A stretch of DNA of 64,000 nt from Pseudomonadota bacterium (GTDB lineage Bacteria; Pseudomonadota; Gammaproteobacteria; Burkholderiales; Burkholderiaceae_F): assembly GCA_021842465.1 (NCBI GenBank), contig JAKBZN010000002.1, forward strand, positions 62,001-126,000, in the 5' to 3' direction. Positions 1-64,000 of the stretch are shown piece after piece. The position numbers were made by a program, and so were the translations under genes. The notes below the pieces were generated by a model. The model made no database searches, was not told where the DNA came from, and was given only the letters and a program-made list of their open reading frames with translations. How positions within the stretch are numbered: position 1 is the stretch's first letter; every line of letters starts with the position of its first letter.

Positions 1-826
1 GGCCGTATCCGATCGATGCCACCGCCTGGCGCAGCGAAGTCGTTGGTCCGCCGCGGCGGAAGGCAGGGCTGTTCGCCAGCGTGAGCAGCATGTACGCCAG
101 CAGGGGTTCGGCCTCGAAAACCTGCTCTACCGCGCGCAGGTCGGCATCCGTTTGCACCAGTCGCACCAGTTCGAGGATTGCCCGTTGCGACGGCGAAAAC
201 CCGTGCTCCGCATCCGGCGCCTTGGAGCCCAAGGGCCATCCGATGACCGCGTGCGCGCCCCCATCCAAGGCCGCCGCGGCCTGGTCGAGCGATCCGGCAT
301 CCAGCGACAACAGCGGAACCGGCAGTGCCGCCGCGCCCGCCCGGATGTCCGCGACGTGTCCGATCACGTATTGGAAGAACTGCAGGCCTTCGCGCTCCGG
401 CAGCGCGCCGCTTGCCCGCAGGACGTGGCGCACGCCCTGCCGCCGGGTCTCGAAACGGACGCGGGTCCGCTCCTCGTCCCCCAGTTCGCTGTCGGGAACT
501 TCGATGAGGACGTTGCGCGGTGCGGTCCAGCGTGCCATCGCCGCGTCATACGGGAAACCCTGTGGAGCAAGCACGACGAGTCCATGCGGAAACACGCCGT
601 TTCCGCCGTCGGTGAATCCGCGCACCACGCCGCTCATCAGTCCGGACAGCGGTGCCGTATCGGCTGCGCCGCGTGAGCGCATCGCCAGGCGTACGCCGAC
701 CGGACGTCGGCCCTGGCCGACGAGCATCTGCCACCGCATGGCGAGCGAGTCGAGGGCGAGCGGCGCACCGGCACCCGGATCGTCGCTTGGCGACGCGTCT
801 TCCGATCTGGGAGGGAAATCAAACAA
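1..826 (-). CDS. EAL/HDOD-domain (YuxH-like) signalling protein, partial (C-terminus beyond window start)
   Basis: Open minus frame running off the left edge, absent from the ORF track because it is incomplete. Manual translation ends ...AVEQVFEAEPLLAYMLLTLANSPAFRRGGPTTSLRQAVASIGYG, an HDOD-like motif, after a degenerate EAL-like region. TTG start near 826 with GGAG upstream. Confidence 0.6.
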   Translation of the reverse strand, partial: MFDFPPRSEDASPSDDPGAGAPLALDSLAMRWQMLVGQGRRPVGVRLAMRSRGAADTAPLSGLMSGVVRGFTDGGNGVFPHGLVVLAPQGFPYDAAMARWTAPRNVLIEVPDSELGDEERTRVRFETRRQGVRHVLRASGALPEREGLQFFQYVIGHVADIRAGAAALPVPLLSLDAGSLDQAAAALDGGAHAVIGWPLGSKAPDAEHGFSPSQRAILELVRLVQTDADLRAVEQVFEAEPLLAYMLLTLANSPAFRRGGPTTSLRQAVASIGYG

Positions 827-922
827 GGCGCTACTCCGTATACTTTTCCAGCGGGATGCCCACTCTATCGGCGCGCCGCGGGGAAAAGTTGAAAGAGAAA
901 ACGGATTAGTCCCTACCAGTTA

Positions 923-1549
923 ATGCGATACTTCGGCGCGATTCTTAAGAAGCCGGGTTCCCGAGCCATGCCCAAGTCCACCGCCAAGTCCATTGAGAAA
1001 GCCGTTTCCAGCGGCCGCAAGTCCTCTGCGAAAAAGACTGCCGCCCCGGCGCGCAAGTCCACCCGGACCGCGGCGGTCCCCGCGTCCGCCGCCCGCAAAG
1101 CCAAGATCGTGGTTCGCGATTCCGGCATTCATGGCCGGGGGGTTTACGCCGCCCGCGAGATCCGTGCCGGCGAACGCATCATCGAATACCGCGGGGAGGT
1201 CATTTCCTGGAAGGAAGCGGACCGCCGCCCGCCTTCGGATCCTGACGATCCCAGCCATACGTTCTTTTTTTCGCTGTCGGACGGCAAGCGGGTGATCGAT
1301 GGCTCGATCGGAGGGAATTCCTCGCGCTGGATCAATCACTCCTGCGCTCCGAACTGCGAAACGACGGAAACCGAATCGGGTCGCGTCTACGTCGAGGCGC
1401 TGCGTGACATCCACGCCGGCGAGGAACTCGTTTACGACTATTGCTTGATCATCGACGAGAAGATCACGAAGAAGTTGAAGAAGCAGTATCGGTGCCTGTG
1501 CGGTGCGGTCGATTGCCGCGGGACGATGCTGGCGAAGAAAAAAAAGTAA
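923..1549 (+). CDS. SET domain-containing protein (putative lysine methyltransferase) with Lys/Ala-rich N-terminal tail
   Basis: GIHGRGVYAAREIRAGERIIEYRGEVI ... RWINHSCAPNCE ... GEELVYDYC SET motifs and post-SET Cys residues (YRCLCGAVDCRG). Alternative start at 968. Confidence 0.9.
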   Translation: MRYFGAILKKPGSRAMPKSTAKSIEKAVSSGRKSSAKKTAAPARKSTRTAAVPASAARKAKIVVRDSGIHGRGVYAAREIRAGERIIEYRGEVISWKEADRRPPSDPDDPSHTFFFSLSDGKRVIDGSIGGNSSRWINHSCAPNCETTETESGRVYVEALRDIHAGEELVYDYCLIIDEKITKKLKKQYRCLCGAVDCRGTMLAKKKK

Positions 1550-1578
1550 TTCGCCGCTGCCGCCCGACTCGCTCGGCC

Positions 1579-1803
1579 TCAGCGCTGCGGGGTGTTCTGC
1601 CGGCTTCCAAATGGCCGGTCGTCCAGGGTCATTACCGCCCGGAACAACGCGTGGGCAGTTTCCGCGACCACCAGCGCGAGCATGGTCGCGCATGCCGTTC
1701 GGATCGCCGCGCTGCCGAGCGCCATCATCGAATGCACCTCCGGCCCGGCAATCCATTCATAGGCGATTGCCGCGGCCAGCGAGAGCAGAATCCGAAAGCC
1801 CAT
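1579..1803 (-). CDS. small hypothetical membrane protein
   Basis: 74 aa hydrophobic ORF filling the gap between SET gene and dsbD. Confidence 0.45.
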   Translation of the reverse strand: MGFRILLSLAAAIAYEWIAGPEVHSMMALGSAAIRTACATMLALVVAETAHALFRAVMTLDDRPFGSRQNTPQR

Positions 1804-1891
1804 GGTAGGCGCCTGTCATGCAAAACATAGGGGACGTCCCCTTTACCAATCGGCATTGGCGCTGTCGACTTGAGGGCTTCGGCTCGAGTGC

Positions 1892-4111
1892 CTACTGCAG
1901 GCGGTTCAGCGCATCCAGCACTACGGTTGTGGACAGGATCTCGGGCAGCAGGTGCGGGTCGCCGGAGCGGTTATAGACCACGTACATCGGTACGCCGCTG
2001 CGGGAAAATCGTGCCAGTTCCCGTGAGATCGCCTCGTTGCGTCGCGTCCAGTCCGCGCGCAGCAGCGCGACGTGATGTGCTCGCAGCGCCTGTTCGACCT
2101 GCGCGTCCCGCAGCACCAGGTGCTCATTGGCCTTGCAACTGATGCACCACGCGGCGGTGAAGTCGACGAACACTGGCCGCCCCTGCCCCAATGCCTGCTG
2201 CTGCGCTTGCGGAGACCAGTTGGCCCACCCGTCGGTACCGGTCGCGGCGCTGGCCGTCAGGGCGGACGCGGGTTGCGGCGGCATGGCGGCAAAGGACACC
2301 GGCACCGCCAGCGCCGCGACGGCCGCGACGGCCGCGAGCCACCGGAATTGCCGACCGCCTCGCTGTACCCGGCCCAAGGCCCAGCCGAACAGGCCGAATC
2401 CCGCCAGGGCCGCCGCCATCGCGATGAGTCCTTTGCCGTCGACCTGTTGCGCAAGCACCCATAGCAGCCAGACGCAAGTCAGGAACATCGGGATCGCCAT
2501 GAGGTGCTTGAAACGCGCCATCCACGCGCCGGGTCGCGGCAGCAGGCGCAGCAGGGGGGGGAAAAACGTCACGATCAGGTAGGGCGTCGCCATGCCGGCG
2601 CCGAGAACGGCAAACACCATCAATGCGGTCGCCGCAGGCTGGGTGGCGGCGAAGCCCACGGCGGCACCCATGAACGGTCCGGTGCAGGGCGATGCCACGA
2701 GCACGGCCAGCGCCCCCGTCGCAAAGCTGGCACGCGGGCCGTCTCCGTCCAGCGCGCGGGCCAGGCGACCATTCGCGAGCCGCGTGCCGAACGAAAATTC
2801 GAACAGGCCGAGGAGGTTCAGCCCGATCAGGAAAAACAGTCCGACCAGCGTAGCGATCACGCCCGGCGACTGCAACTGGAAGCCCCAGCCGATTTGTGCC
2901 CCGGCTGCTCGCAGGCCCAGCAGCGCACCCGCCAGCCCGACGAACGTCAGCACGGCGCCGCCGGCATACGCCAAGCCGTGGGCGCGCAGCCGGGAGGGCG
3001 ATTCGGCGCGATGTCGGACCAGGCCGATCAGCTTGAGTGAAAGCACGGGAAAGACGCAGGGCATCAGATTCAGGATCATGCCGCCCAGGAACGCGCCGGC
3101 CAGTGCCACCAGCAGCGCCCGGTTCGCCGGCGACGCCGTTGGCGGAGCGGGCGGAACCTCTCCAGGACCCGTGACCGGCGTGAGGTCTGCCGATTGCGCG
3201 GCCTCGGCCGCATCCGCGCCGTAGGCGCTCGCCGCGGTCGTCTTTGCCACCGCCCTGGGGGCCGGCGCTCCCGCGATCGCGACCGCGATTTCAGTCGCCG
3301 TGGTGCCGGACTCCAGGATGCCGCGCAGGGTATGGAATGCGGGGTCGATCGGAGTCGCCGCGGCCAGATCGAGATGCAGGTCGCCGTCGGCGAACGCCGG
3401 CCGCTGTCCCGCGGCCGCCTGGATCCGTCCGGGTTCGAGGGGGAAGAACCGAAGGTTGTCCGGGACCGGGCCTGCGCCGGCGTAGCGCATGCGGATGCGC
3501 GTCCCGTCCCATGTCGCCCGCAAGCCAGGGATCGCCCGTACTACCGGGATGTGGGCCCGTGTCGCCGCGAACTCCGTCGCATCGGGCGTGGGTAGCAGCG
3601 AGCCCGCCGTTCGCACCGGCAGCGACAGCGTGAGATCCGCTCCGCCTGGGATGCAAATGTCGCTGCAGACCAGCCAATCGGCGCGTACCGCGAAACGCGT
3701 GGTGGTGCCGGGCACGGCCGAGGCGGGTACCTGTACCGACACCGGCAGCAGCACTTCACCTTCATATCCGTAGTTCGCGAGGTCTCCGACCCGCAGCAGG
3801 GTCGGAGCCGGCCACTGGATCGGCCCCGCGGTGTAGCCTGCGGGCAGCTGCCAGCGCAGGCGGGTGGGCAGGCCGGCATCGCCGGCCACCTTCCAGTACG
3901 TGTGCCAGTGCGCTGCATGTTGCAGCCGCACGCCCAGAGAGGCCGTCTGCCCGGGTGCGACGCCGTTGAATTCCGACACCAGTTCCGCCCGTACGTATCC
4001 GGCGTTCGGATCGAATTGGTCGCCCGGAATCGCGGCCCGTGTGGCGGGAACCGCCGCGAGCCCGGCCAAGACTAATATTGCATTAAGGAAGGTTCGTACC
4101 ATACACAGCAT
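1892..4111 (-). CDS. dsbD: DsbD/ScsB-like protein-disulfide reductase
   Basis: Signal peptide, N-terminal DsbD-like domain, multi-TM core (MPCVFPVLSLK), C-terminal thioredoxin domain VFVDFTAAWCISCKANE. Confidence 0.9.
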   Translation of the reverse strand: MLCMVRTFLNAILVLAGLAAVPATRAAIPGDQFDPNAGYVRAELVSEFNGVAPGQTASLGVRLQHAAHWHTYWKVAGDAGLPTRLRWQLPAGYTAGPIQWPAPTLLRVGDLANYGYEGEVLLPVSVQVPASAVPGTTTRFAVRADWLVCSDICIPGGADLTLSLPVRTAGSLLPTPDATEFAATRAHIPVVRAIPGLRATWDGTRIRMRYAGAGPVPDNLRFFPLEPGRIQAAAGQRPAFADGDLHLDLAAATPIDPAFHTLRGILESGTTATEIAVAIAGAPAPRAVAKTTAASAYGADAAEAAQSADLTPVTGPGEVPPAPPTASPANRALLVALAGAFLGGMILNLMPCVFPVLSLKLIGLVRHRAESPSRLRAHGLAYAGGAVLTFVGLAGALLGLRAAGAQIGWGFQLQSPGVIATLVGLFFLIGLNLLGLFEFSFGTRLANGRLARALDGDGPRASFATGALAVLVASPCTGPFMGAAVGFAATQPAATALMVFAVLGAGMATPYLIVTFFPPLLRLLPRPGAWMARFKHLMAIPMFLTCVWLLWVLAQQVDGKGLIAMAAALAGFGLFGWALGRVQRGGRQFRWLAAVAAVAALAVPVSFAAMPPQPASALTASAATGTDGWANWSPQAQQQALGQGRPVFVDFTAAWCISCKANEHLVLRDAQVEQALRAHHVALLRADWTRRNEAISRELARFSRSGVPMYVVYNRSGDPHLLPEILSTTVVLDALNRLQ

Positions 4112-4189
4112 CCGCTCTCCGGGATTGCAGCCCGACGCCTCTTCGAACGCGCAGTTTCGAGCGAAGTTCCCCGGAGCGCCTCACGTCGC

Positions 4190-4885
4190 ATGGATAACAA
4201 CCTAACAGGAACTCCAATCGTGCGCACCCTCATTGTCGAAGACGACCCCACGCTCGGTGCCTCTACCGCGCATGGCCTGGAACTCGAAGGATTTGCCGTA
4301 GATTGGCGTACCGACGGCGCCAGCGCGGACGCCGCCCTGATCGCGCAGAAATACGACACCATCGTGCTGGACCTGGGTCTGCCCGGGATTCCCGGAGAGA
4401 GCCTCCTGCGCAGCTGGCGCGAGCGATCCGACTATACGCCGGTCCTCGTGCTGACCGCGCGCGGCTTCGTCCTCGACCGGGTGCGCTTGCTGAATCTGGG
4501 CGCGGACGACTATCTGGTCAAGCCGTTCGATCTCCTCGAACTGGGGGCACGGTTGCGCGCGCTGGCGCGGCGCCACGGCGGCAAGACGGAGGCCATGCTC
4601 GAGTACGGGTCGCTGTTGCTTTCCCGCAGCGATCACGTTGCCATGTGGAAGGGTGGTCGCGTGGAGTTGACCAAGCGCGAGTACCGGATTCTCGACACGT
4701 TGCTGCGCAATCGTGGGCGAGTGCTTACTCGCAAACAGCTCGAGGAAGCCCTGTATGGCTGGGGCGAGGAGATCGAGAGCAATGCCATCGAGGTGCATGT
4801 CCACAACCTGCGTCGCAAACTCGCCCGTGACCTGATCGAGACCGTTCGGGGAACCGGCTATCGCCTCAGCCCGCATGCCCAGTAG
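4190..4885 (+). CDS. OmpR-family response regulator
   Basis: Receiver (LIVEDD...VLDLGLPG...KPFD) plus winged helix (LTKREYRILDTLLRN). GTG start at 4220 also possible. Confidence 0.92.
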   Translation: MDNNLTGTPIVRTLIVEDDPTLGASTAHGLELEGFAVDWRTDGASADAALIAQKYDTIVLDLGLPGIPGESLLRSWRERSDYTPVLVLTARGFVLDRVRLLNLGADDYLVKPFDLLELGARLRALARRHGGKTEAMLEYGSLLLSRSDHVAMWKGGRVELTKREYRILDTLLRNRGRVLTRKQLEEALYGWGEEIESNAIEVHVHNLRRKLARDLIETVRGTGYRLSPHAQ

Positions 4886-6317
4886 CGGCGAGGCGTCCCC
4901 GCCGGCAGTGCTCGGTTGGTCGCTGCGTCGTCGGTTGCTGCTGCTGACGGTAAGCGTCACCGCCATCGCCTGGCTGGTCGGCGGGACGGCGACGTTCTTC
5001 GTCTCGCGCCACATCAGCAATGCGTTGTTCGACCACCGGCTGCGCGACATCGCGGAAGAACTGCTGACCTTCGCCGACCACGAAATCACGGAACTGGAGG
5101 CGGCCGGGGCCGGCATCGTCCACGTCGAGGGCGCGCAGACGGTCGGGGCCCATTACCATTACCAGATCTGGACGCCCGAGGGCCAACTGCTGCTTGTGAG
5201 CGTTCACACCGGCCGCGCACCCTTTGCTCCGCTGTATCGGCGAGGATTTTCCACCGATCTGGTACGGGGCGTGCGCAGCCGGATCATCGTGATTGCGTCC
5301 GACGACGGCAGCAAGATCCTTGAAATGGCCGAACCCCTTTCGGCGCGCTCGGTCTACCTCGTCCCCGATCTGCCGCTGCTGCTGATTCCGTTGCTGTTTT
5401 CGCTGGCCGTGCCGCTCGGGTTCGGCGCCTGGATGGTCCGCGCCGCCACCCGCAGCCTGGACGAGTCGGCGCTGCAGTTGCGCCAGCGCTCTCCCGACGA
5501 CCTGCGTCCGCTCCCGCTCGCCGGCCTGCCGCTCGAACTGACCCCGATCGTCGCGGCGATCAATTCGCTGTTTTCCCGGATCGAAAACGCGTTGGCGGTC
5601 GAACGCAGTTTCACCGCCGCCGCCGCGCACGAACTCCGCACCCCGCTGGCCAACATCAAGATCCAGGCGCAGGTGGCTTCGCTGACGCGCGACGACACGA
5701 GCCGGCAGCGCATGCTTGCCCGATTGGCGTCGTCGATCGACCATACGTCCCATATGGTCGACCAGCTGCTGACGATGTCCCGAATCGACGGGCTGATCGC
5801 ATTGCGCGCCCAGGCGGTGCGGCTGCAACTCGATTCGGTCGCGGCGCACGTCATCGACGAACTGCGTTGCTCGGCCGACCGGCGGTCGCAGAGGATCATC
5901 GAGGAGTTCGACGCCGCAGACGTCGACGCGACGGAATTCGGGGTCGCGGTGCTGGTACGCAACCTGCTCGACAACGCCATCCGCTATACACCGGTCTCGG
6001 GGACCATCCGCGTCTGCACCGGCACGCGCGATGGACGCGGATTCCTGACCGTCGAAGACAGCGGTCCGGGCATTCCGGAGGCGCAGCGGCAACAGGTGTT
6101 TGAGCGGTTTTTCCGTTTGCCCAATTCCGGCGCCGAAGGGTGCGGGATCGGCCTGTCCATCGTGCGCGCCGTGGCGGAAATGCACGGCGCCGAACTGGCA
6201 CTTGGGCAGTCCGTCCTGGGCGGGTTGAAGGTTACCGTCGAATTTCCGCCCGTCGCCGCTGAGGCGCCCGAGGTCCCGGTCGCGGTGGCAGACTCCGGCG
6301 ATCCGTCGCATTCCTGA
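4875..6317 (+). CDS. sensor histidine kinase (QseC-like)
   Basis: HAMP-like region, AAAHELRTPLANIK H-box, NLLDNAIRYTP N-box, DSGPGIP G1; overlaps the regulator. Confidence 0.92.
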   Translation: MPSSGEASPPAVLGWSLRRRLLLLTVSVTAIAWLVGGTATFFVSRHISNALFDHRLRDIAEELLTFADHEITELEAAGAGIVHVEGAQTVGAHYHYQIWTPEGQLLLVSVHTGRAPFAPLYRRGFSTDLVRGVRSRIIVIASDDGSKILEMAEPLSARSVYLVPDLPLLLIPLLFSLAVPLGFGAWMVRAATRSLDESALQLRQRSPDDLRPLPLAGLPLELTPIVAAINSLFSRIENALAVERSFTAAAAHELRTPLANIKIQAQVASLTRDDTSRQRMLARLASSIDHTSHMVDQLLTMSRIDGLIALRAQAVRLQLDSVAAHVIDELRCSADRRSQRIIEEFDAADVDATEFGVAVLVRNLLDNAIRYTPVSGTIRVCTGTRDGRGFLTVEDSGPGIPEAQRQQVFERFFRLPNSGAEGCGIGLSIVRAVAEMHGAELALGQSVLGGLKVTVEFPPVAAEAPEVPVAVADSGDPSHS

Positions 6318-6334
6318 GTTGCAAGGAGAACCCT

Positions 6335-7006
6335 ATGCGTTCGTTGCGCCGTCGTGTCCTGATCTGCTCCGACAACGAGCCGTTGCGCGCCAGTCTGTCC
6401 ACGTGCCTTGCTTTCCACCCCGACCTCGAGGTGATCGGTTCCTGCGCCGGCACCGACGAAGTCTTGCGGCAGGTGGATGAGCAGGCGCCGGATGTGATCC
6501 TGGTCGATCTATCTCCTCCCGGACAATGGCAGGCCGCAACCCTGCATCGCATCCGCAACGGCCTGCCCGAGGGGCGGATCCTGGCGACCACGAACTGCAC
6601 GGCCGACGAGATGGTCCGCGCGGTCCTGCGCGCCGACTGGGACGGCTTCATCGCCGCACAGGACCCGCTCGACGACCTGGTGAGAGCCGTGCGGGAGACG
6701 CCTCGTGGCCGGAAATTCGTTTCCTCGTCGCTGTCGGTCGCGTTGCCGGCCGATGTGCCGGCCGGGGGCGCCGATCGGCAGACCGGCGACGCCAGCCCAT
6801 GGGATCGGCTGACGCTCCAGGAGCGCAACATCCTGCGCCTCATCGCGCAGGGCCACACCAACCGCACGGCCGCGGCGCATCTGCAGGTCAGCGCCAAGAC
6901 GGTGGAGAAGCATCGCGCCAACTTGATGCGCAAGCTTGGCTTGCGCGACGCGACGGCGCTCGTGGAGTTCCTTCGCGAACGGGGTCTGCTCGACCCGCTT
7001 CACTGA
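6335..7006 (+). CDS. LuxR/NarL-type response regulator with atypical receiver
   Basis: C-terminal LTLQERNILRLIAQGHTNRTAAAHLQVSAKTVEKHRANLMRKLG; receiver retains DVILVDLS. Confidence 0.88.
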   Translation: MRSLRRRVLICSDNEPLRASLSTCLAFHPDLEVIGSCAGTDEVLRQVDEQAPDVILVDLSPPGQWQAATLHRIRNGLPEGRILATTNCTADEMVRAVLRADWDGFIAAQDPLDDLVRAVRETPRGRKFVSSSLSVALPADVPAGGADRQTGDASPWDRLTLQERNILRLIAQGHTNRTAAAHLQVSAKTVEKHRANLMRKLGLRDATALVEFLRERGLLDPLH

Positions 7007-7017
7007 GGCGTTTCCGG

Positions 7018-8094
7018 TCAGCCGGTCCGCTCCCCGGGCAGGGGCCAGACGATGCGGATGGTGGTGCCGCCGTTGCGCTGCGACCGCACCATGGTTCGTC
7101 CGCCGGTCGCCTCGGCCCGTGCGCGGACCAGGCCCAACCCGATCCCCCCGGCCACCGATGCGCCGAACTCCGCTTCTGCCGCCCGCGCATCGAAGCCGAT
7201 GCCGTCGTCTTCGAGGGTCAGACTGACCCCGTCCGGATCCGCCTGCAGGCGCAGATTGGCGCGGCGGGCATGAGCATGGCGCACGACGTTATCCAGCAAT
7301 TCCTCCACGATCCGGATCAGATCCGTATTGCGCAGGGCGGGGATTCGACCGTCCGGGATCGCCACTTGGCAAGACAGCTGGAGTCCTGGTGCGGATGCTT
7401 CCGCGGCGCGGCACCCGGCCGACACGGCGTCGGCGAGTCCGAGATCCTCGAGTTGACGGGAATGCAGGCGATCCGAAAGCTGACGCAGTCCGATCAGCAC
7501 GTCGCGCAGCCGTCCCACGGCTTCCCCCAATGCCACCGCGCCGCCCGAGCCGGCGTCCTGTACCTGCCGCAATCCCGCCTCCACCGCGTATTTGGCGGCC
7601 GCGACCACGGGGGCGATTTCGCCGTCGAGCGCGGCCGCCGTACGCCGGCGCTGCGCATCCCAACGCGCGAGCACCGCATAGGTGGCCCGCTGCGCCCGCC
7701 GCACTTCTTCGGCGTTCGCCACGAGGCGGAAGCGCCGCTCGACCCAGAAAACGACGATTCCGCCGCCATCGCTGCCGGCACCCACGGTCATTTCGACCAG
7801 GGTTCGGCGCCCGCTTCGGCCCCGCAAGGCAAGCTCGAACTGGTCCACCGCGCCGAAGCGCAGGCGCGCAACCGCGACATCCGCCGCCGCACGCCATTCC
7901 TCCACTGCCAGATCCTGCAGCGACCGCCCTTGCAGTTCCTCCGGCGGGAATCCCAGCATCGCTGCCGCCATGGCCCCCGCTTCGCGGATGCGCCCGTCGG
8001 CGTCGATACGGACCGCCGTACGCGGCAGCGCACCGATGCCGTCCGGCAGCGATGCGGGCGGCCCGTCGGCGTGCCGGGTGGGGAGCGGATCCAT
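7018..8094 (-). CDS. PAS domain HisKA_3-type sensor kinase-like protein (phospho-acceptor His apparently absent)
   Basis: PAS-like N-terminus; HATPase motifs ELLDNVVRHAHA, LEDDGIGFD, GGIGLGLVRARAEATGG; H-box region reads RRRTAAALDGEIAP. Confidence 0.8.
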   Translation of the reverse strand: MDPLPTRHADGPPASLPDGIGALPRTAVRIDADGRIREAGAMAAAMLGFPPEELQGRSLQDLAVEEWRAAADVAVARLRFGAVDQFELALRGRSGRRTLVEMTVGAGSDGGGIVVFWVERRFRLVANAEEVRRAQRATYAVLARWDAQRRRTAAALDGEIAPVVAAAKYAVEAGLRQVQDAGSGGAVALGEAVGRLRDVLIGLRQLSDRLHSRQLEDLGLADAVSAGCRAAEASAPGLQLSCQVAIPDGRIPALRNTDLIRIVEELLDNVVRHAHARRANLRLQADPDGVSLTLEDDGIGFDARAAEAEFGASVAGGIGLGLVRARAEATGGRTMVRSQRNGGTTIRIVWPLPGERTG

Positions 8095-8259
8095 GCGGCC
8101 CTCCTCTTCTCAGGTTCGCTTCATTGTTCCATGGGGGACGGTTGGCGATGATGAGGCGAGGCAAGTTTTGTTCTATTTCGTATCAGAATATGGACAATCT
8201 CCACGGCCACGTCGACTTGGTCTAATGTGGGGCGTGTCGGAACCACCCGGAGACCTGCC

Positions 8260-8940
8260 ATGGAACGCTTGCCCCTCCCTTTCCTGCGCGGCGCTGCGCT
8301 CGGCGTCATGTTTGCGACTGGTCTTGCGCTGAGCACGGCCGCGGTCGCGGCCCAGCCCACCGCTGCCCCCGCTGGCCCAAGCACGATGGCGGCGGCGTTT
8401 TCCCGCCATGTGCAATGGCATCTGGACAACCTTGCCGATCGTCTCGAGATCGAGGCCTCCCAGGAGCCGGCATGGCAGAAGTTCGAGGCCGCGCTGCGCA
8501 GCGTCATGACGTTCCACTGGAAGATGATGACCTCACCGCTCCCCGGCTCGGATGCCAATGCGGCGACGATCGCGCGCCTGCGCGCCGATCGCGCCGCAGA
8601 GCAGGCCCGGAATCTGGATCGGCTGGCGAAGGCGACGGCCGCCCTGCGGCAGGTGCTGACGGCGAATCAGCGGGAAGTCCTCGACGAAGTCGCCAGCCGG
8701 TATGCCGGACACCGCTTCGGACATTGTTTCGGCCCCATGATGCGGGGGCGTGGCGGCATGGGCATGGGTCCGGGCATGGGTCCGGGCATGGGCTGGGGGC
8801 CGGGCGCGATGTCCGGCAACGGCTATGGCTGCGGCGATGGATACGGCTGTAACGGCCCGATGGGTGGCGCGATGGGTGGCGCGATGCCGGGGGGAACGTC
8901 TCCGGGGGGTGCCACCAAGGGGAACGGAGCGACTCCTTGA
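8260..8940 (+). CDS. Spy/CpxP (LTxxQ)-like periplasmic protein with Met/Gly-rich C-terminus
   Basis: Signal peptide; helical region (LEIEASQEPAWQKFEAALRSVM); GMGMGPGMGPGMGWGPGAM tail. Start trimmed from the ORF track. Confidence 0.6.
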   Translation: MERLPLPFLRGAALGVMFATGLALSTAAVAAQPTAAPAGPSTMAAAFSRHVQWHLDNLADRLEIEASQEPAWQKFEAALRSVMTFHWKMMTSPLPGSDANAATIARLRADRAAEQARNLDRLAKATAALRQVLTANQREVLDEVASRYAGHRFGHCFGPMMRGRGGMGMGPGMGPGMGWGPGAMSGNGYGCGDGYGCNGPMGGAMGGAMPGGTSPGGATKGNGATP

Positions 8941-9803
8941 GCGGAATGTCGGCGTCCCGACCCGTCGCGGTTGCGCTGGCCGCGCTTTCCCTGAGCCTCC
9001 TGAGTCTTTGCCCGCCTTCGGCTATTGCGGCTTGCGCCGGCGCGTCCGCGCCGGTTGCCGCGGGCCGCTCGGTGTATCTCGAGGACCTCACCTGGATGGA
9101 ACTGCGCGATGCGGTGCGCGCGGGGAAAACCACCGCGATCATTCCCATCGGCGGCACCGAGCAGAGCGGTCCCGCCATCGTCCTGGGGAAACATAACGCA
9201 CGGGTGCACTGGCTCAGCGGGCGGATCGCGCAGCAACTCGGCAACGCGCTCGTCGCGCCCGTCGTTGCGTACGTTCCGGAAGGGTCCACCGAGCCGCCCA
9301 CCTCGCACATGCGCTTTCCCGGCACGATCACCATCCCGCCGGCGGCGTTCGATGCGACCCTGACCTCCATCGCCGACAGCCTGCGCATCCACGGCTTCCG
9401 CACCATCGTGTTTCTGGGCGACCACGGCGGCTATCAGAAAGACGTGGCGCGCCTTGCGCGGCGGCTGAACCGGAAATGGGCGCCGGGCACGCGGGTGCTC
9501 GCGCCGCCGGAATATTTTCATGCCTCGTTCGAGGGGTTTGCGCACATTCTGCGCGCGCGCGGATATCGCGCCGACGAGCTCGGCACGCACGCAGGCCTGC
9601 TCGACACGTCGTTGTCGCTTGCGGTCGATCCGGCGCTGGTGCGGACGGACCTGCTGCATGCGAAGGGGGTGCCCTTCGACACCGCGCACGGCGTCTACCA
9701 CGGCGACCCCCGGCGCGCGACCGCGGCGCTGGGCCGCCTCGGCCTGGACGAGATCGTCCGGAAGACGGTTGCGGCGATCCGGGCGCAGGACAAAACACCG
9801 TGA
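8937..9803 (+). CDS. exported creatininase-family protein
   Basis: Signal peptide, IPIGGTEQSGP ... FLGDHGGYQKDV ... DELGTHAGLLDTS creatininase-fold motifs. Confidence 0.75.
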   Translation: MSGMSASRPVAVALAALSLSLLSLCPPSAIAACAGASAPVAAGRSVYLEDLTWMELRDAVRAGKTTAIIPIGGTEQSGPAIVLGKHNARVHWLSGRIAQQLGNALVAPVVAYVPEGSTEPPTSHMRFPGTITIPPAAFDATLTSIADSLRIHGFRTIVFLGDHGGYQKDVARLARRLNRKWAPGTRVLAPPEYFHASFEGFAHILRARGYRADELGTHAGLLDTSLSLAVDPALVRTDLLHAKGVPFDTAHGVYHGDPRRATAALGRLGLDEIVRKTVAAIRAQDKTP

Positions 9804-9808
9804 AACTT

Positions 9809-9962
9809 CGTCATCGCGAGGCCCCTAGGGCCGTGGCGATCCAGCGGGCGGTCTGGATTGCTTCGGGCTTCGCCCTCGCAATGACGATGGTTGCAGTTTC
9901 ATCTCGTTCAGACGGAACGTGCCGCCGAGCGCGTAGTCCGGAACGCTCGCAATGACGATGGC
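9809..9962. repeat. palindromic interspersed repeat (REP/MITE-like), one full copy plus a partial second copy
   Basis: CGTCATCGCGAG ... CTCGCAATGACG ends (12 bp, one mismatch) at 9809-9887; CTCGCAATGACGATGG recurs at 9946-9961. Confidence 0.7.
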
Positions 9963-9998
9963 CGCGGTTGCATTCCGTTCCGGGCGCGCGGAGCCGGA

Positions 9999-10754
9999 TC
10001 AGGGCGTCGCTTCGCCCGACCAGCGCCGCCAACCGTCCGCGCGCAGCGCGCATGCCGGGCACGTTCCGCAGCCGTATCCCCACGGATGGCGTTCGCCCCG
10101 CTCTCCCAGATAGCACGTGTGGGTGTGCTCGACGATCAGGTCGACCAGGGGCGTTCCGCCCAGGGTCCGGGCCAGCGCCCAGGTCTGGGCCTTGTCCAGC
10201 CACATGAGGGGCGTCTGGATCGTCATCGGTTCGCCCATTCCCAGTGACAGTGCCTCCTGTTGGGCGCGGATCGTTGCATCGCGGCAATCCGGATATCCGG
10301 AGTAATCCGTCTGGCACATGCCGCCGACCAGCGTATGGATCGAGCGACGGTAGGCGAGCGCCGCGGCGAGGGTCAGGAACACGAGATTGCGGGCGGGAAC
10401 GAAAGTGTTCGGTAGCCCGTTTTCCTGCATGAAAATCGCCCGCTCGCGTGTCAGCGCCGAGTCCGCGATGCGGCCGAGCACCGGGAGGTCCAGGGTGTGG
10501 TCCGGTCCCAGGCGGTCGCGCCACCGGGGCGACAGCGCCTGGATGTGTTCGCGGAGCACGGTGCGCTGATCGAGTTCGATGCGATGCCGCTGACCATAGT
10601 CGAATCCCACCGTTTCCACCCGGTCGTACCGTTCCAGCGCCCAGGCGAGGCAGGTCGTTGAATCCTGCCCGCCGGAAAAGAGGACCAGGGCCGCGGTCGC
10701 GCCGCGCACGCCTGCGCCGGGATCTGTCGGTGCCGTCGTTTCCATCATTTGCAT
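9999..10754 (-). CDS. queC: 7-cyano-7-deazaguanine synthase
   Basis: [20 protein letters not shown]-terminal Zn cysteines [10 protein letters not shown]. Confidence 0.93.
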
Positions 10755-10756
10755 CC

Positions 10757-11515
10757 CTACAGACATTTTCGCGGCGCGAGCAACTCCTCCGCGTGACCGC
10801 GATCGAGGCGCCGCCAACTCGCCGCATCGCTCAGAATGAGGAACCCGCGGTCTCCATCACGCACCACGGCGATGGTCAGCCGAGCGCGCTCGTCGCGCGT
10901 GTGCGCGCCCCAATCCCGTGCCGCGATCCGGAACGGGCTCCGCGCGAAATTCGCGACCCGGTCGACGCGATAGCGGTGGCCATGCCATTCGATTGTCGCA
11001 TCCGCGGGCAGGGGCGCGGGCAGCGCGCGCAGGACGGCACGCAAGCCGGGAGCGAGCAGGTCGATGTGGATGTGCAGTTGTTCTTGCGATCGGCCATAGC
11101 GCGAGTTCACCGCCATGCCGACGTCGTCGTCCGGAACGACGACCCCGAAACGCGCGTGCGCCGCCCGCAGGGTGTGGGTGCGTTCCCGCCATGCCCAGGC
11201 GAAGTAATCCGGTTCGTCCGGCGACTGCAGCGCCCGGGCCTCCACCCCCACGCGCCGCGCGGTCGGGATCAGCAGGAAATGCGTCGCGCCGCAGCGATCC
11301 TTGAGCACGGCGTATCCCCACCGGTCTTCGCATTGCAGGGTCGCACTGGCAGAGTGCGGGCCGGCGCCGTTGCAGCCGCGGTCGACGATCCGCCAGAGTG
11401 CGAGGTCCGCGGGGCCGTCGGCGCGCGTCGCACATCCACCCCACAGCAGGGGCGCAGCGAGAATGAGCAGCGCGGCCAGTCCGACGCGGACGGCGTCATG
11501 ACGCCGCGGTGGCAT
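10757..11515 (-). CDS. cdh: CDP-diacylglycerol diphosphatase-like lipoprotein
   Basis: GGCATRAD lipobox, [21 protein letters not shown]-like motif. Confidence 0.8.
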
Positions 11516-12272
11516 GTCCGCTGGCTCCCGGAGCGAGCACGTCGCGCAGCGCCACCACTTCTCCGATGAGAATCAGGGTCGGCGCGCGCAGGCCTGCGGC
11601 TTCCGCCATTGCCGGCAGCGTGGCCAGGCTGCCCACGACCGTGCGCTCCTGCGGGGTGGTGCCCTGCTGCACGATCGCCGCCGGCGTTTCCGGGCTGCGG
11701 CCGTACTCGATCAGCTTCGCGCACAGCACCGGCAGGCCCTTGAGGCCCATGTACACCGCAATGGTCTGCCGTGTGCGCGCGAGCAGCGGCCAGTCGAGGT
11801 TCATCGTGCCGTCCTGGAGGTTTCCCGTCACGAAGGTGCACGACTGCGCGAGCGCTCGGTGGGTGAGGGGAATGCACGCGCTCGCCGCCACTCCGACCGC
11901 CGCCGTGATACCCGGCACCACCTCGAACGCGATGCCGGCGGCGGCAAGCGCCTCGGCTTCTTCGCCGCCGCGCCCGAATACGAACGGATCGCCGCCTTTC
12001 AGGCGCAGCACGCGGGCACCTTCGCGGGCCAGGTCGATCATCAGCCGGTTGATGTCCTCCTGCGGCAGTGCGTGTCGGCTGCGGCGCTTGCCGACGTAGA
12101 CCTTCCGCGTGGCTTCCGGCAGGAGCGCCAGGATTTCCTGGGAAACGAGGTTGTCGTAGAGCGCGACATCCCCTTCCCGCAGCAACCTGGCCGCGCGTAC
12201 GGTGAGCAGATCGGGCGCGCCCGGCCCGGTGCCGACGAGGTGGACCTTGCCCGGCCCGCGATCGCCGGTCAT
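11496..12272 (-). CDS. cobA: uroporphyrinogen-III C-methyltransferase
   Basis: VHLVGTGPGAPDLLTVRAARLL, RLKGGDPFVFGRGGEE, VVPGITAA. Confidence 0.95.
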   Translation of the reverse strand: MTGDRGPGKVHLVGTGPGAPDLLTVRAARLLREGDVALYDNLVSQEILALLPEATRKVYVGKRRSRHALPQEDINRLMIDLAREGARVLRLKGGDPFVFGRGGEEAEALAAAGIAFEVVPGITAAVGVAASACIPLTHRALAQSCTFVTGNLQDGTMNLDWPLLARTRQTIAVYMGLKGLPVLCAKLIEYGRSPETPAAIVQQGTTPQERTVVGSLATLPAMAEAAGLRAPTLILIGEVVALRDVLAPGASGHATAAS

Positions 12273-12634
12273 TGCCCCGATCCGCCGTTGGCTGCCGGCG
12301 ACGGTGCGGCGGGCCCCGGCACCGGCGCGGCCGGGGCGCCAGAGGAGGTTGCGGCCGGGGGGGCGGCAGGTGTCGCGGCTTGTGCCGGTACGGCCGCCGG
12401 CGTCTTCGCTTCCGCCGCCGTCTTTTGCAGGTGGGCAAGATCGGCGTCGGTGAGCAGGCGGAACTGGTCGGCGGCGATCTGGGCGTTCATCCGCCCGGGT
12501 TCGCGGAGGATGTCGTTCGGTGTCCGCTGCGAGATCCAGGCTGCCGCCACGATGTTGGCGACCAGGAGCAGAACGACGAGCACTTTCACCATGGGCCTCG
12601 GAAGATCCAGAAAACGTTGGGCAGGCCGCCGCAC
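12269..12634 (-). CDS. hypothetical single-TM protein with Pro/Ala-rich tail
   Basis: Overlaps cobA start by 4 nt; TM segment VKVLVVLLLVANIVAAAW. Confidence 0.5.
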   Translation of the reverse strand: MRRPAQRFLDLPRPMVKVLVVLLLVANIVAAAWISQRTPNDILREPGRMNAQIAADQFRLLTDADLAHLQKTAAEAKTPAAVPAQAATPAAPPAATSSGAPAAPVPGPAAPSPAANGGSGQ

Positions 12635-12659
12635 CGGTCGATCCGGCGCCGGCGTTTCT

Positions 12660-13502
12660 TCAGGTCCGCGGCTCGCCGGTCCATCGCAGCCGGAGCCCCC
12701 GCAGCACCAGGTCCGGCTCCACCGACCGCGTCACCGCCGTCCCCGGATCCCATGCCTGCGAATCTGCCCATGCCTTATACAGCAGTTCGGCGTTGCCGCC
12801 GCATAGCAGGACGTGGATCGCCGGGTCGTCGGCATCCCGGCCGGGCGCCGATGCGGCGGCCTGGTCCGCTCGGATTTGACGGATTCGGCGTTCGATCAAG
12901 CCGATCTGCGCGTCGACGATTCCGGTCTGCATCGCGTCGCCGGTGTTGTCGGGGTGGCGACGATACGCTCCGTCGGCGCGAGGCAGGCGCGCCGTGCCGC
13001 GGACGAGGCTGTCGTGCATGAGGCGGATCCCGGGCGCGATCACGCCGCCGACGAACCGGCCGTCGTCCGTCAGCGTGTCGGCGGTGGTGGCGGTGCCAGC
13101 GCTCACCACCAGCAGCGTGCCCTGCGGGCGGACGGTGCGCGCGCCGATCAGCGCGTGCCAGCGGTCCGTGCCGAGTTGCGCGGGATCGCGATAGCCGTTG
13201 CGCACGGAAATGCCGCGGGATTCGAATCGCGCCGCCGCCGAAAACCATCGCACAGGCCGTCCCAGTGCGGCGATCGTCGCCCGATCGATTGCGTCCTGCA
13301 CGGACTGCGGCGCCACGCAGCAGCCTGCGGCATCGGACGGGGAATGCCCGGCGCTGCCGCAGGCGCTCCGGATTTCCTCGGCGAGGTGCGGCCCGTCGAT
13401 CGGGATCGTTCCGCGGGGATCCGCATCCGACCATGGTCCATCCGGAGAGACGATGCGCCACTTTACCGCGCTGTTGCCGGCGTCGAGGAGTACGGTCTTC
13501 AA
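12660..13502 (-). CDS. coaX: type III pantothenate kinase
   Basis: LKTVLLDAGNSAVKWRI, GTDRWHALIGA, SAGTATTADTL. Start set at TTG 13502 rather than the 406 aa ORF start. Confidence 0.9.
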   Translation of the reverse strand: MKTVLLDAGNSAVKWRIVSPDGPWSDADPRGTIPIDGPHLAEEIRSACGSAGHSPSDAAGCCVAPQSVQDAIDRATIAALGRPVRWFSAAARFESRGISVRNGYRDPAQLGTDRWHALIGARTVRPQGTLLVVSAGTATTADTLTDDGRFVGGVIAPGIRLMHDSLVRGTARLPRADGAYRRHPDNTGDAMQTGIVDAQIGLIERRIRQIRADQAAASAPGRDADDPAIHVLLCGGNAELLYKAWADSQAWDPGTAVTRSVEPDLVLRGLRLRWTGEPRT

Positions 13503-14170
13503 GACGGATCCTTGCCGGCGCACTCGAATTTGCGCGCCGCCGCCAGCATCGCGTCGGCGAACCGGGCCAGCCACTGCGCACGTTCGGAAAGCAGTTGTTC
13601 GGGCGGGATGTGTTCGGCAAGTTCGGCGACCGGCTGATCGATCGCGTCGCGCAGGCCGGCAGGAAGAATCAGGTTCACGCCCATGCCGATGACCAGGCTG
13701 CGCCCGCCCGCGGGATCTTCCGCCATCTCGCAGAGGATGCCCGCCAGTTTGCGCCCATCGAGCAGAAGGTCGTTGGGCCATTTGAGGCCGACGCGGATGT
13801 CCTGCGCGTGCAGCGCTTCGGCCGCCGCGACGCCGCAGGCCAGCGTGACTTCGGGTGTGCTCGCCGGGTCCTTGCGCCATGGCAGACCCAGGGAAAACAA
13901 CAGCGACGCGCCGCCGTCGATCCAGCGACGCCCGAGACGGCCCCGCCCGCCGGTCTGGGTGCCGGCCACGCGCAGCACCGGGCTCCCGAACGCGCGGTCG
14001 CGGGCGCGGGCCATCAGGTCGGCATTGGTCGAGCCGGTCGTCGCGACCACCTCGACCTGCAGATCAACCGCCCGCAGGTGCCGCGCAATGGCCGTTGCCG
14101 AGGGCGGCTCCGGGAAATCGGACAGGATCGTCCGGTTGGCGGATAATTCTGCGGATGATTCTGTCGACAT
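13499..14170 (-). CDS. birA: biotin--[acetyl-CoA-carboxylase] ligase
   Basis: VVATTGSTNADLMARA, GTQTGGRGRLGRRW, GLKWPNDLLLDGRKLAGIL. Start trimmed to ATG 14170. Confidence 0.92.
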   Translation of the reverse strand: MSTESSAELSANRTILSDFPEPPSATAIARHLRAVDLQVEVVATTGSTNADLMARARDRAFGSPVLRVAGTQTGGRGRLGRRWIDGGASLLFSLGLPWRKDPASTPEVTLACGVAAAEALHAQDIRVGLKWPNDLLLDGRKLAGILCEMAEDPAGGRSLVIGMGVNLILPAGLRDAIDQPVAELAEHIPPEQLLSERAQWLARFADAMLAAARKFECAGKDPS

Positions 14171-14191
14171 GATCCGAGGACAGTAGCGCCA

Positions 14192-14503
14192 ATGGGCTTC
14201 TTCCGCAAACACGTCTTTTTCTGTACCAATCGCCGGGAAGCGCCGGACAATTGCTGCGCAAACCACCGCAGCGAGGAATTGCAGGCCTATGCCAAGCAGC
14301 GCTGCAAGAAACTGGGCCTCGACGGGCGCGGCAAACTCCGCATCAACAAGGCCGGCTGCCTCGACCGCTGCGACGAGGGGCCCTGCCTTGTGGTCTACCC
14401 GGACGAGGTCTGGTACACGTACGTCGACGAACGGGACATCGACGAGATCATCGATGAACACCTGATCGGCGGCCGGATCGTGGAGCGTCTGCGACTGCCG
14501 TGA
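14192..14503 (+). CDS. (2Fe-2S) thioredoxin-like ferredoxin
   Basis: HVFFCTNRREAPDNCCANH ... NKAGCLDRCDEGPCLVVYPDEVWY. Confidence 0.9.
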   Translation: MGFFRKHVFFCTNRREAPDNCCANHRSEELQAYAKQRCKKLGLDGRGKLRINKAGCLDRCDEGPCLVVYPDEVWYTYVDERDIDEIIDEHLIGGRIVERLRLP

Positions 14504-15186
14504 GGCCCGACGTGGAGCGAAGATTGCTGGACGGCCCGGCCGGGAAACTCGAGGTCGTCATCGAGTCCCCTGCCGACGTGGCCCCGCGGGGCTTCGCCTT
14601 CGTCGGACACCCACATCCGTTGTACGGCGGCACGCTCGACAACAAGGTGGCATTCACCTTGGCGCGGGCGTTTCTGGCCTTGGGGTGGATTGCGGTGCGG
14701 CCGAACTTCCGTGGCGTCGGCGCGAGCGAGGGCGCGCACGACGAAGGGCGAGGGGAAACGGACGATTTCCTCTTCCTCGTCGATGCCGTTCCGCGCCTGG
14801 CGGAATATGCTGACCGCTTTCCCGGCCCGCCGCAAACGGCTCTGGCGGGGTTTTCGTTCGGTAGTGTCGTGGCGGCGCGCGCGGCAGAGGAACTCACCCG
14901 CCGCGGACGCCCGCCGCAGGCGCTTGCGCTGGTCGGCACCGCGGCGGGCAAGTGGGACGTACCCAAAGTCGGTTCCGGCGCCGTGGTGATCCACGGGGAA
15001 CGAGACGAAACGATTCCGTTGCGGGACGTCTTCCTCTGGGCCGGCGAGTCGGAGGTTCCCGTGGTCGTGATCCCCGGCGCGGACCATTTTTTCCATCGGC
15101 GCCTGACCGTGCTCAAGCGTCTGGTGATGCAGAACCTGCTGGGCGCGGACGCGTCGTCGTTGCCCTCTCCCCTTGACGGACCATGA
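14500..15186 (+). CDS. alpha/beta hydrolase
   Basis: HPHPLYGGTLDNKV, RPNFRGVGASEG, GFSFGSVVAA nucleophile elbow. Confidence 0.88.
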   Translation: MRPDVERRLLDGPAGKLEVVIESPADVAPRGFAFVGHPHPLYGGTLDNKVAFTLARAFLALGWIAVRPNFRGVGASEGAHDEGRGETDDFLFLVDAVPRLAEYADRFPGPPQTALAGFSFGSVVAARAAEELTRRGRPPQALALVGTAAGKWDVPKVGSGAVVIHGERDETIPLRDVFLWAGESEVPVVVIPGADHFFHRRLTVLKRLVMQNLLGADASSLPSPLDGP

Positions 15187-15461
15187 ACTGCTGCCCTCCC
15201 CGCAAAAAAAGTCCCATGAATTTTCCGATGGATTTCCCGATCAAGATCATGGGCGAGAATCGCATCGAATTCGAACCGCAGGTGGTGGAGATCGTGCGCG
15301 CCCACGCGCCGGACTGGGATTGCAGCGCGGTCGAAGTGCGCCAGTCGAGCGGCGGCAAGTACCTTTCGGTGACGGTCACCATCCGCGCGCAGTCGCGCGA
15401 ACAACTCGATGCCCTGTATCGTGCCCTGACGGGCCACCCGATGGTCAAGGTGGTGCTGTAA
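15183..15461 (+). CDS. YbeD/DUF493 family protein
   Basis: PMDFPIKIMGENRIEF ... GKYLSVTVTIRAQSREQLDALYRALTGHPMVKVVL, upstream of lipB. Confidence 0.88.
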   Translation: MNCCPPRKKSPMNFPMDFPIKIMGENRIEFEPQVVEIVRAHAPDWDCSAVEVRQSSGGKYLSVTVTIRAQSREQLDALYRALTGHPMVKVVL

Positions 15462-15471
15462 AGGGGAGGCG

Positions 15472-16194
15472 ATGATGCGGCCGGCACGGGAGGCGAACGA
15501 TGCGCTCGCGCGACAGGCGCGCGAAGCGCGGGCTCCGGTCCGGCTGCGGGATCTCGGGCGGGTCGAATATCGGGAAACCTGGCAGGCGATGCGGGCCTTC
15601 ACCGAAGCGCGCGGTCCGGACACGCCCGACGAGCTTTGGCTGGTCGAACACCCGCCCGTATTCACCCAGGGGCAGGCGGGGCGCGGCGAGCACGTGCACG
15701 CTCCCGGAGCGATCCCGGTGGTTGCGACCGATCGCGGCGGCCAGGTCACCTATCACGGTCCCGGGCAGGTGGTCGTCTACACCTTGGTCGACCTGCGGCG
15801 CACCGGCTTCTTCGTGCGCGAACTGGTGCGGCGGATCGAGGAAGCGGTGATCGGAACCCTCGCGTCGCATGGCGTCGCGGGATTCCGCGTCGACGGCGCG
15901 CCGGGCGTATACGTCCGTATTGCCGGTTCGCCGCAAGCGGATCCCGGTTCGGACCCGCGTTTTCTCGATCGGGCCAAGATCGCCGCCCTCGGTATCAAGG
16001 TGCATCGCGGCTGCGCCTATCATGGGGTGTCCTTGAACGTGGCGATGGATCTGTCGCCCTATTCCCAGATCGACCCGTGCGGGTATCCGGGACTTCGGAC
16101 GACCGATCTGGCTACACTCGGCGTGCGCCGCGACCGGCAGGCGGTCGGCGAGCATCTGCTCGAATGCCTGCGCGCCCAGATTTTCCCGGACTGA
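15472..16194 (+). CDS. lipB: lipoyl(octanoyl) transferase
   Basis: DRGGQVTYHGPGQVVVY, GAPGVYV, KIAALGIKVHRGCAYHGVSLNV. Confidence 0.95.
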   Translation: MMRPAREANDALARQAREARAPVRLRDLGRVEYRETWQAMRAFTEARGPDTPDELWLVEHPPVFTQGQAGRGEHVHAPGAIPVVATDRGGQVTYHGPGQVVVYTLVDLRRTGFFVRELVRRIEEAVIGTLASHGVAGFRVDGAPGVYVRIAGSPQADPGSDPRFLDRAKIAALGIKVHRGCAYHGVSLNVAMDLSPYSQIDPCGYPGLRTTDLATLGVRRDRQAVGEHLLECLRAQIFPD

Positions 16195-16203
16195 TTTCTT
16201 GCC

Positions 16204-17169
16204 ATGACCACATCCTCCGCGCCGTCGCCGACGGCAAAGCAAAAGGGCGCCGACAAGACCGCGCGCATTCCGATCAAGATCGTGCAGCCCGGCGATCGGT
16301 TGCGCAAGCCGGATTGGATTCGCGTGCGCGTGGGGTCGGGCGCGGAGTCCGCGCGCTATCTTCGCGTCAAGGAAATCCTCCGTACGCATCGCCTGCATAC
16401 CGTCTGCGAAGAGGCGACGTGCCCCAACATCGGCGAATGTTTCGGCAACGGCACGGCGACGTTCATGATCCTCGGCGACAAGTGCACGCGGCGCTGTCCG
16501 TTCTGCGACGTCGGCCATGGCCGCCCCGATCCCGTCGATCCGGAGGAGCCGCGACAACTCGCGGAGACGGTCGCGGCGCTCGAACTCGAATATGTGGTCA
16601 TCACCTCGGTCGACCGCGACGATCTGCGTGATGGCGGCGCCCAGCACTTCGTCGACTGCATCCGCGCCGTGCGGGCGGCATCGCCGCGCACCCGCATCGA
16701 GGTTCTCGTCCCGGATTTCCGCGGGCGGCTCGACCGCGCGCTGGAGATCCTGCGGCAGGCTCCACCCGACGTGATGAATCACAACCTCGAGACCGTGCCC
16801 CGCCTGTACCGGCAGGCCCGACCGGGGGCCGACTACGTGCATTCGCTGGCCTTGCTGCGGCGTTTCCGGGAGCAGGTGCCGAACGTGCCGACCAAAAGCG
16901 GCTTGATGGTGGGCATCGGCGAAACCGACGACGAAATCCTGGCGGTCCTGCGTGACCTGCGCGCCCATGGCGTGGAGATGCTCACGATCGGGCAATACCT
17001 GGCCCCCAGCAATCATCACCTGCCGGTGCTGCGCTACGTTCCGCCCGAAACCTTTGCCCGCTACGAGCGCGAAGCGCTGGCGATGGGCTTCGCGCACGCG
17101 GCCTGTGCGCCGCTGGTGCGGAGCTCCTACCACGCCGATCGGCAGGCGCGCGCCGCGGCCGTCGCGTGA
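16204..17169 (+). CDS. lipA: lipoyl synthase
   Basis: [23 protein letters not shown] radical SAM cluster. Confidence 0.96.
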
Positions 17170-17200
17170 GTCCGATCGCGGTGTAACCGCCGCATCCGCC

Positions 17201-18061
17201 GTGCAACTGCTCTTCGATCTGTGCAAATTGCGGATCGGTCTGATGATCGGTCTGACCGCGTTGTTCGGTTCGGTCGTATGCGCGGGGAAGTTGCGATTGC
17301 CCGGGCATGCCCTGGCGATGGTGTGCGCGGTGGTGGCTCTGGCCGCGGCGGCGGGCGCGTACAACCAGCTGGCGGAACGGGATCTGGACACGCGGATGGA
17401 GCGTACCCGCCGACGCGCCTTCGCCACCGGGCGTTTGGCCGCGGGCCCCCACTGGTATGCGCTGATCGCCCTGGTCGCGGCGGGCGGATTCCTGCTGGCA
17501 TGGTTCGCCTGCAATCCGGTTTGCGCCGGATATGCGGCGGCGGGTTTCTTCACCTACGCGATCGTGTACACGCGCTGGCTCAAGCGCCGTACCCCATGGA
17601 ATATCGTGATCGGTGGCCTGGCGGGACGCTTTGCAGTGCTGGCCGGCGCAACCGCGGCCGGGGCCGGCGTGTCCGCGCCGGTCGTCGCGTTTGCAGCGGT
17701 GCTGTTCCTGTGGACGCCGCCGCATTTCTGGAGCCTCGCGCTGGCGTACCGCGCCGATTATGTCGCCGCGGAGATTCCGATGATGCCGGCGGTCCTCGCC
17801 GAGCGACCGGCTGCGCGGGTCATCTTCGCGAGCGCCCTGGCGCTGGTGCTCGCGGGACTTTTGCCGGCAGCCCTCGGTCTCGGGCCGTTGTACCTGGGGT
17901 GCGCGCTGGCGTTGGGCGTCTGGTTCGTCCGCTCCAGCGCGATCCTGCTGCGCGAACCGTCGCGCGATCGTGCGATGGCCAATTTCCGGGTGTCGCTCGC
18001 CTACCTGGGGCTGCTGATGCTCGCGGCTGTGGCCGATATCGGCCTGGGCTGTCGCTATTGA
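17201..18061 (+). CDS. ctaB: protoheme IX farnesyltransferase
   Basis: YNQLAERDLDTRMERTRRR, LFLWTPPHFWSLA. GTG start chosen inside the 369 aa ORF. Confidence 0.9.
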   Translation: MQLLFDLCKLRIGLMIGLTALFGSVVCAGKLRLPGHALAMVCAVVALAAAAGAYNQLAERDLDTRMERTRRRAFATGRLAAGPHWYALIALVAAGGFLLAWFACNPVCAGYAAAGFFTYAIVYTRWLKRRTPWNIVIGGLAGRFAVLAGATAAGAGVSAPVVAFAAVLFLWTPPHFWSLALAYRADYVAAEIPMMPAVLAERPAARVIFASALALVLAGLLPAALGLGPLYLGCALALGVWFVRSSAILLREPSRDRAMANFRVSLAYLGLLMLAAVADIGLGCRY

Positions 18062-18089
18062 CCGACCGGGCGCCGGACGATGGTTTCGG

Positions 18090-18473
18090 TCATGGCAGGT
18101 TGCGCGATTGCGCGGCGGTCACGGGCATCAGGTTGCGGTCGAGGTGGTACATGATCCAGGCCGATCCGTTGAGCAGGATGAACACCAGGATGGCGGTGAA
18201 GATCAGCGCGAGCAGGTTCCACCCGTTTTCGGAACGCCCGTTCATGTGCAGGAAGTACCGCATGTGGACGACGATCTGCACCAGGGCCAGGGCGAGCAGC
18301 ACGACGATCAGCGTGTCGGTGTCGACGACGCGCTTGTCCATGACCACCCAGAACGCAATCGCCGTGAGAATCGCTGACAGGACGAATCCCGTGGCGTAGC
18401 CCCGGAAGGTGATCCGTTCGGCTTGCCCCTCCGGCTCCGGCCCGAGGGGGAGATGCTGCGCGGTTTCGTTCAT
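18090..18473 (-). CDS. cyoD: cytochrome o ubiquinol oxidase subunit IV
   Basis: [21 protein letters not shown] ... [13 protein letters not shown]; start trimmed to ATG 18473. Confidence 0.92.
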
Positions 18474-19084
18474 GGGAGGACGCCGATCAGGTACACGAAC
18501 GTGAAGACGCCGACCCAGACGACGTCGAGAAAGTGCCAGAACAAGGAAAGGCACATCAGGCGGCGCCGGTTGGCTTCGATCAGGCCGTGGCGGCCGACCT
18601 GGGCCATGAGCGTGGCCAGCCACACCACCCCGAACGTCACGTGCAGTCCGTGCGTGCCGACCAGGGCGAAGAAGGACGACAGGAATGCGCTGCGTCCGGG
18701 GCCCGCCCCGTCGGCGATCAGCCGGGAGAATTCCCGCAGTTCGATGCCGATGAATCCTGCGCCCAGCAGGGCGGTGCACGCCAGCCACGCCAGCGTACCG
18801 GCCCGGGAGCCGGCCTGCATCCGCAGCACCGCGACGCCGTAGGTGATCGACGACAGCAACAGCAGCGCGGTGTTGATGGCCACCGTGGGCAGTTCGAACA
18901 CCTGGGCACCGGTGGGGCCGCCGTCGTAGTGTCGACCCAGCACGCCGTAGCACGCGAACAGAGCGGCGAACAGCAGACAGTCACTCATCAGGTACACCCA
19001 GAATCCCAGCAGGGTGCTGTCGGGTGCATGCATCGCTTCGGTGATGTGGAAGCGCGGTTCGGCGGTGGCGGCGAGATCAGGCAT
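18470..19084 (-). CDS. cyoC: cytochrome o ubiquinol oxidase subunit III
   Basis: [35 protein letters not shown]. Confidence 0.95.
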
Positions 19085-21080
19085 GTTCAGTCAGCATCCG
19101 GGTGCGCCGCCGCTCGGCGCTTGCGACCTCGTCCGCGGACACGGAGAAGCCGCAGTCGTACCGGAAGGTGTGGCGGATGGTGGTGAAGACGAGCGCGGCG
19201 AACGCGAGGCCTGCCAGCGGCCACATGTGCCAGATCAGGCCGAATGCACAGACGGCGCTGAGCGCGGCCAGGACGAACCCGGCCGCCGTGTTGCAAGGCA
19301 GGTGGATCGGAATGAACCCGTCCGTCGGACGCACGTAGCCGTTCTGCTTCATGTCGTGCCAAGCGTCCTTGTCGTGCACTCGGGGCGTGAAGGCAAAGTT
19401 GTAGGGCGGCGGGGGCGAGGCGGTGGACCATTCCAGGGTCCGCCCGTTCCAGGGATCTCCGGTGCGATCGCGCAATCGGTCGCGGTGACGGTAGCCCATC
19501 ACGATGCTGAGCAGGAAGCTCGCGATCCCCAGGAAAATCAATGCGGTGCCGAAAGCGGCGACCTCGAACCAGATCTGCAGCGACGGATCGTCGAAGTGGC
19601 TCAGGCGGCGGGTGACCCCCATCAGTCCGAGCGCGTAGAGCGGAACGAATGCGAAGTAGAACCCGATCAGCCAGAACCAGAACGAGAGCTTTCCGAGGAA
19701 GGGGTCGAGGCGGAAGCCGAACGCTTTCGGGAACCAGTACGTGATGCCGGCCATGCTGCCGAACACCACCCCGCCGATGATGACGTTGTGGAAGTGCGCG
19801 ACCAGGAACAGGCTGTTGTGCAGGATGAAGTCGGCTGGGGGAACCGCCAGCAATACGCCGCTCATTCCGCCGACCACGAAGGTGATCAGGAAGCCCATCG
19901 TCCAGAGCATGGGCACTTCGTAGCGGATGCGTCCCCGGTACATCGTGAACATCCAGTTGAACACCTTGGCCCCCGTGGGAATCGCGATGATCATCGTCGC
20001 AATCCCGAAAAACGCGTTGACGCTGGCCCCGGATCCCATGGTGAAGAAGTGGTGCAGCCAGACGAGATACGAGAGCACCGTGATGACCACGCTGGCGTAG
20101 ACCATGGATGCGTAGCCGAACAGTCGTTTGCCGCAAAACGTGGCCACCACCTCGGAAAATACCCCGAACACCGGCAGTACCAGGATGTAGACCTCGGGGT
20201 GGCCCCAGATCCAGATCAGGTTGACGTACATCATCGGGCTGCCGCCCCCGCCGTTGGTGAAGAAATGCGTTCCGACGTAACGGTCGAGGGCCAGCAGCGC
20301 CAGACATGCGGTCAGGACCGGAAACGCGGCGACGATCAGGATGTTGGAGCACAGGGCGGTCCAGGTGAACACCGGCATCCGCATGAGGCCCATGCCGGGG
20401 GCGCGCATTTTGACGATCGTGGCGATCATGTTGACGCCCGACAGCAGGGATCCGACGCCGGCCACCTGGAGGGCCCAGATGTAGTAGTCGACGCCGACGT
20501 CGGGGCTGTATGCCGCTTCCGACAGCGGTGGGTATGCCAGCCATCCAGTGCGGGCGAAGTTGCCAACGAACAGCGAGAGCATGATCAGTACCGCCCCGAA
20601 CGCGGTCATCCAGAAGCTGAAGTTGTTCAGGAACGGGAACGCGACGTCGCGCGCGCCGATCTGCAGCGGGACGACGAAGTTCATCAGGCCGACGACGAAC
20701 GGCATGGCGACGAAGAAGATCATGATCACACCGTGCGCCGTGAAGATCTGGTCGTAGTGGTAGGGCGGCAGGTAGCCGCCCGAATTCCCGAAGGAGATCG
20801 CTTGCTGGATGCGCATCATGACCGCGTCGCTGAAGCCGCGCAGCAGCATGATCAGCCCCAGTACGACGTACATCACGCCGATCCGCTTGTGGTCGGTGCT
20901 GGTGATCCAGTCGCGCCAGAGCGGACCCCAGCCGCGGAAATGGGTCAACGCCGCCAGCACCGCGACGGTACCGAGCGCGACCACCACGAAGGTTCCGACG
21001 AGGATCGGCTCATGGTAGGGAATCGCGTCAAGACCCAGGCGACCGAGCAGGAGCTGCCGCACGCCGTTCGCCCCGCTCAT
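19077..21080 (-). CDS. cyoB: cytochrome o ubiquinol oxidase subunit I
   Basis: [52 protein letters not shown]; start trimmed to 21080. Confidence 0.96.
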
Positions 21081-22024
21081 TCCGCGGCTCCGTCGGCCAT
21101 CGCCGCGCGCGACGGGGTCGTGTGGGCCGGGGGCGGACAGGACCGGGGCGATCCGATGCAGCGGTCGACGATGGATCGAAATATTGCCGGATCGATGCTT
21201 CCGTATCGGCGGACCGGATCGGCGATGCTCGGGCGCACCAGGCGCAGGTACGTCTCGCGATCGAGACGAGCCGACGCATCGCGATTCCGCTGGATCCACT
21301 GCGCGAAGCGTTCGGAAGTCATGCCCAGGAACCGAAACTCCATATGGGAAAAACCGGCGCCACTGTAACTGGAGGAGAAGCCGCGAAATTCGCCGGGGCG
21401 GTTGATGACCGCGTTGAGTTCGGAACGCATGCCGGGCATGGCGTAGATCTGCCCGGCCAAGGCGGGGATGAAGAATGCATTCATCACCGATTGGGAGGTG
21501 ATCCGGAAACGGATCGGCACGTCGATCGGCGCCGCCGCCTCATTTACGACGGCGATACCCTGCTTCGGATAGATGAACAGCCATTTCCAGTCGAGCGCGA
21601 CGACGTCGACGGTCAGCGGACGGACGCCCGCGGCGACCGTCCGGTTGGCGTCGACCCGACGCAGCGGACGGAACGGATCGAGCGTGTGACTGCCGATCCA
21701 GGTGAGTGCGCCCAGCGCGATGACGATCAGCAGCGGCGCCGCCCAGATCGCCAGTTCCAGGTGCAGGGAGTGGTCCCAGTCGGGGCGATAGTCGGCGTCG
21801 GCATTCGATTGCCGGTAGTGCCAGGCGAAGAACAGCGTCAGGAGGATCACCGGGACGATGATCAGCAGCATCAGCAGCGTGGAGGTCACCACCAGCCGGC
21901 CTTGCTGGCGGGCGATGTATCCCGCCGGGTCGAACACAGTCCGGTGACATCCGCAAAGCGAAGCGGAAAGGATCGTGGCTGCGGCGCCGATGCGCAGCGA
22001 CCGCAAGCCCAGGGAAGAGACCAT
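21077..22024 (-). CDS. cyoA: cytochrome o ubiquinol oxidase subunit II
   Basis: LSASLCGCH lipobox, [38 protein letters not shown]; start trimmed. Confidence 0.93.
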
Positions 22025-22230
22025 GGTTCCGTCGTTGATATCGGGGCCCGGCGAAGCCTCCATAATAGGACGGTCGGATGTGCGGCAGCGGTTTGCGAAC
22101 AGCGATGTGTCTTCGCGGTGCGGCACGGCAAATGTCCCTTCTCTCACGCTTGCGGAAGTAGGGTGTCATCCATTTTCCGAAAGCTCAATAAGGGATTCCC
22201 GTCGAAATTCTCGGAGTCCTGGAGACCCGG

Positions 22231-23556
22231 ATGAACACCACCCGAACGATGGACGGACTTGACGCGTCGGATCCCGGCTTGCGGGGGTTGGCCGGTGCGC
22301 AACACGCGCTGTCCCCGGACGAGATCGCGATCGGGGTCCTGATCGGGCGGGTGTCGGAATATTTCGACTACTTCGTCTATGGGTTCGCCTCGGTGCTGGT
22401 GTTCCCGTCGTTTTTCTTCCCGTTCGAACGTCCGCTCGAGGGGACCCTGTGGTCGTTCACCGTGTTTTCCTTTGCGTTCATCGCGCGGCCGATCGGTTCC
22501 CTCTTTTTCCTGGCCATCCAGCGGCGGCACGGACGGGGCGCAAAGCTGGTCGCGGCGCTCGTCCTGTTGGGGACGTCCACGGCGGGGATCGCCTTTCTTC
22601 CCGGGTATGCCGCGCTGGGCCATTGGTCGTACGTCCTGCTGGCGGCATTCCGCACCGGCCAGGGGTTTGCGCTGGGCGGCGCATGGGATGGGCTGCCGTC
22701 GCTGCTGGCGCTTAGCGCGCCGCCGAAGCATCGCGGCTGGTATGCGATGACGGGCCAGCTCGGCGCGCCCGTAGGATTCATCATCGCCTGCGGCCTGTTC
22801 GCGTTTCTGCACCACTCGCTGCAGCCGTCCGACTTTCTCGACTGGGGCTGGCGATACCCGTTCTTCGTCGCGGTCGCCGTCAACGTGGTCACGCTGTTCG
22901 CGCGGCTGCGTCTCGTGATGGCGGACGAGTTCCAGGCTCTTTTTGCGGAGCGGGAACTGCATCCGGAAAAGGCCGGGGTACTGCTGCGCGAACAGGGGTA
23001 CGTGGTGATCCTGGGCGCGTTCGGCGCGCTGGCAAGCTACGCGCTCTTCCATCTGGTCACGGTGTTTCCGCTGTCGTGGATCGTGCTGTATCCGCGCCAG
23101 TCGATCAGCCGGTTCTTCGTGGTTGAAATCGTCGCTGCCGCGCTGGGTGCGGTGGGCATGATCCTGTCGGGAGCGATTGCCGATCGCATCGGACGCCGCA
23201 GCACCCTGGCCGTGCTGGCGGTTCTCATCGCGGTGTTCAGCGGGTTCGTCCCCCGGCTTCTGGGGGGCGGGTCGGTGGGGCAGGACGTCTTTTTGCTGGT
23301 CGGCTTCGGGCTGCTCGGGATGTCGTACGGGCAGGCCGCCGGTTCGATGAACGACTGGTTTGCGCCCCGGTTCCGCTATACCGGTGCGGCACTGACCTCG
23401 GACCTCGCCTGGCTCATCGGCGCCGGATTCGCTCCGGTCGTTGCTTTGGGCCTGTCGGCGCGTTTCGGCCTGGGCTACGTCAGCCTCTATCTGCTGTCGG
23501 GATCCGTGTGCACCCTGGCGGCGCTGGCGATCGGCCACCGGATGCGCCGCGGCTGA
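22231..23556 (+). CDS. MFS transporter
   Basis: 12-TM-type hydrophobic protein; EYFDYFVYGFASVLVFPSFFFP. Confidence 0.88.
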   Translation: MNTTRTMDGLDASDPGLRGLAGAQHALSPDEIAIGVLIGRVSEYFDYFVYGFASVLVFPSFFFPFERPLEGTLWSFTVFSFAFIARPIGSLFFLAIQRRHGRGAKLVAALVLLGTSTAGIAFLPGYAALGHWSYVLLAAFRTGQGFALGGAWDGLPSLLALSAPPKHRGWYAMTGQLGAPVGFIIACGLFAFLHHSLQPSDFLDWGWRYPFFVAVAVNVVTLFARLRLVMADEFQALFAERELHPEKAGVLLREQGYVVILGAFGALASYALFHLVTVFPLSWIVLYPRQSISRFFVVEIVAAALGAVGMILSGAIADRIGRRSTLAVLAVLIAVFSGFVPRLLGGGSVGQDVFLLVGFGLLGMSYGQAAGSMNDWFAPRFRYTGAALTSDLAWLIGAGFAPVVALGLSARFGLGYVSLYLLSGSVCTLAALAIGHRMRRG

Positions 23557-23779
23557 CCGGACGCCAGCCACTTCCTGGCTGTTTTTCCGCCAGGGAAGCG
23601 CCCCGGGTGTCGGTCCGCTCGGTCGCCGATACAGGGTTTCCCTTGCTTCTTGGGGGGTATGGGCGGTTACTCAATCCGGGGGGTATCGCCCCGGGATAAT
23701 TTCGTCCTACGCTGCGGGGCCGTCCGCCGCCGGTTGCGCCCGGCTGTGGAGAGATATTGAAGACCTCGAGGAGCGTTCC

Positions 23780-24778
23780 ATGCTTGTTCCCCTGTTCTCC
23801 CGCGCGCCGCGCAGCCTTTCCGTTCTGGCGGCCGTCTGCGTTCTGTTCGGCGCCACCACGGCATCGGCGGCAACGGCGAATTCCGCGGAGCGGTTCTTTC
23901 CGCCGTGGAGCCACGGCCGGAACAACCCGGTACCGGTGGCGCAGCGCGGCTTGGACTTCACCGTTCCCGAAATCGACAACCTGCCGGACTTCCACGGCAA
24001 TCCGATGACTGCCCGGCTGACGATCTTCGTCGGCGGCAACTACTATTTCGCGATGGCGCCGCTGGTGGCGGAGTTCGAGAAGGAGCACCCGGAATTCCGC
24101 GGCAGGATCTACTACGAGACGATTCCCCCCGGCCTGCTTGCCGATCAGATCAAGAAAGGCGGCACGATCACCGTCGGTAACATGACCTGGACGGCGCATG
24201 CCGACGTCTATGCCGCCGGGATGCGGCGCGTGAAGCAGATGATTACCGACGGCTATGCCAGCGGGCCGGCGGTGCCCTACGTGACCAACACCCTCACCAT
24301 CATGGTTCCCAAGGGGAACCCCGCGCACGTGGGCAAGCTTGCGGATCTCGGCAAGCCCGGGGTGCATCTCGTCATGCCGAACCCCGCGTTCGAAGGCATC
24401 GGCCGCCAGATCAAGGCGGCGTTGCACAAGGCCGGCGGTGCGGCGCTGGTTCAGACGGTATACGAAACCAAGGTCAAGAACGGAGAGACGGTCCTGACCC
24501 ACATCCACCATCGTCAATCGCCGCTGTACCTGATGCTCGGTCGCGCCCAGGCGGGTGTGACCTGGCAATCGGAGGCGATCTTCCAGGAGGAAGCTGGCAA
24601 CCCGATCCGTCGGGTGGATATCCCTCCTGCCGAGAACGTGACGGCAATCTACGCCGCCACCGTACTCAAGCGGGCGCCGCATCGGAAGGCGGGCCAGATG
24701 TGGGTCGATTTCCTGCGCTCGCCCAAGGCGCTTGCGGTGTTCGAGCACTACGGGTTCAAGGTGTACAAGGGAAAGTGA
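23780..24778 (+). CDS. periplasmic substrate-binding protein (ModA-like)
   Basis: Signal peptide; LTIFVGGNYYFAMAPLVAEFEKEHPEFRGRIYYETIPPG. Start at ATG 23780. Confidence 0.75.
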   Translation: MLVPLFSRAPRSLSVLAAVCVLFGATTASAATANSAERFFPPWSHGRNNPVPVAQRGLDFTVPEIDNLPDFHGNPMTARLTIFVGGNYYFAMAPLVAEFEKEHPEFRGRIYYETIPPGLLADQIKKGGTITVGNMTWTAHADVYAAGMRRVKQMITDGYASGPAVPYVTNTLTIMVPKGNPAHVGKLADLGKPGVHLVMPNPAFEGIGRQIKAALHKAGGAALVQTVYETKVKNGETVLTHIHHRQSPLYLMLGRAQAGVTWQSEAIFQEEAGNPIRRVDIPPAENVTAIYAATVLKRAPHRKAGQMWVDFLRSPKALAVFEHYGFKVYKGK

Positions 24779-24857
24779 CGGCAAAGGGGAAGTGACGGCA
24801 CGCGCGGTCCGTCGCGGGCTGGATTTTCGTGAAACGCGTTCATCGCAAGGAGGAGCA

Positions 24858-25364
24858 ATGGTGTTGAAGCGAAAGTGGTTGTCGGTGGCGTCGACGGCGG
24901 CGCTGGTCTCGGTGGCATGTGCGTTCGGCAGTCCCGCGTCCGCGGCCGATGCCGGGCATTCCGGATATGTGAAACCGCATATCACTCACGCGAAATACGG
25001 CCTGATGCGCCTGGTCGTGCCGCTTACCACGGACAACAAGAAGGTCCAGGGCAAGAAGTTGCGCAACATCCAGAACGGGTTGGATGCGGCGCGCGATTGG
25101 GGCGGAAAGTTCAAGGTGAAAGTCGTCCTGTACGCCAAGGGTCTGACCCTGTTGGAAAATCCCGCCCCGGCATTCAAGACGGAGATCGACAAGCTGCGCT
25201 CCCAGGGGGTGCGGTTCGTGATCTGCAATAACTCGCTGCGCGAGCAGAACGTCAACTTCCATTCGCTCTACGGCGTGAAGGATGCGGACATCGTCCCGTC
25301 GGGCTTTGCCGAGGTCGTGTACCTGCAGCAGAAGCGCGGCTATTCGGTCGATCCGGTGAACTGA
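24858..25364 (+). CDS. exported DsrE-family protein
   Basis: AAGGAGG RBS then ATG 24858; signal peptide; KVKVVLYAKGLTLLENP ... GVRFVICNNSLREQ. Confidence 0.8.
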   Translation: MVLKRKWLSVASTAALVSVACAFGSPASAADAGHSGYVKPHITHAKYGLMRLVVPLTTDNKKVQGKKLRNIQNGLDAARDWGGKFKVKVVLYAKGLTLLENPAPAFKTEIDKLRSQGVRFVICNNSLREQNVNFHSLYGVKDADIVPSGFAEVVYLQQKRGYSVDPVN

Positions 25365-25379
25365 TCCGGAGCGGCGTTT

Positions 25380-25409
25380 CCCTCTCTCCCGCGCATGCGG
25401 GAGAGAGGG
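25380..25409. other. 13-bp perfect hairpin between DsrE and cytochrome genes
   Basis: CCCTCTCTCCCGC-GCAT-GCGGGAGAGAGGG; no T-tract. Confidence 0.7.
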
Positions 25410-25423
25410 ACTGAAGGATTGAG

Positions 25424-27493
25424 ATGGCAAAGACGCGTGTCGGGGGCGGAGTCGTGCGGATTTCGGGAAATGGCGTTTGGCGGGCGGGAGCCGCTTTTGT
25501 CGCGTTGTTCGGCCTGACGCCGCTGTTTGCCGCGCCTGCGGACGTGTCCCCGGACGAAGCCGCGCTGGTCCAGCGCGGCGCGTATCTCGCGCGCCTGGGC
25601 GATTGCGTTGCCTGCCATACCGCCCCCGGCGGCGCGCCCATGGCCGGCGGGTTGGCGATGCAGACCCCGTTCGGTGCGCTGTATTCCACCAACATCACCC
25701 CGGACAAGGAAACGGGGATCGGCAATTACACCTTTGCGCAGTTCGATCGGGCGGTGCGGGAAGGCGTCGATGACGATGGCGACAACCTGTATCCGGCGAT
25801 GCCGTATCCCTCGTTCGCGAAGACGACCCCGGCCGACATGCGCGCGTTGTATGCCTATTTTCTCCACGGTGTCACACCGGTGCATCGGCCCAACGAAGCC
25901 AACCACCTCGAGTGGCCGTTCAGCATGCGCATCGGCATGAAGTTCTGGAACATGGCCTTCCTCGATACGAACCCGTACCGGGCCGACCCGGCCAAGTCCG
26001 CCGAATGGAACCGCGGCGCGTACATCGTGCAGGGTCTTGGGCATTGCGGAACCTGCCACACGCCGCGCGGCGTCGGATTCCAGGAAATGGCGATGGACCA
26101 GGGTGGCTCCGCGGGCGGAGACTATCTCGGCGGCGCATCGATCGACAACTGGTACGCGCCCAGCCTGCGGGACCTGGGAACGCCGCACGACATCGCACGC
26201 TTCCTCCAGACGGGGCGCAATCCGCACACCGCGGCCTTCGGGCCGATGACCGAAGTCGTGCATCACAGTTCGCAACACTTTACCGATACCGACCTGAGCG
26301 CGGTGGCGAACTATCTCGCGTCCCTTTCGTCCGCGCCGGCGGGTTCGCCGGTGGCGCCGTCGCCTGCCGAAGCGGAGCATCGGCTGTATGGAACGGCGGG
26401 CGGCCTTGGCTACGTGCAGTTCTGTGCCGTGTGCCATCAGCTCGACGGTAGCGGTGCCGGCGACATATTCCCACCGCTCGCCGCCAACACCTCGGTGGTG
26501 TCGACGGATCCGGCTTCGGTCATCCACGTGATGTTGAGCGGCTGGAGGTCGGCGCAGACGCAGCGGTTCCCGCGGCAGTTCGCGATGCCATCCTTTGCTG
26601 CACTGTCCGATGCGGAACTGGCGCAGATCGTCAATTTCGTGCGCACGAGCTGGGGCAATCACGCGGCCCAGGTCACCCCCGACGATGTGGGCAAGTTGCG
26701 CGGCTCCATCGACTTGGCTGCCGTGAAGCCATCGAAGTTCGTCATGCCGCGGTTTGCGGCGATGCTGGACCGACCGGACTCCGCGCAGCTGATCCATGGC
26801 ATGCGGCTGATGCTCGATACCAAGACCCTGCTGCCGCACAACGTCGGCGACGCGCTTACCTGTGCGAGCTGCCATCTCGACAACGGCACGGCGGCGCATG
26901 CGTCGCCCCTCGTCGGGCTCAGTGCCGTATTCCCGGCATATTCCCCGCGGGCGGGCAAGGTCATCGACTTCAAGGCGCGCATCAACGGCTGCATGCTGCG
27001 CTCGATGAACGGTGCGGCGTTGGACCGCGATTCGCGGGAAATGAATGCGATGGTCGCCTTCGTGGACTGGATGAAGGGCGATGCCGTGCGCGGCAAACCG
27101 ATCCCGGGTCGCGGCACGACGAAGATCTCGCATGCGCTCGTGCCGGACGCGGTCAACGGCAAGCGCGTCTACCATGAGCAGTGCGCGGCATGCCATGGCG
27201 ATGATGGCGCGGGTATGCGTCGCGCCGACGGCAGCTATGTGTTCCCGCCGCTGTGGGGGGAGCACAGCTACAACATCGGCGCCGGGATGGCTCGCACCTA
27301 CAAGGCGGCGGCCTTCATCCGCGTCAACATGCCGGTCGGGAATACCCTCGACTTCCCGCTGGGCCGCGGCGGCTTGACCGACCAGGAGGCGGTGGACGTG
27401 GCGCAATATTTCACGCACCAGCCGCGCCCGGATTTCGCCGGCAAGATCCACGATTGGCCGAATCGCAAGCACCCGGGCGATGCACGCTACTGA
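25424..27493 (+). CDS. pentahaem c-type cytochrome: triheme AdhB-like module fused to TsdA-like diheme module
   Basis: Five CxxCH motifs: CVACH 25604, CGTCH 26045, CAVCH 26422, CASCH 26861, CAACH 27182. C-terminal half FPAYSPRAGKVIDFKARINGCMLRSMNG resembles TsdA. Confidence 0.85.
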   Translation: MAKTRVGGGVVRISGNGVWRAGAAFVALFGLTPLFAAPADVSPDEAALVQRGAYLARLGDCVACHTAPGGAPMAGGLAMQTPFGALYSTNITPDKETGIGNYTFAQFDRAVREGVDDDGDNLYPAMPYPSFAKTTPADMRALYAYFLHGVTPVHRPNEANHLEWPFSMRIGMKFWNMAFLDTNPYRADPAKSAEWNRGAYIVQGLGHCGTCHTPRGVGFQEMAMDQGGSAGGDYLGGASIDNWYAPSLRDLGTPHDIARFLQTGRNPHTAAFGPMTEVVHHSSQHFTDTDLSAVANYLASLSSAPAGSPVAPSPAEAEHRLYGTAGGLGYVQFCAVCHQLDGSGAGDIFPPLAANTSVVSTDPASVIHVMLSGWRSAQTQRFPRQFAMPSFAALSDAELAQIVNFVRTSWGNHAAQVTPDDVGKLRGSIDLAAVKPSKFVMPRFAAMLDRPDSAQLIHGMRLMLDTKTLLPHNVGDALTCASCHLDNGTAAHASPLVGLSAVFPAYSPRAGKVIDFKARINGCMLRSMNGAALDRDSREMNAMVAFVDWMKGDAVRGKPIPGRGTTKISHALVPDAVNGKRVYHEQCAACHGDDGAGMRRADGSYVFPPLWGEHSYNIGAGMARTYKAAAFIRVNMPVGNTLDFPLGRGGLTDQEAVDVAQYFTHQPRPDFAGKIHDWPNRKHPGDARY

Positions 27494-27524
27494 GCGCGGG
27501 ACCGGCCGCCGGTAGAATCGCCGC

Positions 27525-27992
27525 ATGGCCAGTCTCTATCCGGTATTCCTGCTGCTTCACATCGCCTCCGTGGTCGTCTGGGTTGGAGGCATGTTCTTCG
27601 CCTACATGTGCCTGCGCCCGGTGGCGGCGCAACTGCTGGAGCCGCCGCAGCGCCTGCGGCTGTGGCGCGACGTGTTCGCGCGCTTCTTTCCCTGGGTATG
27701 GGCGGCGATCGTGCTGATCCCCGCCAGTGGGATGAGCATCCTCATCCCGGTCGGGGTGGACAACGCCCCGTCGCGCTGGTTCTGGATGCTGCGTGTTGGC
27801 ACCGCCATGATCGCCATTTACCTGTATGTGTTCTTCGGCCCGTACCGTGCGCTGCGCAAGGCGGTTGCCGAGTCCGACTGGAAGGTGGGCGGCGCGGCTT
27901 TGGGCCGGATCCGCCGCTGGGTGGGGATCAACACGATTCTCGGGTTCGTGACCATCGCCATCGTGACGCTGGGGCGGTACCTGCCTTCCTGA
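27525..27992 (+). CDS. CopD-like integral membrane protein
   Basis: 155 aa, four predicted TM stretches, FLLLHIASVVVWVGGMFFAYM. Confidence 0.7.
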   Translation: MASLYPVFLLLHIASVVVWVGGMFFAYMCLRPVAAQLLEPPQRLRLWRDVFARFFPWVWAAIVLIPASGMSILIPVGVDNAPSRWFWMLRVGTAMIAIYLYVFFGPYRALRKAVAESDWKVGGAALGRIRRWVGINTILGFVTIAIVTLGRYLPS

Positions 27993-28200
27993 CGGGCCGG
28001 AGCGCGCCAAATACCCGGTCCGCGTCGCGAAATGGCGTATCGATTCCCATTTTGTTGTCAAATTGCAACGAAATGGTTTTTGTTTGCAAAACCCTATTGC
28101 GAAATGCTTGCCACTACGCGATTCTTATGCGTGCATTGATTTCGATTATCAATCGCGTTTTCCGAACCATAAAGCCACCACTACGTCAAGGAGCAACAAC

Positions 28201-28314
28201 ATGATCGGAGATGTCCCGCTGTGGGCGATCATCTTGGTTTTCGTCATTCCGCCGCTGTGCCTGTTCGGCGACTACGCGTCCATGCGCTCGCCTTCGAACT
28301 ACAAGGCCAAGTAA
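28201..28314 (+). CDS. 37-aa single-TM small protein
   Basis: AAGGAG RBS; MIGDVPLWAIILVFVIPPLCLFGDYASMRSPSNYKAK; followed by hairpin. Confidence 0.6.
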   Translation: MIGDVPLWAIILVFVIPPLCLFGDYASMRSPSNYKAK

Positions 28315-28368
28315 TATCCGGCCGATCACCGGATTCACCACCTGCCTCGCGGCGGGTCGGATGATCAG

Positions 28369-28390
28369 ACGGGGCGGAAATCCGCCCCGT
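28369..28390. terminator. intrinsic-terminator-like hairpin
   Basis: ACGGGGCGGA-AA-TCCGCCCCGT perfect stem between convergent genes; weak T-tract. Confidence 0.55.
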
Positions 28391-28394
28391 TCGC

Positions 28395-29054
28395 TTATTG
28401 GCCCGAGCCTACCGCTGCCGGCTCCGCGCTCGGGTTGTGCGCGGTTCCCCGCCGGTATTGCGCCAACTGCGCGTCCGTGAGGACTTCAAACAGGGCGACG
28501 ACGCGCTGGACGCCGGAAACCCGCTGGACGGTGGATTCCGCGGTCTGCGCCTCCTGCGCACCGACGAGCCCCATCAGATAGACCGTTCCGTCGCTGCATA
28601 CGATCTGGATGACGCCGCCGGGGAGCGTCTTTTGCTCCAGGAGCGCCGAGCGCACCTTGCCGGCGAGTGCCGTGTCGGAGAGGAAGCTCCGCGCGCCGCC
28701 GTAGGTGCCGACGCGGACCTCGTTGATGACTTGGCGCACGCCGCGGCAGCCCGCGGCCAAGCGCTCGATTTCGGCCCGGTCCGCCGCGGACAGGGCGTTG
28801 CCGGTGAGCAGCACGCGCTGGTTGTAGGATGTGACGTCGACGTGGGTGGCGGTGCCGAAGCGCTGCGTGATCACATCGTTGACGCGGTGCTCGATTTCCG
28901 CGTCTTCCACCTGGATGCCGGTGGATCGGCGATCGCTGAGCACCATCGCGCTTCCCAGCGCCGCGCCGCCGATGGCGACGACACAGCCGCCGGTGCTCGT
29001 AACGGCCGCGATCAGGGCCAGGGGCAGGACAATCGAGCGCAAACGCATCACCAA
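28395..29054 (-). CDS. dolP: BON-domain outer-membrane lipoprotein (DolP/YraP-like)
   Basis: STGGCVV lipobox, two BON-like repeats (YNQRVLLTGNA; DGTVYLMGLV). Confidence 0.85.
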   Translation of the reverse strand: MVMRLRSIVLPLALIAAVTSTGGCVVAIGGAALGSAMVLSDRRSTGIQVEDAEIEHRVNDVITQRFGTATHVDVTSYNQRVLLTGNALSAADRAEIERLAAGCRGVRQVINEVRVGTYGGARSFLSDTALAGKVRSALLEQKTLPGGVIQIVCSDGTVYLMGLVGAQEAQTAESTVQRVSGVQRVVALFEVLTDAQLAQYRRGTAHNPSAEPAAVGSGQ

Positions 29055-29062
29055 ACCTCGCC

Positions 29063-29443
29063 TCAGAAGGATTCTTCGTCATCAAACGCGGAGCGGAGCC
29101 ACGAAACCGCGCCCCGCTCGACGGTCACGGCGTCATATCGACACACGGGCCACCGGTCGCCAAAGCGCGCGCACAGATACAGGCGTGCCGCGCGCCGTAT
29201 TTTGCCCCGCTTTATCCGATCGATGCTGGCGGCGGCATCGCCCGTCCGGTTGCGCAGGCGCACTTCGACGAAGACCAGCGCATCGCCGTCGCGGGCGACG
29301 ATGTCGATCTCCCCGCTCCGAAAACGGACGTTGCGTGCAATGATGCGCAGGCCGTGCCGTACCAGGTGCGCGCAGGCGAGGTCTTCTCCTTGCGCTCCGC
29401 GTCGCTGGAGGATGCTGCGGCCGAACCGAAGGGGAGCATGCAT
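29063..29443 (-). CDS. yraN: YraN/UPF0102 family nuclease-like protein
   Basis: [47 protein letters not shown]. Confidence 0.92.
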
Positions 29444-30395
29444 GGGAGAGACATCCGCCGGTGGTCAGTGCGCCGGGATGGAGAACGGGTTGTGGGAGTG
29501 CTCGGGGGTTGCCGATCAGGAATTTCCGCCGGGATTGTATGTAGTCGCGACCCCTTTGGGGAATGCCGCCGATGTGACGCTTCGCGCATTGTGGGTATTA
29601 CGAAACGCCGATTGCATCGCTGCCGAAGATACCCGGACCACCGCGCCCCTGCTGGCGCGGTACGGGATCGCGCGGCCGTTGCTGGCGGCGCATCGCCATA
29701 ACGAGGCGGAGGCCGCGCAGCGAGTGCTTGCCCACCTCGCACAAGGCGAGCGGGTCGCTTTGGTCAGCGATGCCGGTACGCCGGCGATTTCGGATCCCGG
29801 CGCCGTGGTGGTGCGGGCGGCGGCGGATGCCGGGTACCGGGTGATCCCGATTCCCGGGGCGAGCAGCATGACGGCCGTGCTGTCGGTGGCGGGCGCGCAC
29901 CCCGGCGATGTCCGGTTCATCGGGTTTCCGCCCGCGGCTGCCCAGGCGCGCAAACGGAAGTGGGCGGACCTGGCGGCGGATGCCGGGGCGGCGGTGCTGT
30001 TCGAGGCGCCGCATCGCATGGTGCAGACCGCGGAAGAATTGGCCGCCGCGCTGGATCCGGAGCGCGGCGTGGTCCTGGCGCGCGAACTCACCAAGAAATT
30101 CGAAACGATCGTCCGGACGACGGCCGGCAATCTGCCCGCCGAAGTCGCGCGCGCCGCGCCGCGGGGGGAATACGTGCTGGTGATCGATGCGCTCGAGCGG
30201 AGCGCACCACGACCCCAGGACGAAATTGATGCGGGAACGATGCGCTGGCTACAGGCGCTGGCTGGCGCCCTGCCGGCTTCGCGCGCCGCGGCGGTTGCCG
30301 CCGCGGCGACCGGGTTGCCGCGGGACCTGCTCTATCGCGCGCTCTGCGCGGCCCGGGGCAGGGACGACGACTCGGCCGCCGATCCGGTTCCATAG
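29442..30395 (+). CDS. rsmI: 16S rRNA (cytidine(1402)-2'-O)-methyltransferase
   Basis: [41 protein letters not shown]. Start trimmed to 29442. Confidence 0.95.
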
Positions 30396-31432
30396 GCGAA
30401 CACGATTGCCTTGCGCCCGAGGAATCGGGACAGGCGACGCGCCATGTCTTGCGCGGTCGTCCGGTCCGCCGTGTCGCCGATCAGAACCCGATTGAGGCGG
30501 TCCGACCGCGCGACGCGCGCCAGGCGCGCCTGCGCCGGCAGCGGGGCGGCCTGCGGCGCGCCCAGCAGGAGGTCGAGCCGGTCGCGCAAGGCGTCGGCAT
30601 GGGCCGGGCTGGAGAAGGCGCCGAGTTGCACCGCCCAGTGGGTCTCCGTGCCGTCGGCGGCCGGCTGCAGTTCGGGCGGCGGTCGATCCGCGTCGAGCAG
30701 GGTCTGTACCGGATCGGGGGCGCCGCCTGCGGGCGGAGCGGCCGTCGGCGGGGGATCGGCGGCTACGGTCGGGGCCGGCGGCGAGTAGGCCGCGGGAACC
30801 ACGCCGTCGACTGCCGCGGGTATCGGAACGGGGGGCGTGACGGCCCGCGGGGACAGCGCCGCCAGCTCCGCGTCCGGGCGGCCGGTCTTCCAGCTTCCGT
30901 CGGCGATCTCGCGGTTGGTGATCCGGTCCACTTCGACCTCTCCGGTACCCGGCCCCGCGATCCCGAGCCGCGTCGCCGCGGCATAGGACAGATCGATCAC
31001 GCGATCGAACAGGAACGGCCCCCGGTCGTTCACGCGCACGATCACGCTGCGGCCGTTGCGCAGGTTCGTCACCCGGGCGTAGCTCGGGATCGGCAGCGTG
31101 GGGTGCGCCGCCGTCATCGCGAACATGTCGTACGGTTCGCCGCTTGCGGTGCGGTTCCCTTGGTACTGGCGGCCGTACCAGGACGCGATGCCGCGCTGCT
31201 GGAACGGAACGTCCCGGGTGATCGGAACGTAGCGCCGCCCCAAGGCGTAGTACGGCCGATTGGCGTAGGGGTCGAAAGGCTCGACGCGCGGGGTCGCATC
31301 CGCCTCCTGGGAAAGATGCGGCGGCACCTTGGCCGGTGGGCCGTCGTTGGCGTAGTAATGCGGATGCGGAACCGAAGCACAGCCGCCCAGGATCAGCAGG
31401 GCGGTCAGGCCGAGCGTGCGTGTACGAGCCAT
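30332..31432 (-). CDS. rlpA: septal ring lytic transglycosylase RlpA-like lipoprotein
   Basis: GIASWYGRQYQGNRTASGEPYDMFAMTAAHPTLP; C-terminal SPOR-like region. Confidence 0.92.
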   Translation of the reverse strand: MARTRTLGLTALLILGGCASVPHPHYYANDGPPAKVPPHLSQEADATPRVEPFDPYANRPYYALGRRYVPITRDVPFQQRGIASWYGRQYQGNRTASGEPYDMFAMTAAHPTLPIPSYARVTNLRNGRSVIVRVNDRGPFLFDRVIDLSYAAATRLGIAGPGTGEVEVDRITNREIADGSWKTGRPDAELAALSPRAVTPPVPIPAAVDGVVPAAYSPPAPTVAADPPPTAAPPAGGAPDPVQTLLDADRPPPELQPAADGTETHWAVQLGAFSSPAHADALRDRLDLLLGAPQAAPLPAQARLARVARSDRLNRVLIGDTADRTTAQDMARRLSRFLGRKAIVFAYGTGSAAESSSLPRAAQSAR

Positions 31433-31450
31433 GTCGGAATGTCCTGTGAG

Positions 31451-32566
31451 TCAGCTCTGGACGAGCGGCCGATGCCGCTGGATCGCCATCAGCATTCCAC
31501 ACGCGATCCCGATCGTCGTCAATGCGGTACCGCCATAGCTGATGAGTGGAAGCGGCACGCCGACCACCGGCAGGATACCGCTCACCATGCCCATGTTGAC
31601 GAAGGCATAGGTGAACAGGATCATCGCGATCGAGCCGGCGAGCAATCGCCCAAACGGCGTCGCCGCATGTTGCGCGATGCTGAGTGCCCGCGCGACGAGC
31701 ATCGAGAAGAGCGCCAGGAGGACCAGGTTGCCGATCAGGCCGAACTCTTCGGAATAGACCGCGAAGATGAAGTCCGTGGTCCGCTCGGGGATGAACTCCA
31801 GATGCGCCTGCGTTCCCTGCATCCATCCTTTTCCGAAGACGCCGCCGGAGCCGATGGCGATCATCGATTGCAGGGTGTGGAATCCCTTGCCGAGCGGATC
31901 GGATGACGGATTGAGCAGGGTGAGGATGCGGTTGCGCTGGTAATCGTGCAGGAACATCCAGCCGATCGGCAGCGCCGCGAGGGTGACGGCGGTCATCGCG
32001 GCGAGCCAGCGCCAGGGCAGCCCCGCAAAGAAGATCACATAGAAGCCCGCGGCCAGGACCAGGAGCGCGGTTCCGAGATCCGGTTGGCGGGCGATCAGTC
32101 CCACCGGCGCGAGCACCAGGGCAAAGGCGACGACGAAGTCCGCCGTGCGCAGCCCCTCCGCACGCTTCTGGAAATACCAGGCCAGCACCAGGGGGACGCC
32201 GAGCTTCATGATTTCGGCGGGCTGGAAGCGCGTGAAGCCGAGATCGAGCCAGCGCCGGGCGCCGTTGACCGAAACCCCGGCTACCAGCACGGCGAGCAGC
32301 GCAAGCAGACCGACGGCATAGACGGGAATCGCCGCGCGCAGCAGGAGCCGCGGCGGAATCGCCGCGGTGCCGAGCATCAACGCGCCCGCAAAGGCAAAGT
32401 TGCGCAGCTGCCCGGTGAAGTGGCCCGGCTGGTCGGATGCGGCCGAGTAGAGCGTGACCAGTCCGACGAGCATCAGCGCTCCCAGCGTCGTCACCAGGGC
32501 GGGATCGATCAGATCGGCAAACCGCCGCGCGAAGTTGCGCGCCGCGGTCCGGGCGTTCGCGTTCAT
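31451..32566 (-). CDS. rodA: rod shape-determining protein RodA
   Basis: RWLDLGFTRFQPAEIMKL, RQPDLGTALLVLAAG, GIPLPLISYGGT-like motif. Confidence 0.94.
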   Translation of the reverse strand: MNANARTAARNFARRFADLIDPALVTTLGALMLVGLVTLYSAASDQPGHFTGQLRNFAFAGALMLGTAAIPPRLLLRAAIPVYAVGLLALLAVLVAGVSVNGARRWLDLGFTRFQPAEIMKLGVPLVLAWYFQKRAEGLRTADFVVAFALVLAPVGLIARQPDLGTALLVLAAGFYVIFFAGLPWRWLAAMTAVTLAALPIGWMFLHDYQRNRILTLLNPSSDPLGKGFHTLQSMIAIGSGGVFGKGWMQGTQAHLEFIPERTTDFIFAVYSEEFGLIGNLVLLALFSMLVARALSIAQHAATPFGRLLAGSIAMILFTYAFVNMGMVSGILPVVGVPLPLISYGGTALTTIGIACGMLMAIQRHRPLVQS

Positions 32567-34440
32567 TTGGCGTCCTTCCCCGCCGCCGGTTCCCGGCCAA
32601 GCAAGTAGTAGTCCAGCACCTCGCGTGCGATCGGGGCCGCGGCCTCGGAGCCCCAGCCGCCGTTCTCCACGAGCACGGCAAGTGCGATCTTCGGCTGCAC
32701 GCCCGGCTGCGCCGGCGCAAACGAGATGAAGAGCGAATGGTCGCGATGGCGTTCGGAGAGCTGCGAGGCATGGTATTTCGCGCCCTGCGCGATGCCGACG
32801 ACCTGCGCCGTGCCGGTCTTTCCAGCCGCCTGGTACGGCGCCCCCTGGAATACGTGGTACGCGGTGCCTTCGGGCGACGTCGTCACGCCGACCATGGCGG
32901 CGCGCACCAGGGCGACATATTCCGGATCGAGCGGGATGCGCGCGGATTCCTTGTCCACCACCTTGGTCCGTTTGCCGGTGTTCGGGTCCTCGATTTCCTT
33001 GACGAGGTGCGGTCGCATGACGACGCCGCCGTTGGCCAGGGTGGCCACCGCATGGGCCAACTGCAACAGGGTGAAAGCGTTCTTTCCCTGCCCGATGCCC
33101 AGCGAGATGGTTTCCCCCCGGTACCACTTCTGGTGGAAACGGCGCCAGTTCCAGGCCGTCGACGGCAGCACGCCGCGCGACTCGCCGTCGAGGTCGATGC
33201 CGGTCAGTTGTCCGAAGCCGAACGGCTTCATGAAATCGTGGATCGCGTCGACGCCGAGGTCGTTGGCGACCGAGTAGTAATAAACGTCGCTGGACACGAC
33301 GATGGAGCGGTAGAGGTCGACCATGCCGTGCCCACCTTGCGTGCCGCCTTCGCGGAACATGTGTCCGCCGAAGTCGTAATAGCCGGGGTCGAGCATCGTG
33401 CTGTCCGGGCGCCGCTTGCCCAGCTCCAGCGCGGCGAGCGCCATGAACGGCTTGTACGTCGAGCCGATCGGATAGGTGCCGCGCAATGCGCGGTTGAGCA
33501 GCGGCTTGTCCGGATCGTCGTTCAGGGCCTTCCAGTCGGCGCTGTCGATGCCGTCGACGAAGAGGTTGGGATCGAAAGTCGGCATCGAGACGAACGCCAG
33601 CACGTCGCCGGTCGCGGGTTCGATGGCGATCAGGGCGCCGCGCCGCGCCCCGAAGGCGCGTTCGACCACCTCTTGCAGCTTGAGGTCGATCGACAGGATC
33701 AGATTGTTTCCCGGCTTGGGCGGCGTGCGTGCCAGCGTCCGTACCGGGTGCCCGCCGGCGGTGATTTCCATCTTGTCGTACCCGGTGATGCCGTGCAGCG
33801 CCTGTTCGTAGCTTTCCTCGATGTCGAGCTTGCCGATGTAGTTGGTGCCGTCGTAGTTCGCCGGATCGGCGAAGCGGCGGATGCGGGCCTCGTCGGCATC
33901 GCTGATCCGGCCGATGTAGCCGAGCACATGCGACGCGGTCTTGCCCAGCGGGTACTGCCGGAACAGGCGCGCATGCAAGGCCACGCCGGGGAAACGGAAC
34001 CGCTCGACGGCGAAGCGCGCCACCTCGGCGTCGGTGAGCTTGGTCCGGATCGGCACGGAATTCAGGCGCTTGTAGTCCGACAGCGTCTTGAAGAACCGCC
34101 GTCGGTCGCGCAGGGTGATCTCGATCACCTGGGAGAGCGCGTGGATGGTCTCTTCGAGATCGGGCACATTCGCCGGTTCGATCTCCAGGGTGTATGCGGA
34201 GAAGTTCGTCGCCAGCACCGCGCCCGTCCGGTCGACGATCAGGCCCCGGTTGGGCGTGACCGGTACGAGCGCCGTCCGATTCTGCTCGGCGCGCGCCTTG
34301 TATTCGCGGTAGCGCACTACCTGCAACCAGCCGAATCGCGCAAGCAGGGCCGAGAACCCGCCGGCGACCAACGCCGACGCCGCCACGAGGCGTCCGCGGA
34401 AGCGCTGGATGTCCTGTTCGGGATTGCGTAAGGGCTTCAT
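32563..34440 (-). CDS. mrdA: penicillin-binding protein 2
   Basis: NRGLIVDRTGAVLA, GTYPIGSTYKPFMALAAL (SxxK), AAGKTGTAQV. Confidence 0.95.
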   Translation of the reverse strand: MKPLRNPEQDIQRFRGRLVAASALVAGGFSALLARFGWLQVVRYREYKARAEQNRTALVPVTPNRGLIVDRTGAVLATNFSAYTLEIEPANVPDLEETIHALSQVIEITLRDRRRFFKTLSDYKRLNSVPIRTKLTDAEVARFAVERFRFPGVALHARLFRQYPLGKTASHVLGYIGRISDADEARIRRFADPANYDGTNYIGKLDIEESYEQALHGITGYDKMEITAGGHPVRTLARTPPKPGNNLILSIDLKLQEVVERAFGARRGALIAIEPATGDVLAFVSMPTFDPNLFVDGIDSADWKALNDDPDKPLLNRALRGTYPIGSTYKPFMALAALELGKRRPDSTMLDPGYYDFGGHMFREGGTQGGHGMVDLYRSIVVSSDVYYYSVANDLGVDAIHDFMKPFGFGQLTGIDLDGESRGVLPSTAWNWRRFHQKWYRGETISLGIGQGKNAFTLLQLAHAVATLANGGVVMRPHLVKEIEDPNTGKRTKVVDKESARIPLDPEYVALVRAAMVGVTTSPEGTAYHVFQGAPYQAAGKTGTAQVVGIAQGAKYHASQLSERHRDHSLFISFAPAQPGVQPKIALAVLVENGGWGSEAAAPIAREVLDYYLLGREPAAGKDAK

Positions 34441-34529
34441 GGAGCCGAGTTGCCGGGCCGCTGCGGTTGGGTTGGAGACTGCTTGCGCAGGGGGGAATCG
34501 ATCCGGATCGGGCCGCGCAAACCGGTATT

Positions 34530-35465
34530 ATGGCAATGATGAAAGCCAATCGTCGCGAACCGCTCCCCTGGCATCACCCGAAAGAGTTGGAGGACGATCC
34601 CTCCGCCCAGGAGCGCATTCAGGCGATCATGCAGTCGCCGAGCTATGAACCGGCCGATCAGGACACGCGGTTTCTGTCGAGCGATGGCATGCGGGGGGTC
34701 CGGCTGCAGTTGGATTACTCCAAGGCGGAAGAACTGCTCGAGCGCCACGGCATCAAGCACACCATCGTCGTCTTCGGCAGCACGCGGATCCGCGAACCCG
34801 CCGCGGCGCAGCGCGCCGTGCAGATGTTGCAGGCCCAGGCGGCGCGGATCGGCGAGACCGACACCGTCGCGGCCGCGGAGCACCGGCGCAGGATCTCGGT
34901 GGCCGAACGGATCCTGGCCAAGAGCCGGTATTACGACGTGGCGCGCGAGTTCGGCCGCCTGGTCGCATCGGGCGGGAACGGACCCGGCGATTCGCGCGTC
35001 ACGGTCATGACTGGCGGCGGTCCGGGCATCATGGAGGCGGCCAACCGCGGGGCGTTCGACGTCGGCGCGGAGTCCATCGGGCTGAACATCTCCCTGCCGC
35101 ACGAACAGTATCCGAACCCCTACATCACCCCGGAACTGTGCCTGCGTTTCCACTATTTCGCACTGCGCAAAATGCATTTCCTGATGCGCGCGCGGGCGCT
35201 CGTCGCGTTTCCGGGCGGATTCGGCACCTTCGACGAACTATTCGAAACGCTCACCCTGATCCAGACGCGCAAGCTCGATCCGGTGCCGGTCGTGCTGATC
35301 GGCCGGGATTACTGGCGTCGCGCCTTCGACGTCGACTTCCTCGTCGACGAGGGGGTGGTCGATGCCGAGGACCGCGAGCTATTCTGGTATGCCGAGTCCG
35401 CCGAGGACGCCTGGAATGGCATTCTGCAATGGCACGAAAACAACGGGACGCCGCTCTATCCGTAA
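34530..35465 (+). CDS. LOG-family/PpnN-like nucleotide hydrolase
   Basis: VMTGGGPGIMEAANRGA, VAFPGGFGTFDELFETLTLIQT. Confidence 0.9.
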   Translation: MAMMKANRREPLPWHHPKELEDDPSAQERIQAIMQSPSYEPADQDTRFLSSDGMRGVRLQLDYSKAEELLERHGIKHTIVVFGSTRIREPAAAQRAVQMLQAQAARIGETDTVAAAEHRRRISVAERILAKSRYYDVAREFGRLVASGGNGPGDSRVTVMTGGGPGIMEAANRGAFDVGAESIGLNISLPHEQYPNPYITPELCLRFHYFALRKMHFLMRARALVAFPGGFGTFDELFETLTLIQTRKLDPVPVVLIGRDYWRRAFDVDFLVDEGVVDAEDRELFWYAESAEDAWNGILQWHENNGTPLYP

Positions 35466-35529
35466 CGCCTCCCTGCCGGCAATGGCATCCCTCTGCCGCA
35501 TGGGGAGATGGACCAGGGAGTAAGAAAAA

Positions 35530-36936
35530 ATGAAAATTTCCTTTCATGGTGCCGATCGCGACGTTACCGGTTCCTGCCACCTCGTCGAGTGCGCGGGGCT
35601 GCGCATCCTGATCGACTGCGGACTGGTCCAGGGCGACCGCGAACTGGAACAGCGCAACCGTGCGCCGTTCGGGTTCGATCCAAAGTCGATCGATTTCGTG
35701 CTGCTGACCCATGCGCACCTCGATCACTGCGGGAGGCTGCCCCTGCTGGCCAAGCGGGGATTCCGCGGCGAAATCATCGCCACGTCCGCGACCCGCGATC
35801 TGGCGCGGATCGTCATGCTCGATTCCGCGCATCTGCAGGAGGAGGATGAGCGCCACGCGCGATACCGCCGCGAGCACGATCGCCACGGCGATCACCGCGG
35901 CGACGCGCAGGTCGACGAGACGGCGTTGTATACGACGCTCGACGCCCTTGACAGCCTCGATCGCTTCGGCCGCGCCGCGTCGTACGGCGAGGCGATTTCC
36001 CTGGCGCCCGGCGTGCGGGCAACGTTCTTCGACGCCGGACACATCGCCGGCTCGGCCAGCGTCTTTCTCGAACTCGAGGAAAACGGCGCGCGGCGTACGG
36101 TGACCTTCTCGGGCGACCTCGGCAACCAGGGGCGGCCGCTGCTGCGTGCGCCGGTGGCGCCGCCGCATTCCGACGTCGTGGTGATGGAGACGACCTACGG
36201 CGACCGCCTTCACAAGCCGATCGCGCCGTCGATCGAAGAACTGTACGCCGCGATTCACGAGGTCTTCGAGCATGGCGGTAACGTCGTCATTCCGACGTTC
36301 GCCCTCGAGCGTGCCCAGGAGATCCTGTGGTTTCTGCGCGAAGGCCAGGAGAAAGGCCGCATCTCGGAAATGGCCCAGGTCTTTCTCGACTCTCCGATGG
36401 CGATTTCGGCAACCCAGATTTTCGAGCGGCATCCGGAGTGCTTCGAGCCGCATGTGGCCAAGCTGTTTCACGGCGGCGGGGATCCGTTCGCGCTGCCGGG
36501 CCTGCACTTCACGCGGGATGCGACGGAAAGCATCGCCATCAACCGTTTCCGGTCGGGCGCGATCATCCTGGCCGGCGCCGGCATGTGCAACGGCGGGCGG
36601 GTTCGCCACCACCTGCGCCAGAATCTCTGGCGGTCGAACTGCGCCGTCGTGTTCGTCGGCTACGCCGCGCGCGGCACGCTGGCCCGGCGGATCATCGACG
36701 GCGCGCAGAGCGTGCGGATCTTCAATGAAGACGTGCCGGTCCGTGCGCGCGTCCACACCATCAACGGATTTTCCGCGCACGCGGACCGCGACGAGTTGCT
36801 CGCCTGGCACCGCGCGATCCGTCCGCCGCGGACCATCCTGGTCCACGGCGAACCCGAGGTCATGCAGTCGTTTGCCGGACTGCTGGAAGGCACCCAGGTG
36901 GAGATGCCGGGGTTCGGACAGGAGTTCGAAATCTAG
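35530..36936 (+). CDS. MBL-fold beta-CASP RNA-processing protein
   Basis: THAHLDHCGRLP, VVMETTYGDR, SAHADRDEL. Confidence 0.92.
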   Translation: MKISFHGADRDVTGSCHLVECAGLRILIDCGLVQGDRELEQRNRAPFGFDPKSIDFVLLTHAHLDHCGRLPLLAKRGFRGEIIATSATRDLARIVMLDSAHLQEEDERHARYRREHDRHGDHRGDAQVDETALYTTLDALDSLDRFGRAASYGEAISLAPGVRATFFDAGHIAGSASVFLELEENGARRTVTFSGDLGNQGRPLLRAPVAPPHSDVVVMETTYGDRLHKPIAPSIEELYAAIHEVFEHGGNVVIPTFALERAQEILWFLREGQEKGRISEMAQVFLDSPMAISATQIFERHPECFEPHVAKLFHGGGDPFALPGLHFTRDATESIAINRFRSGAIILAGAGMCNGGRVRHHLRQNLWRSNCAVVFVGYAARGTLARRIIDGAQSVRIFNEDVPVRARVHTINGFSAHADRDELLAWHRAIRPPRTILVHGEPEVMQSFAGLLEGTQVEMPGFGQEFEI

Positions 36937-36973
36937 CGTAGTGCGTCGTGCAGGCGCGCGTAAGCCTGCGCAA

Positions 36974-37212
36974 GCGATTGGCGGCTGCGCCTCGCCGGGG
37001 CCGGCTACGCGGTGGTCGCCCCGCAGGGGCGACTGCGCTCCGCTGCTCGGTCCGCGGGCGCACGGCCAACTTGCTGCGCGTCCTGCGGACGCTGCGCTCG
37101 GACAGGGGCCGTGAGTCAGAAGAAGAGGCGCGCGTTCGCGCGCCGCCCGCGGCCCTCCGCTGCTCGCCACCGCGTCTCATGCCGGCCCCGGCGGGGCGCA
37201 GCCGCCAATCGC
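36974..37212. repeat. intergenic structured element bounded by a 32-bp inverted repeat
   Basis: 36974-37005 GCGATTGGCGGCTGCGCCTCGCCGGGGCCGGC equals the reverse complement of 37181-37212 except one base; internal hairpins GTCGCCCC-GCA-GGGGCGAC and GGCGCGCG-TT-CGCGCGCC. Confidence 0.8.
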
Positions 37213-37458
37213 AACTATGAGTAGCCACGATCCGGCAGGAGGGTGCTCACCTTCGGCCCCGTGCAATGCGTTCGTCACCACGGTGCCGTAGCCCGCAATC
37301 GGAGTGCTGCGGTCATTTCGCGCTGCAGCCGGCCTGCGGCAGGTCACGACCCAATCCGGCTGTTCGAGGCGGTACTGGTTCAGCAGCCGGTATCCAAGTG
37401 GAGCGGTCGCCCAGCACGCCTGATCAGGGACGGCACGTCGGTCATTCCGGGCATGGGG

Positions 37459-37551
37459 GCCGGCGGTCAACGCAACGGCAATGCGCGTGTAAGCCGCCAC
37501 CCAGGGAGCCGAGCGATTTGCGCTTCCGTCACATCCGGTGATGGGCATCAC
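37459..37551 (-). repeat. diverged repeat copy flanking the DGR on the left (inverted relative to 40832-40924)
   Basis: Reverse complement aligns to 40832-40924 over 93 bp without gaps; core GCGCAAATCRCTCGGCYCCCTGGGYGGCGGCTTAC has only 3 differences. Confidence 0.7.
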
Positions 37552-37661
37552 CCCGGGGCGGACACCCGACCCACTGCTGTCGGTCAGCCGTCAGCGGTTC
37601 AACGGTAGGAGGTGGGATTTTTTACAGTTTGGAGGAGCGGAGGGGGATTTTCCCGCAGGAA

Positions 37662-37678
37662 TGTCGAAATTTTTTACA
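37662..37678 (+). promoter_or_regulatory. candidate regulatory element TGTCG-N4-TTTTTACA, copy 1
   Basis: TGTCGAAATTTTTTACA; closely matches 38552-38568 TGTCGGGAATTTTTACA. Confidence 0.45.
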
Positions 37679-37740
37679 TTCCCCCCCCCGGGATTTGCCG
37701 ATTCTCTCTAACACATTGATGTGGCGATGGATAATTTCCC

Positions 37741-37757
37741 TCGGCACGAATTGTGCT
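37741..37757 (+). promoter_or_regulatory. candidate sigma-54 (-24/-12) promoter of the DGR target gene
   Basis: TCGGCACGAATTGTGCT: GG and GC spaced by exactly 10 nt, GGCACG and TGC retained versus TGGCACG-N4-TTGC; gene start at 37800-37827. Confidence 0.55.
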
Positions 37758-37826
37758 TTATTTATCTGCGGAGCGGCGAGACCGCGTAAAGGATGAAGAA
37801 TGAAAACCAAGGCAGAGAGGACCTTC

Positions 37827-38486
37827 ATGAAACGGCAACGCGGGATTGGGGCATTGCTTGGGGTGCTGTTGCTGGGGACGGCGGGGCTGGCGCAGGCGGA
37901 CACGTTTGTTGGGGTATTGCCGACGACGCCGGGTGGAACGAACTATCAGGCGTATTACGATTCGACGACGAATCTTACGTGGCTGGCGAATGCCGACATG
38001 AACGGCTTGATGACTTGGTCGGCGGCTAATACGTGGGCATCGAGCCTGGACATCAATGGCGTCACGGGATGGACGCTGCCGACGACGACGCCCAACTCAT
38101 CAAACTCCGCACTGGACTGTTTCGGCTACAACTGCACGGGCAGCCAGATGGGGAATCTCTTTTACAACGGGCTGGGCGGGACGGCGAGGAATTCCATCAC
38201 GACCAGCCACAACAGCAACTACAACGATTTTTCCAACGTCCAGTCCGGCCTCTATTGGTCGGCCACGGAGTACGCGCCCAATGCCAACGGCGCGTGGGGC
38301 TTCAATTTCGGCAATGGCGGCCAGGGCGTCGGCAGTAATACCGATAGTTTGTATGCGTGGGCTGTGCACTCGGGCGATGTCGGCGCGCCGGCGACCGGAG
38401 TCCCGGAGCCCGGCGTGCTGGGGCTGATGGGGATGGCGATTGTGGGCGCAGGCCTCGCGGCGCGGCGACGCTTGGCACTTCGGTAA
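37827..38486 (+). CDS. DGR target: exported DUF1566-like protein with PEP-CTERM sorting signal
   Basis: MKRQRGIGALLGVLLLGTAGLAQA signal peptide (start 37800 also possible); LYWSATEYAPN...AWGFNFG domain; VPEPGVLGLMGMAIVGAGLAARRRLALR C-terminus; contains VR. Confidence 0.9.
   Translation: MKRQRGIGALLGVLLLGTAGLAQADTFVGVLPTTPGGTNYQAYYDSTTNLTWLANADMNGLMTWSAANTWASSLDINGVTGWTLPTTTPNSSNSALDCFGYNCTGSQMGNLFYNGLGGTARNSITTSHNSNYNDFSNVQSGLYWSATEYAPNANGAWGFNFGNGGQGVGSNTDSLYAWAVHSGDVGAPATGVPEPGVLGLMGMAIVGAGLAARRRLALR
38235..38374 (+). repeat. DGR variable repeat (VR)
   Basis: 140 bp aligning without gaps to TR 39107-39246 (offset 872); 21 mismatches, 20 at TR adenines. Confidence 0.97.
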
Positions 38487-38515
38487 TTCGAGGGATTCGG
38501 CTCTTTTGAGGGGGT

Positions 38516-38537
38516 GCAGGGGGAGACCTCCCCCTGC
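38516..38537. other. perfect 10-bp hairpin between target gene and avd
   Basis: GCAGGGGGAG-AC-CTCCCCCTGC. Confidence 0.75.
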
Positions 38538-38551
38538 GGGTCGTCGTGCCT

Positions 38552-38568
38552 TGTCGGGAATTTTTACA
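38552..38568 (+). promoter_or_regulatory. candidate regulatory element TGTCG-N4-TTTTTACA, copy 2
   Basis: TGTCGGGAATTTTTACA directly upstream of the avd GTG. Confidence 0.4.
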
Positions 38569-38570
38569 CC

Positions 38571-38921
38571 GTGGCCCGGTACGAGCATCTGCCGATCTAC
38601 AAACAGGCGCTGGACGTGGCGGTGCACTTCGAGAAGGTGGTGGCGGGTTTCAGCCGCTATCACAAGTACACGCTGGGCACGGAATTGCGCAACAAGAGCC
38701 GGCAGGCGGTGACGCTGGTCATCAAGGCCAATGCCGCGCGCGACAAGCGGGAGCAACTGCTCGCCTTGCGCGACTGTCTCGACGAATTGCTGATCGTGAT
38801 GCGCATCGCCAAGGAAGCGCGGGCCTTCAAGAGCTTCGAGTCGTTTACCTACGCCGTCGAGCAGGTCGTATCGGTTTGCAGACAGAACGAAGGGTGGTTA
38901 CGCAGTACGCAAAAGGCGTGA
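38571..38921 (+). CDS. avd: Avd-like four-helix-bundle DGR accessory protein
   Basis: VARYEHLPIYKQALDVAVHFEKVVAGFSRYHKYTLGTELRNKSRQAVTLVIKANAARDKREQLLALRDCLDELLIVMRIAKEARAFKSFESFTYAVEQV; position between VR and TR. Confidence 0.88.
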   Translation: MARYEHLPIYKQALDVAVHFEKVVAGFSRYHKYTLGTELRNKSRQAVTLVIKANAARDKREQLLALRDCLDELLIVMRIAKEARAFKSFESFTYAVEQVVSVCRQNEGWLRSTQKA

Positions 38922-39072
38922 ACGCGAGGGGGCCTGAATCGCAGCTTTGCGGGCGCAAGCCGAAGGCCGCGAGCGAGCCGATGTGTCATTGTGCGCCTGT
39001 CCCGCCGGGATCCGTACACCGGCATGTCGATACAGGGCGCGCTACCCGTTCACCGGGATGCGCGTCCGGTGG

Positions 39073-39090
39073 GGCGGAGGATTCTCCGCC
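39073..39090 (+). other. 7-bp hairpin immediately 5' of the TR
   Basis: GGCGGAG-GATT-CTCCGCC, 16 nt before the TR. Confidence 0.5.
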
Positions 39091-39106
39091 GGAAAGTGGA
39101 CGGGCA

Positions 39107-39246
39107 AACGTCCAGTCCAACAACTATTGGTCGGCCACGGAGTACGCGCCCAATACCAACAACGCGTGGAACTTCAATTTCAACAATGGCAACCAGAACA
39201 ACGACAATAAGACCAATAGTTTGTATGCGTGGGCTGTGCACTCGGG
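39107..39246 (+). repeat. DGR template repeat (TR)
   Basis: AACGTCCAGTCCAACAACTATTGG...CACTCGGG; ten AAC codons in the VR reading frame. Confidence 0.97.
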
Positions 39247-39249
39247 AGA

Positions 39250-40731
39250 ATGATCGCCCTTGATCTTTCGCTGGAGAATTTGTACCGGCAGTATCACCGC
39301 TGCCGGCGCAACAAGCGAAACACCGCCAACGCCTTGCGCTTCGAGGCCGAGCAGGAGAAGAACCTGGTCGCGCTGCAGGAAGCACTGGTGACGCGCAGCT
39401 ACCGCCCCGGCCGTTCTGTCTGCTTTTTTGCAACCAAGCCCAAGCTGCGCGAGATCTTCGCCGCCGATTTCCGCGACCGGGTGGTGCACCACCTGCTGGT
39501 GGAGTACCTGGAAGGCATCTGGGAGCCCGTCTTCATCCACGATTCCTACGCCTGCCGCAAGGGCAAGGGCGTGCATGCCGCGGTGGATCGTTTGCAGAGC
39601 TTCCTGCGCCAAGCTACGGCAAACGGAACGCGGCCAGCCTGGTTCCTGCAACTCGACGTGCGCAACTTCTTCATGCGCATCGACAAGGACATCCTGTTTG
39701 GCATGCTTGCGCGCAAGCTCCGGGACGAAACGGCGCTCTGGCTCACGCGCACGCTGGTATATCACGATTGCACCGAAGAGTTCGTGCTGCGCGGTAAACC
39801 CGCCCTGATGGATGCCATACCGCCGCACAAGACACTCTTCGCCGCCGAGCCGAACAAGGGATTGCCGATCGGCAACCTCAACAGCCAGTTCTTTGCCAAC
39901 GTGTACCTGAACGGCCTCGACCAGTTCGTCAAGCACGAACTCCGATGCCGGCACTATCTTCGCTACTGCGACGATTTCGTCCTGCTCGCCAACGACCCGG
40001 AGATCCTGCGCGATTGGCAAGCGCGCATCGAGAGCTATCTGCGAGACGATCTCGCGCTGGAACTCAACCGCAAGCAGCGCCTGGCGCCGGTGTCCAACGG
40101 CGTGGATTTCCTGGGCTACATCGTGCGTCGCGATTACATGCTCGTGCGGCGGCGGGTGGTAAACAACCTCAAGGCCAAGCTGCGGGACTATGAGGCCCGC
40201 AACGTTGCCGACCGAGGCGATGCGCTTTGCTACCGGCTTGACGAATCGCGGCTCGATGCGCTGGCTTCCACGTTGTCCTCCTATCTCGGGCACTTGAAGC
40301 GAGCCTCCAGCTGGCGGCTGTGGCAGGCGCTGTGGCAGCGGTTCGGGTTTCTCCAGCTGGTTTTCGATTTCGACCCGGCGCGCTGGAAGCTCGTGCGCAA
40401 GTTTCCCGTGCCCGCCGATCTCAATACCGTGCGCCGGCAGTACCGCCATCTCCGCTGGCGGTTTCCGCAGGATGCGCTGTTTTTCCGTGTCGGGCGCTTT
40501 TACGAGTGCTATGACATCCGCGAGCCGGAATGGGTCTCGCACCTCGGCTTGAAGCGCATGGGCTGGACGCGCCGGGGCGCGCGCTGGGGTTTCCCGCGGT
40601 CGCATCTCGAACGCAATCTCGCGGCTGCGCTCGCCGCCGGTTTCCGCGTGCTGCTGATTGGCGAGCGCGAAGGCGAACACGGTCGCCCGCGAAGGCGCGT
40701 GCCGATATGCCGGCTTGTTCCGCACGGCTGA
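39250..40731 (+). CDS. DGR reverse transcriptase with C-terminal MutS domain I-like extension
   Basis: WFLQLDVRNFFMRID (motif A), GLPIGNLNSQFFANVYLNGLD (DGR-type GxxxSQ), YLRYCDDFVLLA (motif C); C-terminal FPQDALFFRVGRFYECYD...GFPRSHLERNLAAALAAGFRVLLIGE. Start trimmed to ATG 39250. Confidence 0.95.
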   Translation: MIALDLSLENLYRQYHRCRRNKRNTANALRFEAEQEKNLVALQEALVTRSYRPGRSVCFFATKPKLREIFAADFRDRVVHHLLVEYLEGIWEPVFIHDSYACRKGKGVHAAVDRLQSFLRQATANGTRPAWFLQLDVRNFFMRIDKDILFGMLARKLRDETALWLTRTLVYHDCTEEFVLRGKPALMDAIPPHKTLFAAEPNKGLPIGNLNSQFFANVYLNGLDQFVKHELRCRHYLRYCDDFVLLANDPEILRDWQARIESYLRDDLALELNRKQRLAPVSNGVDFLGYIVRRDYMLVRRRVVNNLKAKLRDYEARNVADRGDALCYRLDESRLDALASTLSSYLGHLKRASSWRLWQALWQRFGFLQLVFDFDPARWKLVRKFPVPADLNTVRRQYRHLRWRFPQDALFFRVGRFYECYDIREPEWVSHLGLKRMGWTRRGARWGFPRSHLERNLAAALAAGFRVLLIGEREGEHGRPRRRVPICRLVPHG

Positions 40732-40831
40732 CCCGCGCTCCCATGGTGCTCAGTATTGGGTAGACGCGAGGACCCAAGTCCATCAGCAACGGTTCGTGCT
40801 TCTCCCCGGCGAGACGCGCGCCCACGTCGCT

Positions 40832-40924
40832 GTGATGCCCGGCAACGAGCTTGGCCGAGGCGCAAATCACTCGGCCCCCTGGGCGGCGGCTTACCGCCGC
40901 ATTGCCGGCACATTGCCCGCCGGC
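40832..40924 (+). repeat. diverged repeat copy flanking the DGR on the right
   Basis: Pairs with 37459-37551 in inverted orientation. Confidence 0.7.
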
Positions 40925-41301
40925 ACCGATGTCGGCGCTGGCCGACCAGCACTCGTAGGTGCTACGGCAGGTGTCAGAGTGAAGCGGTCCCTCGAAAGAC
41001 AGCTTCGGAAGACGGGTGGTGGACTGCTCGTGGCCGGGTCCTGCCGGCCCAGGATGCACCGGAGCGGCCATTCCGCCATCCGCTGCCAGCGTGTAGCGGA
41101 CGACTGAGTGCCCGGCTACCGGGGGCCGGGAATTGCAACCCTGGTTTGCACGTAGCCTCCTTCCTGCGATGCCACGGCGTTTGCCACGCATTCCGGTGCA
41201 GGGCACCCGGAACGTGTGCGGGACACCCTTCCCACGCATCCGTCGCGCAGGGACGACACGTCGTGACATGCGCGAAGCCATCCCGCTCCAGGCGGAACGA
41301 A

Positions 41302-41331
41302 GCGTTCCCCCCAACTGCGCAGGGGGAACGC
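41302..41331 (-). terminator. terminator-like hairpin downstream of cysN
   Basis: GCGTTCCCCC ... GGGGGAACGC perfect 10-bp stem just past the cysN stop. Confidence 0.5.
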
Positions 41332-41339
41332 GGCTCCGA

Positions 41340-42620
41340 TTACAACATCCCCGCCGCCACCGTATCGTTGTGCGCCGGATCGATGAGGATGAAGCTGCCC
41401 GTCGCCCGGAACTGCTCGTAGCGGTCGGCCGCGATCGGGTTTTGCGTGCCCAGCGCCAGGCGGACGATGTCGTTGGGCTCGACCCGGGCTTCGCCGGTCT
41501 CCCAATCGAGGGTTTCGATGTTCAGCCGCGCATGCACCGCGCCCACGCGTACCCGGGTTTCACGGGTCGCCTGTCGGAGCAGATATTCCCGGCGCGGGTC
41601 GAGCGGCTGCTGGCCGAGCCAGCAGACCATCGCTTCGGTACCGGCGCGGGCGGCCTGCGGGACGTGTTCCGGGTCCGCGAGCAGATCGCCGCGGGAGATG
41701 TCGATCTCGTCGACCAGAGAGAGCAACACGGACTCGCCGGCCACCGCACGGTCGCGCGCTTCCGTGCCGATCGCGATGGCCTGGACCCGCGATCGGGCGC
41801 CGGACGGGAATACGGCGATCTCGTCCCCGACCGCGACCGTGCCGGACTCGATCCGTCCGGCGTAGCCGCGGAAATCCGCCTGGGAAGGACGGCATACCCA
41901 CTGGACCGGGAAGCGCAGCGGCGCCTCGGCGTCGGCTTCGCGCGCCGGCGCGGCTTCCAGCATTTCGATCAGGGTCGGCCCTTCATACCATGCCAGTTCC
42001 GGTGCCCGGTCCACCACGTTCGCGCCGGTCAGCGCGGACAGCGGAATGTAGTCGACGTTCACGTGCAGCGAAGGGTGGCGCTCGAGCCAGGCGCGGAATT
42101 CGGCGGTGATTTCCGCGAACCGCTCCTGCGCGTGCTCGACGAGATCCATCTTGTTCACGGCCACGATGAGGTGGTGGACGCCGAGCAGGCCGGCGATGGT
42201 CGCGTGCCGGCGCGTCTGGGCGAGGATCCCCTTGCGCGCATCGACCAGCAGAACCGCTGCGTCCGCCGTCGAGGCGGCGGTGACCATGTTGCGCGTGTAC
42301 TGCACGTGGCCCGGACTGTCGGCGATGATGAACTTGCGTCGCGCGGTGGCGAAGTAGCGGTAGGCGACGTCGATTGTGATGCCTTGCTCGCGCTCGGCCA
42401 CCAGGCCGTCGGTGAGCAGCGAGAGGTCGACCGCCGAGAGCCCGCGGCGTTGCGCGTTGTGCTCGAGCGTCGCCAGCGTATCCGATAGCAGCGCCTTGGT
42501 GTCGTACAGCAGGCGCCCGATCAGGGTGCTCTTGCCGTCGTCGACGCTGCCGCAGGTGAGGAAGCGCAGTACGCCGAGATCTTCGGTGGGATGTCGTTGC
42601 GGTATGACGTCGCGTTTCAT
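41340..42620 (-). CDS. cysN: sulfate adenylyltransferase subunit 1
   Basis: FLTCGSVDDGKSTLIGRLLYDTK, DSPGHVQYTRNMVTAAS; start trimmed to 42620. Confidence 0.95.
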   Translation of the reverse strand: MKRDVIPQRHPTEDLGVLRFLTCGSVDDGKSTLIGRLLYDTKALLSDTLATLEHNAQRRGLSAVDLSLLTDGLVAEREQGITIDVAYRYFATARRKFIIADSPGHVQYTRNMVTAASTADAAVLLVDARKGILAQTRRHATIAGLLGVHHLIVAVNKMDLVEHAQERFAEITAEFRAWLERHPSLHVNVDYIPLSALTGANVVDRAPELAWYEGPTLIEMLEAAPAREADAEAPLRFPVQWVCRPSQADFRGYAGRIESGTVAVGDEIAVFPSGARSRVQAIAIGTEARDRAVAGESVLLSLVDEIDISRGDLLADPEHVPQAARAGTEAMVCWLGQQPLDPRREYLLRQATRETRVRVGAVHARLNIETLDWETGEARVEPNDIVRLALGTQNPIAADRYEQFRATGSFILIDPAHNDTVAAGML

Positions 42621-43570
42621 CAGAAGTACCCTTCGCGCTTGCGTTGTTCCATCGAGGCCTCGGACGTCTTGTCGTCCATCCGGGTCGCGCCGCGTTCGGT
42701 GAGCGTCGCGTCCATCGTTTCCGCGACGATCTCGTCGTAATTGGCGGCAGTCGATTCGACCGGGCAGGTGCAGGAGATGTCGCCGACCGTGCGGAAGCGC
42801 ACGCTTACCGTCTCGACCGTTTCCCCTTCCTTCGGCGGGGTGAGCGGCGTGACCGGGACGAGGGCGCCGTTGCGCCGGACCACCGGGCGCGGGTGGGCAA
42901 AATAGAGCGACGGCACTTCCAGCCCCTCGCGCGCGATGTACTGCCACACGTCGGTTTCCGTCCAGTTGCTGATCGGGAACACGCGCATGTGCTCTCCCGG
43001 GGCAACGCGCGCGTTGTAGAGGTTCCAGAGTTCCGGGCGCTGGTTCTTCGGATCCCATTGCCCCCAGCCGTCGCGGAAGCTGAATACGCGTTCCTTCGCG
43101 CGCGCTTTTTCCTCGTCGCGGCGGGCGCCGCCGATGCAGGCGTCGAAGCGGAATTCGGCGATCGCGTCGAGCAGGGTCACCGACTGGTGCTTGTTGCGCG
43201 ACTCGTCGGCGCTGCGCAGCACGATCCGGCCGCGCGCGATCGAATCATCGATGGTGCGGACGATGAGCCGCTCGCCCAGTTCGGCGGCCCGCCGGTCGCG
43301 GAATTCGATCACTTCGGGGAAGTTGTGCCCGGTGTCGACGTGCAGCAGCGGAAACGGGAAGCGCGCCGGGCGGAACGCCTTGGTGGCGAGGTGCAGCAGG
43401 ACGATGGAGTCCTTCCCCCCCGAAAACAGCAATGCCGGCTGCGCGCATTGGCCCGCGACCTCGCGCAGGATGTGGATGGCCTCCGACTCAAGCCAATCGA
43501 GATGGGACAGGCGAACGGGCGCCGCGGAAGGGTTTCCGGCCTTTGGCGACGGCTCGGCGACGAAACTCAT
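42620..43570 (-). CDS. cysD: sulfate adenylyltransferase subunit 2
   Basis: LDWLESEAIHILREVAGQ, LFSGGKDSIVLLHLATKAF; start trimmed to 43570. Confidence 0.95.
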   Translation of the reverse strand: MSFVAEPSPKAGNPSAAPVRLSHLDWLESEAIHILREVAGQCAQPALLFSGGKDSIVLLHLATKAFRPARFPFPLLHVDTGHNFPEVIEFRDRRAAELGERLIVRTIDDSIARGRIVLRSADESRNKHQSVTLLDAIAEFRFDACIGGARRDEEKARAKERVFSFRDGWGQWDPKNQRPELWNLYNARVAPGEHMRVFPISNWTETDVWQYIAREGLEVPSLYFAHPRPVVRRNGALVPVTPLTPPKEGETVETVSVRFRTVGDISCTCPVESTAANYDEIVAETMDATLTERGATRMDDKTSEASMEQRKREGYF

Positions 43571-44286
43571 GCGAATTCTCCGGTTGGATTGCCGGCTGCG
43601 GCACGATGGCCCGCCGCCGGTTTGCGATGCAGCCCGCATTCCTTGGACTCGGGGTTCTCCCACCACCAGCGGCCGGCACGGATGTCCTCGCCGACGGCGA
43701 TGGCGCGCGTACAGGGCGCGCAGCCGATGCTGGGATAGAAGCGGTCGTGCAGGGTGTTATACGGCACGTCGTGGGCGCGGATGTAGTCCCAGACCTGCGT
43801 TTCCGACCAGTCGTGCAGGGGGTTGAACTTGTCCAGACCGCGCTCGGCGTCGAATTCCCGGGCCGGCAGCTGCGCCCGGGTCACCGCCTGCTGGGCGCGC
43901 ATGCCGGTGACCCAGGCGTGCTTGCCGGCGAGCGCGCGGGCAAGGGGCTCGACCTTGCGCACGGCGCAGCACGCCTTGCGGTTCTCCACCGAGGCATAGA
44001 AGCCGTTGATGCCGTTGGCGGCCACCAAGCGCCGCAATGCATCGGCGTCGGGGGCCCAGGTCTGGAAGCATCTGCCGTAGCGTTCTTCGACCTGCTGCAT
44101 CAGGGTGTGGGTCTCTTCCGGGAGGCGCCCGGTGTCGAGCGTGAAGATGTCGATGGCGAGCGCGTGCCGGCGGATGAGGTCGAGCAGAACCATGTCTTCC
44201 GCGCCGAAGCTCGTCGAAAAGGCGGCGGGCGCCTGCTCGGCCGCTTGGCGCAGCAGGGCCAGTGCGGAATCGATCTGCGCGTTCAT
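43567..44286 (-). CDS. cysH: phosphoadenylyl/adenylyl-sulfate reductase
   Basis: FSTSFGAEDMVLLD, CCAVRKVEPL, CAPCTRA, ECGLH (Cys set of the Fe-S APS reductase type). Confidence 0.92.
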   Translation of the reverse strand: MNAQIDSALALLRQAAEQAPAAFSTSFGAEDMVLLDLIRRHALAIDIFTLDTGRLPEETHTLMQQVEERYGRCFQTWAPDADALRRLVAANGINGFYASVENRKACCAVRKVEPLARALAGKHAWVTGMRAQQAVTRAQLPAREFDAERGLDKFNPLHDWSETQVWDYIRAHDVPYNTLHDRFYPSIGCAPCTRAIAVGEDIRAGRWWWENPESKECGLHRKPAAGHRAAAGNPTGEFA

Positions 44287-44879
44287 GCCGAAACCTCTGT
44301 CCGCCGGAACCGCGGAAGCGGTTGATCCACGGACCCTTGGTAGCTGCCCGAAAAGACCTCGAACCCGCGCAGCGCCGTCTCGGGATCGCGGTCGGCGCGC
44401 AACACGAACGTGTCGAAGCCCACGCGGCGCAGTGCGAACAACTGATCCTGCAGGATGTCGCCGAATGCCCGCAGCTCGCCGCGCCAGCCGTAGCGGCCGC
44501 GCAGCAGGGCGGCCGTCGAGTATCCGCGCCCATCGGTGAATTTCGGAAAATGTACGCCGATCGCCTGGATCCGGGGGAACAGGGCGACGGCACGCTCCGG
44601 GTCATCGGTCGGGCCGAGCCAGACGCCGATGGGGCCCAGCTCCGGCAGTCGTTCGGCATGGGCCAGCGCCCGGTCGAGCGGCAGCAGGAGCGGGTGGCTG
44701 TGGGGAGCGCCGCCCGGCGAAAACTCGTCGATGATGTGTTCCTCGTCGATTTCGCGGCGGATTTCCCCCCAGCGCGCGTCATGTTCGACGACGTGCCAAT
44801 CGTCGGCGGCGATCTGCGGCCGGCCATCGATGAGTCGGATGATGCGATGCGGAGTGGGACGGGCTTCAGACATTGGCAA
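44283..44879 (-). CDS. DUF934 family protein
   Basis: IGVHFPKFTDGRGYSTAALLRGRYGWRGELRAFGDILQDQLFALRRVGFDTF between cysH and cysI. Confidence 0.9.
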   Translation of the reverse strand: MPMSEARPTPHRIIRLIDGRPQIAADDWHVVEHDARWGEIRREIDEEHIIDEFSPGGAPHSHPLLLPLDRALAHAERLPELGPIGVWLGPTDDPERAVALFPRIQAIGVHFPKFTDGRGYSTAALLRGRYGWRGELRAFGDILQDQLFALRRVGFDTFVLRADRDPETALRGFEVFSGSYQGSVDQPLPRFRRTEVSA

Positions 44880-46584
44880 CTTCCTCCGCGGTTTCCTGTG
44901 ACGGATACACCGCCATTTTGAACGGCGCGACCCCGACGCGCTCCAGGGTATCGATGAATCGCTCGTCCGGGTTGCGCAGCGCCACGTACAGATCGAGGAG
45001 GGTGGCGACGACCCCGGGGACCTCCGAGGCGGCGAACGCCCGGCCGAGCACGGCGCCGATCCGGGTCGACGTTGGGTCGGCGCCGACCGTTCCGCCCAGG
45101 GTGACCTGATAGAACTCCTCGCCGTGCTTGTCCACGCCCAGGATGCCGATGTTGCCGACGTGGTGGTGTCCGCACGAGTTGATGCAGCCGGAAATGTTCA
45201 GGCTGACCTCTCCCAGGTCGTGCACGTAGTCGAGATCGTCGAAGCGGTCGCGGATCGCGGTGGCGATGGGAATCGACTTGGCGTTGGCGAGGGCGCAGAA
45301 GTCGCCGCCCGGGCAGCAGATGATGTCGGTGAGCGCCCCGATGTTCGGCGTCGCCAGTCCCCGCGCGCGCAGCGCCTCCCACAGCGCGAAGAGATCCTCC
45401 TGGGCAACGTCGGCGAGCACCAGGTTCTGTTCGTGGGTGACCCGCAGTTCGCCGAAGCTGTACGCGTCCGCCAGGTCGGCAATCGCGTCCATTTCCGCCG
45501 CATCCGCGTCTCCCGGCGCCTTGCCGTTGCGCTTGAGCGAGAGCGTGACCGAGGCGTAGCCGGGAACGCGATGTTCCCGTACGTTGCGGATGCGCCAGCG
45601 GGCGAAGCCCGGGTGTTGCGCGTCGAGTGCGCGCAGGGCTTCGACACCCGACTCGACGGCTTCGGCCGATTTCCGCTCGTAGCGGGGTGGCGCGAATCCT
45701 TCCGCGATGCGCGCCAGTTCCGCGTCCGTCGCGGTGCCCGGGCCGTTTTCCAGGTGTGCGAATTCGGCATCGACCTGGCGCGCGAATTCCTCCGCGCCCA
45801 GCGCGCGCACGAGGATCTTGATCCGCGCCTTGTAGGCGTTGTCGCGGCGGCCGTAGCGGTTGTAGACCCGCAACAGGGCTTCGGTGTAGGTGGTCAGGTG
45901 GCGCCACGACAGGCCGCGGCGCACGATGACGCCCAGGATCGGCGTCCGGCCGAGTCCGCCGCCGGCGAGCACGTCGGCGACGACCTCTCCCGCATCGTCG
46001 CGTCGCAGATAGAAACCCAGGTCGTGGACCGGCACGGCGGCGCGATCGGCTGGCGTGTCCCCCGTCGTGCCGCTGAATGCGATCTTGAACTTGCGCGGCA
46101 GGAACGAGAACTCCGGATGAAACGTCGACCACTGCCGCAACAGTTCGCAATACGGCCGCGGGTCGACCGTTTCGTCGGGCGCCACGCCCGCGAACGGATC
46201 GGTGGTGATGTTGCGCACGCAATTCCCCGAAGTCTGGATCGCGTGCATTTCGACCGACGCCAGGGCGGCGAGGATGTCGGGCACCTCTTCGAGTTTCACC
46301 CAGTTGAACTGGATGTTCTGGCGGGTGCTGAAATGCCCCGTGCCGCGATCCCAGGTACGGGCGATGTGCGCGAGCACGCGGAGCTGGTGCGCCGCGAGCA
46401 ACCCATACGGAATGGCGATGCGCAGCATCGGCGCGTGCCGCTGGATGTAGATGCCGTTCTGCAGCCGCAGCGGGCGCAGTTCGTCGTCGCTCAGCGCGCC
46501 GTCCTTCCAACGTTCCACTTGGTCGCGGAACTGCGCCACGCGCTCGTGCAGCATTTGCCGGTCGAATTCGGTATAGCGGTACAT
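44866..46584 (-). CDS. cysI: nitrite/sulfite reductase (sulfite reductase haemoprotein subunit)
   Basis: NCVRNITTDPFAG, CCPGGDFCALA, NISGCINSCGHHHVG. Confidence 0.92.
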   Translation of the reverse strand: MYRYTEFDRQMLHERVAQFRDQVERWKDGALSDDELRPLRLQNGIYIQRHAPMLRIAIPYGLLAAHQLRVLAHIARTWDRGTGHFSTRQNIQFNWVKLEEVPDILAALASVEMHAIQTSGNCVRNITTDPFAGVAPDETVDPRPYCELLRQWSTFHPEFSFLPRKFKIAFSGTTGDTPADRAAVPVHDLGFYLRRDDAGEVVADVLAGGGLGRTPILGVIVRRGLSWRHLTTYTEALLRVYNRYGRRDNAYKARIKILVRALGAEEFARQVDAEFAHLENGPGTATDAELARIAEGFAPPRYERKSAEAVESGVEALRALDAQHPGFARWRIRNVREHRVPGYASVTLSLKRNGKAPGDADAAEMDAIADLADAYSFGELRVTHEQNLVLADVAQEDLFALWEALRARGLATPNIGALTDIICCPGGDFCALANAKSIPIATAIRDRFDDLDYVHDLGEVSLNISGCINSCGHHHVGNIGILGVDKHGEEFYQVTLGGTVGADPTSTRIGAVLGRAFAASEVPGVVATLLDLYVALRNPDERFIDTLERVGVAPFKMAVYPSQETAEEVANV

Positions 46585-46603
46585 GATTGTCAGCGGGTTT
46601 CGT

Positions 46604-47440
46604 TCAAATCCAGAGTAGGCGGAGGCCGAGCAACAGCAGCATCGCCACCAATGTCCAGCGGAGCGCGCGCTCCGGCAGCCGGCTCGACAGGCCGGCGCCG
46701 AAGCGGATCGCGGGCAGGGAGCCGAGGAGCAGACCCAGCAGCATGGTGGCGTTCACGGTACCCAGGGCGGCATGCCCGAGCCCGGCGATCAGCGTGAGGG
46801 GCACCGCATGGGCGAGGTCCGCGGCGATCAACTGGCGCGCCGGAACGGCCGGATACAGGAAAAAGAGGGCGACGGTGCCGATGGCTCCGGCCCCGACCGA
46901 GGTGACGGTCACGAGCGCGCCGATCAGCGCGCCGACGGCGATCGTGGCGAGGGCGCGCCCCGAATCGGCGCCCGCCAGTGCATCGAGCGGCTGCCCCATC
47001 CCTGCCGCGGCCGCCGCGAGCGGCGCGGCGGCCGCGCGCAGGCCCAGCGACTGGATCTGGACGCGGAAGGCGAGGGCTCCGGCGGTGAGCAGCAACGCGG
47101 CGCCGAGGGCGGGCTGCACCACCGCCGCGTATTGGGCCGAATACGCGGCCGCGTCGGGATGCCATTGGTGGATCGCGAACAGGGTAGCCAAGGCCGCCGG
47201 GACCGATCCGGCGGCCATCCGCAGCGGGATCGCCCAGGGGACGATTCCCTTGCGCGCGTAGCTGCGGACGCCGGCGGATTTCGTGATCGCGGCGAACAGC
47301 AGGTCGGTGCCGACGGCCACTTGCGGAGGCACGCCGAGCAGCAGCGTGAGCAGGGGGGTCATGAGCGATCCGCCGCCGACGCCCGTGGCGCCGACGATGA
47401 ATCCGACCACCGCTCCGCTAAGGATGAACTGCAACAGCAC
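46604..47440 (-). CDS. TSUP/TauE-SafE family sulfite exporter-like permease
   Basis: GAVVGFIVGATGVGGGSLMTPLLTLLLGVPPQVAVGTDLLFAAITKSAG. Confidence 0.9.
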   Translation of the reverse strand: MLLQFILSGAVVGFIVGATGVGGGSLMTPLLTLLLGVPPQVAVGTDLLFAAITKSAGVRSYARKGIVPWAIPLRMAAGSVPAALATLFAIHQWHPDAAAYSAQYAAVVQPALGAALLLTAGALAFRVQIQSLGLRAAAAPLAAAAAGMGQPLDALAGADSGRALATIAVGALIGALVTVTSVGAGAIGTVALFFLYPAVPARQLIAADLAHAVPLTLIAGLGHAALGTVNATMLLGLLLGSLPAIRFGAGLSSRLPERALRWTLVAMLLLLGLRLLWI

Positions 47441-47595
47441 CGCGAATCTCCGTAATGAACCCGAAGGGTACGGACGGACGCGGCCGCGGGGAACGAAGCG
47501 ATTGCTATGCGGTTATGCGGTTACGGAATAACGGGAACAACCCCTTTCCCGCGCTCTCGGGGGGCGGGGGCGAGGGGCCAAACGCATGGCGCGGC

Positions 47596-48564
47596 TCAGG
47601 TCGCCGCCGCGCTCTCTACGGCGGCGGCGATGACGTCCGCCTGGGCCCGGATCGCCGTGGGTATGGGGATCCGCCCGTCCAGCACATCGCGCGTCCATCG
47701 CGCCGTGGCCACGGCATCCATTCCCGGCAATTCGAGGTCCGCCCGCGCGACCGATTCCCCTGTGAGGACCGTGGTGTGCGCGCCGCGGAACCAGCGTTCG
47801 ACGCTCTGGGGCCGGCGCGCGTTGACTACCGATTCCCCGTCGGTGGCGCGCATCGCCATCGCGTGCGTTCCGGTCGTGGCGAACAGTTCCGCCTTCATGT
47901 CGCGGAAATGCGGATGGGTGTAGCTCGTGATCAGCAGGCTGGCGCCTTCCACCGGGCAGATCAGCTTGGCGAGCGTGTGCCCGACGTTGCGGACACCCAG
48001 CAACCGGCGCAGGTCGATCAGCCGGGCGAGCGGCGGGCAGACCGACTCGAGGGTCAGCACGGCGGGCAGGCCGTCGCGCCGTCGCTGCACCGCGTCTTCG
48101 GGGGTCGCGCACTCCGGCACGCCCAGTTCGCGAAAGATTTCCTCGGTGGTGACGCGGCGGCGTCCCGCTTCGGGCTCGGACGGCTGGCCGTGGATCAGCA
48201 CCGGCGTGCCCTCGCGCGCGAGCAGCATGGCGAGCAGCGGCACGAGGTTGGCGATCGACCGTGCGCCGTTGTAACTGGGGATGACCACCCACCCGGGGTC
48301 TGCTGGCCCGGCGGCGCTTGGCACGCGGCGCAGGGTGGGTCCCACCGCGTCGAGGAATCCGGCGATTTCCGCCGCCTCCTCGCCCTTCATGCGCAGGGCG
48401 ATGAGGACCGCGCCCAAGGCCAGGTCGCTCACCGCGCCGTCCAGAATGGCGGCCATCAGTTCGCGGGCGCGTTCGCGCGGCAGTCCGCGGGCGCCGTCCT
48501 TGCCGCGACCGATCTCCTTGAGATACGGGGCCACGGCGAACGGGGTCGGAACGGTCTGGGTCAT
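47596..48564 (-). CDS. ybiB: YbiB/TrpD2-like DNA-binding protein
   Basis: LAVAPYLKEIGRGKDGARGLPRERARELMAAIL ... GVRNVGHTLAKLICP; start trimmed to 48564. Confidence 0.82.
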   Translation of the reverse strand: MTQTVPTPFAVAPYLKEIGRGKDGARGLPRERARELMAAILDGAVSDLALGAVLIALRMKGEEAAEIAGFLDAVGPTLRRVPSAAGPADPGWVVIPSYNGARSIANLVPLLAMLLAREGTPVLIHGQPSEPEAGRRRVTTEEIFRELGVPECATPEDAVQRRRDGLPAVLTLESVCPPLARLIDLRRLLGVRNVGHTLAKLICPVEGASLLITSYTHPHFRDMKAELFATTGTHAMAMRATDGESVVNARRPQSVERWFRGAHTTVLTGESVARADLELPGMDAVATARWTRDVLDGRIPIPTAIRAQADVIAAAVESAAAT

Positions 48565-48611
48565 GGCGTCGGCAGCGCTACGGTAGGGACCGCGGAACGT
48601 AGCAGGACCGT

Positions 48612-48992
48612 TCAGCCTGCGTCCATCCCCGCGATGGCTTGGGCCAGGAAGGTGGTGATCCCGGGCAGTTCCGACAGCACTGGCAGCACCTGAATCTCGA
48701 CCGCCGGGTGCGCCCGCTGAAAGGCCTCCAGGATCGCGGGCAGATCGTCCAGGATATGGCCGCCCCGCGCCCAGAAGACCGGTGCCACTGCGATCCGCCG
48801 TTTTCCCGATGCGGCGAGGACGGCCAGCGATTCTTCGAGGGTGGGAGGCTGCAGTTCCAGGTAGGCGATCGGCACCGCGAGGTTCGGGTGGGACCGCAGG
48901 AGTTCCGCCTGCAGACGGCGCAGCGGCTCGGACCACACGGCGCCGCGGGAGCCGTGGGCAAACAGAACGATTGCATCGCGGTCCAGGGGCAT
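48612..48992 (-). CDS. sirohydrochlorin chelatase-like CbiX protein
   Basis: IVLFAHGSRGAVWSEPLRRL, VAPVFWARGGHILDDLP. Confidence 0.85.
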   Translation of the reverse strand: MPLDRDAIVLFAHGSRGAVWSEPLRRLQAELLRSHPNLAVPIAYLELQPPTLEESLAVLAASGKRRIAVAPVFWARGGHILDDLPAILEAFQRAHPAVEIQVLPVLSELPGITTFLAQAIAGMDAG

Positions 48993-49126
48993 GACGTGTC
49001 TCCGCAGGGGCGTGCCGACTTTCTCTTTCTAACTAACGGGTCCGGTAAGGTCGATGGCACCGGGGTTGCCGTATTATCGCCGGATGCGGAGCGCTGCGGC
49101 GCTCGGGACGAAATTGGAGAACAGCG

Positions 49127-49609
49127 ATGGCATCGGTGAACAAGGTGATTCTGGTCGGCAATCTCGGCCGCGATCCGGAGGTGCGGTACAGCCCGGACGG
49201 GGCGGCAATGGCCAATATTTCCGTCGCCACGACGTCGCAATGGAAGGACAAGAACACCGGCGAGAAGCGCGAAGAGACCGAATGGCATCGCGTTTCGTTT
49301 TTCGGCCGCTTGGCGGAGATCGCTGGCGAGTATCTCCGGAAGGGCTCGTCGGTGTACATCGAGGGCCGTCTGCGGACGCGCAAGTGGCAGGACAAGGAAA
49401 GCGGCCAGGATCGCTACAGCACGGAAATCGTCGCCGACGTGATGCAGATGCTCGGCGGCCGCTCGGGCGGCGGTGGCGCGCCGATGGACGATGAACCGCG
49501 CGCTGCGCGCGCCCCAGCCTCGGCGTCCCGCCAGGCGGCCCGGCCAGCCAGCCGCGAATCCGAGCCGGCGGGCGGAGTGGCCGAACTCGACGACGACATT
49601 CCGTTCTAG
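49127..49609 (+). CDS. ssb: single-stranded DNA-binding protein
   Basis: [36 protein letters not shown] ... DDDIPF acidic tail. Confidence 0.97.
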
Positions 49610-49645
49610 CGAACACTTATTTCTAGGTGTTGAGTAAGCCCCGCA

Positions 49646-49679
49646 GAAGGTCCTGTTTTTACAGGGCCTTCTTTTTTTT
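49646..49679 (+). terminator. rho-independent terminator of ssb
   Basis: AGAAGGTCCTGT-TTTT-ACAGGGCCTTCT followed by T-run. Confidence 0.88.
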
Positions 49680-49688
49680 ATGCCTTTC

Positions 49689-49716
49689 TTGACTGTTGAA
49701 AAAGATTGTTTATAGT
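49689..49716 (+). promoter_or_regulatory. sigma-70-like promoter for the recombinase operon
   Basis: TTGACT-N16-TATAGT, 35 nt before the GTG start. Confidence 0.55.
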
Positions 49717-49751
49717 TGTGCACTTGTCCGATTCGTAGATAAAGGACGTCG

Positions 49752-51077
49752 GTGCCTCGACTTTCCATTCATGTGCTGCCCGGCGGCGAGCGGGCGCCGA
49801 TGCTCCATGACGATCATGGGCTGCCGCTCTTCTACCCGACACTCTTCGCAACCACGCAGCTTCGCAATGCCGGGGCTGCGGTCAATACGATCCGTAACAA
49901 GCTGGCTGATGTCGAGGTGCTCCTGCATTGGGAGCGACAGCACGGTCGAGACTTGATCTCGGAGTTCGCCCAAGGCAACTTTCTCTCTGTGGCAGATGTC
50001 GTGTCGCTACGCGACTTCGCCAAACTCAACATGCGCGGCCAGTTGCCGGATTCGAGCAAGGCAGGCACCTCCAAGGGCGGAGTCACATATTTCTTGGAGT
50101 CAAAGGTTGCGTCCAGTCATGCGCAGGCAGCGGTCGGCGGGCAGCAGCACTACAACCGAATCAGCACGCTTGCCGACTACCTGGAGTTCACCGCCGCCGT
50201 GGTGACCCAGCACCGGAACTCGCCCCAAATTGCGCAAGACATCGAGCGCATGGCGAGAACCATCCGAAAGCACCGCCCGCGTGGCCTGGCATCGGGGCGC
50301 AATGAGGACCTTGATCTGCGCTCGCCACCGTCCGAATTGGTTGATCGCTTCATGTCCGTTGGCGCGGAGGATTCTTCAGAGAACCCATTCCTGAGTCCCG
50401 ATGTGCGGTTGCGCAATGCCATCATTTTCGGATTGCTGCGGCACACAGGCATGCGCCGAGGCGAGCTTCTGAGCCTGCGCCTCGATCAGCTTGATCTCGG
50501 CCATGAACCGCAGGTCTGGGTGCGCCGCAATCAGGACGACATCAACGACTCGCGGCGCTACCAACCCGCATCGAAGACCAAGGAGCGGTTACTGCCCCTC
50601 CCGCTATCGTTGGCCGAGCAGATTCAGCGCTACATCATGCAGGTGCGGCCCAAGATTGCTCCCGCGCGTCGGCACCCCTACCTGCTCGTGACGCATCGCA
50701 AGGGGGCAACCTGGGGAAAGCCCCTCACCCTCTCCGCGCTCAGCAGCCAAATTTTTGTGCGCATGCGAATGGTCGACCCGGCATTTATCCAAATCCATCC
50801 GCATGCCTTTAGACACCATTTCAACTATGAGCTGTCTGCCACCATTGATGCGCAGAATGCCAAAGCGGTGGGAGCGACCAATGGGCTGGGGATCGCACGC
50901 ATCAGTGAGGCACGTGAACTGGACGTTCGGGCGTTCCTGAACGGACATCGCAGCAATGCCTCGGGGGCCGCCTATAACCGGCGGCACATCCGCGAAACCA
51001 GCGATAAGGCTATTCGGCAGGTACAGGCTGAGCTGATGCGCAGCCAGCAGACCAAGGAAGACAAGAATGAGTCCTAA
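49752..51077 (+). CDS. tyrosine recombinase 1 of a trio
   Basis: RHTGMRRGELLSLRLDQL, HPHAFRHHF, LNGHRSNASGAAYNRR; AAAGGA RBS. Confidence 0.88.
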   Translation: MPRLSIHVLPGGERAPMLHDDHGLPLFYPTLFATTQLRNAGAAVNTIRNKLADVEVLLHWERQHGRDLISEFAQGNFLSVADVVSLRDFAKLNMRGQLPDSSKAGTSKGGVTYFLESKVASSHAQAAVGGQQHYNRISTLADYLEFTAAVVTQHRNSPQIAQDIERMARTIRKHRPRGLASGRNEDLDLRSPPSELVDRFMSVGAEDSSENPFLSPDVRLRNAIIFGLLRHTGMRRGELLSLRLDQLDLGHEPQVWVRRNQDDINDSRRYQPASKTKERLLPLPLSLAEQIQRYIMQVRPKIAPARRHPYLLVTHRKGATWGKPLTLSALSSQIFVRMRMVDPAFIQIHPHAFRHHFNYELSATIDAQNAKAVGATNGLGIARISEARELDVRAFLNGHRSNASGAAYNRRHIRETSDKAIRQVQAELMRSQQTKEDKNES

Positions 51078-52638
51078 AGCCCAGAAGGCCAGGAGGGACG
51101 CACCCCTCTTATCTACATCGAAAGACGGATACCAGTTTGATCCAAATGACAACCATTGGAAGCTGAACAAGGATGTGACGATTTCGCTTGTCCTTCCTGA
51201 TCGGCTGGACAACGACACCGAGAGGGGATTCCGCGCAACTTTGCAACGCTATGCCGAGGAGGCGTCGGCTCGGCACACGCGCAACATGGAGACGCGCTTC
51301 AAGCGTTACTTGCGCGACACGGGCGCATCGCGTGTCACGCCGACGGATCTGATGAACTGGCGCGCCCTGCTAGGTCAGGACGAGCAATGGCAGTTGGGAG
51401 GTCTCAAGGGCTTTCTCCTGGCTTGGCACGATTATGGTTTCGATGGTATTTCCAACGACGTTGTGGACCTCCTTCAGGGCTGGCGGATTCAGGGGAATGA
51501 AAAGGGCGCTGCCGTGGCGAGCGGCTGTCCTGAAACGGGGCCTTACACCGATCTTGAAATCGCCGCACTGTTGGACTGGGCCAACATGGCTGTTGCAAAT
51601 CAGACCCTGGCGTTCGAAGACTATGCCTATTTGCTTGTGCTGGCGATGACCGCCCGGCGCCCGGTTCAGATCGCCGCACTCCGAGGCAAAGACTTGATCC
51701 AGCAGACGTCGAGAGGCGTGCAGCAATTCAGGCTCAACTGTCCGCGAGCCAAACAACGGCGAACCCGCTTTCGAGGGAGCTTCCGGGCGTTGGCTACCAT
51801 AGAAGATCTGTATCTGGTGCTGCAGCAACAGCACCGCCAATCAGTGATCGCGGTAGAACATGCAATCGGCGCACACCTCGATCCTGACCTTGCTGCGGAA
51901 GTCCCGATCTTCATCAACCGACAGGTGCTCAAGCACCTCATGGATGTAGCGGATCTCAAAAAAATCCTGTTTGGATCGGCACCTGACCAACTGCACGCAA
52001 CCACCACGTGGCTCGCTGGATGCCTGCAACGCTGCGCCAGGGCATCGACGGCACGGTCGGAGCGCACTGGCGAATTCATCCGCCTCTCGGCAACGCGCTT
52101 CCGGCACACACGGGGCACCAAACTCCGCCGCGAGGGGTTTGGCCCGTTCGTCATCGCCGAACTGCTGGATCACTCCGATATCCAGAACGTCAAGGTTTAT
52201 ACCGAAAACACCGCACAGGAAGCTGTGATCATCGATGAGCTAATCGGCCCCCAGCTCGCGCCCTTTGCTCAGGCCTGCCTGGGCAGGCTTGTCAAGTCTG
52301 AACGCGACGCCATTCGTGGGGACGATCCGAGAAGTCGTGTGCCCAATGATCGACAGCACCCTGTGGGGACGTGTGGCAACTATGGGTTTTGCGCTAGTGG
52401 CTATCGAGCGTGCTACACCTGCTATCACTTTCAGCCCTGGATTGATGGACCTCATGAAGAGGTGCTTGCAAACTTATACGGTGAGAAGGAACGCGCCAGG
52501 GCTGCTGGGTGTGCGGACGTGGTGGTCAATGCCAACGACCAGCTGATTCTCGCAGTCGAGCACTGCGTCCTGCTGTGTCGACAGGCCAAAAGCGCCACCC
52601 CCAATGCTCTGACGCTTGAAGGAGCTCAATATGGGTGA
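51067..52638 (+). CDS. tyrosine recombinase 2 of a trio, Cys-rich C-terminus
   Basis: TARRPVQIAALRGKDL, RFRHTRGTKLRREGFGPFVIAELLDHSDIQNVKVYTE; CGNYGFCASGYRACYTCYHF. Confidence 0.88.
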   Translation: MSPKAQKARRDAPLLSTSKDGYQFDPNDNHWKLNKDVTISLVLPDRLDNDTERGFRATLQRYAEEASARHTRNMETRFKRYLRDTGASRVTPTDLMNWRALLGQDEQWQLGGLKGFLLAWHDYGFDGISNDVVDLLQGWRIQGNEKGAAVASGCPETGPYTDLEIAALLDWANMAVANQTLAFEDYAYLLVLAMTARRPVQIAALRGKDLIQQTSRGVQQFRLNCPRAKQRRTRFRGSFRALATIEDLYLVLQQQHRQSVIAVEHAIGAHLDPDLAAEVPIFINRQVLKHLMDVADLKKILFGSAPDQLHATTTWLAGCLQRCARASTARSERTGEFIRLSATRFRHTRGTKLRREGFGPFVIAELLDHSDIQNVKVYTENTAQEAVIIDELIGPQLAPFAQACLGRLVKSERDAIRGDDPRSRVPNDRQHPVGTCGNYGFCASGYRACYTCYHFQPWIDGPHEEVLANLYGEKERARAAGCADVVVNANDQLILAVEHCVLLCRQAKSATPNALTLEGAQYG

Positions 52639-54667
52639 ACTCGTCCAATTCGTGCCGCGCGCCGAGCGCGACGCTAAGGCGAATCTGGACGAGTTCATTC
52701 GCTTGGCCAGGGATGAGTTGACGGCCTTCGGTGCTGGAGTCGCATGGGATAGTGATCGGTGGGAGCAGAACGGGACGGTTGTTGTCTTCGCGACCAAAAC
52801 AGCCCCACTGGGTGCATATTCCTTCACGCCGATGGCAGAGCCCTTCAAGGACTTCGCTAAAGCGTATGTCCGTTATCGCTACAGCCACCGACCAACGAAA
52901 GAGGTCGCGGCTTTGATTCAGGCGCTCCGCTGCGTGGAGGCCGGCCTCCTCACCGCATCTGGCACTGCCGAAATCGTGAGGCTGAATGGCGCCGTAATGG
53001 ATGTTTGCGCCGAAAAGTGCCGGGAGTTCTATACAAGTGATGATGTGCGATGCAATACGGGACGGCAGATTCAAAAGCTCTTCGATTTTCTACGCGAAAA
53101 GAACCTGGTGCCCTCGCTGCCGGCATGGCGCTCCCCTTTCAAAAAGCCGGTGATCCTCACTGAGGATCTAGGGTCTGCCGGGCAAGCCCACCGCGCATTC
53201 AAGCTACCGACGAACGCGACGATGTTGTTAGTCGCCGATTTGTTTGCGCAGGCGAACGATACGGAAAGCCGCTATTTTTCTTCGATCCTCATCTTGCTGA
53301 TGGCGACACCGAGTCGTATCTCCGAGGTTCTACGGCTGCCAATCGACTGCATTCAATGGGAAACGGACGAGGCTGGTGTGCAGCAAATGTATCTACGTTG
53401 GCGCGCAGCGAAGGGCAAGGGGCCGATGAAAAAGTGGGTCCTGCCTGTGATGCAGGATGTGGTCAAGGAAGCCGTTCAGCGGCTGCTGGAAATTGGCGCA
53501 CCTGCGCGGGATGCCGCACGTTTCGCATTTGAGAATCCTGGGCGGTTCATGCGACACGAGGATTGCATCGCCGACCCTGACGCCGAGCCCACCCGCACCC
53601 TCTTTCCGGATGAATTCTGCGCGGCAATTGGGGTGAAGGGCTGGGGTTCTGGCCGACTGTCGGATGGGTCGGCAGCCTGGACACGGGTCGTGGCGGAGAA
53701 GGGCTTCATGCATCTCATTGATCAAGGCGCCACGAGCTATCGCGATCTCGCCAATTATGTGCTGCAGACCTATGGTGGGACTTATTGGCCTTATATCGAT
53801 CCCGAGCAAACCGTGAAGACATGGGATGCGCTTTGCTTGCACAGAGACCGCGAATTTCACAAAGAGTTTTCGGTCAAGAATGTTTCTTGGCGATTGCCGA
53901 CTGCGAATGATGTTAATGCGCGCCTTAGCCCAGAAAAAGGGCTATCAATTTTTGACCGAGTGGGGTTCAAAAACCCCGATGGAACCAGCATCAAGCTGAC
54001 CACCCATCAGCTCAGGCATTGGCTCAGCACCATGTCGGAGCGCGCAGGCATGGACGATTTCACGCTGGCACAGTGGGCTGGCCGTGCACGGGTTGCGGAC
54101 AATCGGCACTATGATCACCGCACCGCTGAGGAACGCTTGCAGGCGGCAAGAGACCTGGTTCCCGTCGAGCGTCCATCTCTGCTAGAGCGCTTCAAGGCGC
54201 GCCAACCTGTCACCTATCAGGAACTTGGCGTAGATCGACTCGGCACAGCCAAAGCCACGCTCTATGGCATGTGTGTTCACGACTATGCAATGGCTCCCTG
54301 CCAAAAGCAGCGCGAGTGCATGACCTGTAAAGAGCATGTGTGCTTCAAGGGGGATCACGTCACTCTAGAGCGCCTGCTGATTCTTGAAACTCAGACAGAA
54401 CTGCTCCTCGAAAAAGCCCAGCAGGCACACCGCGACGGCGACTTTGGTGCCGACCGCTGGGTTGACAACCACAAGTGGAAGCTCGCGCATGTCAGAACCA
54501 TGAGGATGGCACTACAGAACCCGCAGATCCCTGATGGGGCGATTCTGAGAATCCCCGAAGGACATGATCCATCCGCGGTTCGCCGTGCGCTGATGGACCT
54601 CGGCATAGAGAACCAGCCTGGAACCGGGTTTCCCCGGATTTCGATCGCTCCTTTGGCGCTGGACTGA
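52616..54667 (+). CDS. tyrosine recombinase 3 of a trio, Cys-rich C-terminus
   Basis: ATPSRISEVLRLPID, THQLRHWLSTMSERAGMDDFTLAQWAGRARVADNRHYDH; CQKQRECMTCKEHVCFKGDH. Confidence 0.85.
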   Translation: MKELNMGELVQFVPRAERDAKANLDEFIRLARDELTAFGAGVAWDSDRWEQNGTVVVFATKTAPLGAYSFTPMAEPFKDFAKAYVRYRYSHRPTKEVAALIQALRCVEAGLLTASGTAEIVRLNGAVMDVCAEKCREFYTSDDVRCNTGRQIQKLFDFLREKNLVPSLPAWRSPFKKPVILTEDLGSAGQAHRAFKLPTNATMLLVADLFAQANDTESRYFSSILILLMATPSRISEVLRLPIDCIQWETDEAGVQQMYLRWRAAKGKGPMKKWVLPVMQDVVKEAVQRLLEIGAPARDAARFAFENPGRFMRHEDCIADPDAEPTRTLFPDEFCAAIGVKGWGSGRLSDGSAAWTRVVAEKGFMHLIDQGATSYRDLANYVLQTYGGTYWPYIDPEQTVKTWDALCLHRDREFHKEFSVKNVSWRLPTANDVNARLSPEKGLSIFDRVGFKNPDGTSIKLTTHQLRHWLSTMSERAGMDDFTLAQWAGRARVADNRHYDHRTAEERLQAARDLVPVERPSLLERFKARQPVTYQELGVDRLGTAKATLYGMCVHDYAMAPCQKQRECMTCKEHVCFKGDHVTLERLLILETQTELLLEKAQQAHRDGDFGADRWVDNHKWKLAHVRTMRMALQNPQIPDGAILRIPEGHDPSAVRRALMDLGIENQPGTGFPRISIAPLALD

Positions 54668-54671
54668 ATAT

Positions 54672-55103
54672 ATGCCCAAGAGAATCATCACCAAAACCAG
54701 TTTGCCCAAAATCCTGCGCGAACTGGACCGCTGGGAAGGCAAACTGACCTGGCCCTTGTTTTGCGATCGCGTCGCCAAAGTGCTGGATGTGCCTTCGGTA
54801 TCGCGGCATACGATGTACCTTTACCCTGCGATCAAAGAGCGTTTTGAACAGCGCCAGAAGGACTTGCGGGAGGCTAAAGAGGCGCTTCCCAGAGATTACA
54901 CCCTGGAAACGGCAAATCGCCGGATTGCAGACCTTGAAGCACAGGTCAAAAGGCTGGAAGAGACTAATAACTTGCTGCTTGATCAGTTCCGTCGCTGGCA
55001 ATACAACGCCTATGCAAACAATGTGCGGATGGATCTTCTGGCCTGGGACAAACCCTTGCCAGAGATCAACCGATCCGGGCGCCGCGAAAAGCGAAAGGGC
55101 TAG
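54672..55103 (+). CDS. small coiled-coil TnpC-like (DUF6262-type) protein
   Basis: 143 aa, HTH-like N-terminus plus coiled coil (ETANRRIADLEAQVKRLEETNNLLLDQ), directly after the recombinase trio. Confidence 0.55.
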   Translation: MPKRIITKTSLPKILRELDRWEGKLTWPLFCDRVAKVLDVPSVSRHTMYLYPAIKERFEQRQKDLREAKEALPRDYTLETANRRIADLEAQVKRLEETNNLLLDQFRRWQYNAYANNVRMDLLAWDKPLPEINRSGRREKRKG

Positions 55104-55189
55104 CTTCGTTGATCAAAAATCCCAAAAACGATTTCGCCGAGCCAATGATCGCCGGCTCATAAAAGCACCAAAAATTGGATAAGCACACG

Positions 55190-57985
<2,796 letters not shown>

Positions 57986-57989
<4 letters not shown>

Positions 57990-59527
57990 GTGACGAGGTT
58001 ATGGATAGCGCCGTCGCAGCGCCACGCCGCAAATCCATCCTTGAACTGGCGGCGGCGGAGGCGCAGGCCTTTCTGCTGAAGCCGGAGAGCTATTGCAGCC
58101 TTGATCTTCCGCCCTATATTCGCTTCGATGCTTTGATCGAGGCAACACATGAGGCGCTTACAGGGAAAAAGCTTTCGGACTTGTCCTCCAAGCCGCGAGA
58201 TCATGATGACGTGAATTACACCATCCTCAACAACAAGGACGGCAAGTTTGCGTGGCGACCGTTTCAGTTAATTCACCCTGCGCTGTATGTCTCGCTTGTG
58301 CACCAGCTGACGACGGACGCCCACTGGCAATCGCTGGTGGAGCGTTTCGCCGCATTCTCTGCAAACAGGAAGATTCACTGCCTGAGCCTGCCGGTTGTCT
58401 CGCTGTTGGGGGAGAAAGACAAAGCGGAACAGGTTTCCCAGTGGTGGCATTCAGTGGAGCAGCGCTCCATCGAGTTGTCGCTGGAATACGACTACCTGAT
58501 TGAAACCGACATCACCGATTGCTACGGCGCCATCTACACCCACTCGATCGCGTGGGCCGTACACACCAAGGAAGTAGCGAAAGCAAACCCAAACCGAACC
58601 GACAAGACACTGCTCGGTAACATCATCGACGCCCATATCCAGGACATGCGGCATGGGCAAACCAACGGCATTCCGCAAGGCTCTGCGCTGATGGATTTCA
58701 TCGCCGAACTGGTGCTTGGCTTTGCCGACCATGAATTGTCCGAAAAGATTCAGGCTTCGAAGATCAAGGATTATTGCATCCTGCGCTACCGGGACGATTA
58801 CCGGGTCTTCGTCAATAACCCACAGGATGGTGAGCAACTCATCAAGTTGCTGACCGAAGTCATGATTGGTCTTGGTCTGAAACTCAACCCCGGAAAGACC
58901 AAAACAAGCAACGATGTGGTACGCGCATCGATCAAGGGCGACAAGCTCGCTTGGATCTTCCGCAAGCACAGCGAAAAGAGCCTGCAAAAGCACCTGCTCA
59001 TCATCCATGACCACGCTATGAGGTTTTCCCATGCAGGCAGTCTTGTGGTGGCGCTGAACGCGTTCCACAAACGCATTGCACGCTCGAAGCGCGTGCTCGA
59101 ACAGCCGATGCCCATGATCGCCATCGTGGTTGACATTGCCTATCGTAACCCACGCACCTATGCCATCTGCGCTGCAATTCTCAGCAAGCTGATGAGTTCT
59201 TTGCCATCGGAAGAAGAAAAGACGGCCGTTGCAGAAAAGATCAAGGCCCGGTTTGCCAAGATCCCTAACACTGGGCATATGCAGATATGGATACAGCGCA
59301 TCACCTTGCCTATCGACAAAAGCATTTCGTATGAGGAACCGATCTGCAAGCTGGTATCGGGGGAAGACGTGTCGCTGTGGAACATGCAGTGGATTACCAA
59401 CGAGGAATTGAAGACGTCGATTGCCACGTCGGTGATCGACAAAAACGTGCTTCAAGAGTTGGAACCTGTGATCACAACCAAAGAAGTCGAACTGTTTCAG
59501 TCAAAGGAAATGGAGGGCTACTACTGA
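57986..59527 (+). CDS. reverse transcriptase of the UG/DRT defence-associated type, embedded in the hsd operon
   Basis: YLIETDITDCYGAIYTHSIAWA (motif A), GIPQGSALMDFIAELVLGFAD (motif B), ILRYRDDYRVFVNN (motif C). ATGA overlap with hsdS. Confidence 0.88.
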
Positions 59528-59606
59528 TGGCGATCATCAAACTATCGATCCAGGTACACGAAATGCCACGCCTGCCGCGTGCCTGCACTGAGCTTAGGGA
59601 AACCCT

Positions 59607-61709
59607 ATGAAAGCGACCGAAGCCAAGCTGCTCGATTTCCTGAAGAGATCCCCGCAGTTCATCATCCCAATCTACCAGCGCACCTATTCCTGGAGTTCGC
59701 CGCAGTGCCAGCAACTGTGGGATGACATCCTGCGTGCTGGCAGTAATGATGCCATCGGCGGGCATTTCATCGGTTCGGTGGTGTATATCGAGCAGGGTCT
59801 GTATCAGGTGTCCAGCCAGTCGCCGCTGCTGGTGATCGACGGCCAGCAGCGCCTGACAACGGCCATGCTGATCATCGAGGCGCTGTGCCGTCAACTGGGT
59901 GAGGCCGAGCCCATCGATGGCTTCTCGGCCAAGAAGCTGCGCAACTACTACCTGCTCAACCCGCTGGAAGACGGCGAGCGCGGCTTCAAGCTGTTGCTGA
60001 CGCAGACCGACAAGGACAGCCTGCTGGCCCTGCTGCGCCAGAAGCCCTGGCCGGCCCAGCCTTCGCTGCGCATTCAGGAGAACTATGCCTTCTTCGAGCA
60101 GCAGGTAACGGCGCTGACCGACCTCACGCCACTGTGCCGGGGGCTGGCGAAGCTGATCATTGTGGATATCGCCCTCAGCCGCGAGCAGGACAACCCGCAA
60201 CTGATCTTCGAGAGCATGAACTCCACCGGGCGGGCGCTCAGCCAGGCCGACCTGATCCGCAACTTCGTACTGATGGGGCTGACGCCGGCGCACCAAACCC
60301 GGCTGTACGAAGACCACTGGCGGCCGATGGAGGTGGCCTTCGGCCAGGAAGGCTATGGCGAGCACTTCGACTGGTTCATGCGCCACTACCTGACGGTGCG
60401 CACCGGCGACCTGCCCAAGATCGGTGATGTGTACGAGGCATTCAAGGCTTTTGCCCGCACGTCCGAGCAGGCGTCGGCCGGGGTGGATGCGCTGGTGGCC
60501 GACATCCATACCTTCGGTGGTTACTACTGCGCCATGGCGCTGGGGCAGGAAACTACCAAGGCACTGGCCGAAGCCTTCCAGGATTTGCGCGAGCTGAAGG
60601 TGGATGTGGCTTACCCCTTTATGCTGGAACTCTATGATGACTTCGCCCGTGCCCGCCTGAGCAAGGATGACTTCTTCGCTGCGGTGCGGCTGGTGGAAGC
60701 CTATGTGTTCCGGCGTGCCGTGTGCGCCATCCCTACCAACTCCCTGAACAAGACCTTCGCCAACTTTGGCCGGGCCTTGAAGAAGGACCGCTACCTGGAA
60801 AGCATTCAGGCGCACTTTCTCAGCCTGCCGTCCTACCGGCGCTTTCCCGGTGACGAGGAGTTCAAGCGCGAGCTGAGTGTGCGCGACTTATACAACTTCC
60901 GCAGCCGCAGCTACTGGTTGCGGCGGCTGGAGAACCACGGTCGCAAGGAACGGGTGCCGGTGGATGAATACACCATCGAGCACATCCTGCCGCAGAACGA
61001 GAACCTCCCTGCCAAATGGCGTGAGGCGCTGGGTCCCGACTGGCAGCGGGTGCAGGCGAGCTGGCTGCACACCCTCGGCAACCTGACGCTCACCGGCTAC
61101 AACGCCGAATACAGCGACCGCCCCTTTGCCGACAAGCGCGACATGCCCGGTGGCTTCAAGCACAGCCCGCTGCGCCTGAATGAGGGCCTGGGTGTGCTCG
61201 ACACCTGGGACGAGGCCGCCATCCAGGTCCGCGCCCAGCGCCTGGCCGCGGAGGCGGTGATGGTCTGGCAGGCCCCCGCACTGTCAGCGGAGGTACTCGC
61301 CGGCTATCGGCTGCCGTCGTCTGTCAGCGTCGGCTACGACCTGAGCGATCACCCGCAACTGGCCGCAGGTGCCGCCATGCGGGCCCTGTTCGATGCGCTG
61401 CGCAAGGAGGTGATGGCGCTGGACCCCGGTGTCACCGAGGAAGTGCTCAAGCTGTATATCGCTTTCAAGGCCGAGACCAACTTTGTGGATGTGGTGCCAC
61501 AAAAAAGCCGCCTGCGGCTGTCCCTGAACATGGCCTTCCATGAACTGCACGACCCCAAGGGCCTGGCCAAGGATGTGACCAACCTCGGCCGCTGGGGCAA
61601 TGGCGATGTCGAGGTCGGCCTAAGTACCCTGGAGGAACTGCCCTATGTCATGGGGCTGGTACGCCAGGCCTTTGAGAAGCAGATGGGGAATGGCGGAGGG
61701 GATAGTTGA
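59607..61709 (+). CDS. DUF262/DUF1524 (GmrSD-like) nuclease with C-terminal DUF5655-like domain
   Basis: [38 protein letters not shown]...[24 protein letters not shown]. Confidence 0.88.
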
Positions 61710-64000
61710 TGGCCTTTCTATCCGAAGCCCAACTGGAAACCGCGCTGCTCACGCAGCTGACTGGGCTGGGCTTCGCCTGCGCCTCGGACGAGGTCATCGG
61801 CCCCGACGGCAAGCAACCGGAGCGGGAAGCCTACGACGAGGTGGTGTTGAAAGGCCGGCTTGGCAATGCGGTGGCGCGACTGAACCCTGGCCTGCCATTC
61901 GAGGCGTGTCAGGACGCAATTCGGAAGGTGACGCAGTCCGAACTGCCCTCACTGCGCGAGGAGAACCGCCGCCTCCACAAGCTGATGACAGAAGGCGTGG
62001 ACGTCGAGTACTTCGCCGACGACGGCACGCTCACTGCGGGCAAGGTATCGCTCATCGACTTTGAACGGCCAGAGCAGAACGACTGGCTGGCCGTAAGCCA
62101 GTTCGTGGTGATCAACGGCCAGAACAACCGGCGGCCCGATGTTGTGGTGTTCGTGAACGGCTTGCCGCTCGGTGTGATTGAACTGAAGGCACCAGGTAGC
62201 GCCGGGGCGCATCTGTTGGGTGCATTCAACCAGCTGCAGACCTACAAGCAGCAGATTCCGGCACTGTTCAACACCAACGCGCTGCTGGTGACATCGGACG
62301 GCATTGCCGCCCGGGTGGGGTCACTCTCGGCAGACCTTGAGCGCTTCATGCCGTGGCGTACCACCGACGGCACGGCCGTTGCACCGAAGGGCGCGCCGGA
62401 ACTCTCGACACTGATCGAAGGTGTGTTCGAACAGCGCCGCCTGCTGGCCTTGCTGCGTGATTTCACGGTCTTTGGCGAAACCGGATCGGGACTCGTCAAG
62501 ATCATCGCCGGCTACCACCAGTTCCATGCGGTGCAACACGCGGTCAACAGCACGGTGACTGCGTCCGCGCCGGGCGGCAATCAACGGGTCGGGGTCATCT
62601 GGCACACCCAGGGCTCCGGCAAAAGTCTGCTGATGGCGTTTTACGCCGGACAGCTCGTTAAGCACCCGGAAATGGCCAATCCGACGCTGGTGGTGTTGAC
62701 CGACCGCAACGATCTGGACGATCAGCTTTTCTCGACGTTCTCGATGTGCCGCGATCTGATCCGGCAGACGCCGGTGCAGGCCGAGAGCCGCGAAGATCTG
62801 CAGAAGGTCTTGAACCGCGCATCGGGTGGCGTGATATTCACGACCCTGCAGAAGTTTGGCGAGATCGCCGAGCCGCTTACCACACGACGCAACGTGGTCG
62901 TCATCGCGGATGAAGCGCATCGCAGCCAATACGGCTTCAAGGCCAAGGTGGACGCGAAGACCGGCGAGATTTCCTATGGCTTCGCAAAGTACATGCGTGA
63001 TGCCCTGCCGAACGCATCCTTCATCGGCTTTACCGGCACGCCCATCGAGGCGGACGACGTCAACACCCCGGCGGTGTTCGGCAATTACATCGATGTCTAT
63101 GACATCAGCCGCGCCGTCGAGGATGGTGCGACGGTGCCGATCTATTACGAATCGCGGCTGGCACGCATCGAACTCAACGAGGACGAGAAGCCGAAGATTG
63201 ACGCCGAGGTCAACGAACTGACCGAGGAAGATTCCGAGGCTGACCAAGAGCGCTTCAAGAAGAAGTGGTCAACCGTCGAAGCCCTGGTCGGCAGCGACAA
63301 GCGCCTGGCGTTGGTGGCCAAGGACATGGTCGCCCACTTTGAGGATCGCGTGGCTGCCCTCGATGGCAAAGCGATGGTGGTGTGCATGAGCCGCAGCATT
63401 TGCGTGAAGCTCTACAACGAGATCGTCAAGCTGCGCCCGGATTGGCACAGCGCCGATGACAAAGCGGGCGTGGTCAAGATCGTGATGACGGGGGCGGCGA
63501 GCGACCCGCAGGAGTGGCAGCAGCACATCGGCAACAAGGCGCGGCGTGATCTGCTGGCCAAGCGTGCTCGTGATCCGAACGACTCGCTCAAGCTGGTGAT
63601 CGTTCGGGATATGTGGCTCACCGGCTTTGACGCTCCGTGCATGCACACGATGTACGTAGACAAGCCGATGCAGGGCCACGGGCTGATGCAGGCGATTGCG
63701 CGCGTGAACCGCGTGTTCCGGGACAAGCCGGCCGGCCTGATCGTGGACTACATCGGCATCGCGCAAAACCTGAAGTCGGCCCTGCAGCAGTACTCAAAGA
63801 ACGACCAGGCCAACACCGGCGTCGACGAAGCGCAGGCCATCGCGGTGATGATGGAGAAGTACGAGGTCGTGCGGGACATGTGCCACGGCTACGACTACGC
63901 ATCCGCGATGAACGGGACCCCGCAAGAGCGTTTGGCCATGATGGCGGGAGCCATCGAGTGGATTCTCGATCTGCAGCAGAAGCTGGCGGCGAAGGAAAAG
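61709..64000 (+). CDS. hsdR: type I restriction endonuclease subunit R, partial (runs off right edge)
   Basis: Open frame from ATG 61709 (TGATG overlap), absent from ORF track; [22 protein letters not shown] nuclease motif, [12 protein letters not shown] Walker [10 protein letters not shown]. Confidence 0.95.

Follow-up and report, generated by a model that had tools for sequence, protein, structure and literature searches.

The window, a 64,000-nucleotide stretch of a Pseudomonadota bacterium contig, harbors a cassette that, judged from its sequence, is a genuine and complete diversity-generating retroelement (DGR) on a chromosome. Very probably it diversifies a secreted C-type-lectin-like protein by the mechanism proposed below. 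On the + strand, open reading frames (ORFs) and Pfam matches place a target gene (37827-38486), avd (38571-38921), the template repeat (TR) and a reverse transcriptase (RT) gene (39250-40731) in this order. A preliminary description of this DNA had reported a complete DGR with the order target-variable repeat (VR), avd, TR and RT, which the ORFs and Pfam confirm. It had also called this order archetypal; the element as a whole is only partly so, with an RT of unusual length and a different placement of the VR within the target. Its core identification of a DGR holds; the MutS domain I on the RT, the PEP-CTERM tail of the target and a second copy of the VR were not mentioned there.

The avd gene (38571-38921, + strand) encodes an accessory variability determinant of the four-helix-bundle family. 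It was matched by PF22296 (bAvd, E=5e-9) with 37 bits, 3 bits under the Pfam cut-off of 40, and by the NCBIfam model DivGenRetAVD (E=1.5e-9) with 38 bits, under the cut-off of 80 for that model. Both Avd models thus match a gene in the canonical position. The VR lies in an ORF of the C-type-lectin-like or Ig-like kind known from DGRs, as an Lcl_C/DUF1566 match (E=3.3e-12) spans it.

Several further features surround the cassette. A dispersed repeat of ~130 bp brackets the DGR in inverted orientation (37437-37568 and 40815-40946, 72% complementary); it has 8 matches genome-wide, 4 of them within the first 5 kb of contig C9. A second RT at 57986-59527 is strongly AbiP2-like (PADLOC AbiP2, E=3.6e-205). 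Near it are a type I methyltransferase gene (55175-56746) and a likely specificity subunit gene (56736-57989), and a gene beside it (59607-61709) matches the PADLOC Orf5/HEC-06 models. Together, these genes probably make up a defence island that lies 17 kb away from the DGR.

VR and TR are direct repeats on the + strand. When their alignment was recomputed over 140 bp (VR 38235-38374, TR 39107-39246), no gap and 21 differences were found, of which 20 fall at TR adenines, reproducing to the base the alignment and the adenine positions of the preliminary description. The sole difference at another nucleotide is a G to T change at TR 39211. With 44 adenines among the 140 TR positions, the hypergeometric probability of 20/21 differences at A is p = 3.6e-11, which bears out the adenine-specific TR-to-VR change proposed earlier; counted by site, 20 of 44 adenines differ versus 1 of 96 non-adenine sites. 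At the 3' ends the repeat is 3 bp longer and includes one more adenine difference, giving a 143-bp pair (VR 38235-38377, TR 39107-39249) with 22 differences, 21 of them at TR adenines. The TR contains 15 AAY codons, 10 of which are altered in the VR, and a stop codon can be reached by A to N changes from only one TR codon (AAG). The final ~30 bp of the 140-bp repeat carry no mutation, as expected of an IMH. A stem-loop 3' of the VR was also sought, and instead of a convincing BPP-1-like one just short 6-bp palindromes were detected; in BPP-1 such a stem-loop is not strictly needed (PMC12875486). A TR/VR finder search revealed adenine-specific pairs beside most of 80 related RTs as well, which shows that the pair belongs to an evolving family and is no chance repeat.

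Among the adenine changes of the window VR, 17 of 20 are A to G, mostly yielding glycine, and this is the highest G share of all VRs scored (p 1.5e-4 before allowing for ~90 VRs). Over the scored VRs of the family, adenines were changed to G in 655 cases, to C in 278 and to T in 586. A special process behind the A to G excess was considered and dropped, as the other members differ freely; the excess is attributed to noise from one event or from selection.

The RT (39250-40731, + strand, 493 aa) matches RVT_1 (E=2.4e-16), and its closest relatives are RTs beside adenine-specific TR/VR pairs. The DGR-type GxxxSQ motif named in the preliminary description is present as IGNLNSQ, together with YCDD; (I/V/L)GxxxSQ in motif 4 and YxDD are the motifs of DGR RTs (PMC3521204). 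The structure of the full-length protein was predicted with a pLDDT of 95 and a pTM of 0.88. The published mean length of DGR RTs is 378 aa (PMC3521204), and the window RT exceeds it by ~115 aa because of its MutS domain I.

The last TR position, 39249, immediately precedes the RT start codon (GGGAGAATGA). In an alignment of 15 members of the clade described below, the junction from TR end to RT start is conserved and GGAGAATGA-like, with little or no spacer. In BPP-1, a structured spacer between TR and RT recruits RT-Avd and primes the cDNA (PMC12875486); an RNA equivalent to this spacer must here sit within the RT gene or elsewhere. RNA structure in the 5' coding region of the RT was examined as a substitute and rejected, since covariation was almost nil (0.06 kcal/mol, RNAalifold on 15 relatives); the single-sequence z-score of this region, -2.3, is suggestive only. 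A CGGCAG...CTGCCG hairpin at 39280-39310 (RT codons about 12-20) is retained in most of the 15 relatives and is possibly a template RNA structure within the coding sequence.

The C-terminus of the RT (residues 395-477, 40432-40680, + strand) matches PF01624 (MutS_I) with 24 bits, above the Pfam cut-off of 20.6. The structure of this tail was predicted with a pLDDT of 89 and a pTM of 0.80, and in a Foldseek search all 50 matches listed were MutS or its eukaryotic homologues, the best among them reaching a TM-score of 0.70 on the query and E-values down to 7e-6. A profile was built from 41 aligned tail domains; six further RTs, whose tails were degenerate or difficult to align, were excluded from it. 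Against PDB sequences it detected Taq MutS (E = 3.4e-17) and E. coli MutS (1e-14), collinear over ~100 residues. F417-Y-E419 of the RT aligns with F39-Y-E41 of Taq MutS, the mismatch-reading position, so that Pfam score, predicted fold and F-x-E motif all identify a MutS domain I. The RT tail is not a MutS, because the remaining MutS domains are absent: the RT ORF ends after domain I, and Pfam finds no connector, clamp or ATPase.

The tail is widespread among related RTs. One scan of a genome collection yielded 80 relatives, and in 35 of 81 RTs (these and the window RT) PF01624 matched at E<=0.01. With the 41-member profile, 47 of 82 genomic RT ORFs and 0 of the 80 best viral RT ORFs were found to carry the domain, and among phage and plasmid records searched for an RT-MutS fusion none covers 80% of the query. 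In the 41 aligned tails, G41 and E45 of G-x-[FYW]-x-E are invariant and position 43 is F, Y or W in 39; when the six excluded tails are included, the E is kept in 42/47 and the aromatic residue in 40/47, the E being lost in ~5/47, so that any mismatch reading would not extend to every member. GFP and Q are near-invariant among these very diverged domains, and where a letter is aligned the E of F-x-E is found in 40/40. Small stand-alone MutS-I-like ORFs occur near tail-bearing DGR RTs at two loci, L067 (2176-2496) and L082 (3007-3342), which show separate and fused forms of MSL together. MSL (MutS-like, PF01624) is a known DGR accessory, attributed to Wu et al. 2018 in PMC10053308, and the association of DGRs with MSL is hence not new. 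The fusion of MSL to the RT may or may not already be contained in Wu et al. 2018.

The target ORF opens at 37800; translation more likely starts at the ATG at 37827, since the paralogue on contig C9 of the same genome also begins MK..RGIGALLGVLLL. The encoded protein (37827-38486, + strand) combines a signal peptide, judged by eye, an Lcl_C/DUF1566 domain holding the VR (PF07603, E=3.3e-12) and a PEP-CTERM tail. DUF1566 is the commonest reported DGR target domain and has a CLec fold (PMC6642488). The sorting signal (PF07589, 38400-38471, + strand; G000:C8:100400-100471 in the genome) lies directly 3' of the VR and scores 21.5 bits against a cut-off of 20.7. It shows the architecture of PEP-CTERM substrates, with VPEP, a hydrophobic stretch forming a TM helix, and the basic residues RRR. 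The signal thus separates the VR from the C-terminus of the target. A search of the genome turned up just one other PEP-CTERM protein (G000:C18:67958-68032).

The paralogue is a second target copy (L119 3489-4160, minus strand) whose VR is identical to that of the window. The two copies are identical over window positions 37890-38612 (723 bp including the VR) and ~90% alike upstream; past 38612 the second copy continues with sequence similar to that found downstream of the window RT (40968-41052). No avd, TR or RT was found at the second locus. Most simply, recent gene conversion would have homogenised a paralogous target with the window copy, or part of the locus would have been duplicated recently; an artefact of short-read assembly is possible. 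Independent homing was rejected as the source of the identical VR, since the identical tract is five times as long as the TR.

About 30 residues ending in a sorting signal come after the VR in the window and in 12 relatives. The tail is of the VPEP type in the window, L039, L041, L043 (after a frameshift), L044, L046, L047 and L053, VPVPA in L040 and L042, VPEA in L045, VPAP in L050 and IPTL-like in L055. In the RT tree, the RTs with CTERM targets fall in one 17-member clade (ultrafast bootstrap 100, SH-aLRT 93). A CTERM signal ends 13/13 readable targets of this clade, the other four members having no readable target, and one state change on the tree accounts for the tail. The clade covers beta- and gammaproteobacteria and a Candidatus Brocadiaceae bacterium, and both the MutS-tailed RT and the CTERM-tailed target recur in it. 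Outside the clade most VRs end a few residues from the stop codon, and in some second targets (L054, L073, L074, L080 and L091) the VR precedes large additional domains. In L043 the target frame shifts within the VR (645-740) and the CTERM tail lies in a different frame, reflecting either an assembly error or a homing-induced indel.

Exosortase was matched strongly (PF09721, E<1e-30) in 11/11 clade genomes examined versus 6/46 other genomes with DGR RTs (Fisher p = 7e-8). Part of this association is to be expected, given that CTERM proteins occur in genomes with exosortases, but it shows that the tails are genuine sorting signals. No exosortase was found in the window's own genome, which is 89% complete; 2/2 genomes of the same genus encode one.

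As the sequence shows, the TR is the adenine-rich donor and the VR its adenine-mutated copy within the target, with Avd and the SQ-motif RT as the remaining parts of the cassette. Following the BPP-1 paradigm, RT-Avd would reverse-transcribe TR RNA with errors opposite adenines, and the mutated cDNA would replace the VR. As in exosortase biology generally, the signal peptide would export the target, the PEP-CTERM helix would hold it and an exosortase would cut it. The lectin face formed by the VR would then lie near the C-terminus of a mature surface- or EPS-associated protein. More tentatively, as F-x-E is retained, the fused MutS domain I might use it to bind the mismatched cDNA/VR or template/cDNA duplex. 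Such binding might make the hypermutated heteroduplex more stable or protect it against the mismatch repair of the host. The conserved residues give a true mismatch role of the domain an appreciable chance that still falls short of even. Similarly tentative is the wider proposal that a DGR lineage captured the mismatch-reading domain of MutS, recognises its own mismatches and biases the fate of hypermutated DNA, protecting it or promoting its fixation, with one clade dedicated to exosortase-sorted surface lectins.

Just as plausible as such a mismatch role is that the element is an ordinary BPP-1-like DGR, in which the MutS-like tail is a nucleic-acid handle for TR RNA or cDNA and the CTERM signal is incidental. 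MutS domain I binds nucleic acid backbones, F-x-E is degenerate in some members, and many DGR RTs lack the tail, among them all 80 best viral relatives, as a simple handle would allow. However, the constancy of the E of F-x-E and the near-invariance of GFP and Q despite high divergence speak against a mere handle, and CTERM tail and exosortase are found together throughout the clade, which fits poorly with an incidental signal.

It is unlikely that the cassette is degenerate, once functional and now frozen. Such a history would suit the finding that both VRs of the genome are identical, the lack of avd, TR and RT beside the second copy and the exosortase missing from the incomplete assembly. 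Yet every ORF is intact, the catalytic motifs and the AAY codon design of the TR are kept, and an identical tract far exceeding the TR reflects gene conversion or a recent duplication rather than a lack of homing. The idea that VR and TR are no more than duplicates that diverged, their adenine bias being caused by selection or by general A to G mutation, could appeal to the exceptional G share of the window VR. This is exceedingly improbable, as differences are nearly confined to adenine sites, A to C and A to T changes occur freely in other members, and RT and Avd adjoin the repeats; the combination refutes it.

An RT carrying MutS domain I with a conserved F-x-E would offer a single-residue test of how mismatched DGR cDNA escapes rejection or repair. 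A link between DGRs and exosortases would mean that these bacteria vary surface or EPS proteins of a class that has been implicated in forming flocs and biofilms. In the literature searched, which lacks most subscription papers, no link of DGRs to PEP-CTERM or exosortase was found. The new parts are the MutS-tailed RT within a lineage with CTERM targets; DGRs and the MSL accessory have already been described.

The target resembles PEP-CTERM/exosortase proteins, such as floc-forming ones and the CrtB substrates of Nostoc (PMC12188702), in its signal peptide, VPEP, helix and basic tail, and differs from them in that none was reported as hypervariable or DGR-driven in the literature searched. DUF1566/Lcl_C targets of DGRs have the VR at the C-terminus (PMC6642488), whereas here a PEP-CTERM-type tail follows it. 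The RT tail belongs to the same Pfam family as the MSL accessory (PF01624), which PMC10053308 likewise places in a DGR setting; unlike the separate MSL ORFs of L067 and L082, it forms the C-terminal end of the RT. With the DGR of Bordetella phage BPP-1 (mtd-avd-TR-brt) the window element shares the gene order, the Avd family, an SQ-motif RT, adenine-specific TR-to-VR change and a C-type-lectin-type target. In contrast to BPP-1, where a structured spacer separates TR and RT (PMC12875486), its TR abuts the RT; it is also chromosomal, its RT carries a MutS domain I and a CTERM signal follows its VR.
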